Source: Terriglobales bacterium (lineage in GTDB: Bacteria; Acidobacteriota; Terriglobia; Terriglobales; Acidobacteriaceae). Taken from it: a stretch of 36,667 bases of DNA. How positions within the stretch are numbered: position 1 is the stretch's first letter; the number at the start of each line of letters is the position of its first letter. A model generated the notes under the pieces. That model ran no database searches. It saw nothing but the letters and a program-made list of their open reading frames with translations, and had not been told where the DNA came from. The stretch is from the NCBI GenBank assembly GCA_035543055.1, contig DATKKJ010000206.1, forward strand, positions 1 through 36,667, read 5' to 3'. The position numbers and the translations under genes are program-made. Positions 1-36,667 of this stretch are shown here, piece after piece.

Positions 1-641
<641 letters not shown>

Positions 642-645
<4 letters not shown>

Positions 646-1607
646 TCGATCACCTCCTGCGACCGCGGCCACAGCCGGTAGAGCCAGCCGATGAGCCCGC
701 CGGGAGCGAAGAGCACCACCACCAGCAGCAAGCCGCCGGCGATCACCAGATGGAAGTTGGAGAGACGGGGCGAGGTCAAGAGCCAGGAGCGGAGGCGCTC
801 GTAGAGCCCGGGACCGAGGGCCGCACCCACCACCGTGCCCTGGCCGCCGAGCATCAGCATCACGATGCCCTCCAGCGAGAGCATGAACTCGAAGGCGATG
901 GAAGGATCGATCATGCCGTTCTTGAAGAACATCAGGGTGCCGGCGACCGCCGGCAGGAAGGCGGAGACGCTGAACACGATGGCCTTGTACATGGTGGCGT
1001 TGACCCCCAGGACCACGGCGGCATCTTCGTCCTCGCGAATGGCGAACAGTCCCAGGCCGAATTTCGAGATCTTGATGCCCAGGCTCAAGATCATGGACAG
1101 CGCCATCAGCGCGATCACCAGGAAGTAGATGACCCAGAGGGCACGCACCGGGCCGCCCAGCGATTCGTAGGAGGTGAACTCGACGTACAGGCCGGTGGAG
1201 CGGCCCCAGGGATCGAAGTTGGAGACGAAGGCCTGCACCGCCTGCAACACGCCGATGGTGGCCAAAGCGAAATACGCTCCCCGCAGGCGCAGGATGGCGA
1301 GTCCCAGAAGGAAGGCAAACACACTGACAGCGGCGCCGGCAGCCAGCGCGGCCACCGCCAGGTTCCAGTTGCGGACGGTGGCCAGGTAGAGTCCGACGTA
1401 GCCTCCCAACCCGTAAAACACGATGTGGCCGAAGTTCACGTAGCCGGTATAGCCGATCATCAGGTTGAGGTTGCTGGCCAGGATGATGGCGACCGCCACC
1501 AGGATCAGGTCCTCGCGCAGGGAAATGTTGTTGCCGCGCACCGGCAGGTAGGCGAATGCGGCAGCCGTGAGCAGGACCAACCAGAAGACCAGCCGTCGCA
1601 GGATCAC
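642..1607 (-). CDS. livM: LIV-type ABC transporter permease LivM
   Basis: Second membrane subunit of the LIV-type transporter, 321 residues. After an N-terminal membrane segment (about residues 5-22) it reads NLNLMIGYTGYVNFGHIVFYG, the hallmark of LivM-family permeases, followed by further hydrophobic helices and the cytoplasmic coupling region IREDEDAAVVLGVNATMYK, which contacts the ATPase. I chose the GTG at 1607 because it overlaps the livH stop codon as GTGA and gives a normal family length. The reading frame stays open upstream through livH, but that extension is a shadow of livH. The gene is translationally coupled on both sides (GTGA with livH, ATGA with livG). Only the substrate range is in doubt. 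Confidence 0.93.
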
Positions 1608-2464
1608 GCCGATGCCCTCACAAAGATCCCTTTGGGGAAGGCGAGCAGCACGACCACGAACAGACCGAACTCGATCAGCGGGACCCAGCTGACGGCGATA
1701 AACGGCGTCACCGCGCCTTCCAGGAGGCCGAGCAGGATGCCGGCCAGCAGCGCGCCCAAGGGTTTCCCCAGCCCGGCCAGCACGGTCACGACGAAGCTCT
1801 TCATCTGGTACACCGCCCCGGAGAGGATGGTGAAAGGGAACAGGGTGGAGACTAGAGCTCCGGAGGAGATCGCCAGGGCGATGCCGATACCGAAGGCGAC
1901 GGTCAGCACCATGGTCGAAGAGATGCCCATCAATTCGGCGGCTTCGCGGTTGTCGGCGACCGCACGGATGGCTTTGCCCATCCGCGTGTGGTAGAGGAAA
2001 AGTTCCAGCGCCAGCGCGATCACGATGGCGGACACGGCGGCCGCGATGTGGTTGCCGGTGAAGGTATAGGCGCCCATGGTCACCCCGGGGACGCTGAAGT
2101 TCACGTTGTACGGGCTGGTGCTCCAGATGGCGGTGCCGATCCCGATGACCATCATATTCACCGCAAAGGTGGAGAGCAGACTCATCAACTGGGCCCGTCC
2201 CACCACCCAGTGCACCGACATCCAATACACCACCAGGCCGAGAATGAATCCCGCCCCGATCAACGGGAGAAGGAGAAAGTAGGCATTGGTAGGGAAAGCG
2301 GTGAACAGCACATACATCCCGAACATGCCCAGGGCGATCATGGAGCCATGGGTCAGGTTGATCACGTCCATGACACCCCAGATCAGGCTCAAGCCCATGG
2401 CGGCCAGGCCATAGACGGAGCCCACCAGGAGCCCGTCGATCATCGAGGCCAGAATACCGGACAT
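1604..2464 (-). CDS. livH: LIV-type ABC transporter permease LivH
   Basis: First membrane subunit of the LIV-type transporter, 286 residues, almost entirely hydrophobic. Its N-terminus (IDGLLVGSVYGLAAMGLSLI, then NLTHGSMIALGMF) is typical of LivH permeases, which begin with a short loop and a helix rich in Gly and Ala. The coupling segment near RAVADNREAAELMGI matches the place where LivF/LivG dock. The ATG at 2464 follows a GGGGAAG ribosome-binding stretch. It is separated from the binding-protein gene by 66 bases holding a strong hairpin and overlaps livM by four bases. Together these imply one transcript with reduced expression of the membrane genes relative to the binding protein. Confidence 0.93.
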   Translation of the reverse strand: MSGILASMIDGLLVGSVYGLAAMGLSLIWGVMDVINLTHGSMIALGMFGMYVLFTAFPTNAYFLLLPLIGAGFILGLVVYWMSVHWVVGRAQLMSLLSTFAVNMMVIGIGTAIWSTSPYNVNFSVPGVTMGAYTFTGNHIAAAVSAIVIALALELFLYHTRMGKAIRAVADNREAAELMGISSTMVLTVAFGIGIALAISSGALVSTLFPFTILSGAVYQMKSFVVTVLAGLGKPLGALLAGILLGLLEGAVTPFIAVSWVPLIEFGLFVVVLLAFPKGIFVRASA

Positions 2465-2492
2465 ATCTTCCCCTTCTGCTCGCGATACGGTG

Positions 2493-2518
2493 GCCGGGCG
2501 GTGGCGATGGCGCCCGGC
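2493..2518 (-). other. Intercistronic hairpin between binding protein gene and livH
   Basis: Perfect 8-bp inverted repeat (GCCGGGCG at 2493-2500, CGCCCGGC at 2511-2518) with a 10-base loop, in the 66-base gap after the binding-protein stop codon. No T-tract follows on the transcribed strand, so it looks more like an mRNA-stabilising or attenuating stem than a full terminator. Such stems are known to raise the amount of binding protein over permease in ABC operons; that role here is inferred. Confidence 0.55.
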
Positions 2519-2530
2519 TTCCGTGCCCGA

Positions 2531-3733
2531 TCAGTAGATCGGATACTTCAGATCCGCGCTCTTGCTGGCCGCGGGCCATACCACCTGCTTCACCAGTTTG
2601 CCCGATTTGTCTTTCTGCCACTGGGCGATCACCATGGTGTGTCCCACCTGGAGGCCGTGGTCGGCGGCGGCGGCGGAGAACTTGGTGCGCCCGTAGAAGG
2701 TGGTCACGTCCATCGAGTTCAGAACCGCGGCCACCTTGTCGGAGTCGAGGCTGCCCGCCTGCTCGATGGCGTGCTGCAGGACCAGTCCGGCGGCGTATCC
2801 ACCGGCTGATTCATAGCTGGCCTCGGCCTTGAACTTGGCCTCGTAATCCTTGACGAACTGGGTCACGGAGGGGCCGAACTGAGGTTTCGACATCACCTGG
2901 GGCTCCCACTGCGAAGGCACGCTCACCCCGTAGCCGGCCTCGCCCAGTTCGGTCCACTGCGGGCTGTCGGGCGCGACCAGCAGGGTGATCATCTTCAGGC
3001 TGGCCTTGCGGGCGGAGAGCTGCCGCGCCAGAGTGGAGCCGTCGGGATAATGCCCGCCGCCCATCAACACCGTCGCCTTGGAGGAGATCACCTTGTCGAG
3101 AATGGCGCTGAAGTCGGTGGTGGCCGGCGCGTAGGCTTCGCTGAAGGCCACATTCAGTCCGATCTGCTGGGCGTACGCCATGGCCGGCTTTACCACCGCT
3201 ACGGAAAACGCCGCGTCCTCGTACACGAAGGCGATGGCGGCCTTCGGGTCCTTGACTTTGACCGCGTCGAGCGCGCCCTTCAGGTACTCGCCGCCGGGCG
3301 CGAACATCTGAAACAGGAGCTTGTTTCCCAGCTTATAGGTTTTCTCGTCGGCGGCGCCGGTGGTGAGCATGACCTTGCCGTTCTGTTCGGTCACGATCGA
3401 CGCGTTGGTGGTGAGCCCGGAGGAGTAGGGGCTGAACAGGAAATCGGACTTGTCCTCGAGGATCAGGCGGGTGTAGAGCTGCTGGACGCGCTTGGAATTG
3501 GATTCGTCGTCATAGGTGACCAGCTTGACCTGGTAACTCTTGCCGCCGGCCTTGATACCGCCGGCAGCGTTGACCTGGTCGCGCCACAGCTCGAAGCCGC
3601 GGGATTGCTCCAGCGAATCGACGTTGAGAGCGCCAGTCTTCGACATGGTGAAGCCGATGGTGATGGTCTGCGCGAAAGCCGGCGCAGCCAGCACGACAGC
3701 CAGGGAGAGAGTGATGAGGCTCAGTCGTTTCAC
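2531..3733 (-). CDS. Periplasmic substrate-binding protein of LIV-type ABC transporter
   Basis: Receptor of the LIV-type transporter, 400 residues, type I periplasmic-binding fold (Peripla_BP_6). A Sec signal peptide of about 21 residues (MKRLSLITLSLAVVLAAPAFA, cut before QTITIGFT) is followed by the family opening TIGFTMSKTGALNVDSLEQ and a ligand-pocket region around FSPYSSGLTTNASIVTEQNGK. I chose the GTG at 3733, not the longer open frame, because AGGAG lies 7 bases upstream and the signal peptide then starts properly. It is the promoter-proximal gene of the operon (binding protein, livH, livM, livG), with a CRP-type palindrome and a -10 box upstream. The substrate is not deducible; relatives bind branched-chain amino acids, amides, urea or aromatic acids. 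Confidence 0.9.
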   Translation of the reverse strand: MKRLSLITLSLAVVLAAPAFAQTITIGFTMSKTGALNVDSLEQSRGFELWRDQVNAAGGIKAGGKSYQVKLVTYDDESNSKRVQQLYTRLILEDKSDFLFSPYSSGLTTNASIVTEQNGKVMLTTGAADEKTYKLGNKLLFQMFAPGGEYLKGALDAVKVKDPKAAIAFVYEDAAFSVAVVKPAMAYAQQIGLNVAFSEAYAPATTDFSAILDKVISSKATVLMGGGHYPDGSTLARQLSARKASLKMITLLVAPDSPQWTELGEAGYGVSVPSQWEPQVMSKPQFGPSVTQFVKDYEAKFKAEASYESAGGYAAGLVLQHAIEQAGSLDSDKVAAVLNSMDVTTFYGRTKFSAAAADHGLQVGHTMVIAQWQKDKSGKLVKQVVWPAASKSADLKYPIY

Positions 3734-3760
3734 GGCGTGACTCCTGGTAAAGAGATTGGC

Positions 3761-3766
3761 ATTGTA
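3761..3766 (-). promoter_or_regulatory. -10 element of the LIV-type operon
   Basis: On the minus strand the hexamer is TACAAT, a 5/6 match to TATAAT. It would place the transcript start near 3754, about 20 bases before the GTG at 3733 and its AGGAG site. No recognisable -35 hexamer lies 16-18 bases upstream, which fits an activator-dependent promoter. Confidence 0.5.
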
Positions 3767-3788
3767 AAACCGGGGGGAAAGAACCACC

Positions 3789-3804
3789 TGTGATTTTCGT
3801 CACA
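3789..3804 (-). promoter_or_regulatory. CRP/FNR-family operator-like palindrome (TGTGA-N6-TCACA)
   Basis: The 16 bases contain both perfect half-sites TGTGA and TCACA with a 6-base AT-rich spacer, the textbook CRP-site core. The centre (3796.5) lies about 42 bases upstream of the transcript start predicted from the -10 box at 3761-3766. That is the spacing of class II CRP-dependent promoters. The regulator is not in the window; identification rests on the motif and its position. Confidence 0.6.
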
Positions 3805-3836
3805 GGGGTAGCGAAAAATGACCCACGGAGCAGAGA

Positions 3837-4508
3837 TCAGGCGCCGGTTTGCACCACCAGCACCAGGCGCCGGGGCCCGTGCGCGCCCAGTACCAGGATC
3901 TTCTCGATGTCGGCGGTGCGGCTGGAGCCGGTGATCAGCCCGACGAAGGAGTTCTTCGCATCCAGCCCCATTTCGTGCACCCGGGCCAGGGCCGTCTCCA
4001 GGTCCGGAACGAGCTGCTCTAACCGCGCCACCACGATGTGACAGGGCGCCACGATGGAGGCGCCCCGCCCGCCGCAGGCGGAAGACACCACGATGGACCC
4101 GGTGAGCGCGACCAGCAGCTCGCATTCCGTGACGGTGGCCTCGGAGCCCTCGCTGGGCGCGCCTTCCGACGACCAGCGCTCGTTCCGGGGCACCATGAAC
4201 GAGCGGCTCACGCTGCGCAGCCACGGCGAATCCTGCAGGAAAACCTCGCCCGCGGGCAGGGAATCGAGCACGCTCTCGATGGCGGCCGCGGTGGCGACCT
4301 CGTCGGTGGACAGGATCAGCTCGGTGTTGTTGGCCAGGCACTCGGCCTGGAAGCGCTCCAGCGGGTCGGTGACCGGCGCAAACACCGGCTGCGCCGGCGT
4401 CGGCGGAGGCTGATGCGCCGGTGCTTGCAGCGCATTGCGCACGCGTTCCAGAATGCGCTCGCGGCCCGCATGATCGGCGGCCGGGGAATGGGTCTCAGCG
4501 GAAGCCAT
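3837..4508 (-). CDS. lutC: Lactate utilization protein C (LUD domain)
   Basis: Third subunit of the LutABC iron-sulfur complex that oxidises L-lactate to pyruvate at the cytoplasmic side of the membrane. The protein has 223 residues: a charged helical N-terminus (GRERILERVRNALQAP) typical of YkgG/LutC, a Pro-rich linker, then the LUD (DUF162) domain with ECELLVALTGSIVVSSACGGRG and the C-terminal FVGLITGSSRTADIEKILVLGAHGPRRLVLVV. This last stretch is a family hallmark. It overlaps lutB by 14 bases and is the last gene of lutABC. It ends 103 bases before the binding-protein gene of the LIV operon, which has its own promoter. No frameshift or missing domain is seen. Confidence 0.93.
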   Translation of the reverse strand: MASAETHSPAADHAGRERILERVRNALQAPAHQPPPTPAQPVFAPVTDPLERFQAECLANNTELILSTDEVATAAAIESVLDSLPAGEVFLQDSPWLRSVSRSFMVPRNERWSSEGAPSEGSEATVTECELLVALTGSIVVSSACGGRGASIVAPCHIVVARLEQLVPDLETALARVHEMGLDAKNSFVGLITGSSRTADIEKILVLGAHGPRRLVLVVQTGA

Positions 4509-5907
4509 CGGTCTTCCTCCACAGGCTGCGAAACGAGGTTGAGGGAAGCACCATCGGGGCCCGCCGCCTAGTCCACGCGCGCATCGGGTCGAGCGCGGTC
4601 CCGCCCAGGCCGAGCGCGTGTGCCAGGCGGATGGAGGCGCGCGCCACGCCCCCCAGGATGCGGAAGCGGCCGGCGTCCATCATCGTCCAGCGGAACAGCC
4701 GCATGGCGCGGCGCTCGGGGCCCGGATGGGTGCCGGCCCGGATGGCGTTGCGCCGGTTGTGCAGCAGGTGATGGTGCAGGTCGATCTTCACCGGGCAGAC
4801 GTCAGTGCAGTTGCCGCACAACGACGATGCGTAGGACAGGTGCTGGAACTCGCTCAGCCCGCGCAAGTGCGGGGTGAGCACGCTGCCGATGGGGCCTTGA
4901 TAGATGGTCCCGTAGGTGTGTCCGCCGACCGCGCGGTACACCGGGCAGGCGTTGAGGCAGGCGCCGCAGCGGATGCAATGCAGGACGTCGCGCTGCTCGG
5001 AGTCGGCCAGCAGCTGGCTGCGCCCGTTGTCCACCAGCACCACGTGGAACTCCTCCGGCCCGTCCACCTCACCCGCGCGGCGGGCGCCGGCGAGCAGGGT
5101 GTTGTAACAGGTGATGGGCTGCCCGGTGCCGGAGGTCGCCAGCACCGGCCACAGCATTGCCAGGTCCTGCAGGCGCGGGACCACCTTCTCGATCCCGGTC
5201 ATCACCACGTGGATGCGGGGGATGCTGGTGCACAGCCGGCCGTTGCCCTCGTTGGTGGTGATGGCCACCATGCCGGCATCGGCGACCAGGAAGTTGGCGC
5301 CGGAGATCCCCATCTCGGCGGAGAAGAACGCCTGGCGCAGCGTGCGGCGCGCCACCGCGACCAGCTCCGGGGGATCATCGGTAGCGCCGCCGCCCAGCTT
5401 TTCTTTGAACAGGTCGCGGATCTGCCCGCGGTTCAGATGCATCGCCGGGGTGACGATGTGGTACGGCGGCTCGTTGCGCAACTGCACGATGTACTCACCG
5501 AGGTCGGTCTCGAAGACCTCCATGCCCAGCTTCTCCAGCGCCGGGGTGAGATGCACTTCCTCGGTCACCATCGACTTTGACTTGACGACCTTCTTCACCC
5601 CGCGCGCCACGGCCAGGTCGCAGACGTACCTGCGCGCTTCTTCCGAGGTCTCCGCCCAGAAAACGTGCCCGCCGCGCTCCTGAACTTTTGTCTCGAATTC
5701 CAGCAGGTAGCGGTCGAGATGATTGACCGCTTCCCACTTGATCTGCCGGCAGCGCTCGCGCGCCGCCTCCCAGTCGGTGAAGCGGGAGTGTCCGCGGGCG
5801 ACCGCCGCCTCGTACTGGTCCATGTTGAAGCGGACAACCTGGCGGTGGGCCAGATCGCCGGACTTCTCGGCGGCGCGGCGGAGGAATTCCCGGGCGGCGG
5901 CGCTCAT
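4495..5907 (-). CDS. lutB: Lactate utilization iron-sulfur protein B
   Basis: Core iron-sulfur subunit of the LutABC lactate dehydrogenase complex, 470 residues, the usual length for LutB/YkgF. Residues about 65-300 form the LUD domain (VVKSKSMVTEEVHLTPALEKLG and DAGMVAITTNEGNGR are recognisable family blocks). Two 4Fe-4S motifs follow: CIRCGACLNACPVYRAVGG and CGNCTDVCPVKIDL. The C-terminal stretch of about 100 residues is the DUF3390-like tail. The ATG at 5907 overlaps the lutA stop as ATGA, and the 3' end overlaps lutC by 14 bases, so the three genes are tightly coupled. The expected cysteines are present and the enzyme looks functional. Confidence 0.95.
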   Translation of the reverse strand: MSAAAREFLRRAAEKSGDLAHRQVVRFNMDQYEAAVARGHSRFTDWEAARERCRQIKWEAVNHLDRYLLEFETKVQERGGHVFWAETSEEARRYVCDLAVARGVKKVVKSKSMVTEEVHLTPALEKLGMEVFETDLGEYIVQLRNEPPYHIVTPAMHLNRGQIRDLFKEKLGGGATDDPPELVAVARRTLRQAFFSAEMGISGANFLVADAGMVAITTNEGNGRLCTSIPRIHVVMTGIEKVVPRLQDLAMLWPVLATSGTGQPITCYNTLLAGARRAGEVDGPEEFHVVLVDNGRSQLLADSEQRDVLHCIRCGACLNACPVYRAVGGHTYGTIYQGPIGSVLTPHLRGLSEFQHLSYASSLCGNCTDVCPVKIDLHHHLLHNRRNAIRAGTHPGPERRAMRLFRWTMMDAGRFRILGGVARASIRLAHALGLGGTALDPMRAWTRRRAPMVLPSTSFRSLWRKTDGFR

Positions 5908-6632
5908 TCGGCCTCCTGCGCCAGGATGCTCGCCAGGTGCATGGTGCGGGCGCGGGCGTTGCTCCGGCGGAGCATGCCTTCGATGTGCATCAGGCAGCTT
6001 TGATCGAGCGAGGTGACGACCTCGGCGCCACTGGCTTCGATGTTCTGCGCCTTAGAGTCGCCCATGGCCGCCGAGATCATGTCGAACTTCACCGCAAAGC
6101 CGCCACCGAAGCCGCAGCACTCCTCCACGTAAGGCATTTCCACGAGTTCCAGGCCGCGGACGTGCCGCAACAGTTGCCGGGGCCCGTCTTTCAGGCGTAG
6201 CTCGCGCAGGGCATGACAGGCGTCATGGAAGGTGACTCTGTGGGGGAACCGGGCGCCGACATCCAGCTTCTTTGCCACCTTCACCAGGAACTCGGAGAAC
6301 TCGAAGACGCGCTTGCCCAACTGCTCCGCCGGCTCTTGCAGGGGCGTCCCCGCCAGCAGCTCGGGGTAGAAGTTCCGCACCATGGTGGTGCAGGAACCCG
6401 ACGGGCAGACCACCGCTTCCGCGCTCTCGAAGATGCGGACAAAGCGTTCCGCCAGCGGTCGCGCCTCGTCCCAGTATCCGGTGTTGAAGGCCGGCTGGCC
6501 GCAGCAGGTCTGCTGGGCAGGGAAGTCCGGCTCATACCCGAGTCGGCGCAGCACGCGCACCACGTCCACCCCGACCTGCGGAGCCAGTTGATCGATGAAA
6601 CAGGGGATGAACAATGAGACCTTGGACGCCAC
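5904..6632 (-). CDS. lutA: Lactate utilization protein A (CCG-domain Fe-S oxidoreductase)
   Basis: First subunit of the LutABC complex, about 242 residues. Two cysteine-rich CCG domains are visible: PCFIDQL...TCCGQPAFNTGY near the N-terminus and FHDACHALRELRL...ECCGFGGGFAVKF near residues 150-195. A C-terminal SCLMHIEG motif supplies a further Cys. The family start is normally just before KVSLFIPC, which points to the GTG at 6632. A TATAAC box lies 9 bases upstream with no Shine-Dalgarno sequence, so the mRNA may be leaderless. An in-frame ATG at 6671 would add 13 residues not typical of the family, and it lies upstream of the predicted transcript start. Lactate permease and regulator genes are absent nearby. 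Confidence 0.92.
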   Translation of the reverse strand: MASKVSLFIPCFIDQLAPQVGVDVVRVLRRLGYEPDFPAQQTCCGQPAFNTGYWDEARPLAERFVRIFESAEAVVCPSGSCTTMVRNFYPELLAGTPLQEPAEQLGKRVFEFSEFLVKVAKKLDVGARFPHRVTFHDACHALRELRLKDGPRQLLRHVRGLELVEMPYVEECCGFGGGFAVKFDMISAAMGDSKAQNIEASGAEVVTSLDQSCLMHIEGMLRRSNARARTMHLASILAQEAE

Positions 6633-6641
6633 GACGCCCCG

Positions 6642-6647
6642 GTTATA
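6642..6647 (-). promoter_or_regulatory. -10-like element close to the lutA start
   Basis: Minus-strand TATAAC (5/6 match to TATAAT) ends 9 bases before the lutA GTG, so transcription would begin at or within a few bases of the start codon. Only a poor -35 (TTGTGC, 18-base spacer) precedes it. This supports the short start of LutA. Confidence 0.4.
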
Positions 6648-6716
6648 GTCCCGAAACGGGGCTCCGCACAAGGCGGGGGAAGGGTCGGGAACCGATGTTT
6701 TCCAGGAAGGGAAGTC

Positions 6717-6738
6717 GGGAGCGAGAAATGTCGCTCCC
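6717..6738. repeat. Inverted repeat in the lutA / sugar-operon divergent region
   Basis: Perfect 8-bp arms GGGAGCGA (6717-6724) and TCGCTCCC (6731-6738) separated by 6 bases, just upstream of the -35 of the plus-strand promoter and in the 220-base divergent intergenic region. It could be an operator for either operon. No T-tract follows it, so a terminator role is unlikely. Confidence 0.45.
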
Positions 6739-6752
6739 AGTCTCCATGTTCG

Positions 6753-6781
6753 TTGACACCTCCGGCGGGTTTAGGTAGAGT
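6753..6781 (+). promoter_or_regulatory. Sigma-70-type promoter of the sugar ABC operon
   Basis: A perfect TTGACA (6753-6758), a 17-base spacer and TAGAGT (6776-6781, 4/6 match) form a convincing housekeeping promoter. The predicted start is near 6788, giving a leader of about 68 bases before the ATG at 6856. The leader contains an inverted repeat (6806-6824) and ends in a strong GAGGAGA ribosome-binding site. Confidence 0.6.
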
Positions 6782-6805
6782 CTGCGGCCACATTCCCTTC
6801 CTGTG

Positions 6806-6824
6806 GGTCTCGGTGGACGAGACC
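6806..6824 (+). promoter_or_regulatory. Leader inverted repeat, possible operator or hairpin
   Basis: Perfect 7-bp arms GGTCTCG and CGAGACC with a 5-base centre, lying about 20-35 bases downstream of the predicted transcript start of the sugar operon. Position and symmetry fit a repressor operator or an mRNA hairpin; no regulator gene adjoins it. Confidence 0.4.
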
Positions 6825-6855
6825 ACTGTGGCGACCTTCGTGCGAGGAGAAACCT

Positions 6856-8184
6856 ATGGCTAAGAAGAAAACGTCCCGCAAGCGCGGAGTCACGCGACGC
6901 GAGTTTGTGAAGATGGCCGGTATGGCCGGCATGTCGGCAGTGGGGGTCGGCATCTTCGGGCAGGCGCCGGTGTTTGCCCAGGAACGCTCGCTCCATTTCC
7001 TGCTGTGGAAGAACTTCTCTCCGCCCGCCGACGTCGAGATCGTGCGCCAGGGGGAGGAGTGGGGCAAGCAGAGCAAGGTCAAAGTCCGGATCGAGCAGAT
7101 CAACGCCAACGATATCCCGGCACGCGCGGCGGCCGCCATCGAGAGCAAGCAGGGGCCGGACATCATCCAGTTCTTCCACAACTGGCAGAACCAGTACGGC
7201 GACGCCCTGGTCGATGTGAGCGAGATCTGCACCAAGCTGGAGTCCAAGTATGGCGGTTACATCGACTACGCCAAGAGTCACGCCATGCTCAACGGGAAGT
7301 TCAACGCGGTGCCGCATACCATCGTGCCGAACATCTACGTGGTCCGCGACTCGTATCTGAAGGCGGCCGGCACCAAGACCTGGCCCAAGACCTGGGAGGA
7401 CCTGCGCCACGAAGGGAAGAAGTGGAAGGCGAACGGGCATCCGGTCGGCCAGACCGTCGGCCACACCTTCGGCGATGCGGTCGATTTCACCTACCCCTAC
7501 CTCTGGAGCTACGGGGTTGCCGAGCGAGATGAGAAGGGGAAGGTGACCATCAACAGCAAGCAGACGCTGGAGGCGCTGAAGGCCTTCAAGGCGCTATGGG
7601 ACGACGCCATGGACCCGGCCGGCCCGGGCTGGGACGACTCCGCCAACAACCGTGCCTTCCTCTCGGGCGCTGTCGCCGCCACCAACAATGCTCCCAGCAT
7701 CTACCTCACGGCTTCGAACCAGGTGATCCTGGACGACAAGGGTGAACCGCTGGTGAAGGACATCGTGCACGTGCTCAATCCAGCGGGACCGGCGGGAGTC
7801 TTCCACTACCACTACAGCCAGCAGCTCGCCATCCCCAAGTATTCGAAGAGCGCGGACGCCGCCAAGGAGTTCATCGGCTGGTTGCTGGAGAAGGAGCAGT
7901 ACGCCAAGTACCTGCGTCGTGGCCAGGCCTACCAGGCGTCGCCCCTGAAGGCTTACATGCAGGACCCGATGTGGGACATGTTCCCCGCGCTCAAGCCGTA
8001 TCGCGACTCTTTGCTGCAGGCGCGGCGCGTCGGCTGGAAGGGGGATGCGGACGCCAATGCGGCCCGGGTGGTGCAGAACTACGTCCTCATCGACATGCTG
8101 GCCAACGTGGCCACCGGCAAGATGAGCCCCGAGGACTCGATGAAGTGGTGCGAGGGACAGCTCAAGTCGATTTACGGCGCGTGA
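6856..8184 (+). CDS. Carbohydrate ABC transporter substrate-binding protein, Tat-exported
   Basis: Extracellular solute-binding protein family 1 (MalE-like), 442 residues. The N-terminus holds a twin-arginine signal (TRREFVKMAG at residues 13-22, then a hydrophobic stretch and a cleavage site near VFA-QE at 41). The mature part opens LHFLLWKNFSPPADVEIV and contains family blocks such as GPDIIQFFHNWQNQYGDALVDV and the later KSADAAKEFIGWLLEKEQYAKYL. It binds a sugar or similar polyol in the periplasm and delivers it to the two permeases that follow. GAGGAGA lies 6 bases before the ATG. It is the first gene of the operon (binding protein, two permeases, lipoprotein). The ligand is unknown. Export by Tat implies folding, perhaps with a cofactor, before secretion. 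Confidence 0.92.
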   Translation: MAKKKTSRKRGVTRREFVKMAGMAGMSAVGVGIFGQAPVFAQERSLHFLLWKNFSPPADVEIVRQGEEWGKQSKVKVRIEQINANDIPARAAAAIESKQGPDIIQFFHNWQNQYGDALVDVSEICTKLESKYGGYIDYAKSHAMLNGKFNAVPHTIVPNIYVVRDSYLKAAGTKTWPKTWEDLRHEGKKWKANGHPVGQTVGHTFGDAVDFTYPYLWSYGVAERDEKGKVTINSKQTLEALKAFKALWDDAMDPAGPGWDDSANNRAFLSGAVAATNNAPSIYLTASNQVILDDKGEPLVKDIVHVLNPAGPAGVFHYHYSQQLAIPKYSKSADAAKEFIGWLLEKEQYAKYLRRGQAYQASPLKAYMQDPMWDMFPALKPYRDSLLQARRVGWKGDADANAARVVQNYVLIDMLANVATGKMSPEDSMKWCEGQLKSIYGA

Positions 8185-8211
8185 TGCACCTGCGCCCGGT
8201 CCTGGATCGGC

Positions 8212-9180
8212 ATGCCTAACGGTTCGCAGCCTGAGCGCCCGAAGCTGGTCCCTGCCCGGGGCAAGCGCGAACGCATGTGGGCCCTTCTGGAGCGGCCGGA
8301 CGTCCTCGGCTACCTGCTGATGACGCCGGCCGCTCTCATCATCTTCCTGTTCGTCGCTTATCCCTTCGCCTGGGGCGTGTGGATGAGCCTGACGAACAAG
8401 CAGATCGGGATGCCCTGGTCCCAGGTGCAGTTCGTCGGGCTGAGGAACTACGTGGACCTGGCCACCAAGGACAAGGTCTTCTGGACCACCACTTTCAACA
8501 GCTTCGTCTATACCGGGGTCGCGACCATCGTCAAATTCATCCTCGGCATCTGGCTTGCTCTCCTGCTCAACCGGATGGTGCGCTTCCAGCGCTTTGTGCG
8601 CGCTGCCGTGCTGCTGCCCTGGATCGTCCCCACCGTGCTCAGCACCATCGCGTTCCTGTGGATCTTCGACCCCGACTTCAGCGTCATCAACTGGACCCTG
8701 AGGCAGTTCGCCGTTTGGATGGGTTGGGGGCCGGTGCGAGGGCCGCTGTGGCTGGCGGACCCGTTGCTGGCCCTGGCCTCGGTCACCTTCGTGAATATCT
8801 GGCGCGGCGTACCCTTCTACGCCATCTTCTTTCTTGCCGGCCTGCAGACCATCAACCCGGAGCTCTACGAAGCGGCGGCCATCGACGGCGCCAGCGCCTG
8901 GCAGCGCTTCTGGTATGTGACCTTGCCCGGGATCCGTCCGATCATCGTCGTAGTCCTCGTCTTTTCCGTGATCGTGACCTTCTCCGACTTCCAGGTGGTG
9001 TACGTGCTGACGCGCGGCGGCCCCGCCAACAGCACCCACCTGTTTGCCACCTATGCCTACCAGGTGGCCATGATGGGCACGCGGCTCGGCCTGGGCGCGG
9101 CGGTCTCGCTCTTCATGTTCCCGGTGCTGGCGGTGCTGATCATTCTCCAGCTGCTGTACGTGCGGCGGGAGCACGCATAG
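8212..9180 (+). CDS. Carbohydrate ABC transporter permease, MalF type
   Basis: Membrane subunit of the sugar transporter, 322 residues. After a cytoplasmic N-terminus of about 35 residues come hydrophobic segments starting at GYLLMTPAALIIFLFVAYPFAW, the opening typical of the UgpA/MalF family. The EAA coupling motif is EAAAIDGASAWQRFWYVTLP (about residues 223-242), where the ATPase docks. The start ATG at 8212 lies 27 bases after the binding-protein stop, and its stop codon abuts the ATG of the next permease with no spacer. The gene is intact. No ATPase gene is in the operon, so an MsmK/UgpC-type ATPase encoded elsewhere must serve it. Confidence 0.92.
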   Translation: MPNGSQPERPKLVPARGKRERMWALLERPDVLGYLLMTPAALIIFLFVAYPFAWGVWMSLTNKQIGMPWSQVQFVGLRNYVDLATKDKVFWTTTFNSFVYTGVATIVKFILGIWLALLLNRMVRFQRFVRAAVLLPWIVPTVLSTIAFLWIFDPDFSVINWTLRQFAVWMGWGPVRGPLWLADPLLALASVTFVNIWRGVPFYAIFFLAGLQTINPELYEAAAIDGASAWQRFWYVTLPGIRPIIVVVLVFSVIVTFSDFQVVYVLTRGGPANSTHLFATYAYQVAMMGTRLGLGAAVSLFMFPVLAVLIILQLLYVRREHA

Positions 9181-10110
9181 ATGGCCGCTCCTCCCATCGG
9201 CGAGACCTTCCTCAAGCGGCTGCTGGTCTACCATCTGCCGCTCTTTGCCTTCGTTCTCTTCGCCCTGTTCCCCTTCTATTGGATGTTCGTCACCTCGATC
9301 AAATCGACCCGCGAGACCTACAACCGGCAGGCCAACCCGTACATCCCGGTCACCTGCGTGGCGACCGTCGGCGACCAGGTGCGTTCGCTCCAGTTCGACG
9401 GAGCGGCGGTCATGGACAACTGCTTCTACCACTGGCGCGTCCTGCTGCGCGACACCCTTTTCATCCGCTGGCTGGAGAACACGCTGTTCGTGGCGGTGGT
9501 TTCGACCTTCATCTCGCTGTTTGCGGGGATCACTGCGGGCTATGCCCTGGCGCGGCTCAAGTTCCGAGGCGCGGACACTCTCGGCGTCCTCATCTTCATC
9601 ACTTACCTGGTGCCGCCTACGCTCCTGTTCATCCCGCTCTCGGACTTCATCGGCGACCCCCCCGTGTTCCACATCAGCCTGCTCAACTCGCCCTGGGCGC
9701 TGATCGTGGCATATCCCACCTTCCTGGTGCCCTTCTGCACCTGGCTGCTCACCGGCTACTTCCGGACCATCCCCCCGGAGCTGGAAGAACAGGCGATGGT
9801 GGACGGCGCAACCCGCATCCAGGCGATGGTCAAGGTCATTCTTCCCCTGGCCCTGCCCGGACTGCTCTCGGCGGGAATGTTCGCCTTCACGCTCTCGGCG
9901 AATGAATTCCTCTACGCCCTCATCTTCATTTACGATGCCTCCAACAAGACGGTGCCGGTCGGCGTGGTCAGTGAGTTGATCAAAGGCGATGTCTTTTACT
10001 GGGGCGAGCTGATGTCGGGCGCCTTGCTGGGCTCGGTCCCCGTGGCCCTGATCTACTCGTTCTTCGTCGAGCACTACGTGGCGGGGATGACCGGCGCGGT
10101 CAAAGGTTGA
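9181..10110 (+). CDS. Carbohydrate ABC transporter permease, MalG type
   Basis: Second membrane subunit, 309 residues. The first helix (about 18-38) is LPLFAFVLFALFPFYWMFVTSI, followed by the family's TSIKSTRE segment. The EAA loop is EEQAMVDGATRIQAMVKVILP. Between helix 1 and helix 2 the periplasmic loop is longer than in usual MalG proteins and has two cysteines (residues 59 and 81) bounding about 20 extra residues, possibly a disulfide-closed lobe that meets the binding protein. The ATG immediately follows the stop codon of the previous gene, so translation is coupled. Family assignment is secure; the loop function is inference. Confidence 0.92.
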   Translation: MAAPPIGETFLKRLLVYHLPLFAFVLFALFPFYWMFVTSIKSTRETYNRQANPYIPVTCVATVGDQVRSLQFDGAAVMDNCFYHWRVLLRDTLFIRWLENTLFVAVVSTFISLFAGITAGYALARLKFRGADTLGVLIFITYLVPPTLLFIPLSDFIGDPPVFHISLLNSPWALIVAYPTFLVPFCTWLLTGYFRTIPPELEEQAMVDGATRIQAMVKVILPLALPGLLSAGMFAFTLSANEFLYALIFIYDASNKTVPVGVVSELIKGDVFYWGELMSGALLGSVPVALIYSFFVEHYVAGMTGAVKG

Positions 10111-10122
10111 GAGGAGGCTCAC

Positions 10123-10593
10123 GTGCTGCAACAGCGTGGCCGCTACGCTGCCGCTTGGCTGTGGGTGGCGATCGCGGCGATCGTTCTGGCGCCGATCGGC
10201 TGCTCCCGCAGCAGCAAGCAGGAGCAGACGGTACCATCGGGACCAACCGGCGAGATCTCCGGCACCATCACCCTGGATCCGGCCTTGAAGGACAAGGTGG
10301 GCAAAGCCCCGCTGTTGCTGATCTTCGCTTCGACTTCGTCCGACCCGACCCAACCTGCACTGGTGGTCAAGCGGGAATTCGATGTCAGCTTTCCTTACAA
10401 CTACAAGCTCTCCGCCGAAGACATCACCCTTGTCGGCTCCTCCTTCCAGGGGAAGATGTATGTGACGGCGCGCATCGATCCTGCCGGGATGATAGGCCCG
10501 GCGCGGCCGGGCACGTTCGACGGCACGTATCCGGGCAACCCGGTCGCGGTCGGCTCCAGCAAGGTCGACATCGTCATCAATAAGGCGCACTGA
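10123..10593 (+). CDS. Small lipoprotein with CcmI/CycH C-terminal Ig-like domain
   Basis: A 156-residue exported protein starting at a GTG with GAGGAGG 5 bases upstream, 12 bases after the permease stop, so clearly part of the sugar operon. Residues about 9-27 are a hydrophobic signal ending IGCS, a plausible lipobox with an unusual Pro at position -3. The remainder (ISGTITLDPALKDKVGKAPL, LLLIFAS, ALVVKREFDV, GKMYVTARID, then PGTFDG and VDIVINK) matches the layout I know from the C-terminal beta-sandwich of cytochrome c biogenesis protein CcmI/CycH. That domain reads similarly: SGTVTLDPALAAKV, FVFAR, PLAV, VGARIS, GDLEG. No CcmI TPR region or cytochrome genes are nearby. A role as an accessory surface lipoprotein of the transporter is inferred. 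The domain match is recalled, not computed. Confidence 0.75.
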   Translation: MLQQRGRYAAAWLWVAIAAIVLAPIGCSRSSKQEQTVPSGPTGEISGTITLDPALKDKVGKAPLLLIFASTSSDPTQPALVVKREFDVSFPYNYKLSAEDITLVGSSFQGKMYVTARIDPAGMIGPARPGTFDGTYPGNPVAVGSSKVDIVINKAH

Positions 10594-10732
10594 GTCCCAT
10601 CCTGGACCCAGGTGTACGATCCCTGAGCTTCCTCAAGCAAGACGCGCGCAGCCGCCGATGTCACAGCCCTGAGTGACCGCTGCTTTTGCAGCTTGTTCAA
10701 GGCGCGACTACCATGGGTGCGCGAGGCACGCC

Positions 10733-12364
10733 GTGGTCCACGCGCTCGTCGAGTATCCCGTCCTGACTTTGTTCGTGGTCATTGGCCTGGGATACCTGGT
10801 CGGCGAGATCAACTTCTTCGGCTTCCGCTTCGGTGTGGCCGGGGTCCTGTTCATGGGGCTGGCCGTGGGCGCGCTGCACCCCAACGTCGCCCTGCCCGAG
10901 ATCGTCTCCACCCTGGGGCTCATCATCTTCGTGTACGCCGTCGGCATCCACAGCGGCCCGGCATTCTTCGCCGCCTTCCGCAAGCAGGGATACCGCGACA
11001 CGATGTTCGCGCTCGGCCTGGTGATCTTCGGTGCAGTGCTCACGCTGACGGTTTCTCTTTCCCTCCATCTCGGGGGGGCGCGCACCGCCGGCCTGTTCAC
11101 CGGGGCCATGACCAACACGCCTGCGCTGGCCGCCGCCCGGGAGCGCGCCCGCGAGCAAGCCCGCGCCTCCGGAGCGTCCGAAACCGAGGTGCGAGCGCTC
11201 GGCGACGAGCCCGTCGTCGCTTACTCCATCGCCTATCCGCTGGGAGTGATCCTGGTGCTGATCGGATTCAACCTGGCCCGCCGGCTGTGGCGGGTGGAGT
11301 TCGGGCCGGCGGAAGAAGCGCCCGAGATCCTAGTGCGCGATTTCGTGGTCTGTAATCCGGGCGTGATCGGCCAGAAGGTGGAAGAGGTCCTGCGGGTGCA
11401 CGGCGAGCTCGGGTTCGTGGTCAGCCGCATCCGCCACAACGGCAGCACCGGCCTGGTCACCTCGGAGACCTTGCTCGCCGACCAGGACATCGTGGCTGTC
11501 GTCGGCGACGAGGAGGCGTTGCAGCGCGCCCGTCACATCTTCGGGGAGCCCACCAACACCCACATCGAAGCCGACCGCTCGGAGCTCGACTTCCGCCGCG
11601 TGTTCGTCTCCAGCGCCGCGGTGGTGGGCAAGCGCATCCGCGATCTCGACCTGGCCAACCGGCTGCACGCCACCATCACCCGCCTGCGCCGCGGCGATGC
11701 CGACGTGGTGGCCACCCCCGACACCCGCTTGTGGTTCGGCGACCGCGTCCGCGTGCTCACCCGCCGGGAGAACTTCGCCGCTGTGTCTGGATTCTTCGGC
11801 GACTCCATCCGCGGCACTGCGGAAACCGATTTCGGCTCGGTCGCCATCGGCATGGTGCTGGGGGCCCTGGTGGGCATGCTGCCCATCCCACTGCCCGGCG
11901 GGGCCAAGGTAAGTCTCGGATTCGCCGGTGGGCCGCTGCTGGTCGCGCTGGTGCTCGGCGCCGTCGAGCGCACCGGCCGCATCTCCTGGAATATTCCCGT
12001 CAGCGCCAACCTCACCCTCCGCCAGATCGGCCTGCTCCTCTTCCTGGCCGGCGTGGGCACCAAGGCCGGATACGCCTTCCTGCAGACCATGCGCACCAAT
12101 GGCCTGCAGATGCTGGTGGCGGGCGCGTTCGTCACCGCGTTCACGACCCTCGCCGGCTTGATCGTCGGCTACAAGGTCCTGAGGATCCGCTTCGACACGC
12201 TGATGGGGATGGTGTCGGGCGTCCAGACCCAGCCCGCTTGCCTGGCCTTCGCCACCACCACGGCCAACAACGAAGCGCCGAATGTCGGCTACGCCAGCGT
12301 GTACCCGGTGGCGATGATCGCCAAGATCATCCTCGTCCAGGTACTGCTCAGTTGGGCGGGGTAG
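10733..12364 (+). CDS. AspT/YidE-type transporter with central RCK_C (TrkA_C) domains
   Basis: Membrane exchanger of the aspartate:alanine exchanger (AAE) family, 543 residues from the GTG at 10733 (GAGG six bases upstream; the open frame extends 20 codons further but without a ribosome-binding site). Layout: about five N-terminal helices (YPVLTLFVVIGLGYLVGEINFF onward, with GAMTNTPALAAA, the conserved anion-exchange motif region); two RCK_C domains about residues 205-375 (VRDFVVCNPGVIGQKVEEVL and DFRRVFVSSAAVVGKRIRDL); then five to six helices ending GMVSGVQTQPACLAFATTTANNEAPNVGYASVYPVAMIAKI. Relatives exchange dicarboxylates or amino acids. Length and both repeats are complete. The substrate is unknown, and the gene has its own leader, so it need not belong to the sugar operon. 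Confidence 0.88.
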   Translation: MVHALVEYPVLTLFVVIGLGYLVGEINFFGFRFGVAGVLFMGLAVGALHPNVALPEIVSTLGLIIFVYAVGIHSGPAFFAAFRKQGYRDTMFALGLVIFGAVLTLTVSLSLHLGGARTAGLFTGAMTNTPALAAARERAREQARASGASETEVRALGDEPVVAYSIAYPLGVILVLIGFNLARRLWRVEFGPAEEAPEILVRDFVVCNPGVIGQKVEEVLRVHGELGFVVSRIRHNGSTGLVTSETLLADQDIVAVVGDEEALQRARHIFGEPTNTHIEADRSELDFRRVFVSSAAVVGKRIRDLDLANRLHATITRLRRGDADVVATPDTRLWFGDRVRVLTRRENFAAVSGFFGDSIRGTAETDFGSVAIGMVLGALVGMLPIPLPGGAKVSLGFAGGPLLVALVLGAVERTGRISWNIPVSANLTLRQIGLLLFLAGVGTKAGYAFLQTMRTNGLQMLVAGAFVTAFTTLAGLIVGYKVLRIRFDTLMGMVSGVQTQPACLAFATTTANNEAPNVGYASVYPVAMIAKIILVQVLLSWAG

Positions 12365-12371
12365 CCCCGCC

Positions 12372-13151
12372 TCAATCGGTCTCTTTGTCGAACAGGGAAG
12401 GCGTGTCTTTGAAAAGCTCTTCGAGGAAGCCATCGCGGTCATTCACGAAGCGTCGAACGATCTGCATCGGAGCGGTCTCTTCGTACTGGATCTCACGGAT
12501 CTCCTCATCATCGAAGGAGAAGATTTGCGCCTCTGGATAGCCGAGTAGGACCGGGGAGTGGGTGGAGATGATGAATTGCGCGTCCCTGTATTTCGGGAGC
12601 ACGTCGTGGAGCATGACCAGAAAAGCGAGTTGACGCTGCGGTGACAATGCTGCTTCTGGCTCATCGAGCAGGAACAGCCCGTTCCGCCGGAACTTGAGTT
12701 CGAGAAGAGTAAAGAAGGTCTCCCCATGGGAACGTTCATGGAGGCTGCGTCCGCCATAGTAGGTGCTGATCGGAGGGGCGAAGGCACTGGGTTCCTTATC
12801 CAATTCATCCATGTAAGAAACCGTGTTGAAGAAACTCTCCGCCCGCAGGAAAAAGCCGGCGCCCGTCCGGCGATCGAATGACAAGCGCAGGGCCTTTACC
12901 AGCGAATCGATCGCGTGATTACTCTCCGTGCTGTCAGTCTGGAAGTTTCGATTGCCACTCTCTCGACCGAACCCGTAATGAGCCGCAATGGCTTCCAGCA
13001 GGGTGGACTTTCCCGTGCCATTCTCTCCGGCGAAGAAGCAGACCCGCGAGCGAATCGTCAGCTCAGTGATGCGGGCGATGACCGGGACGGTAAACGGATA
13101 TTGCTTCCAATCGTCGACGCGGTCGCGCAATAGGGTGATTTTCTTCAGCAC
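12372..13151 (-). CDS. AAA family ATPase (COG3910-like, ABC/OLD-type)
   Basis: Soluble ATPase, 259 residues. From the chosen start it reads MLKKITLLRDRVDDWKQYPF, then the Walker A GENGTGKS at residues 42-49, a Q-loop-like region in YYGGRSLHERSHGETFF, the Walker B GLFLLDEPEAALS and the H-loop region FIISTHSPVLLGY. This is the architecture of stand-alone ABC-type ATPases (COG3910). I prefer the GTG at 13151 over the ATG at 13226: the family starts here, and a TAGAAT box ends 8 bases upstream. The gene is visibly richer in A and T than its neighbours and stands alone between convergent and divergent genes, which suggests transfer. Function is unknown; relatives occur singly and in defence contexts. 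Confidence 0.82.
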   Translation of the reverse strand: MLKKITLLRDRVDDWKQYPFTVPVIARITELTIRSRVCFFAGENGTGKSTLLEAIAAHYGFGRESGNRNFQTDSTESNHAIDSLVKALRLSFDRRTGAGFFLRAESFFNTVSYMDELDKEPSAFAPPISTYYGGRSLHERSHGETFFTLLELKFRRNGLFLLDEPEAALSPQRQLAFLVMLHDVLPKYRDAQFIISTHSPVLLGYPEAQIFSFDDEEIREIQYEETAPMQIVRRFVNDRDGFLEELFKDTPSLFDKETD

Positions 13152-13159
13152 GTATCGTA

Positions 13160-13187
13160 ATTCTAGCCTGAAGGAGCGATTTCTCAG
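13160..13187 (-). promoter_or_regulatory. Promoter of the AAA ATPase gene, giving a leaderless mRNA
   Basis: Minus strand: CTGAGA (13182-13187, 4/6 match to TTGACA), 16-base spacer, TAGAAT (13160-13165, 5/6 match). The -10 box ends 8 bases before the GTG at 13151, so the transcript would begin at the start codon. Confidence 0.4.
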
Positions 13188-13350
13188 TCGCCCCGGAGAC
13201 TTTGGAATTGGTGCGTATTTCATCATTTCTTAACGACATTTTCTCCCCTTGGACGTCTTATAGAGGAAGCACCAGGGGCCCCGAAAATCGGTAGGAAACC
13301 AGGGGAACTTTCGTCCTTCGGTTCCCGTACCTCCAGGTGGGGATAGCGGT

Positions 13351-13779
13351 ATGAACCTCTCGTCTGAACAGCCATTACCGGAAGCGCAGCCGGCGCCAGC
13401 AAGGGACCATATGGGCCTGACCGTCGATTCTCGCTTAGTGGGCAACGTGGCGGTGGTGTACTGCACGGGGCGGCTCGATCTCGGGGAAGGATTGGAAAAC
13501 CTGGCCGAGTACGTGAGAGCGGCCTTTCAGGCCGGGAATCCCGTGCTCCTGCACCTGGGCGGAGTCGAGGCTATCGACGCGGCCGGGCTGGGCGTCCTGG
13601 CGGAGCTGGCGGCCCACGCGTCGCAATCGAATGGTGGATTACGCCTGTGCAACGTGCCCAAATACGTTGCCGAAGTGGTTACTTTGACCCATCTGGCCGA
13701 GGTGCTCGAGTGCTATCCGACAGAGAAGGACGGCTTGGCCTCGTACCTGGGGATCGCCGCCTTCTGGCGCGCGTCGTAG
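13351..13779 (+). CDS. STAS-domain protein (anti-sigma factor antagonist-like)
   Basis: 142 residues: a Pro-rich, Gln-rich N-terminal extension of about 22 residues, then a STAS domain (about 23-125) beginning GLTVDSRLVGNVAVVYCTGRLDL. The central motif reads EAIDAAGLGVLAELA. In SpoIIAA/RsbV-type antagonists this site is DSSGLG or DSAGLG with a phosphorylated Ser; here that serine is replaced by Ala, so it cannot be switched off by an RsbW-type kinase at that site. It is preceded by a GGTGGGGA ribosome-binding stretch. It may be a constitutive antagonist or a scaffold in another STAS complex. A SpoIIE phosphatase is encoded at 34734-36593, but no kinase lies in the window. Confidence 0.85.
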   Translation: MNLSSEQPLPEAQPAPARDHMGLTVDSRLVGNVAVVYCTGRLDLGEGLENLAEYVRAAFQAGNPVLLHLGGVEAIDAAGLGVLAELAAHASQSNGGLRLCNVPKYVAEVVTLTHLAEVLECYPTEKDGLASYLGIAAFWRAS

Positions 13780-13791
13780 GAACTGGCGTGG

Positions 13792-13811
13792 CGCGGCCGC
13801 CCTCGGCCGCG
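13792..13811. terminator. GC-rich hairpin between convergent STAS and phoU genes
   Basis: Perfect 7-bp stem (CGCGGCC / GGCCGCG) with a 6-base loop sits 12 bases after the STAS stop and 2 bases after the phoU stop. Position between convergent genes suggests a bidirectional terminator. It lacks a T-tract, so the efficiency is uncertain. Confidence 0.45.
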
Positions 13812-13813
13812 TC

Positions 13814-14485
13814 CTAGCGTGGCAGGCTGGCGGAACCCTGGTGGCGCACATCCGCGCCCCGCACCCAAAAGATGACATCCTCGGCGATGTTGGTGGCGTG
13901 GTCTGCCACCCGTTCCAGGTTCCGCGCGATCAGCAAGGCGTTCATCGCCTGGCGCGTGGTCTGGGGGTCGTTGGTCATCCAGTCCAGCATCGCGCGCGCG
14001 ATCTCTCGGTTCATGTCATCCACGATGTCGTCCGCCTTGAGGAGCGCTTCCGCCGTCTCCGCCTTGGCATCGATGAACGATTGCAAGGCGTCGTGGACCA
14101 TCCCGGTGGCGGTGCGGGCCATGCGCGGGACGTCCACCGGAAGGTCGACATGCGGGAGCCCGGCGGCGTCGAGGGCGCGCTCGGCGATGTTCACCGCCTG
14201 GTCCCCGACCCGCTCCAGGTCGGCGTTGATCTTCATGACGGCGGTGATGAAGCGCAGGTCGATGGCCATGGGTTGCTGCATGGCGAGCAGGTCCAGCGCC
14301 AGCTCGTCGATGTCGCGCTCGATGTTGTTGATGGCGGCTTCGTCGGTGAGCACGGACTTGGCGAGTGAGGTGTCGCGGCGGATGTAGGCCTGCACCGCGC
14401 GCTCCACCGCGCTCTCCGCCATGCCCCCCATGCGGAGCAACTTTTCCTTCAACTCGTCGAGGCCCTGATGGAAGCGCGTGCGCAT
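13814..14485 (-). CDS. phoU: Phosphate signalling complex protein PhoU (first copy)
   Basis: Negative regulator linking the PstSCAB transporter to the PhoR kinase, 223 residues, all alpha-helical with two three-helix PhoU repeats. The metal-binding signatures are visible: DLERVGDQAVNIAERA in the first repeat and NLERVADHATNIAEDV in the second (Gly replaced by Ala in the second, a common variant). The ATG overlaps the pstB stop by one base (TGATG), so it is the last gene of pstC-pstA-pstB-phoU. A second phoU lies at 18332-19060 in its own transcription unit. Function is well known for the family and the gene is complete. Confidence 0.95.
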   Translation of the reverse strand: MRTRFHQGLDELKEKLLRMGGMAESAVERAVQAYIRRDTSLAKSVLTDEAAINNIERDIDELALDLLAMQQPMAIDLRFITAVMKINADLERVGDQAVNIAERALDAAGLPHVDLPVDVPRMARTATGMVHDALQSFIDAKAETAEALLKADDIVDDMNREIARAMLDWMTNDPQTTRQAMNALLIARNLERVADHATNIAEDVIFWVRGADVRHQGSASLPR

Positions 14486-15243
14486 CAGCCGAACCGTCCT
14501 GTGATGTAGTCTTCCGTCCGCTTGTCGGACGGGGTGGTAAAGATCTTCTCGGTGGTGGCGAATTCTATCAGGCGGCCCATGAGGAAGAAGCCGGTGAATT
14601 CCGCCACCCGTGCCGCCTGCTGCATGTTGTGGGTGACGATCACGATGGTGTATTGCTCCTTCAACTGGAAGATGAGTTCTTCGATCTTGCTGGTGGAGAT
14701 GGGATCGAGGGCGGAAGCCGGCTCATCCATCAGCATCACCTCCGGCTCGACCGCCAGGGCGCGCGCGATGCACAGCCGCTGCTGCTGCCCGCCGGAGAGG
14801 CTGGCTCCCGATTGCTTCTTCAGGATGTCTTTGACTTCCTCCCACAGCGCGGCCTGCTTCAGCGAGCGCTCCACGACCTCGTCGAGCTTGCGGCGGTTGG
14901 AATACCCGTTCAGCTTCAGTCCGGCGGCGACATTGTCGTAGATCGACATGGTGGGAAACGGGTTCGGCTTCTGGAAGACCATGCCGATGCGACGCCGCAC
15001 CTCGACCGCCGAGGTCCCGTTGTAGATGTCGCGCTCGCCGACATTGACCTTGCCTGCGGCCCGCGCGCCCGGGATGGTCTCGTGCATCCGGTTCAGGCAG
15101 CGCACGAACGTGGATTTGCCGCAACCCGACGGCCCGATGATCGCCGTCGCGTGATTGGCGGCGATGCTCATGGTGATGTCGTACAGCGCCTGGGTGGCGC
15201 CGAACCAGGCGTTGAGGCCCGCGACTTCGATGCCGACACCCAT
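14485..15243 (-). CDS. pstB: Phosphate ABC transporter ATP-binding protein PstB
   Basis: ATPase of the high-affinity phosphate transporter, 252 residues. Walker A is [19 protein letters not shown], followed by the PstB-specific [14 protein letters not shown], the signature [33 protein letters not shown] (here described as signature plus Walker B) and the H-loop [12 protein letters not shown]. The ATG at 15243 overlaps the pstA stop by one base (TGATG). The open frame extends upstream through pstA, but that part is a pstA shadow. The C-terminus [10 protein letters not shown] is the usual PstB ending. Intact and operon-coupled. Confidence 0.97.
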
Positions 15244-16103
15244 CAGTGAGCCCCTTTCAGAATGCCCCGGCTGGCCACATAGCGTACCGCCGCAACGCTG
15301 ATCACGATCAGGGCGATCAGCACCAGCGCTCCTGCCCAAGCCTGCCGGTGCCATTCGTCGAATGGCGAGATGGCGAAGGTAAAGACTTGCAGCGACAGGG
15401 CTGCCGTCGGTTGATTGGGCTTCAGGTTCCAGAACTGGTTGCCGAAGGCGGTGAACAGCAGGGGCGCCGTCTCTCCCGCCACCCGCGCAAACGCCAGCAT
15501 CACCCCGGTGATCACGCCCGCCGACGCCGTGCGCAGGGCGACCGACAGCGTTGTCCGCCAGCGCGCGACCCCCAATCCGTACGCCGCCTCCCGGACGGTA
15601 TTGGGGACCATGGCCAGCACTTCTTCGGTGGAGCGCGAGATGGTCGGAATCATCATGATCCCCAGGGCCACACCCCCGGCGAAGGCGGAGAAGTGCTTCT
15701 GGGGGACGACCACCAAGCCGTACACCACGATCCCGATGACGATGGAGGGCACCCCGTTGAGCACGTCGGCGGTAAAGCGCAGCAGATTGCCGAAGCGATT
15801 CTGGCCGTACTCGGCGACGTAAACCCCAGCGCCGATGCCGAGCGGCACTCCGATCAGCGAGGCGATGCCGAGGATCATCGCGGTACCGGCGATGGAGTTG
15901 GCCATGCCGCCCCCGCCTTCGCCCACCGGTCTTGGGGTTTGGGTGAGGAACGCCCAATTCAGCGAGCCGATCCCTTTGGCCACGAGATAACCGAAGATCG
16001 CCAGCAGCGGCACCATGACCACGACCACGGTGCCGACCGCGGAAACAGTGAAGAATCCGTCGACGATCTGGCGTCGCCAATGGCGCAGAGAGCCTTTAGA
16101 CAT
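15243..16103 (-). CDS. pstA: Phosphate ABC transporter permease PstA
   Basis: Inner-membrane channel subunit, 286 residues, with about six helices. Typical PstA blocks are seen: [52 protein letters not shown] and the EAA-type coupling loop [23 protein letters not shown]. Its ATG lies inside the end of pstC (8-base overlap), and its stop is fused to the pstB start, so the four downstream genes are tightly coupled. It imports phosphate delivered by PstS. No anomalies seen. Confidence 0.96.
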
Positions 16104-17109
16104 GGACCCTCGGAGGAGCGCCGCGCGTCACCGTCCACACCAGCAGACGGGCCACGATGTTGACCACGATGGTCACCAGGAAAAGCGCCAGCGCGATGTG
16201 CACCAGCGCGCTCAGGTACAGGTCATCGGTCGCTTCGCTGAACTCATTGGCGATGACGCTGGCCATGGTATAGCCGGGCGCAAACAACGACTTGGAGATC
16301 TCAGGGCGGTTGCCGATCACCATGGTGACCGCCATGGTCTCCCCCAGGGCGCGGCCCAGGCCCAGGATGATAGCACCCACGATGCCGACCCGCGCGTTGC
16401 GCAGGACCGACATACGGATCATCTCCCAGCGGGTGGCCCCCAGGGCCAGAGCGGCCTCCCGCTGATGCTGTGGCACCGCCACCAGCACCTCGCGGGTGAG
16501 CGAAGAGATGATGGGAATGACCATGACAGCCAGGATGACTCCGGCGGCCAGCATGCCGATTCCGAAGGGGGGGCCGCTGAACAGGCTGGTCCATCCGAAA
16601 TAGGTCGCCAGGAACGGCTGGACGTAGTTGCGGAGCAGGGGGGCGAGAACGAAGATCGCCCACAGGCCGTACACCACGCTGGGAATCGCCGCCAGCAGCT
16701 CAGTCAGGAACGAGATCGGCCCCCGCAGCGGAATGGGGCACATCTCGGTCGTGAACACCGCCACCCCGATCGACAACGGGACGGCGATGGCGAGGGCGAG
16801 CAGCGACGAAGTGATGGTGCCGTAGATGAACGGCAGCGCTCCGAATTCGCCGGCCACGGGATCCCAGTTTGTGCCCGTGAAGAACTTGAACCACCCGAAT
16901 TGGTGGATCGACAACTGCGACTTCTGAATGAGTTCGAAGATGATCAGGCCGACGATGGCCAGCAGGGACAGACCACAGGCCAGCACCAGCAATAGGAAGC
17001 CCTTGTCGGCAAAGCGGCTGGCCTTGAGCGGGACCAGCGACACCCGGCGTGCCTCTGCCCCCGCGGCCACTACCTTCGGCCTGGGAGCGGGGATCGGCGC
17101 TAGTTTCAT
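16096..17109 (-). CDS. pstC: Phosphate ABC transporter permease PstC
   Basis: Partner permease of PstA, 337 residues from the ATG at 17109. An N-terminal cytoplasmic stretch of about 40 residues precedes helix 1 (FLLLVLACGLSLLAIVGLII). Family blocks include FGALPFIYGTITSSLLALAIAVP, LLAAIPSVVYGLWAIFVL and the coupling loop REAALALGATRWEMIRMSV, followed by GRALGETMAVTMVIGN. TTG (17127) and GTG (17124) codons lie just upstream in frame. The GTG coincides with the transcript start expected from the PHO box at 17147-17163, so a leaderless GTG start is a real alternative. The gene has its own PHO-box promoter downstream of the pstS terminator. Confidence 0.93.
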   Translation of the reverse strand: MKLAPIPAPRPKVVAAGAEARRVSLVPLKASRFADKGFLLLVLACGLSLLAIVGLIIFELIQKSQLSIHQFGWFKFFTGTNWDPVAGEFGALPFIYGTITSSLLALAIAVPLSIGVAVFTTEMCPIPLRGPISFLTELLAAIPSVVYGLWAIFVLAPLLRNYVQPFLATYFGWTSLFSGPPFGIGMLAAGVILAVMVIPIISSLTREVLVAVPQHQREAALALGATRWEMIRMSVLRNARVGIVGAIILGLGRALGETMAVTMVIGNRPEISKSLFAPGYTMASVIANEFSEATDDLYLSALVHIALALFLVTIVVNIVARLLVWTVTRGAPPRVHV

Positions 17110-17146
17110 GGGGTGGGAGCTCACCAACGGAGGCTAGCAAAGGCGT

Positions 17147-17163
17147 GTTACAGGATTGTTAAT
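17147..17163 (-). promoter_or_regulatory. PHO box upstream of pstC
   Basis: Minus strand: ATTAAC, 5 bases, TGTAAC, with half-sites starting 11 bases apart. It lies 38 bases upstream of the pstC ATG and downstream of the pstS terminator, so the pstCAB-phoU unit can be induced independently. A weak -10-like TAGCCT follows 10 bases later. Confidence 0.65.
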
Positions 17164-17180
17164 GGTGCGGGCAATGGGAG

Positions 17181-17215
17181 AAAAAGCAACGGCGCCGCTG
17201 GTAGGCGGCGCCGTT
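17181..17215 (-). terminator. Rho-independent terminator of pstS
   Basis: Perfect 11-bp stem (17188-17198 with 17205-17215, GC-rich) and a 6-base loop. On the minus strand a TTTTT tract follows (17181-17185) two bases after the stem. It lies 18 bases past the pstS stop and ahead of the pstC PHO box, so it separates pstS from pstCAB-phoU and would keep binding-protein mRNA more abundant. Confidence 0.8.
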
Positions 17216-17233
17216 GTTCTGCTTGGCGTTGCA

Positions 17234-18241
17234 TTACTTGATGTTCTTGATCGCCGCCTGCTCTTTGGCCACCGTGTCCTGCGGCAGCCGCGCGTAGTGC
17301 AGATCCTGGACCATATTCTGCCCATCGGTCGCCATCCAGTTGAGGAAGTCCTTGAAGACTTCCCGCTTGTGGGCGTCCTTCCAGGTGGTGGGCACCAGCA
17401 GCCAGGTAAAGCTGCAGATGGGGTAGGCGACCTTTCCCGGAGGATTGGTGATGCTCACGCGGAAGTCCGCCGGCATACTCTTGATGCTGGCCGCTGCGGC
17501 GGTGGTGGATTCCAGGCTGGCTTTGACGAATTCCCCGCCGGCATTCTTTACGCTGCCGTAGGTGATGTTGTTGGTCAGGGCATAGATCAGCTCGACGTAG
17601 CCGATCCCGCCTTCCATTTGCCGCACCAGGCCGGCCACGCCCTCGTTGCCCTTGCCGCCCAGCCCCACAGGCCACTTCACCGAAGTCCCCTTGCTCGGAC
17701 CGCTCGCCCAATCCTTATTGATCTTCGACAGGTAGTCGGTCCAGATGTAAGTGGTCCCGCTGCCGTCGGAGCGGTGGATGACGATGATGTCCCGGTCGGG
17801 CAAGGAGACGCCCGGGTTGGCGCCGGCGATCGCCTTGTCATTCCACTTGGTGATCCGCCCCAGATAGATCCCGGCCAGGGCGTCGGGGGTGAACTTCAGC
17901 TCCGCCTTCACCCCTGGGATGTTGTACGCGGGCACGACCGCGCCCAGCACCGTCGGCAGGTGGATGACCTTGACCTTGCTCTCCGCGATCTGCTGGTCGC
18001 TCATCGGGCCGTCGGTGGCCCCGAAATCCACGGTTCCGGCCTGCACCTGGCGGATCCCGCCACCGCTCCCGATGGATTGGTAGTTGATCTCCACATCGGG
18101 ATGGGCCTTGTGATACTCGCTGAACCATTTGCTGTAGATGGGATAGGGGAAGGTGGCGCCGGCGCCGGTAAGATTGGTTTGGGCGAGTGCTGCGGGAAGG
18201 ACCACGAGAGCACAGAGCAGGCAAACGAGTGCACGCGTCAA
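17234..18241 (-). CDS. pstS: Phosphate-binding protein PstS
   Basis: Periplasmic phosphate receptor, 335 residues. A 20-residue Sec signal peptide (ending PAALA-QT) precedes LTGAGATFPYPIYSKWFSEY, the diagnostic PstS opening. Phosphate-contact blocks follow: SIGSGGGIRQVQAGTVDFGATD and HRSDGSGTTYIWTDYLS. The start is a TTG at 18241, supported by GGAGGA 6 bases upstream and by the signal peptide beginning there. No lipobox, so it is soluble. It is a single-gene unit with a PHO box upstream (18290-18306) and a terminator downstream. Confidence 0.96.
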   Translation of the reverse strand: MTRALVCLLCALVVLPAALAQTNLTGAGATFPYPIYSKWFSEYHKAHPDVEINYQSIGSGGGIRQVQAGTVDFGATDGPMSDQQIAESKVKVIHLPTVLGAVVPAYNIPGVKAELKFTPDALAGIYLGRITKWNDKAIAGANPGVSLPDRDIIVIHRSDGSGTTYIWTDYLSKINKDWASGPSKGTSVKWPVGLGGKGNEGVAGLVRQMEGGIGYVELIYALTNNITYGSVKNAGGEFVKASLESTTAAAASIKSMPADFRVSITNPPGKVAYPICSFTWLLVPTTWKDAHKREVFKDFLNWMATDGQNMVQDLHYARLPQDTVAKEQAAIKNIK

Positions 18242-18289
18242 GCTGTTCCTCCGGATTTCTATTGGTCTGCTCGTTTCTAATGGAGGTGT

Positions 18290-18306
18290 GTTACAGCCCG
18301 GTTACA
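18290..18306 (-). promoter_or_regulatory. PHO box upstream of pstS
   Basis: Minus strand TGTAACCGGGCTGTAAC: two perfect TGTAAC half-sites starting 11 bases apart. A -10-like TAGAAA (18274-18279) lies 10 bases downstream, matching PhoB-dependent promoter architecture, in which the PHO box replaces the -35. The predicted leader to the TTG start is about 26 bases with a good ribosome-binding site. Confidence 0.75.
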
Positions 18307-18331
18307 AAGGGGTGAAATTCCGTTGAACGGC

Positions 18332-19060
18332 CTATTGAGCGCTGTGCTGGGCCTTGCGCAGATGCTCGAGGAACATCTGCTCCGCGCTCTTCCCGTGCAT
18401 GCGAAGGACGTGGCGGACGGTGTGGCCGGTGACGAAGTGGCAGACCTCCTCGGCCATGTTCTTGGCGTGGTCGCCGGCGCGCTCCAGGGCCTGGGCCATG
18501 AACAGGACCTGCACGCCCTCACTGCCGCCGGCGCCATCCGGGCGCTCGACGTGGCGGATATGGAGCATGTTGCGCAGCCGGTCCAGTTCGGCATCGGTGC
18601 GCAGCACAGAGACGGCGCAGTCCACATCGCGGCGGGAAAAGGCCTCATAGGCGTCCGCCAGCATCTTCTCCAGGACGGTGCACATGCGGATCAGGTCATT
18701 GACGTCGTCCATCTCCAGGCGCTCGCCGATGGCCTCGGCGCGGCTGACCACGCTGCTCACCAGGTCCCCGATGCGTTCCAGGTCGATCATGACCTTCATG
18801 CAGGCCAGGAGTTCGCGCGCGCCTTCGGCCGGAACCTGACTCACCGCCAGGGTGATGCGCTCGTCCAGTTCACGGTCCAGGCGGTCGAGTTCCCGTTCGG
18901 CGTCAGCGACGGCGCGGAAGGGCGCCGCAGTGCGCCGGGCCAGGCCGTCGGCGGCATTGGCCACCGCCGCCTTGGCTAGCTGGCAGGCGCGCAGGGTCAT
19001 GGCGACCAGCGCGGCGTGCTCGGTATCAAGGATCTGGTGATTCTGTCTTGGACTGGCCAC
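18332..19060 (-). CDS. Second PhoU-family protein
   Basis: 242 residues, helical, with two PhoU repeats carrying the metal-cluster signatures DLERIGDLVSSVVSRA and ALERAGDHAKNMAEEV. It differs clearly from the phoU at 13814-14485, with a longer N-terminal stretch, an insertion (HVERPDGAGGSEG) and a C-terminal HGKSAEQMFLEHLRK tail. The start is a GTG with GAGGTG about 6 bases upstream. It sits alone between phoR and pstS with its own PHO box (19098-19114), so it is probably induced by phosphate starvation as a separate unit. Division of labour between the two PhoU proteins (Pst-contacting versus PhoR-contacting) is conjecture. Confidence 0.9.
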   Translation of the reverse strand: MASPRQNHQILDTEHAALVAMTLRACQLAKAAVANAADGLARRTAAPFRAVADAERELDRLDRELDERITLAVSQVPAEGARELLACMKVMIDLERIGDLVSSVVSRAEAIGERLEMDDVNDLIRMCTVLEKMLADAYEAFSRRDVDCAVSVLRTDAELDRLRNMLHIRHVERPDGAGGSEGVQVLFMAQALERAGDHAKNMAEEVCHFVTGHTVRHVLRMHGKSAEQMFLEHLRKAQHSAQ

Positions 19061-19097
19061 GGGGGCACCTCGACTGCCCCCAGTTTGGTGCGACCCT

Positions 19098-19114
19098 GTT
19101 ACAAGGTCGTTAAC
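19098..19114 (-). promoter_or_regulatory. PHO box upstream of the second phoU gene
   Basis: Minus strand GTTAAC, 5 bases, TGTAAC, half-sites starting 11 bases apart, 38 bases upstream of the GTG start. Only a weak -10 (CAAACT) follows at the right distance. Confidence 0.6.
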
Positions 19115-19160
19115 GCCTGATGAAAATCCGCTTCGGGATCCGATGCATTAAACAGCGCAC

Positions 19161-19197
19161 CACGAAGGGGACGAAGGTAGCCACAAAGGGCACGAAA
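19161..19197. repeat. Imperfect CACGAAGGG-type short repeats
   Basis: Four degenerate copies of a unit near CACGAAGGG (CACGAAGGG, GACGAAGGT, CACAAAGGG, CACGAAAAA) fill the gap after the phoR stop. No coding or clear hairpin potential is seen. It could be a remnant of a dispersed intergenic repeat. Confidence 0.35.
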
Positions 19198-19205
19198 AAA
19201 GAGGT

Positions 19206-20933
19206 CTAGGCGACGGCGGCCTGGGCGGCGGGGAGGGTGAAGTAGAAGGCGGAGCCGTGGCCCAGCCGGCTTTCGGCGCGGATGCTGCCGCGGTGGGCGA
19301 GCATGATGTGCTTGGCGATGGCCAGGCCGAGCCCGGTGCCGCCGGACTCGCGGGAGCGGGCCTTATCCACGCGATAAAAGCGCTCGAACAGACGCGGCAG
19401 ATGCTCGGAAGCGATGCCCGGGCCCAGGTCGCGAACGTAGAATTCGACCGAGGCGCCGCAGTCGTGCGCCCCCAGGAAGACTTGCCCGCCACTCCCCCCA
19501 TACTTCAGGGCGTTATCCACCAGGTTGGCGAGCACCTGCTGGATGGCGTCCACGTCGGCAGTAACGCTGCGATCGGTGCTGCCTTCGATGCTCAGCTCGA
19601 TGCCCCGGCTGCGCGCGATCTCGCGGAAACTCTGGAGCGTTTCCCGCAACAACTGCGAGGCGGGCACGTTCACGAAGGCGAATTCCTTCTCCCCGGACTC
19701 CACTCGGGCCAGCGTCAGCAGGTCCTCGGTGAGGCGAGTCATACGCGCCGCGTTCTTTTGGATGATTTCCAGGAACTCGCGGGCCTGCTCGGCGTTGGCG
19801 CCGGGGTCGAGCAGGGTTTCGGCATAGCCCTGGATGGAGGTCAGGGGCGTGCGCAGCTCGTGCGAGACGTTGGCGATGAAGTCGCGCCGCGTCTTTTCCA
19901 CACGTTCCGCGTCGGTGAGGTCGTGGAGCACGGCCACCACCCCGCCGCCCAGCATGGGCGCAGCGGTCACCTGAAAGATCTTTCCCGCCACCACCGTGCC
20001 GGCGCGGCCCGCCTGCGCCACGCGCTTCTGCAGCGCGTCCTCGACCACGCGCAGGAACTCGGGGTCGCGGATGGTTTCCACGACCGGCGCCTGCAAGCGC
20101 ACCGCTCCCTTCACGTAGCCGCGCATCACGCCATTGGCCCATTGCACCTTCTTGTCCGCCGAGACGGCGATAACGCCGTCTTCCATGCTGTTGAGCAGGG
20201 TCTCGAGCTGGTTGCGGTTGTCCTCCACGTCCGCGAAGGACTCCTGCAACTTGCGCGCCGTGGCATCGAGGGCAGTGGCCACCTGGGAGATCTCGTCGGA
20301 ACCGTAGTCGGTCACGCGCGCCGCCAGGTCTCCGGCCGAGACACGTTCGGTGAAGGCGACGATATGTCGCAGCCGTCGGGCCACCGACTGGGCGGCGAAG
20401 GCCGAGAACATGATCGCCGCCAGCACCGCCAGCAGGGAGGCAATGACCAGGGTCCGGCGGATCGCCCGGGTGGTTTGCTGGATGGCGGAAAGCGGGTATG
20501 CCATCCGGACGGCGCCCCCCGGAATGGGCACCGCGACATAGAGGGAATCCACCTTGATGGTGTGGCTGAAGCGGCGGGACATTCCCAGCCGCCCGTGTTG
20601 CAGCGCCTCCATGAACTCGGGCCGGGTGGCGTGGTTCTCCATCTCCGCGGCCTTGGCCTCGTTGTCGGCCAGCACCGTGCCGTCGGAGCGGATCACGGTG
20701 GCACGCACATTGCCCGCCTGGCCCGCTTCGTCCACCAATTGCTGGATGGGCGTGGCGTGGTCGGCTTGGACCCGCAGCGCGAACAGGCGCGTTTTCTCCT
20801 GCAGGGCGCTCTCGATCTGGGCGGTCAGGGAACGCTCCCAGGCGGAGCGGATGGTGGCATCGAGGATAACGGTGACCGCAGCGATCACCATCAGGAAGGC
20901 CGCCAGCAGCTTGAAGAAGATCCGCCTCTTCAA
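19206..20933 (-). CDS. phoR: Phosphate-regulon sensor histidine kinase PhoR
   Basis: Membrane histidine kinase, 575 residues. TM1 about 7-25; periplasmic sensor about 26-160; TM2 about 161-181; HAMP about 182-235; PAS about 240-340 (LETLLNSMEDGVIAVSADKK); HisKA with phospho-accepting His358 in NVSHELRTPLTSIQGY; HATPase with N-box LVDNALKYG (471-479), G1 DLGPGIA and G2 GGTGLGLAIAKH. The TTG at 20933 overlaps the phoB stop as TTGA, with GAGG 7 bases upstream; the open frame continues 47 codons further inside phoB, but that is a shadow. Position next to phoB, phoU and pst genes identifies it as PhoR. A real periplasmic domain is present, unlike E. coli PhoR. Confidence 0.93.
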   Translation of the reverse strand: MKRRIFFKLLAAFLMVIAAVTVILDATIRSAWERSLTAQIESALQEKTRLFALRVQADHATPIQQLVDEAGQAGNVRATVIRSDGTVLADNEAKAAEMENHATRPEFMEALQHGRLGMSRRFSHTIKVDSLYVAVPIPGGAVRMAYPLSAIQQTTRAIRRTLVIASLLAVLAAIMFSAFAAQSVARRLRHIVAFTERVSAGDLAARVTDYGSDEISQVATALDATARKLQESFADVEDNRNQLETLLNSMEDGVIAVSADKKVQWANGVMRGYVKGAVRLQAPVVETIRDPEFLRVVEDALQKRVAQAGRAGTVVAGKIFQVTAAPMLGGGVVAVLHDLTDAERVEKTRRDFIANVSHELRTPLTSIQGYAETLLDPGANAEQAREFLEIIQKNAARMTRLTEDLLTLARVESGEKEFAFVNVPASQLLRETLQSFREIARSRGIELSIEGSTDRSVTADVDAIQQVLANLVDNALKYGGSGGQVFLGAHDCGASVEFYVRDLGPGIASEHLPRLFERFYRVDKARSRESGGTGLGLAIAKHIMLAHRGSIRAESRLGHGSAFYFTLPAAQAAVA

Positions 20934-21622
20934 CGCAGCGCCTCGAAGCGGTAGCCGGCGCCGCGGACGGTGCGCAGGTGGCGCGGGTTCTCGGGATCGC
21001 GCTCGATCTTCTCCCGGATGCGGCGCACGTACACGTCCACCGAGCGGGGAGTGACGAAGGCGGTGTCGCGCCACACCGCGTCGAGCAGTTGGTCGCGGGT
21101 GAAGACCCGTCCGGCGTGCCGCGCCAGGTGTTCCAGCAGGCGGAACTCGGTGGCCGTGGTCTCCACCGGCTTGCCGCGTACCTTCAGGGTCATGGCGCCG
21201 GTGTCGATCTCCAGGTCGCCGACCTTGACCATGGCGGGGGCCAGCGGTCGTTCGAAGCGGCGCAGCACCGCCTTGGCCCGGGCCACCAGCTCGCGCGGGC
21301 TGAAGGGCTTGGTGATGTAGTCGTCGGCGCCCAGTTCCAGCCCGACCACGCGGTCGGCTTCGCTGGAGCGGGCGGTGAGGAAGATGACCGGGGTGGCAGC
21401 CAGGGCTTGCGACTGGCGGATGCGGCGGCAGACCTCGAGACCATCGCTGCCCGGCACCATGATGTCGAGGATGAAGACGGAGGGACGTTCCTTCTCGGCT
21501 TCCGGCAGCATGCCGGTGGCGCCACCGAAGACCCGCACTACGAAGCCCGCCGATTCCAGATGATGGCGCACCAAACGCGCTATATCGGCGTCGTCTTCCA
21601 TCAGGAAGATGGTTTGCTTCAC
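20930..21622 (-). CDS. phoB: Phosphate-regulon response regulator PhoB
   Basis: OmpR/PhoB-family regulator, 230 residues. Receiver domain 1-120 with acidic pair Asp10/Asp11, phospho-acceptor Asp53 (ILDIMVPG), Thr in FLTARS and Lys in ITKPFSPREL. Winged-helix DNA-binding domain about 128-228 with TEFRLLEHLARHAGRVFTRDQLL and the recognition helix region TPRSVDVYVRRIREKI ending RTVRGAGYRFE. Start is a GTG at 21622 with no real Shine-Dalgarno. A TACAAT box ends 6 bases upstream and a PHO box precedes it, indicating autoregulation and a leaderless or nearly leaderless mRNA. Confidence 0.94.
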   Translation of the reverse strand: MKQTIFLMEDDADIARLVRHHLESAGFVVRVFGGATGMLPEAEKERPSVFILDIMVPGSDGLEVCRRIRQSQALAATPVIFLTARSSEADRVVGLELGADDYITKPFSPRELVARAKAVLRRFERPLAPAMVKVGDLEIDTGAMTLKVRGKPVETTATEFRLLEHLARHAGRVFTRDQLLDAVWRDTAFVTPRSVDVYVRRIREKIERDPENPRHLRTVRGAGYRFEALR

Positions 21623-21628
21623 GGCCTT

Positions 21629-21662
21629 ATTGTACCCGGATGCCTGTTACAGGGGGGTTACA
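21629..21662 (-). promoter_or_regulatory. PHO box plus -10 of phoBR
   Basis: Minus strand TGTAACCCCCCTGTAAC (21646-21662), two perfect half-sites 11 bases apart, then 11 bases, then TACAAT (21629-21634, 5/6 match). This is the best example in the window of a PhoB-type promoter. The -10 box ends only 6 bases before the GTG start. Confidence 0.75.
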
Positions 21663-21708
21663 AGGCGGGCCTGTCGGGAACGGGGTCGAGGACGGAACCG
21701 GGTCGTAT

Positions 21709-21714
21709 TAGAAT
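21709..21714 (+). promoter_or_regulatory. -10 element of the DUF1801 gene
   Basis: TAGAAT (5/6 match) ends 8 bases before the ATG at 21723, with no Shine-Dalgarno in between. The -35 (TCGAGG) is weak. This fits a leaderless transcript. Confidence 0.4.
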
Positions 21715-21722
21715 CACGCGCC

Positions 21723-22157
21723 ATGAGCAAGACAAAGCCTGCTACCCCGAACGACTACATCGCGCAGATCGAGGAACCGCACCGCACCGCCATCAAGGCG
21801 ATCCACGCCATGATCCGAAAGGCGCTACCCAAACTCGAGCCTTCGATCCAGTACGGCATGATCGGTTACGGCACCTATCATTACAAGTACGACAGCGGCC
21901 GGGAAGGGGACGCCCCTATCATTGCTGTCGCCAGCCGGAGCGGCTACATCTCGATCTATGGCTGCGGGGCAGAGATTGCCAAGGGTGCCAAGCAGGCCTT
22001 GCCCAAGGCTGATTTCGGCAAGGGCTGCATCCGCTTCAAGAAGCCGCAGGACATCGACCTGAAGGCCCTGGAGAAGGTCGTCAAGGCCGCCGCGCGGGAG
22101 AAGGTGAAGTTGCTTGGCAAGACGCCCACGTCCGCGGCGGCCTCGGCTAAGGTTTGA
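21723..22157 (+). CDS. DUF1801 (YdhG/YjhT-like) family protein
   Basis: 144-residue soluble protein of the DUF1801 family, recognised by NDYIAQIEEPHRTAIKAIHAMIRKALP, PSIQYGMIGYGTYHYKY and the closing FGKGCIRFKKPQDIDLKALEKVVKAA. Structural relatives include Bacillus YdhG/frataxin-like proteins; a firm biochemical role is not known. I chose the ATG at 21723 because it begins the conserved part and follows a TAGAAT box; the longer frame upstream runs across the phoB promoter. Its last 11 bases overlap the convergent amidohydrolase gene. The tail is rich in Lys and Ala. Confidence 0.85.
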   Translation: MSKTKPATPNDYIAQIEEPHRTAIKAIHAMIRKALPKLEPSIQYGMIGYGTYHYKYDSGREGDAPIIAVASRSGYISIYGCGAEIAKGAKQALPKADFGKGCIRFKKPQDIDLKALEKVVKAAAREKVKLLGKTPTSAAASAKV

Positions 22158-24192
22158 AGCCCACGCTCTGCCACAGCTTAGCCGTATCGTAGAACACGCC
22201 GCGCGCCACCACATATCGCACGGTGCGAATGTTGCTGATCCTCTCCAGCGGGTCGGCGTCGAGCAGGACCAGGTCGGCGCGCTTGCCCACCTCGACGGTC
22301 CCGACCTCCTTGTCCACGCCCATGACGCGCGCCGGGACCAGGGTCGCGGCCTGGATGGCCTCCATGGGCGTGAAGCCCGCCAGCGCGTACAACTCGATCT
22401 CGCGGTGCAGGCTGTGTCCCGGGACGGCCTGGTCGGTACCCGCCACGATGGGCACTCCCGCCTTGTGCAGCGCCCCGACCATCGCCAACTGGTTCTCAAA
22501 GATCTTGCGCATGGTGGGCGCGGCCTCCGGGGAGGCGCCGCCGCTGGTCAAGGGTTCAGCCAATTCCGGCGCCACCCTCGACACCCCCGGCTCGAAGCTT
22601 GTCACCGGCACGCCCGCGGCGTGGGAGTTCAATTCCATGAGCGCGAGGGTCGGGTCCACCACCGTGCCGTGCTGCTTGAGGAATCCGATCTCGTGCTGCG
22701 CCGCCGCGCCATTCATGTCCAGGGCGGCCAGCGCTTGCAAGCGTTGCGGACGGGACAACGCCTTGGCGGACTCCGGCAGCAGCGGGTCGAGCAGGAAATG
22801 GATGTGGTTCACCTGGTCCATCCCTGCACCGACCGCCTGGAAGACGTCGAGCCCGCGCGGGATGTGACCGGTGACCGTCATGCCCGCCCGGTGCGCGTCC
22901 TCGCAGATGGCTTTCAGGTTCTCCAGCTTCACCGAGCTGTAGATCTTCATCTGCTGGAATCCATCTTTCTTGTAGGCCGCGACCCAGCGGGCGGCATCTT
23001 TCGGGGAATTCACACGCGCTGTCCCAATGGCGATCGGCCCATCCCCGTCCACCACGCCGGCCAGCAGCAACTGCGGCCCCAGGCCGCGCCCATCGCGCAG
23101 CGCGTCCCGTACTGCCGTGATGAACTCCAGTTCATTCCCGACATCGCGCACCGTGGTCACGCCGGCTGCCAGATAGATCGGTCCCCACTCCACCTGCTCG
23201 AAGTGGGCGTGCATGTCCCACAGCCCGGGAAGCAGGAACTTCCCCGCGGCGTCGAACACGGTCGCTTTCTTCGGGATCTTGACCTTGGCGCGTGGTCCGG
23301 CGGCGACGATCTTGCCGCCCTCGACCACCACCGCGGAGTCCGGCACGGGCGGCTTGCCGGTGCCGTCGACGAGCGTGGCCCCGACGATGGCCAGCGGTCC
23401 CGAAGCTTTCACCTGCAGCTCACGCGAAAGCTCGGCCAGCACGGCCATCCCGTCCTGCCCGGCCTCGGCGACGAACTGGGCCAGCAGCGGCTCGTAACCC
23501 TCGGCGATGGCCTCGAAGTGGTCGAATTCGGCGTCGGTGGTGACCGCCGCCACCAGGCGCTGCTCGGCGTCGAACCACAGCGACTCGCGTCCCCAGATCA
23601 GCCCGGCCACGCTGTAGCGTTGCAGCTCCACCTGCTTGCCGCCCACGGTCAGGGCCTGGCGCCCGCGGTCGAGGATACGCACCTCGCCCTGGGGCAAGGT
23701 CGCCAGCGACGCCGGCGAGCCGTGTGCCCGCCAGTAGCGCACCAGCATCATCTGCAGGGCGATGGGCGAGTAGCCGCTGATGGTGAAGAAGCGCTCCGGG
23801 ACCGGCGCATGGCGGGAGCTCGTCATCTGCCGGATGGCCGCCGTTGCGCCCTGCACCTCCACCGCGGAATCAATGTTCGACAACCGCGAAGTCTTGCCCT
23901 TGATCTCGAACGATTGCGGAGTCAGGTCCGCTGCCGAGCGAAGGGCCGCGGTGAGCGGCACCTTGGCGCCGCGATCAGTGAACTCGAATCGGACGGTGGT
24001 GACGAGCGACGTCCCCTCGCGCCGGACCTCATACCTCTCCTCCCCGATCGCCTGCTCAAACTTGTGCAGGCGGAACTTCCCACTCTCGACCAGCTCTCCT
24101 GCCGGCGTCTGCTGTGCCGCCGCCGTGACGCACATCCACAACAGAAGGGCCGAGATGGTGAGTCTGCGCTTGGTTCCAGGGCAATGCCGCAT
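22147..24192 (-). CDS. Secreted amidohydrolase with N-terminal accessory domain
   Basis: 681 residues. Signal peptide 1-26 (ending TAAA-QQ); an N-terminal beta-rich domain about 30-262 of unclear family (GKFRLHKFEQAIGEERYEV onward); then an imidazolonepropionase/prolidase-like amidohydrolase domain from about 265 (GPLAIVGATLVDGTGKPPVP). Metal ligands visible: His328 and His330 in DMHAHF, a Lys in QMKIYSSV, His in TVTGHIPRG, His in QVNHIHF and Asp in AGTDQAVPG. The C-terminal EVGTVEVGKRADLVLLDADPLE is the family ending. ATG at 24192 has GAGGAG 8 bases upstream. It probably hydrolyses an amide or peptide-like bond in the periplasm; the substrate is unknown. It starts 33 bases after the truncated pit gene. 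Confidence 0.88.
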   Translation of the reverse strand: MRHCPGTKRRLTISALLLWMCVTAAAQQTPAGELVESGKFRLHKFEQAIGEERYEVRREGTSLVTTVRFEFTDRGAKVPLTAALRSAADLTPQSFEIKGKTSRLSNIDSAVEVQGATAAIRQMTSSRHAPVPERFFTISGYSPIALQMMLVRYWRAHGSPASLATLPQGEVRILDRGRQALTVGGKQVELQRYSVAGLIWGRESLWFDAEQRLVAAVTTDAEFDHFEAIAEGYEPLLAQFVAEAGQDGMAVLAELSRELQVKASGPLAIVGATLVDGTGKPPVPDSAVVVEGGKIVAAGPRAKVKIPKKATVFDAAGKFLLPGLWDMHAHFEQVEWGPIYLAAGVTTVRDVGNELEFITAVRDALRDGRGLGPQLLLAGVVDGDGPIAIGTARVNSPKDAARWVAAYKKDGFQQMKIYSSVKLENLKAICEDAHRAGMTVTGHIPRGLDVFQAVGAGMDQVNHIHFLLDPLLPESAKALSRPQRLQALAALDMNGAAAQHEIGFLKQHGTVVDPTLALMELNSHAAGVPVTSFEPGVSRVAPELAEPLTSGGASPEAAPTMRKIFENQLAMVGALHKAGVPIVAGTDQAVPGHSLHREIELYALAGFTPMEAIQAATLVPARVMGVDKEVGTVEVGKRADLVLLDADPLERISNIRTVRYVVARGVFYDTAKLWQSVGFKP

Positions 24193-24224
24193 TGGATTTC
24201 TCCTCGTGGCGAAAGCGCTCATCA

Positions 24225-24752
24225 TTATGCCGTTGGCACGATGAGGCGCATCAGGCAGAAGGTGAGGGCGGCCACCATGGCGGAGGCGGGAATGGTGAGG
24301 ATCCACGCCCAGACGATGCGCCGGGCCACGCCCCAGCGTACCGCCGAAAGGCGGTGGGTCGCGCCCACGCCAACGATGGCGCCCGTGATGGTGTGAGTGG
24401 TGCTCACCGGGATGCCTGCCAGAGCGGTGCCGAACAGGGTGACGGCCCCGGCCGACTCGGCGGCGAAGCCCCCTACCGGCTTCAGCTTGGTGATCTTCGA
24501 TCCCATGGTATGCACGATCCGCCAGCCACCGAAATACGTCCCCAACCCTATGGCGGCGTGCGCCGCCAGGATGATGGGCCAGTGGAGCCTTCCCCAGTCG
24601 GCCAGGAAGTCGCTCTTGCTCATGATGCCACCGGTGTACAGCGCCCCGGCCACGATGCCCATCGTCTTCTGGGCATCGTTGCCGCCGTGTCCGAGCGAGT
24701 AGCAGGCGGCGGAGGGTAATTGCAGGCGGCGGAACCAGTTATCGAGGTACAC
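24225..24752 (-). pseudogene. N-terminally truncated PiT inorganic phosphate transporter
   Basis: 175 residues corresponding only to the second half of a PiT-family (TC 2.A.20) low-affinity phosphate transporter. It opens DNWFRRLQLPSAACYSLGHGGNDAQKTMG, carrying the C-terminal copy of the family signature (GHGGNDAQKTMG), then GGWRIVHTMGSKITKLKPVGGFAAESAGA and GIPVSTTHTITGAIVGVG. Family members need two such halves (about 330-350 residues). The first half, with its own GANDxANS signature, is absent: 25 bases upstream is the stop of sppA, which is intact. A GTG at 24752 could start translation, but the ribosome-binding site is poor. Most likely a decaying remnant left by a deletion or rearrangement next to sppA. 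A functional half-transporter is possible but unlikely. Confidence 0.75.
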
Positions 24753-24777
24753 GACCTTTTCAGCCCCTGGATTTTCT

Positions 24778-26538
24778 TTACGGCCTCAGCTCGAACTCCG
24801 GGGTCTTCAGCACATCCTCCTCGGGAGCGGCAGTGACGGCGTGCAACCGGCGCAGCGCCGGCTGGAGATTGCGCATCATCTCCACCATTACCTCGATGCT
24901 GGCGTCGCGCTCGCTGTTCTCCGCCCCTTTCTTCAGCAGCGCCTCCAGGGGCGGCCTGGGGGTGGGATAGACGGCAAGCTGGACCTCTTCGCTCTCGGGG
25001 ATGCCGCCCGCCTTCTTGGCCAGGGCCAGCGCCTCGGGGAATCCGCCCAGTTCATCCACCAAGCCGAGCCCTTTGGCGTCCTCGCCAGTCCAGATGCGGC
25101 CCTTGGCGATCTGCAACACCTCTTCTTTGGGCAGGTGCCGTCCTTCGGCGACCTTGCTGGTGAAGTCCACGTAAATGCGGTCAAGCCACTGCTGGAAGCG
25201 GGCCCATTCCGTGGGGTTGTAGTCGTGGGTACCGGTCCACATGGTCGAGTTCTGGCTGGTGTGGATCTCGTCCCACGACACCCCGATTTTGTCCCAAAAG
25301 CCGGAGGTCAGCAGCTTTCCGCTGAGCACCCCGATGGAGGCGGTGATGGTCCCCGGCTGGGCCACGATCTTGTCGGCGTTCATGGCGACGAAGTACCCGC
25401 CCGAGCCGGCCAGGTCGCCCATGGAGACGATGATCGGCTTGCCCGCCTGCTTGGCTTTCGCCGCTTCCCGCCAGATGGTGTCGGAAGCCACGTAGGAACC
25501 GCCGGGGCTGTCCACCCGGAAGAGGATGGCCTTCACGTCCTTGTCGGCCGCCGCTTCGCGAAAGGCCGCGGCCACGGTGTCGGAGCCCATGGTGAAGCTG
25601 CCGCCCACCGGGTCGTAGCTGCTCTTGCCGCGCGTGACCCCGCCGACGCCGTAGATGAGGGCGATCTTCTCCCCCTTGTCGTGCGGGCGTCCGGCGCGCG
25701 CCAGGTACTTCCAGGAGTAGAGGAGCTCGGCGTCGCTGCCCGCCCGCTGCTTCACCTCGGTGTAGGCCTCGTCGCGGTAGCCCAGCTTGTCCACCAGGCC
25801 GGCATCGAGCGCTTCCCTGCCCAGGAACGGCCCGCGGTCCATCAGCGCCTTGATCTCCGCCGGCGACTTGTGGCGTGCTTCCGCGATGCCGTTCACCAGC
25901 TGGCCGAAGAACGAGTCCATGACCTTCTGCATGGCCTCGCGGTGCGCCGGCGTGTACCTGGTCTCGGTGTAGAAGTTCAGCGCGTTCTTGTACTCATAGC
26001 GATGATCGCCGTGGAAAGTCATGCCCAGCTTGGCGAGCGTGCCCTTGATGAAGGGCGATTCCAGCATGATGCCGGTCATGCCGATGTCGCCGGAGGGCTG
26101 CATCCAGATCTGGTCGAAGGCGGTGGCCACGTAATAGGAGGCGCCGCCGTTGCTGAACTCGCCGAAGCTCTCGGCGAAAGCGATGGCGAACTTCTTGCTC
26201 TTGCGGAAGCGCAGGACGGCGTTGCGCACCTCCTGGGCCTGGGCGAGGCCCATGCGGGCGGCGCCGATGCGCGCCACCACGCCGACCACCCGGTCGTCTT
26301 TCTCGGCCCGCTCCAGCGCTTCCACCACGTCGCGCACCTTGGCGGTGTCGCGGTTCATGGCCTCGGCGATGGGATCGTCGGGGACGGCTTCGATCATGGG
26401 CCGCTCCAGGTCCAGTTCCAGCACCGTCTTCTTGGGCACGCGGCCTTTGGAGAACAGCACCACCGCGAACACGATGGCGGCGTACACCACGACCACGAAT
26501 CCGATCACGGCAAAAAAGTGGGAGAGGCGCTTGCGCAT
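24778..26538 (-). CDS. sppA: Signal peptide peptidase SppA, long (67K) type
   Basis: Membrane-anchored serine protease that degrades cleaved signal peptides at the periplasmic face, 586 residues. TM segment about 9-29; two tandem S49 domains. Catalytic Lys184 in HRYEYKNALNFYTETRY (N-terminal domain) and nucleophile Ser379 in GDLAGSGGYF (C-terminal domain), the Lys-Ser dyad split between repeats as in E. coli SppA. Also RVDSPGGSYVASDTIWRE and TASIGVLSGKL. The ATG at 26538 has AAGGAGG 5 bases upstream; an upstream in-frame stretch has none. The 3' end abuts the truncated pit gene (25-base gap), marking a probable rearrangement joint, but SppA itself looks complete. Confidence 0.93.
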   Translation of the reverse strand: MRKRLSHFFAVIGFVVVVYAAIVFAVVLFSKGRVPKKTVLELDLERPMIEAVPDDPIAEAMNRDTAKVRDVVEALERAEKDDRVVGVVARIGAARMGLAQAQEVRNAVLRFRKSKKFAIAFAESFGEFSNGGASYYVATAFDQIWMQPSGDIGMTGIMLESPFIKGTLAKLGMTFHGDHRYEYKNALNFYTETRYTPAHREAMQKVMDSFFGQLVNGIAEARHKSPAEIKALMDRGPFLGREALDAGLVDKLGYRDEAYTEVKQRAGSDAELLYSWKYLARAGRPHDKGEKIALIYGVGGVTRGKSSYDPVGGSFTMGSDTVAAAFREAAADKDVKAILFRVDSPGGSYVASDTIWREAAKAKQAGKPIIVSMGDLAGSGGYFVAMNADKIVAQPGTITASIGVLSGKLLTSGFWDKIGVSWDEIHTSQNSTMWTGTHDYNPTEWARFQQWLDRIYVDFTSKVAEGRHLPKEEVLQIAKGRIWTGEDAKGLGLVDELGGFPEALALAKKAGGIPESEEVQLAVYPTPRPPLEALLKKGAENSERDASIEVMVEMMRNLQPALRRLHAVTAAPEEDVLKTPEFELRP

Positions 26539-26631
26539 GGGTCCTCCTTGGGAAGGCAGCCCCACAGGATACGGCAAGGCGACCGCCTTTGTTTGGGGGC
26601 GTCGCTGCCCGACTAGGTTGCCAAACGCCCC

Positions 26632-26653
26632 GAGACGCCCTAGCAGGCGTCTC
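26632..26653. repeat. Inverted repeat downstream of membrane-protein gene
   Basis: Perfect 8-bp arms GAGACGCC and GGCGTCTC with a 6-base loop, in the 176-base gap between sppA and the next gene. It lies 60 bases past the stop of the gene at 26715. No proper T-tract follows on the minus strand (GTTTGG only), so it may be a weak terminator or a repeat element. Confidence 0.4.
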
Positions 26654-26679
26654 TACCGTTCGGTTGTTTGTCGTGCGGA

Positions 26680-26693
26680 GCGGCTTCAGCCGC
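26680..26693. repeat. REP-like palindrome
   Basis: GCGGCTTCAGCCGC, a perfect 6-bp stem with a 2-base loop, embedded in GGAGCGGCTTCAGCCGCGAA. This closely resembles repetitive extragenic palindromes known from Pseudomonas and Xanthomonas. It is the only copy I see in the window, so its repetitive nature is not shown here. Confidence 0.4.
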
Positions 26694-26714
26694 GAAGAGC
26701 CTGCCCTGAGTTCG

Positions 26715-27299
26715 TCAGAAGCCCCGGCGAGCGACTACGGCAAGTCCAATCAAGGTCAACAATATGAGGCCAGCCGAATAGACGTAGTACAGGACTCGCA
26801 CCTTGGGCCAGAGCCACAACGGGAACTGATCTGCGAACTTGTCACTCCAAGAAGCCGATTGGGGACGCTCCCCTGGCAGACCTTCACCCTTGGATTTCCA
26901 TCCTGCCGCAAGCCATGTCGCTCTGAGGTTCGACAACAGCAATGCCGTGACGCAGATCCTTGCCACGATGCCCGGCGAGAGAAGCATGAAAGAACGAAGA
27001 AGGACAATGGCGACCAAGTCGACAACGTAGTACGCCAACACCAATGTCGCAGCGTACCGGCTGCCTGTGCGGATGCCCACTCCGCCAATGTAGAAGAGCA
27101 GGAAGAAGAGAAAGCCAGAGATGAGCTGGCCGCTAAGGGCCATGAACACGAACGACCCGGTCGCCACGAGCAGGCATACCCAATAGCCTTGGACTCCGAG
27201 GTAGTCGACATCCGCATCTGTCTGGATCGAAGGCCACAGTAAGCTCTTTAGGCGGCTTTCGGTTCGCGGTGTCGAGTCGGACAAGCCAAGCGTTTGCAT
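26715..27299 (-). CDS. Hypothetical membrane protein, about four helices
   Basis: 194 residues from the ATG at 27299. A soluble N-terminus of about 35 residues, then hydrophobic segments at about 38-62 (YWVCLLVATGSFVFMALSGQLI), 64-74, 80-105 (AATLVLAYYVVDLVAIVLL), 108-130, a hydrophilic loop (WKSKGEGLPGERPQSASWSD) and a last helix (VLYYVYSAGLILLTLIGLAVVA). I do not recognise a family. A GTG at 27344 would add 15 residues. Base composition is visibly more AT-rich than the neighbours, which suggests recent acquisition or low expression. Between its 5' end and the RND gene lies an array of 7-base repeats. Confidence 0.65.
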   Translation of the reverse strand: MQTLGLSDSTPRTESRLKSLLWPSIQTDADVDYLGVQGYWVCLLVATGSFVFMALSGQLISGFLFFLLFYIGGVGIRTGSRYAATLVLAYYVVDLVAIVLLRSFMLLSPGIVARICVTALLLSNLRATWLAAGWKSKGEGLPGERPQSASWSDKFADQFPLWLWPKVRVLYYVYSAGLILLTLIGLAVVARRGF

Positions 27300-27354
27300 C
27301 GGCGAAAGCTTACTTCCTGAATCTGGAAGTTTCCAGAGAATCACGCTCGGCTAG

Positions 27355-27389
27355 CGACTGCCGACTGCCGACTGCCGACTGCCGACTGC
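27355..27389. repeat. Heptanucleotide tandem array, five perfect CGACTGC units
   Basis: Five uninterrupted copies of CGACTGC, ending one base short of the stop codon of the RND pump gene (27391). Length is 35 bases, with no spacers, so not a CRISPR. Resembles the short tandemly repeated heptamers known from cyanobacteria and some soil bacteria. Confidence 0.85.
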
Positions 27390-27390
27390 T

Positions 27391-30300
27391 CTACCGCTCC
27401 ACCAGCTCACCGTTGCCGTTCGCCACTGGCAGTTCCTCCGGGATGGCCTCGCCGTTGGCGGCTTTGCCGGTCTTCCTCTGTACCCAGTTCTGGAACGAGT
27501 CCATGTAGGTGTAGATCACCGGGGTGATGTAGAGGGTGATGATCTGGGAGAACATCAGGCCGCCGACCACGGCCAGGCCCAGCGGACGCCGCGACTCGGC
27601 GCCGGCGCCGAAGCCCAGGGCGATAGGCAGCGTGCCCATCAGCGCCGCCATGGTGGTCATCATGATGGGTCGGAAGCGCACCAGCGCTCCTTCGTAGATG
27701 GCGTCAGCGGCATTCTTCCCGTGCTGGCGCTGCGCCACCAGCGCGAAATCGATCATCATGATGGCGTTCTTCTTGACGATGCCCACCAGCATGATCACGC
27801 CCACGAAGGCGTAGATGTTCAGGTCGATATGGAAGAGCATCAGGGTCACCAGCGCGCCGAAGCCCGCCGAGGGCAGACCCGACAGGATGGTCAGCGGGTG
27901 GATGAAGCTCTCGTACAGGATCCCCAGCACGATGTAGATGACCAGGATGGCGAGGATGAGCAGCACGCCCAGGCCCCGGATGGACGATTCGAAGGCCTGC
28001 GCCGTCCCCTGGAAGCTGGTGGTGATGGTCGAGGGCAGGGTATCGCGCGCCACCTTCTGCACCGCGCTGACGGCGTCGCCCAGGGCCACGCCCGGCTTGG
28101 TGTTGAACGACACGGTCACTGACGGCAACTGCCCCAGGTGGTTCACCGAAAGCGGCCCCAGGGTGGGGGTCAGGGTGGCGACCGCATTCAGAGGCACCAG
28201 CGCGCCTTTATCGGAGCGGATGTAGAGCAGGGAGAGCGCCGCCGGATCGCGCTGGAACTCCGGCTTCACCTCCATGATGACGCGGTACTCATTGTTGGGC
28301 GCGTAGATGGTCGAGATCTGGCGCTGGCTGTAAGCAGTGTAGAGCGCGTCCTCGACCTGTTGCGCGGTCACGCCCAGGGCCGCCGCCTGGTCCCGGTCGA
28401 TGTTGACGTTGACCTGCGGGTTCTTCACCAGCATATCGCTGGTCACGTCCTGGAGTCCGGGCAGCTCCCGCATCTTGGCCTCCAGTTTCGGGACCGCCGC
28501 ATACAGCTCCTGGGTGTCGGTGCTCTGCAGGGTGAGCTGGTATTGGCTCTTGGTGAGCTGCCCGCCGATGCGGATGGGCGGCAGGTTCTGGGGGAACACC
28601 ATGATGCCCGGCACCGACGCCACCTTGCGCCGCAAGTCCTGGATCACCTGGTCCACGTGCGGGCGGGTGTTGCGCGGCGTCAGGCGGACGAACATGCGCC
28701 CGGTGTTGCCGCCGCCCCCGCCTACGAACGACATGAACTGGTCGGCGTACGGCTGCTGCAGAATGATGTTCGCTACCTGCTTCTGGTGCTCGACCATGGA
28801 GTCGAACGAGATGCCCTGCGCCGCTTCCGTGATGATGAAGATCTGCCCGGTGTCCTCGCTGGGCAGGAAGCCCTTGGGGATGGCCACGAACAGATAGGCG
28901 GTGATCACCAGGATGACGGTGGAGACAAAGATCACGGTCTTGCGCCAGCGCAGCACCGGGGCCAGGGTGCGCACGTAAACGCCGAGCAGGGCGCCGAACC
29001 CGTTCTCGAACCAGCGGTACAGGAAGCCGTGGTGCGCCTCCTTCGAAGGCCGCAGCCAGCGGCTGCATAGCATCGGGGTCAGGGTCAGCGAGACGAAGCC
29101 GGAGACCAGGATGGCCACCCCGATGGTGACCGCGAACTCGTGCAGCAGCCGTCCCAGGATACCGCCCATGAACAGCACCGGGATGAAGACCGCGGCCAGC
29201 GACAGGGTCATGGAGATGATGGTGAAGCCGATCTCGCGCGACCCCCGCACCGACGCCTCGTAGGGGTGCTCGCCGTGCTCCATGTGGCGCACGATGTTTT
29301 CCAGCATGACGATGGCGTCGTCCACCACGAAGCCGACCGAGAGCGTCAATGCCATCAGCGACATGTTGTCCAGCGAGTAGCCGAACAGGTACATCGCCGC
29401 GAACGTGCCCACGATGGACATGGGCAGCGCCAGGCTGGGGATGACGGTCGCGGAGACGTTGCGCAGGAACAGGAAGATCACCATGATGACCAGGGCGATG
29501 GTCAGCATCAGGGTGAACTTCACGTCGTGCACCGAATCGCGGATCGAGACCGAGCGGTCGTAGAGCACCTCGAGGAAGACCGAGGCCGGCATCTGCTGGC
29601 GGAACTTGGGCAGCAGCGTCTTGATGTTGTCCACCACCTCCACCGTGTTGGTGCCGGGCTGGCGCTGGATGGCCAGCACCACCGAGCGCTCGCCCTTCTT
29701 GTTGAGGTAGAACATGCCCCGGATCTTGTCGTTCTCCACCGAGTCGGCGACGTCGCCGATGTCCTGCAGGCGCACCGGCGAGCCGTTCCGGTAGGTGACG
29801 ATCAGGGGCTTGTAGCCGGCGGCGTCGGTGAGCTGCCCGTTGGCCTGGACGGTGAACGCCTGCTTGTGCCCGTACAGGATCCCGGTCGGGAGATTGACGT
29901 TGGCGCGCTGGACAGCCTGGTTGACCTCGTCGATGCCGATCTGGCGGATGGCCATGGCGCGGGGATCGAGCTGCACCCGCACCGCGTACTTCTGCGAGCC
30001 GTACACCTGCACCTGGGCCACGCCCGACACCATGGAGATGCGCTGCGCCATCATGGTCTCGGCGTATTCATCCACCTGCGAGAGCGGCAGCGTGGGCGAA
30101 TAGAGCGCCAGGTAAAGGACGGGCTGATCGGCCGGGTTCACCTTCTGGTAGGAAGGCGGCGCCGGCATGTCCTGGGGCAGGTCCTTGGCGGCCTTGGAGA
30201 TCATCGACTGCACGTCCTGGGCGGCGGCGTCGATGTTGCGGTCCAGCGAGAACTGCAACGTGATCTGGGTGCTGCCCTGGAAGCTGCTGGAGGTCATCGA

Positions 30301-30534
30301 ATCCAGCCCGGCGATGGTGGAGAACTGCTTCTCCAAGGGGAGCGCGACGCCCGCCGCCATGGTTTCCGGCGTGGCCCCGGGCAGGGAAGCCGACACCAGG
30401 ATGGTGGGGAAGTCCACGTTCGGCAGGTCGCTCACCGGCAGCAACCGGTAGCCCATGACGCCGAACAGCAGGATGGCCGCCATGACCAGGGTGGTCATGA
30501 CCGGACGCCGGATGAAGAGTTCTGCCACGCTCAT
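27391..30534 (-). CDS. RND efflux pump permease, HAE1 family (MdtB/AcrB-like)
   Basis: Inner-membrane proton-driven drug exporter, 1047 residues, full length with 12 expected helices and two large periplasmic loops. N-terminus SVAELFIRRPVMTTLVMAA is typical. The proton-relay pair Asp405-Asp406 is in TLSVGFVVDDAIVMLENI, with a following GFTIISMTLSLAAVFIPVLF; the second half contains FVGVIMLVGIVKKNAIMMIDFA and TTMAALMGTLPIALGFGAG. Sequence style is closest to MdtB/MdtC multidrug pumps. The ATG overlaps the adaptor stop as ATGA. No outer-membrane TolC-like gene follows, so the pump must use a shared channel. Substrates are unknown. Confidence 0.94.
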   Translation of the reverse strand: MSVAELFIRRPVMTTLVMAAILLFGVMGYRLLPVSDLPNVDFPTILVSASLPGATPETMAAGVALPLEKQFSTIAGLDSMTSSSFQGSTQITLQFSLDRNIDAAAQDVQSMISKAAKDLPQDMPAPPSYQKVNPADQPVLYLALYSPTLPLSQVDEYAETMMAQRISMVSGVAQVQVYGSQKYAVRVQLDPRAMAIRQIGIDEVNQAVQRANVNLPTGILYGHKQAFTVQANGQLTDAAGYKPLIVTYRNGSPVRLQDIGDVADSVENDKIRGMFYLNKKGERSVVLAIQRQPGTNTVEVVDNIKTLLPKFRQQMPASVFLEVLYDRSVSIRDSVHDVKFTLMLTIALVIMVIFLFLRNVSATVIPSLALPMSIVGTFAAMYLFGYSLDNMSLMALTLSVGFVVDDAIVMLENIVRHMEHGEHPYEASVRGSREIGFTIISMTLSLAAVFIPVLFMGGILGRLLHEFAVTIGVAILVSGFVSLTLTPMLCSRWLRPSKEAHHGFLYRWFENGFGALLGVYVRTLAPVLRWRKTVIFVSTVILVITAYLFVAIPKGFLPSEDTGQIFIITEAAQGISFDSMVEHQKQVANIILQQPYADQFMSFVGGGGGNTGRMFVRLTPRNTRPHVDQVIQDLRRKVASVPGIMVFPQNLPPIRIGGQLTKSQYQLTLQSTDTQELYAAVPKLEAKMRELPGLQDVTSDMLVKNPQVNVNIDRDQAAALGVTAQQVEDALYTAYSQRQISTIYAPNNEYRVIMEVKPEFQRDPAALSLLYIRSDKGALVPLNAVATLTPTLGPLSVNHLGQLPSVTVSFNTKPGVALGDAVSAVQKVARDTLPSTITTSFQGTAQAFESSIRGLGVLLILAILVIYIVLGILYESFIHPLTILSGLPSAGFGALVTLMLFHIDLNIYAFVGVIMLVGIVKKNAIMMIDFALVAQRQHGKNAADAIYEGALVRFRPIMMTTMAALMGTLPIALGFGAGAESRRPLGLAVVGGLMFSQIITLYITPVIYTYMDSFQNWVQRKTGKAANGEAIPEELPVANGNGELVER

Positions 30535-31673
30535 GAGCGGTTTTCCTGCTGCGGCTCAGCCGCACCTTGCTGCTGCTTGATCTCGACCTTGGCGCCCGGC
30601 ACCAGCCGCACTTGGCCGTCGGTGACCACCCGTTCGCCCGCCTGCACGCCCTTCTTGATGACGGTCATGTTGTCGATGGTCCAGCCCGGCTCGATGGGAC
30701 GCATGTCCACCGTCTGATCGGGCTTGACCACGAACACGTACTGCCCCTGCTGGCCGGTCTGCACCGCCGCCGAAGGTACGATGACCGTATCCGGCTGCTC
30801 GGCCAGGGTGAGCACCACATTCACGAATTCTCCCGGCCACAGCCGCCGGTCATGGTTCTCGAACGTCCCCTTCAGCTTGATGGTGCCGGTGGTCAGGTCC
30901 ACGGCGTTATCGATGAAAGTCAGGGTCCCTTGCGCCCGCTGCGGGTTGTCGGGGAAGACGGCCTCGACCTTGAGCTTTCCCGATTCTCGCCGCTGCTTGA
31001 TCTGCGGCAGCTCCTGCTGCGGCACTGAGAAGGTGACGTAGATGGGCTCGACCTGGTTGATGGTGACGATGGGATCATCGGGGTTCGCCTTCACGATATT
31101 CCCGCGGTGCACCATCAGGTTGCCGGTGCGCCCGTTCACCGGCGAGTAGATCTTGGTGTAGGAAAGCTGCACGCGGGCGTACTCGACCGCGGCCTTGTCG
31201 GCTTGGACGGCGGCTTGCGACGCTTCTGCCTTGGTGCGCGTGTCGTCGTTCTGCTCCTTGGAGACGACACCGGCCTGGTGCAGCTTCTCGTAGCGCTGGG
31301 CCTGGAGTTCATCATTCCTGGCCGTGGCCGTGTCCTTGGCCAGGGTGCCGAGGGCGCGCTGCAGGTCGGCCTCGAAGCTGCGCGGATCGAAGGTGAACAA
31401 GAGCTGGCCTTGCTTGACGTCCTGCCCTTCGCTGAAGTGCACTTCCATGATCTGGCCGGTGATCTGCGGCTTCACCCCGACGGTGGTGTAGGCCTCGACA
31501 TTGCCGATGGCCCGCACCTGCACGGGCACCGTCTTCTGCTCGGCCGTGGCGATGGTGACCGCCACCGGCGGCGGACCCGCCGACTGCACTTTCTGGCCCG
31601 AGCAGCCGCTGAGCCCGAGGGCCAGCGCCATGACTGCGGTGCTGATCAAGATCTTCATATGATTTCCGTTCAC
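30531..31673 (-). CDS. RND efflux adaptor (membrane fusion protein), lipoprotein
   Basis: Periplasmic adaptor linking the pump to an outer-membrane channel, 380 residues. A lipobox LSGC at residues 21-24 predicts lipid anchoring. Then barrel-sandwich part (TVGVKPQITGQIMEVHFSEG), a helical hairpin (about 105-170, LQRALGTLAKDTATARNDEL), the second lipoyl half (YTKIYSPVNGRTGNLMVH) and beta-barrel/proximal domains to KVEIKQQQ. The GTG at 31673 overlaps the tetR stop as GTGA; an ATG at 31658 with GGAA upstream is an alternative start. Middle gene of tetR-adaptor-pump. Confidence 0.92.
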   Translation of the reverse strand: MNGNHMKILISTAVMALALGLSGCSGQKVQSAGPPPVAVTIATAEQKTVPVQVRAIGNVEAYTTVGVKPQITGQIMEVHFSEGQDVKQGQLLFTFDPRSFEADLQRALGTLAKDTATARNDELQAQRYEKLHQAGVVSKEQNDDTRTKAEASQAAVQADKAAVEYARVQLSYTKIYSPVNGRTGNLMVHRGNIVKANPDDPIVTINQVEPIYVTFSVPQQELPQIKQRRESGKLKVEAVFPDNPQRAQGTLTFIDNAVDLTTGTIKLKGTFENHDRRLWPGEFVNVVLTLAEQPDTVIVPSAAVQTGQQGQYVFVVKPDQTVDMRPIEPGWTIDNMTVIKKGVQAGERVVTDGQVRLVPGAKVEIKQQQGAAEPQQENRS

Positions 31674-32335
31674 TTGCCCACTCTCTTCCTATGAATCCCG
31701 CCGTTATTTCCGGACGACCCGCTCACCACCATGCCGTTGAGCCAGAGGTCGGTCAAGACCGCCGTGGCCTCAGCGTCGTCGTACTGCTGATGTCGTTTGC
31801 CGCCAAAGAGCTCCTGCACCTGGAAGTAGTTGTTGATCATGCCCAGGAACCCGCGGGCGGCGAGCATGGGATCCACTTCGCGGAAGCCCCCCTCGCGGAT
31901 ACGTCCCGCGATATACCCGGCGAGAAGCTCGAAGTAGCGCGCTACCTGGGTGCGGAAGAAGCGCTCGGAGAGGGTGTGACTCTCCAGGGCGCTGAACAGC
32001 AGCAGGCGGCTGAGGCTGGAGTCCTTGCGGCGGCGGTCCAGGATGTCGGCAGCGATCCCCTGGAAGATCTCACGGTCGCTCTTGCCCGAGGCCAGACGCG
32101 CTTGCAAGTCCTCCTGCCAAGTCGCCACCTTGCACTTTTCCTCGATCACCGCCCAGTACAGGTCCTCCTTGCTGGGGAAGTGGCGGAAGATGAGGGCTTC
32201 GTTCACCCGCGAAGCCTGGGCGATGTGACGGGTGGTGGTGCCGTTGAAGCCCTGGCGGGCGAACAACTGGCTGGCCACCTCGAGGATCTGGTGGCGGCGG
32301 TCCTGGGCGGTGAAGCGCACTCGTGCGGTCGCCAT
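31670..32335 (-). CDS. TetR/AcrR-family transcriptional regulator
   Basis: 221 residues. N-terminal helix-turn-helix domain about 10-60 (RRHQILEVASQLFARQGFNGTTTRHIAQASRVNEALIFRHF described by its ends: RRHQILEVA and ALIFRHFPSKEDLY). The C-terminal ligand-binding domain is helical. It is the first gene of the efflux operon and shares a transcript with adaptor and pump, so it probably represses all three until a drug binds. A 7-bp palindrome (32339-32356) overlapping the promoter just before its ATG is the likely operator. No Shine-Dalgarno is seen; the predicted leader is only about 12 bases. Confidence 0.92.
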   Translation of the reverse strand: MATARVRFTAQDRRHQILEVASQLFARQGFNGTTTRHIAQASRVNEALIFRHFPSKEDLYWAVIEEKCKVATWQEDLQARLASGKSDREIFQGIAADILDRRRKDSSLSRLLLFSALESHTLSERFFRTQVARYFELLAGYIAGRIREGGFREVDPMLAARGFLGMINNYFQVQELFGGKRHQQYDDAEATAVLTDLWLNGMVVSGSSGNNGGIHRKRVGK

Positions 32336-32338
32336 AGG

Positions 32339-32356
32339 AGTAAGTAATCACTTACT
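32339..32356 (-). promoter_or_regulatory. Probable TetR operator (AGTAAGT-N4-ACTTACT)
   Basis: Perfect 7-bp inverted arms AGTAAGT and ACTTACT around a 4-base centre (18 bases), spanning from the -10 box to a few bases before the tetR ATG. A repressor bound here would block RNA polymerase, giving autoregulation of tetR and the pump genes. Sequence and position are typical of AcrR-type operators. Confidence 0.75.
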
Positions 32357-32382
32357 TTAGGTGCGGGAACCGCGCCTGTCAA
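32354..32382 (-). promoter_or_regulatory. Sigma-70-type promoter of the tetR-efflux operon
   Basis: Minus strand: perfect TTGACA (32377-32382), 17-base spacer, TAAAGT (32354-32359, 4/6). The -35 directly adjoins the stop codon of the upstream amrA-like gene. The -10 overlaps the operator palindrome. Confidence 0.7.
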
Positions 32383-33003
32383 TCACAAGTTTGCGGGCTC
32401 AGGCGTGGTGGCGCAGCGCCGGCCGGGGGCCTCGGAAAAGACTTCGGCGGTGAACGCTTCGACCGTGGCCCCGTGCTGCCAGGCGTCGCCGGGAAGGCCG
32501 GCCTTGTGGCAGGTCTCGCTCAGGAAGGTCTCGCGGTCCCAGCCGTACTCCACCGGGACCTGGGGCAGGAGCAGGCCGCGCCGCGCCCCCAGGGTGACGA
32601 CCAGCCCGTGGCGGCCCACTTCCACGTCCTCGGGCGCGATCGGCTGCAGCTGCGACAGCACGCTGATCTCGACATCGATCTCCCCTGCTTCTTCCGGCGA
32701 GAGCGGCAGGAAGCGGGTGTCGTGCAGGGCGGCGGCGACGGCGGTCTCGGCCACGGTGCGCGCCAGTGAGCGCACCGGGAAGACGTAGCCCACGCATCCG
32801 CGCAGCTGCCCCTGCCGGTGCAGGGTGGTGAAGGCGCCGCGCTTTTCGGCCAGGTGCTCGCAGGGCGGACTCGTGTCCACCTCCTGCCCTTGCAGGGCGG
32901 CGCTGATGGCGTCGTGGGCGAGCTTCAGCAGGAAACGGCGCTCGTCGACTGAATACTCGGCGCCGCTCTCGGCGGGCGGATCGGCATCAGGTTGCGGCAA
33001 CAT
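32383..33003 (-). CDS. amrA: AMMECR1-domain protein (AmmeMemoRadiSam system protein A)
   Basis: 206 residues with the AMMECR1 domain: EYSVDERRFLLKLAHDAISAAL, EKRGAFTTLHRQGQLRGCVGYV (the invariant LRGCxG core), DTRFLPLSPEEAGEIDVEISVLSQLQPI and the GLLLPQVPVEYGWDRETFLSETCHKAGL block. Often linked with a Memo-like protein and a radical SAM enzyme in the AmmeMemoRadiSam cluster; neither is in this window, so it acts alone here. The ATG at 33003 has GGAGGA about 6 bases upstream and overlaps the end of pgsA by 17 bases, implying co-transcription. Biochemical role is unsettled. Confidence 0.9.
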   Translation of the reverse strand: MLPQPDADPPAESGAEYSVDERRFLLKLAHDAISAALQGQEVDTSPPCEHLAEKRGAFTTLHRQGQLRGCVGYVFPVRSLARTVAETAVAAALHDTRFLPLSPEEAGEIDVEISVLSQLQPIAPEDVEVGRHGLVVTLGARRGLLLPQVPVEYGWDRETFLSETCHKAGLPGDAWQHGATVEAFTAEVFSEAPGRRCATTPEPANL

Positions 33004-33634
33004 CGCGCTTCCTCCGGCGGAGAATGAAGCGGCGGCGTCTCTGGCGCACCATCACCGTGCGGTCGATCTTGCTCCAGAACCCCACAAAATAATCCACTGC
33101 GGAGCCCAGCGACAGGGCCACCATGAACCAGATGGCCATGTGCGCGACCAGCTTGATGGAAAAGATATAGGGGCCTACAGTCCAGGACTGCCATTGATGC
33201 TCGACGATGGCCGCCACCACGGCCACGATCTGCGCCACCATCTTCACCTTGCCGAAATCGCTGGCCTCGATGGTGAAGCCTTCCGAGGCCGCGATGGAAC
33301 GCAGGCCGCTGACCAGGAACTCCCGTCCGATGATCACCACCGCCACCCAGGCCTTGACGATCGAGGGATTGAACTGCACCAGGGTGATGAAGGCCGCGGT
33401 GATCATGAGCTTGTCGGCCAGGGGGTCGAGCAGCATGCCCAGGGTGGTGATCTGGCCGCGGCGCCGCGCCAGGTAACCGTCGAGGCCGTCGGTGATCGAG
33501 GCGGCGATGAACAGGGCGGAGGCCAGCAGCTCGCGCGAGCCGTCGGTGCTGGCGAACCGCTGGCTGGACAGGATCCAGATCAGCAGCGGGACGCTGAAGA
33601 TGCGGGTCAGCGTGATGTAATTGGGAAGATTCAC
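32987..33634 (-). CDS. pgsA: CDP-diacylglycerol-glycerol-3-phosphate 3-phosphatidyltransferase
   Basis: Makes phosphatidylglycerol phosphate from CDP-diacylglycerol and glycerol-3-phosphate in the inner membrane. 215 residues, opening NLPNYITLTRIFSVPLLIWIL, typical of PgsA. The CDP-alcohol phosphotransferase motif (DG-x2-AR-x8-G-x3-D-x3-D) is complete in DGLDGYLARRRGQ followed by TTLGMLLDPLADK. About six helices; the basic C-terminal tail (RQRRRRFILRRRKRD) is unusually Arg-rich and lies partly in the overlap with amrA. Start is GTG at 33634 with GGAAG about 5 bases upstream. Confidence 0.93.
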   Translation of the reverse strand: MNLPNYITLTRIFSVPLLIWILSSQRFASTDGSRELLASALFIAASITDGLDGYLARRRGQITTLGMLLDPLADKLMITAAFITLVQFNPSIVKAWVAVVIIGREFLVSGLRSIAASEGFTIEASDFGKVKMVAQIVAVVAAIVEHQWQSWTVGPYIFSIKLVAHMAIWFMVALSLGSAVDYFVGFWSKIDRTVMVRQRRRRFILRRRKRDVAAT

Positions 33635-33733
33635 GGCGCTTCCGCTGACAATACTGCGGGCACACTACTCCGTGTGCTTCCGATTATCCTCCACGCCTAG
33701 GGCGAAAGCAACGCAAGGGGACGCGGCTTTACA

Positions 33734-34606
33734 ATGGCGCAAGTGCCTGAGCTCAAGAGCAAGACCGGTCCCGTCGTCCTCACCATCCCCGGCCTCGAGC
33801 GGCTGCCCTGGCTGGCGCACGGCTTCAGCACCCGCCTGGCGGGATTCTCCCAGGTCTATGGAGGGCGGTCGCTGAACCTCGGATTCACGCATGACGATAC
33901 GCGCGAGGCGGTGGAACGCAATCGCGCCGCCTTCCTGGGCGCGATCGGGGCCAGGGGCTGGCCCATGGTCACGGCCCGCCAGGTCCACTCCGACATCGTG
34001 CTCCGGGTGGAAGGACCTCCGGCGGTCCCGCTGACCGGGGACGCGCTGGTCACGCATGCGCGCGGCCTGGTGCTGGCGGTCAAGACCGCCGATTGCGTCC
34101 CCATCCTGCTGGTGGATGCGAAGAAGAAAGCGGTAGCCGCCATCCATGCCGGCTGGCGGGGGATGGTGAAACGCATCGTGGAGAAGACCGTGGGTGTGTT
34201 GCGACGCGAGTACGGAAGCCAGCCGGGCACGCTGCACGCCGCCATCGGGCCCGGCATCGCCGCCTGCTGCTACGCCGTGGGGGACGAGGTGCGCGAGGCC
34301 TTCGATTCCCAGTTCGCCTACGCCGCCCAGCTCTTCCACGAGGTGATGGCCCACCACGAAGTCAGGGAGCGTTACCCCCTGCTGTTCCTGACGGCGCGCG
34401 CCCCCGGGCATCACCCGCTCGGCCGCAAGCTGCATCTCGACATGGCGATGGCCGCGCAGCGGCAATTGCTCGACGCCGGCGTGCCCCACAAGCAGATCTT
34501 CGCCACCGGCAAGTGCACCTCCTGCCACAACGACCTGTTGTTCTCCCACCGCAGAGAAAAGGGGATCACCGGCCGGCAGGTGGGAGCGATCGGCATTCGT
34601 CCGTGA
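33734..34606 (+). CDS. pgeF: Multicopper-polyphenol-oxidase-type purine nucleoside phosphorylase (laccase-domain, YfiH/LACC1 family)
   Basis: 290-residue cytoplasmic protein of the DUF152/YfiH family. Zn-site residues are in TARQVHSDIV (His), KTADCVPILLVD (Cys) and AIHAGWRGMVKRI (His). Also AIGPGIAACCYAVGDEV and FATGKCTSCHNDLLFSHRRE. Family members phosphorolyse adenosine and inosine, and E. coli YfiH (PgeF) also edits peptidoglycan precursors. The ATG at 33734 has only a distant AAGGGGA; a TACAAT overlaps the ATG, and an in-frame GTG at 33743 could be a leaderless start. It is divergent from pgsA and is the only plus-strand gene in the last 14 kb. Confidence 0.92.
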   Translation: MAQVPELKSKTGPVVLTIPGLERLPWLAHGFSTRLAGFSQVYGGRSLNLGFTHDDTREAVERNRAAFLGAIGARGWPMVTARQVHSDIVLRVEGPPAVPLTGDALVTHARGLVLAVKTADCVPILLVDAKKKAVAAIHAGWRGMVKRIVEKTVGVLRREYGSQPGTLHAAIGPGIAACCYAVGDEVREAFDSQFAYAAQLFHEVMAHHEVRERYPLLFLTARAPGHHPLGRKLHLDMAMAAQRQLLDAGVPHKQIFATGKCTSCHNDLLFSHRREKGITGRQVGAIGIRP

Positions 34607-34644
34607 ACGGCGGGCGGACTGACAGAAAAATCGATTGAAGATCT

Positions 34645-34672
34645 CAGATCGCAGATTTCAGATCGCAGATCG
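34645..34672. repeat. Heptanucleotide tandem array, CAGATCG units
   Basis: Four contiguous 7-base units (CAGATCG, CAGATTT, CAGATCG, CAGATCG) in the 127-base convergent gap between pgeF and the phosphatase gene. Same unit length as the arrays at 27355-27389 and 34700-34727. Confidence 0.75.
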
Positions 34673-34699
34673 CCCGACACGCTGGCTCTTGGAAGCAAC

Positions 34700-34727
34700 T
34701 GAGTACGGAGTACCGAGTACTGAGTAC
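34700..34727. repeat. Heptanucleotide tandem array, NGAGTAC units, followed by T6
   Basis: Four contiguous units TGAGTAC, GGAGTAC, CGAGTAC, TGAGTAC, then TTTTTT (34728-34733) directly against the stop codon of the phosphatase gene (34734). GAGTAC and GTACTC segments can pair, so with the T-run it might act as a terminator for pgeF. The pairing is short and this is uncertain. Confidence 0.75.
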
Positions 34728-34733
34728 TTTTTT

Positions 34734-36593
34734 CTACGCGCGCCGGTGGCTCTCGTGCTTCCTGGCGCCGGCACTGGCGCCGGCGATCGCACCCGAGCCC
34801 GTCACCTTCAGCACCATCAGCACCTTGTCATCGACGTGGGTGCCATTGCTGGAGAAGACGTTGACGTCGGCCAGCACCGAGTCCACCAGCTCCTGGGCGG
34901 GCTTGTGGCGGTGCTGATAGACGGAGGCGGCCAGGCGCTCGGTGCCAAACTCGTCGTCGGCCTCGTTGTTGGCCTCCAGGATGCCGTCGGTGCAGCACAC
35001 CAGCAGGTCGCCCGCCTTGAGCTTGGCCGAGCCCCGCTGGTACTCGGTGGCCAGGAAGAGGCCGATGACCGTGCCGCCCTCCTCCAGCGTCTGGAACTTG
35101 CCGGTCTCGCCGTCGATCAGGATGGGCGGGACGTGGCCGGCGTTGATGTAGTGCAGGCCGTTGCGCCGCGTGTCCACCAGCCCCAGGAACATGGAGAGGA
35201 ATTTCTGGGACTTGGTGTCGTTGCAGATCATCTCGTTCAGTGAGAGCGTGAGCACCTCGAGGGAATGCAGGTGCATGACCAGCGCGCGCAGGGTGGCCTG
35301 CAGGTTCGACATCACCAGCGCCGAAGAGACCCCCTTGCCCTCCACGTCGGCCACCACCAGCAGCAAGGACTGAGGCCCGAGGTGCAAGAAGTCGTAATAG
35401 TCGCCGCCGACCTCGTAGCAGGGCTCGTTGATGACCGCGATGTCGTAGCCGGGCACGATCGGGGGAGCGTCCGGCAGCAAGGAGCGCTGGATGCCCCGGG
35501 CCAGGGCCAGTTCCTTCTCCAGCCGCTGCTTCTCCACCACTTCGCGGTGGAGACGCGCATTCTCCAGCGCCATCGCCATGTGCCCGGAGAGCTTGGAGAG
35601 GAACTCCTGGTCGTCATTCGAGAACCGCGAGGCGTTGACCTTATTTAAGAGCTGGATGACGCCGACGATGTCGCCGGTGTGGTGGCGGATGGGAAGGCAC
35701 AGCAGCGACCTGGTCTTGTATCCGAACTTCTGGTCGAAGCTGCGGTCGAAAAAGTCCAGGCTGTAGGCGTCTTCGACGTTGATCGGCACTCCGCTCTCGG
35801 CCACCTTGCCGGCGACGGCCTTGCCGATGGGGACGCGGATCTCCTGGTGGTCGAGCCCGCTGGCCACGATGGACCAGAGCTGCTTGTGTTTGGTGTCCAC
35901 CAGGAAGACGGTGCCGCGGTCGGCTTTCACCTCGGTGCGCGCGATCCTGAGGATGAGGTCGAGCAGCTCGGCCAGGTCGAGGGTCGAATTCAGAAGCCGG
36001 GTGGCTTCGAACAGCAGGGAGAGCTGGGTGATGGTCTTCTGGCTCTCCTGCGACGCCAGCGCGTCCTGCGCGGCCACGCTGCTGATCTCGGCATAGAGCT
36101 GCCACCACTCCAGCTGGGTGTCGTTGGCCGAATTCTGGGTGTATGCCACCAGGATCCCGAACATCCGCCCCTTCGCCAGCAGCGGGTAGGCGGAAAGGTA
36201 AGCCAGCTTGGTCAGCGCGGCGAACTCGGCCATGTCGGAGCCGGCGGCAGTCAGTTCGGCGTTCTCGCTCATCTGCCGGGACTGGAGTGTCCCCCCGATG
36301 ATGCCTTGTCCGGGATTGCGGTAGTCCTTGCGGTGGCTCGCGTTCAGGCCGGCGGCGTGGGTCAGGTAGGCGGAGCCGGAGGACTCGTCCCACAGCCACA
36401 GTTCGCCGCGGGCGGCGCCGAACTCGGCCACCAGGATGGTGGGAATGCTGCTCAGCACTTCCTCGCCCGAAGGCGCCGAGGTCAGGCGCGCCACCGCCTC
36501 GCCAAAGGCGGAAATATAGCCCTTACGAGCTGCTTTCGCTTTTTCCGCTGCGGCCGGTGATTCCACGTCCTTCTGAGCCTTTCCAGTCCCCAC
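34734..36593 (-). CDS. GAF-GAF-SpoIIE (PP2C-type) protein phosphatase, RsbU-like
   Basis: 619 residues. First GAF-like domain about 30-175, second GAF about 195-345 (DRGTVFLVDTKHKQLWSIVAS; GVIQLLNKVN), a short coiled coil (ENARLHREVVEKQRLEKELA), then a SpoIIE/PP2C phosphatase domain from about 375. Metal-binding Asp residues are in YEVGGDYYDF (Asp398) and VVADVEGKGVSSALVMSN (Asp416), with further motifs INAGHVPPILI, LVCCTDGILEANN and DDKVLMVLKV. Such proteins dephosphorylate STAS antagonists in response to a signal sensed by GAF domains. Start is GTG at 36593 with a weak GGGG stretch; no better start is seen. No cognate kinase or sigma factor adjoins it. Confidence 0.9.
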   Translation of the reverse strand: MGTGKAQKDVESPAAAEKAKAARKGYISAFGEAVARLTSAPSGEEVLSSIPTILVAEFGAARGELWLWDESSGSAYLTHAAGLNASHRKDYRNPGQGIIGGTLQSRQMSENAELTAAGSDMAEFAALTKLAYLSAYPLLAKGRMFGILVAYTQNSANDTQLEWWQLYAEISSVAAQDALASQESQKTITQLSLLFEATRLLNSTLDLAELLDLILRIARTEVKADRGTVFLVDTKHKQLWSIVASGLDHQEIRVPIGKAVAGKVAESGVPINVEDAYSLDFFDRSFDQKFGYKTRSLLCLPIRHHTGDIVGVIQLLNKVNASRFSNDDQEFLSKLSGHMAMALENARLHREVVEKQRLEKELALARGIQRSLLPDAPPIVPGYDIAVINEPCYEVGGDYYDFLHLGPQSLLLVVADVEGKGVSSALVMSNLQATLRALVMHLHSLEVLTLSLNEMICNDTKSQKFLSMFLGLVDTRRNGLHYINAGHVPPILIDGETGKFQTLEEGGTVIGLFLATEYQRGSAKLKAGDLLVCCTDGILEANNEADDEFGTERLAASVYQHRHKPAQELVDSVLADVNVFSSNGTHVDDKVLMVLKVTGSGAIAGASAGARKHESHRRA

Positions 36594-36667
36594 CGCCCCA
36601 AGCGAACCCGTGAAGATGGGCCCAAGGCGGGAAAAATGGCCTGTCGGGGGAGAGTTCGAGCGCGCCG

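Follow-up and report, generated by a model that had tools for sequence, protein, structure and literature searches.

Seven-base tandem arrays of many words line gene ends in Acidobacteriota

Three heptanucleotide tandem arrays in the window, that is the whole stretch of 36,667 nucleotides from a Terriglobales bacterium that was analysed, are members of a large population of short gene-end repeats in Acidobacteriota. The build of these repeats is known from Xanthomonas, but they use dozens of words, nearly none of them quadruplex-capable. Our tentative explanation, held at a little under even confidence, is that each array is one copy of a short element dispersed through intergenic DNA; such elements would usually measure 28-35 bp, consist of four to five heptamers of the same word and line gene ends.

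The first-pass annotation had described the three arrays, and they proved to be real: direct reading and Tandem Repeats Finder agreed on them (Table 1), and in 100 randomised versions of the window (third-order Markov) the mean was 0.05 arrays and the maximum one, compared with three in the real window. The arrays were correctly said to share one period, seven, but to have unlike words, which applies to the whole word (CGACTGC, CAGATCG-like and NGAGTAC). Distances of 1 and 6 bases to minus-strand stop codons were also given accurately (gaps 27389/27391 and 34727/34734): a single base separates the CGACTGC array from the end of the RND gene (27391), and six bases lie between the AGTACTC array and the stop-codon end of the GAF-SpoIIE gene (34734). 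The CAGATCG-like array starts 32 bases 3′ of the plus-strand Cu-oxidase_4 gene, with the units CAGATCG, CAGATTT, CAGATCG and CAGATCG at 34645-34672. On the plus strand the units of the third array (34700-34727) are TGAGTAC, GGAGTAC, CGAGTAC and TGAGTAC, and its minus-strand reading is AGTACTC, AGTACTC, GGTACTC, CGTACTC and AGTT. By inspection, each of the three arrays shows CAG-N4 when read in the sense of the gene behind whose stop codon it lies (CAGTCGG, CAGATCG, CAGTACT). The exact 20-base run GACTGCCGACTGCCGACTGC of the CGACTGC array had no second copy in the genome, whereas the AGTACTC word with up to two mismatches gave 52 overlapping matches genome-wide and none for the reversed controls. 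In the sister species G001, for which one protein gave 89% identity, the site matching the CGACTGC array was, by eye, without an array, the CAGATCG-like array was missing from the orthologous gap, and a partly decayed copy occupied the same place as the AGTACTC array.

Table 1. Arrays, tail and adjoining genes in the window.
Feature	Position	Strand	Basis
CGACTGC x5, perfect (plus-strand word); CAGTCGG on coding strand	27355..27389	-	direct reading, Tandem Repeats Finder
RND efflux pump gene (ACR_tran, PF00873); stop adjoins CGACTGC array	27391..30534	-	domain match
Cu-oxidase_4 (laccase-domain) gene, upstream of CAGATCG-like array	33734..34606	+	domain match
CAGATCG/CAGATTT array, 4-5 units	34639..34673 (periodicity)	+	direct reading, Tandem Repeats Finder
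AGTACTC array (NGAGTAC x4 on plus strand)	34698..34728 (periodicity)	-	direct reading, Tandem Repeats Finder
T-rich tail, immediately 3′ of AGTACTC array	34729..34736	+	predicted fold
GAF-SpoIIE phosphatase-like gene; stop adjoins AGTACTC array	34734..36593	-	domain match

The genome of the window is a 3.32 Mb draft in 255 contigs, and its named relatives belong to Acidobacteriales/Acidobacteriaceae. We scanned a 541 kb sample of it (16%) and samples of five further genomes for arrays of unknown words, and the expected excess of seven-base arrays with many words beyond the window was borne out in all of these. The 541 kb sample held 57 arrays, which extrapolates to about 350 in the whole genome, and period 7 and its multiples stood above other frame-breaking periods. 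In the six genome samples together 194 of 230 arrays were intergenic, 27 fell within predicted genes and nine at contig or stretch edges. Four whole units were found in 117 of the 194 intergenic arrays, a count to which the detection threshold contributes in part, since it removes imperfect three-unit arrays. An assembly artefact or chance, for which the draft state of the genome might speak, has negligible probability; it was rejected based on the Markov controls and on the assembly of G001 in 8 contigs, where 11 of 19 mappable arrays had an array of the same word in the orthologous gap.

The period spectrum bears on replication slippage, which had been proposed as a generating process. According to this explanation the arrays are microsatellite-like seven-base tracts that grow and shrink where they stand and, as seven is not a multiple of three, are tolerated in intergenic DNA alone. 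Indeed, period 7 was almost exclusively intergenic and periods 6, 9, 12, 15 and 18 almost exclusively coding, one array extends over 172 bp (L052:19203-19374), and a heptanucleotide excess is known from many bacteria (PMC4679880). However, the other frame-breaking periods (5, 8, 10, 11, 13) were rare in the samples, so that reading frame alone cannot single out seven. Unit identity at lags 7, 14 and 21 was nearly flat (0.825, 0.814 and 0.808), and similarity of neighbouring units was therefore dropped as a mark of slippage; after trimming, lag-7 identity was 0.820, close to the top of the unit-shuffled values (mean 0.813, maximum 0.822), which would favour slippage. Furthermore, the commonest word forms a dispersed element of approximately 32 bp with a preferred internal register, established for this one word only: among copies with a G-bearing unit, this unit stood third in 16 of 22 for G001 and in 4 of 8 for the sample of G000, in which 6 of all 14 copies lacked the G unit. 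For intergenic GTAC boxes at 7-bp spacing in G000 and G001 together, runs of two and of three boxes were equally frequent (17 each) and 20 runs had four, with longer runs of five (two cases), six (one) and fourteen (one), and in the G293 and G129 samples runs never exceeded two. The flat identities, the dispersed word with its register and equal unit numbers in orthologous arrays (below) leave slippage unsupported as a currently active process. Polarity and inverted pairs also speak against it, and we regard it as an unlikely though still appreciable alternative. A heptamer-making enzyme, the other generating process suggested, is a hypothetical alternative.

A preferred location at gene 3′ ends had been suggested from the window, and in the samples arrays do favour gene ends, particularly stop codons. 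Of the 194 intergenic arrays, 117 were no more than 10 bp away from a gene edge, compared with 58 expected (maximum 75 in 2000 placements), and 3′ ends accounted for 83 of these 117 across the six genome samples. Array words are more often oriented outward, away from the gene. Counting arrays up to 15 bp from a gene end, nearest end only, 85 lay at stops (43 CAG-sense, 13 CTG-sense, 29 neither) and 41 at starts (19 CTG-sense, 10 CAG-sense, 12 neither), so that 62 informative arrays agreed with outward polarity, 23 disagreed and 41 were uninformative. In permutation tests, agreement in polarity between arrays of the same word was significant for G001 (404 of 609 pairs, p 0.0005) and G000 (81 of 132 pairs, p 0.02); the 8 of 12 pairs in G219 were not significant (p 0.14), and outward polarity was not seen among the few arrays of the G293 and G129 samples.

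Position and conservation could also reflect gene-end sites that are kept by selection and bound by a regulator or an RNA-binding protein, as in proposals for Beggiatoaceae (TAACTGA) and Geobacter metallireducens. Of the 11 arrays kept in G001, nine lay in gaps with 20 bp or more of sequence besides the array, and for seven of those this sequence aligned no better than shuffles, i.e. arrays were retained where the spacer is unalignable; they also touch both start and stop codons. CAG or CTG was present in 46 of 93 distinct words, exceeding 300 letter-shuffled sets (mean 25, maximum 38). Yet 93 words in 206 arrays are unlike a single site, and the arrays are exclusive to neither the 3′ nor the 5′ position, which makes this explanation rather improbable. 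CAG was rejected as a universal core since half of the words lack it, as was a palindromic tetramer as a common word rule (33 of 93 distinct words compared with 38 expected after letter shuffling). The three words searched across 297 genomes of the phylum were carried by 12, 8 and 22 of them, the 22 being those with the CAGATTT word family (up to 3 mismatches in 28). For the pattern CAGNNNNCRGNNNNCRGNNNNCAG reversed controls were sizeable (269 matches versus 135 control matches in the genome of the window, 102 versus 58 in G061 and 127 versus 50 in G082), and in G097 control matches exceeded real ones (159 versus 7). Reversed CAGCTAC matched 35 times in G172, 44 times in G219 and 1-6 times in each of six further genomes, and a backward word can thus itself be a natural array word.

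Inverted partners within 200 bp were found for 70 of the 194 intergenic arrays (0 for reversed and 13 for complement controls) and direct partners for 24. Such pairs would suit stem-loops at transcript ends, acting as terminators or mRNA stabilisers, and GTAC words do fold well (z ≤-2 in 35 of 47; consensus z -4.6). They were, however, the only one of three word classes to do so: the 94 arrays without a palindromic tetramer had a median z of 0.09, and the three array-bearing stretches of the window gave unremarkable folds (z -0.8 to -1.4). A simple terminator pattern was present after 10 of the 79 gene 3′ ends that bear arrays and after 74 of the 850 that do not, a nominal and slight excess. 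As a general explanation stem-loops are doubtful. In the window itself, the AGTACTC array together with its T-rich tail looks like a hairpin with trailing U residues in plus-strand gene transcripts; the predicted fold has 11 pairs with a 2x2 internal mismatch, and the terminator reading is weak because the z of the whole stretch is only -1.1 and the terminator scan called none at this place.

Inverted pairs are also reminiscent of BIMEs, and REP-type elements moved by Y1 (RAYT) transposases were considered. Eleven Y1_Tnp matches were detected in the genome of the window and eight in G001, and one of six Y1 genes examined (L195) was preceded, at a distance of about 100 bp, by a CAG heptamer stretch below the score threshold. 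Nevertheless, none of the six had an array of score ≥12 within 600 bp, two (L038, L233) were flanked by GTAG-tagged palindromes instead, and G073 and G082, rich in CAG-pattern matches, had one and no Y1 match, respectively. Of 49 copies of the AGTACTC array, 4 had GTAG within 22 bases upstream, no two of them at the same offset. Y1/RAYT transposases are therefore unsupported as the mover, and we consider this origin very unlikely. Like REP/BIME sequences with RAYT, the heptamer arrays are short, dispersed, intergenic and found in inverted pairs; they differ from REPs as described in PMC8266576 and PMC3733652 by the inconsistent GTAG tag, the lack of a detected transposase association and the mostly non-folding words.

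Under the dispersed-element explanation that we tentatively prefer, each word would be born by tandem duplication of a heptamer, and a block of about four units would then be copied to other gene ends by some process. Copies may stay at gene edges because they are harmless there or useful at transcript ends, possibly as stem-loops (inverted pairs, GTAC words) or in protein binding. Unit number was equal, by eye, in four orthologous array pairs shared with G001. Several observations stand against this explanation: no mover was found; an empty site with exact boundaries was not observed, and by eye the G001 sites without an orthologous array have a different gap sequence; the register is established in one word; and the Xanthomonas arrays, nearest in build, vary in length between species (PMC4692102).

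Dispersed heptanucleotide tandem repeats also make up the STRR sequences of filamentous cyanobacteria, which are alike in this to the Acidobacteriota arrays. GGGAATC heptamer repeats of Xanthomonas, a G-rich, G-quadruplex-forming word family in four-unit arrays (Rehm et al. 2015, PMC4692102), share with the Acidobacteriota arrays a build of tandem heptamers that are intergenic, at gene ends and paired; heptamer arrays in Nostoc are described there as seldom paired. The Xanthomonas arrays were tied to quadruplexes because of the G-rich word and the requirement of four G-tracts. In contrast to that one G-rich family, the Acidobacteriota samples had 93 distinct words in 206 arrays, and only one of 194 intergenic arrays had four G3 or C3 runs; the extensive length variation reported between two Xanthomonas species was likewise not seen in our four pairs. 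TAACTGA repeats of marine Beggiatoaceae have period 7, two to six units and a patchy distribution across lineages (MacGregor 2015, PMC4679880). Most have CTG on the coding strand and stop one to a few bases short of a start codon. An overlap with the stop codon of the upstream gene occurs in 13 sets, which are nevertheless oriented with the downstream gene; 169 sets are direct and one indirect, and in one Bacteroidetes case the repeat is reversed and follows a stop. Beggiatoaceae thus have one word and prefer start codons, whereas the Acidobacteriota arrays have many words and prefer stop codons. Paired tandem sites of Geobacter metallireducens comprise four or five heptamers (GGACCGG, MTYCTGA; Aklujkar et al. 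2009, PMC2700814), and their class 3 is depicted as switching strands, as the paired classes do; the words are few, GGACCGG also occurs inside genes, and the sites were termed predicted regulator or RNA elements. Mrazek et al. 2007 found heptanucleotides over-represented in many prokaryotes and proposed seven-base slippage set by polymerase contact (via PMC4679880 and PMC4692102); their long simple sequence repeats are a statistical class, for which no statement on Acidobacteriota was seen. A passage search of PMC12699852 and PMC4060949 yielded nothing specific, and our search of titles and abstract openings, with subscription journals mostly outside it, found no account of heptamer arrays in Acidobacteriota.

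It is conceivable, if a long shot, that the arrays of Acidobacteriota, Xanthomonas, Beggiatoaceae and Geobacter represent one class of element with a free word and a fixed build, made or copied by some novel machinery that counts in sevens, the words being like dialects that change from genome to genome. The fixed build would comprise roughly four seven-base units that abut a gene end, are directed outward and often occur in inverted pairs. A very similar build in dozens of words without the G-tracts suggests that the word is secondary to unit length, unit number, position and polarity. Relatives that carry or lack particular words allow comparison, and the long-standing question of why seven is the favoured unit length of bacterial repeats becomes testable across many genomes at once.

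The three period-7 arrays of the window (see table) were recovered by direct reading and by Tandem Repeats Finder at the positions reported in the first-pass annotation, two of them separated by 1 and 6 bases from the stop codons of minus-strand genes, as claimed there, and the middle one starting 32 bases past a plus-strand stop. At the same score, 100 third-order Markov copies of the window contained a mean of 0.05 and a maximum of 1 such arrays. By inspection, all three obey a polarity rule, with CAG words on the coding strand after stops and CTG words before starts, so that the word points out of the gene; the inverted-pair search found no same-word partner for any of them. Genes (34 in the window) were predicted with a hexamer model rebuilt for each genome, whose stops are surer than its starts. 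The window corresponds to contig C206 of the host genome, a draft of 3,321,218 bases in 255 contigs, and the best named relatives of its laccase-domain gene are from Acidobacteriales and Acidobacteriaceae. The nearest genome compared, G001, represents a sister species of the same genus (8 contigs, GAF-SpoIIE protein 89% identical).

Coordinates of arrays, neighbouring genes and further features
Feature	Sequence	Position	Strand	Remarks
CGACTGC array, five units	window	27355-27389		
CAGATCG-like array	window	34639-34673		
NGAGTAC/AGTACTC array	window	34698-34728		
AGTACTC array as imperfect hairpin	window	34698-34736	+	T-rich sequence directly after; terminator-like for a plus-strand gene; not among the terminators listed by the terminator scan
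Predicted gene beside first array	window	26715-27344	-	without Pfam family; no nucleotide match in 400 kb of G001
RND efflux gene	window	27391-30534	-	
Cu-oxidase_4 laccase-domain gene	window	33734-34606	+	
GAF-SpoIIE gene	window	34734-36593	-	
Longest array met	L052	19203-19374		172 bp, 24 whole units, CTGAGTA-like mixed with CTTGGTA-like
Weak CAG heptamer stretch, G001	L195	18656-18680		score 9.2
Y1 gene and flanks	L038	4829-5176		between GTAG-preceded palindromes; looks like an ordinary REP-RAYT pair, separate from the arrays
Y1 gene and flanks	L233	18808-19185		as for L038

The excess of 7-base arrays extends beyond the window, both in a sample of this genome and in other sampled genomes. 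To sample this genome, we took up to 20 kb from every fifth contig between C5 and C200, 40 contigs and 504,408 bases in all (541,075 once the window is included). Without the window, exact lag matches of at least 12 peaked at lags 7, 14, 21 and 28 (10, 24, 8 and 6 matches); lags divisible by neither 3 nor 7 gave 0-2, those divisible by 3 gave at most 3 if 21 is set aside, and a Markov copy of the sample at most 1. Over the 541,075 bases, 50 period-7 arrays were intergenic and 7 lay in predicted genes (48 intergenic, 5 coding and 4 at edges with the rebuilt gene set). Periods 5, 8, 10, 11, 13 and 16 yielded 1, 4, 0, 0, 1 and 5 intergenic arrays, and periods 6, 9, 12, 15 and 18 combined yielded 3 intergenic and 64 coding ones. 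Extrapolation from the 57 arrays sampled gives about 350 genome-wide. At a score of at least 13 we counted 96 arrays per Mb in this genome, 64 in G001, and 338, 238, 150 and 138 in G219, G293, G129 and G061, densities that are mildly biased since these four were sampled on contigs already known to contain one of the searched words. Named Acidobacteriota had 37 per Mb (21 loci), other named phyla 7 (36 loci), and G073 none in the 27 kb examined. In G219, 11 of 33 arrays were inside predicted genes.

The preference for gene 3' ends proposed earlier was borne out as a bias to gene ends. Of 194 intergenic arrays from six genomes, 117 were no more than 10 bp away from a gene edge, a 3' end in 83 cases and a 5' end in 34; random placement in the same gaps put 58 there on average, with a maximum of 75 over 2000 trials. 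The nearest gene end within 15 bp was a stop for 85 arrays and a start for 41, and 15 arrays, as segmented, share their first base with the second base of the stop codon. Read on the coding strand, the 85 arrays after stops comprise 43 with CAG words, 13 with CTG words and 29 with neither, and the 41 before starts comprise 19 with CTG words, 10 with CAG words and 12 with neither. Split by genome, the polarity rule is visible in this genome and G001 (31 of 42 and 14 of 17 arrays in a first, simpler test) and absent from the samples of G293 (stops 0 CAG and 2 CTG, starts 2 and 2) and G129 (a single array of opposite sense). A word-independent test, the orientation agreement of same-word pairs assessed by permutation, found 404 of 609 pairs agreeing in G001 (p 0.0005), 81 of 132 in this genome (p 0.02) and 8 of 12 in G219 (p 0.14); within-genome pairs pooled over all genomes agreed in 512 of 776 cases, a number reached in 0 of 2000 permutations. 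A similar array lay inverted within 200 bp of 70 of the 194 arrays and direct for 24, with controls of 0 (reversed) and 13 (complement, probably raised by self-complementary words). In an earlier set of 74 arrays the inverted, direct, complement and reversed counts were 20, 10, 3 and 0.

The 206 arrays, coding ones included, comprise 93 distinct words, 46 of them with CAG or CTG (mean 25, maximum 38 in 300 letter-shuffled sets), and the repertoire varies from genome to genome. One set of 297 genomes of the phylum, this one included, was searched for three words with a tolerance of 3 mismatches per 28 bases. AGTACTC occurred in 12 genomes (0-4 reversed-control matches in each), CAGCTAC in 8 and CAGATTT in 22 (reversed controls 0-2). 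By eye on the search tables, this genome contains all three, G001 and G219 share AGTACTC and CAGCTAC, G125 and G293 share AGTACTC and CAGATTT, and G278 shares CAGCTAC and CAGATTT. A given word is thus found in several families (labels include f1, f30, f33 and f34), and most genomes lack it. For CAGCTAC the reversed control was itself strong in G172 (35) and G219 (44), which makes reversed words doubtful as pure background. In the search table alone, G129, a 4.9 Mb genome of another family, has 524 overlapping AGTACTC-word matches, the highest of the 297. In G097 (L146, Gammaproteobacteria SZUA-229) a reversed control beginning GACNNNNGRC had 159 matches vs 7 real ones, which may point to a different repeat of period 7 in that genome.

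The commonest word recurs in the register AGTACTC AGTACTC GGTACTC AGTACTC AGTT in 49 listed copies (26 from this genome, 23 from G001). In the G001 stretches 22 of 25 copies have a G-bearing unit, which is the third unit in 16 of them; in the stretches of this genome 8 of 14 copies have one, in third place in 4. Intergenic GTAC runs at 7-bp spacing in both genomes numbered 17 with two boxes, 17 with three, 20 with four, 2 with five, 1 with six and 1 with fourteen, and none exceeded two in the G293 and G129 samples. Among five other palindromic tetramers tested, only CTAG formed runs longer than two, in G001; at 7-bp spacing its seven intergenic runs of exactly four boxes make it a second four-box word. 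Self-folding is seen for the AGTACTC consensus (z -4.6) but not for the 94 arrays that lack a palindromic tetramer (median z 0.09).

The comparison with G001 started from 80 arrays, of which the window and sample supplied 57 and 15 AGTACTC-search loci the other 23. For 19 of them both flanks mapped to 1.196 Mb of G001; the other 61 were dropped for lack of a colinear match to both flanks. Twelve of the 19 outscore all 50 self-shuffles and 11 count as same-word arrays, L072:11668 (10 vs 9) being excluded because the G001 word differs there. Arrays are kept at 5 of 10 sites of the window and sample and at 6 of 9 word-search loci, which favour AGTACTC. For nine of the 11, the gap contains 20 bp or more besides the array; this remaining sequence aligns at the level of its shuffles in 7 cases and above it at L018 and at L020:1630, where the spacer includes the other array. 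The contrast is indicative only, since the gaps are by construction the parts unaligned by BLAST. The AGTACTC array of the window is kept in G001 in decayed form; the CAGATCG and, by eye, CGACTGC arrays have no counterpart there. Unit number is equal, by eye, in four orthologous pairs (L018, L045:1499, L072:2694 and L012:1577).

Slippage, which the first-pass annotation had offered as a generating process beside a heptamer-making enzyme, fits the present state of the arrays poorly. Unit identity in 168 arrays was 0.825, 0.814 and 0.808 at lags 7, 14 and 21, neighbours being barely more alike than distant units, and trimmed lag-7 identity was 0.820 vs 0.813 after unit shuffling (maximum 0.822). 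Taken with the dispersal of the arrays, their polarity, the preferred register and the matching unit numbers of the four pairs, this near-flat identity argues against slippage as a present process; the first copies may have been made by it. Mobilization as REP-type elements by Y1 (RAYT) transposases appears highly improbable: these transposases are abundant and one in G001 has the weak CAG heptamer stretch about 100 bp upstream of its gene, which raises the likelihood very slightly, but 0 of 6 Y1 genes examined had an array of score at least 12 within 600 bp, and two are flanked by GTAG-tagged palindromes instead. Terminator patterns followed 10 of 79 array-bearing 3' ends vs 74 of 850 other 3' ends.

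In the points compared, the Acidobacteriota arrays are built like the GGGAATC repeats of Xanthomonas, which reportedly favour four units and convergent pairs, lie on the sense strand at stops, where they overlap the stop codon, and antisense before starts, and occur mostly at the same gene pairs in two species with lengths varying between species (PMC4692102). Two other reports describe TAACTGA arrays of Beggiatoaceae, whose ends lie close to start codons and whose coding-strand sequence contains CTG (PMC4679880), and five-heptamer sites in Geobacter metallireducens, grouped with paired classes (PMC2700814). The Acidobacteriota arrays differ in using many words and in showing quadruplex potential in only 1 of 194, and quadruplexes therefore cannot be the general reason for the build. 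What needs explanation is the build that these repeats share.
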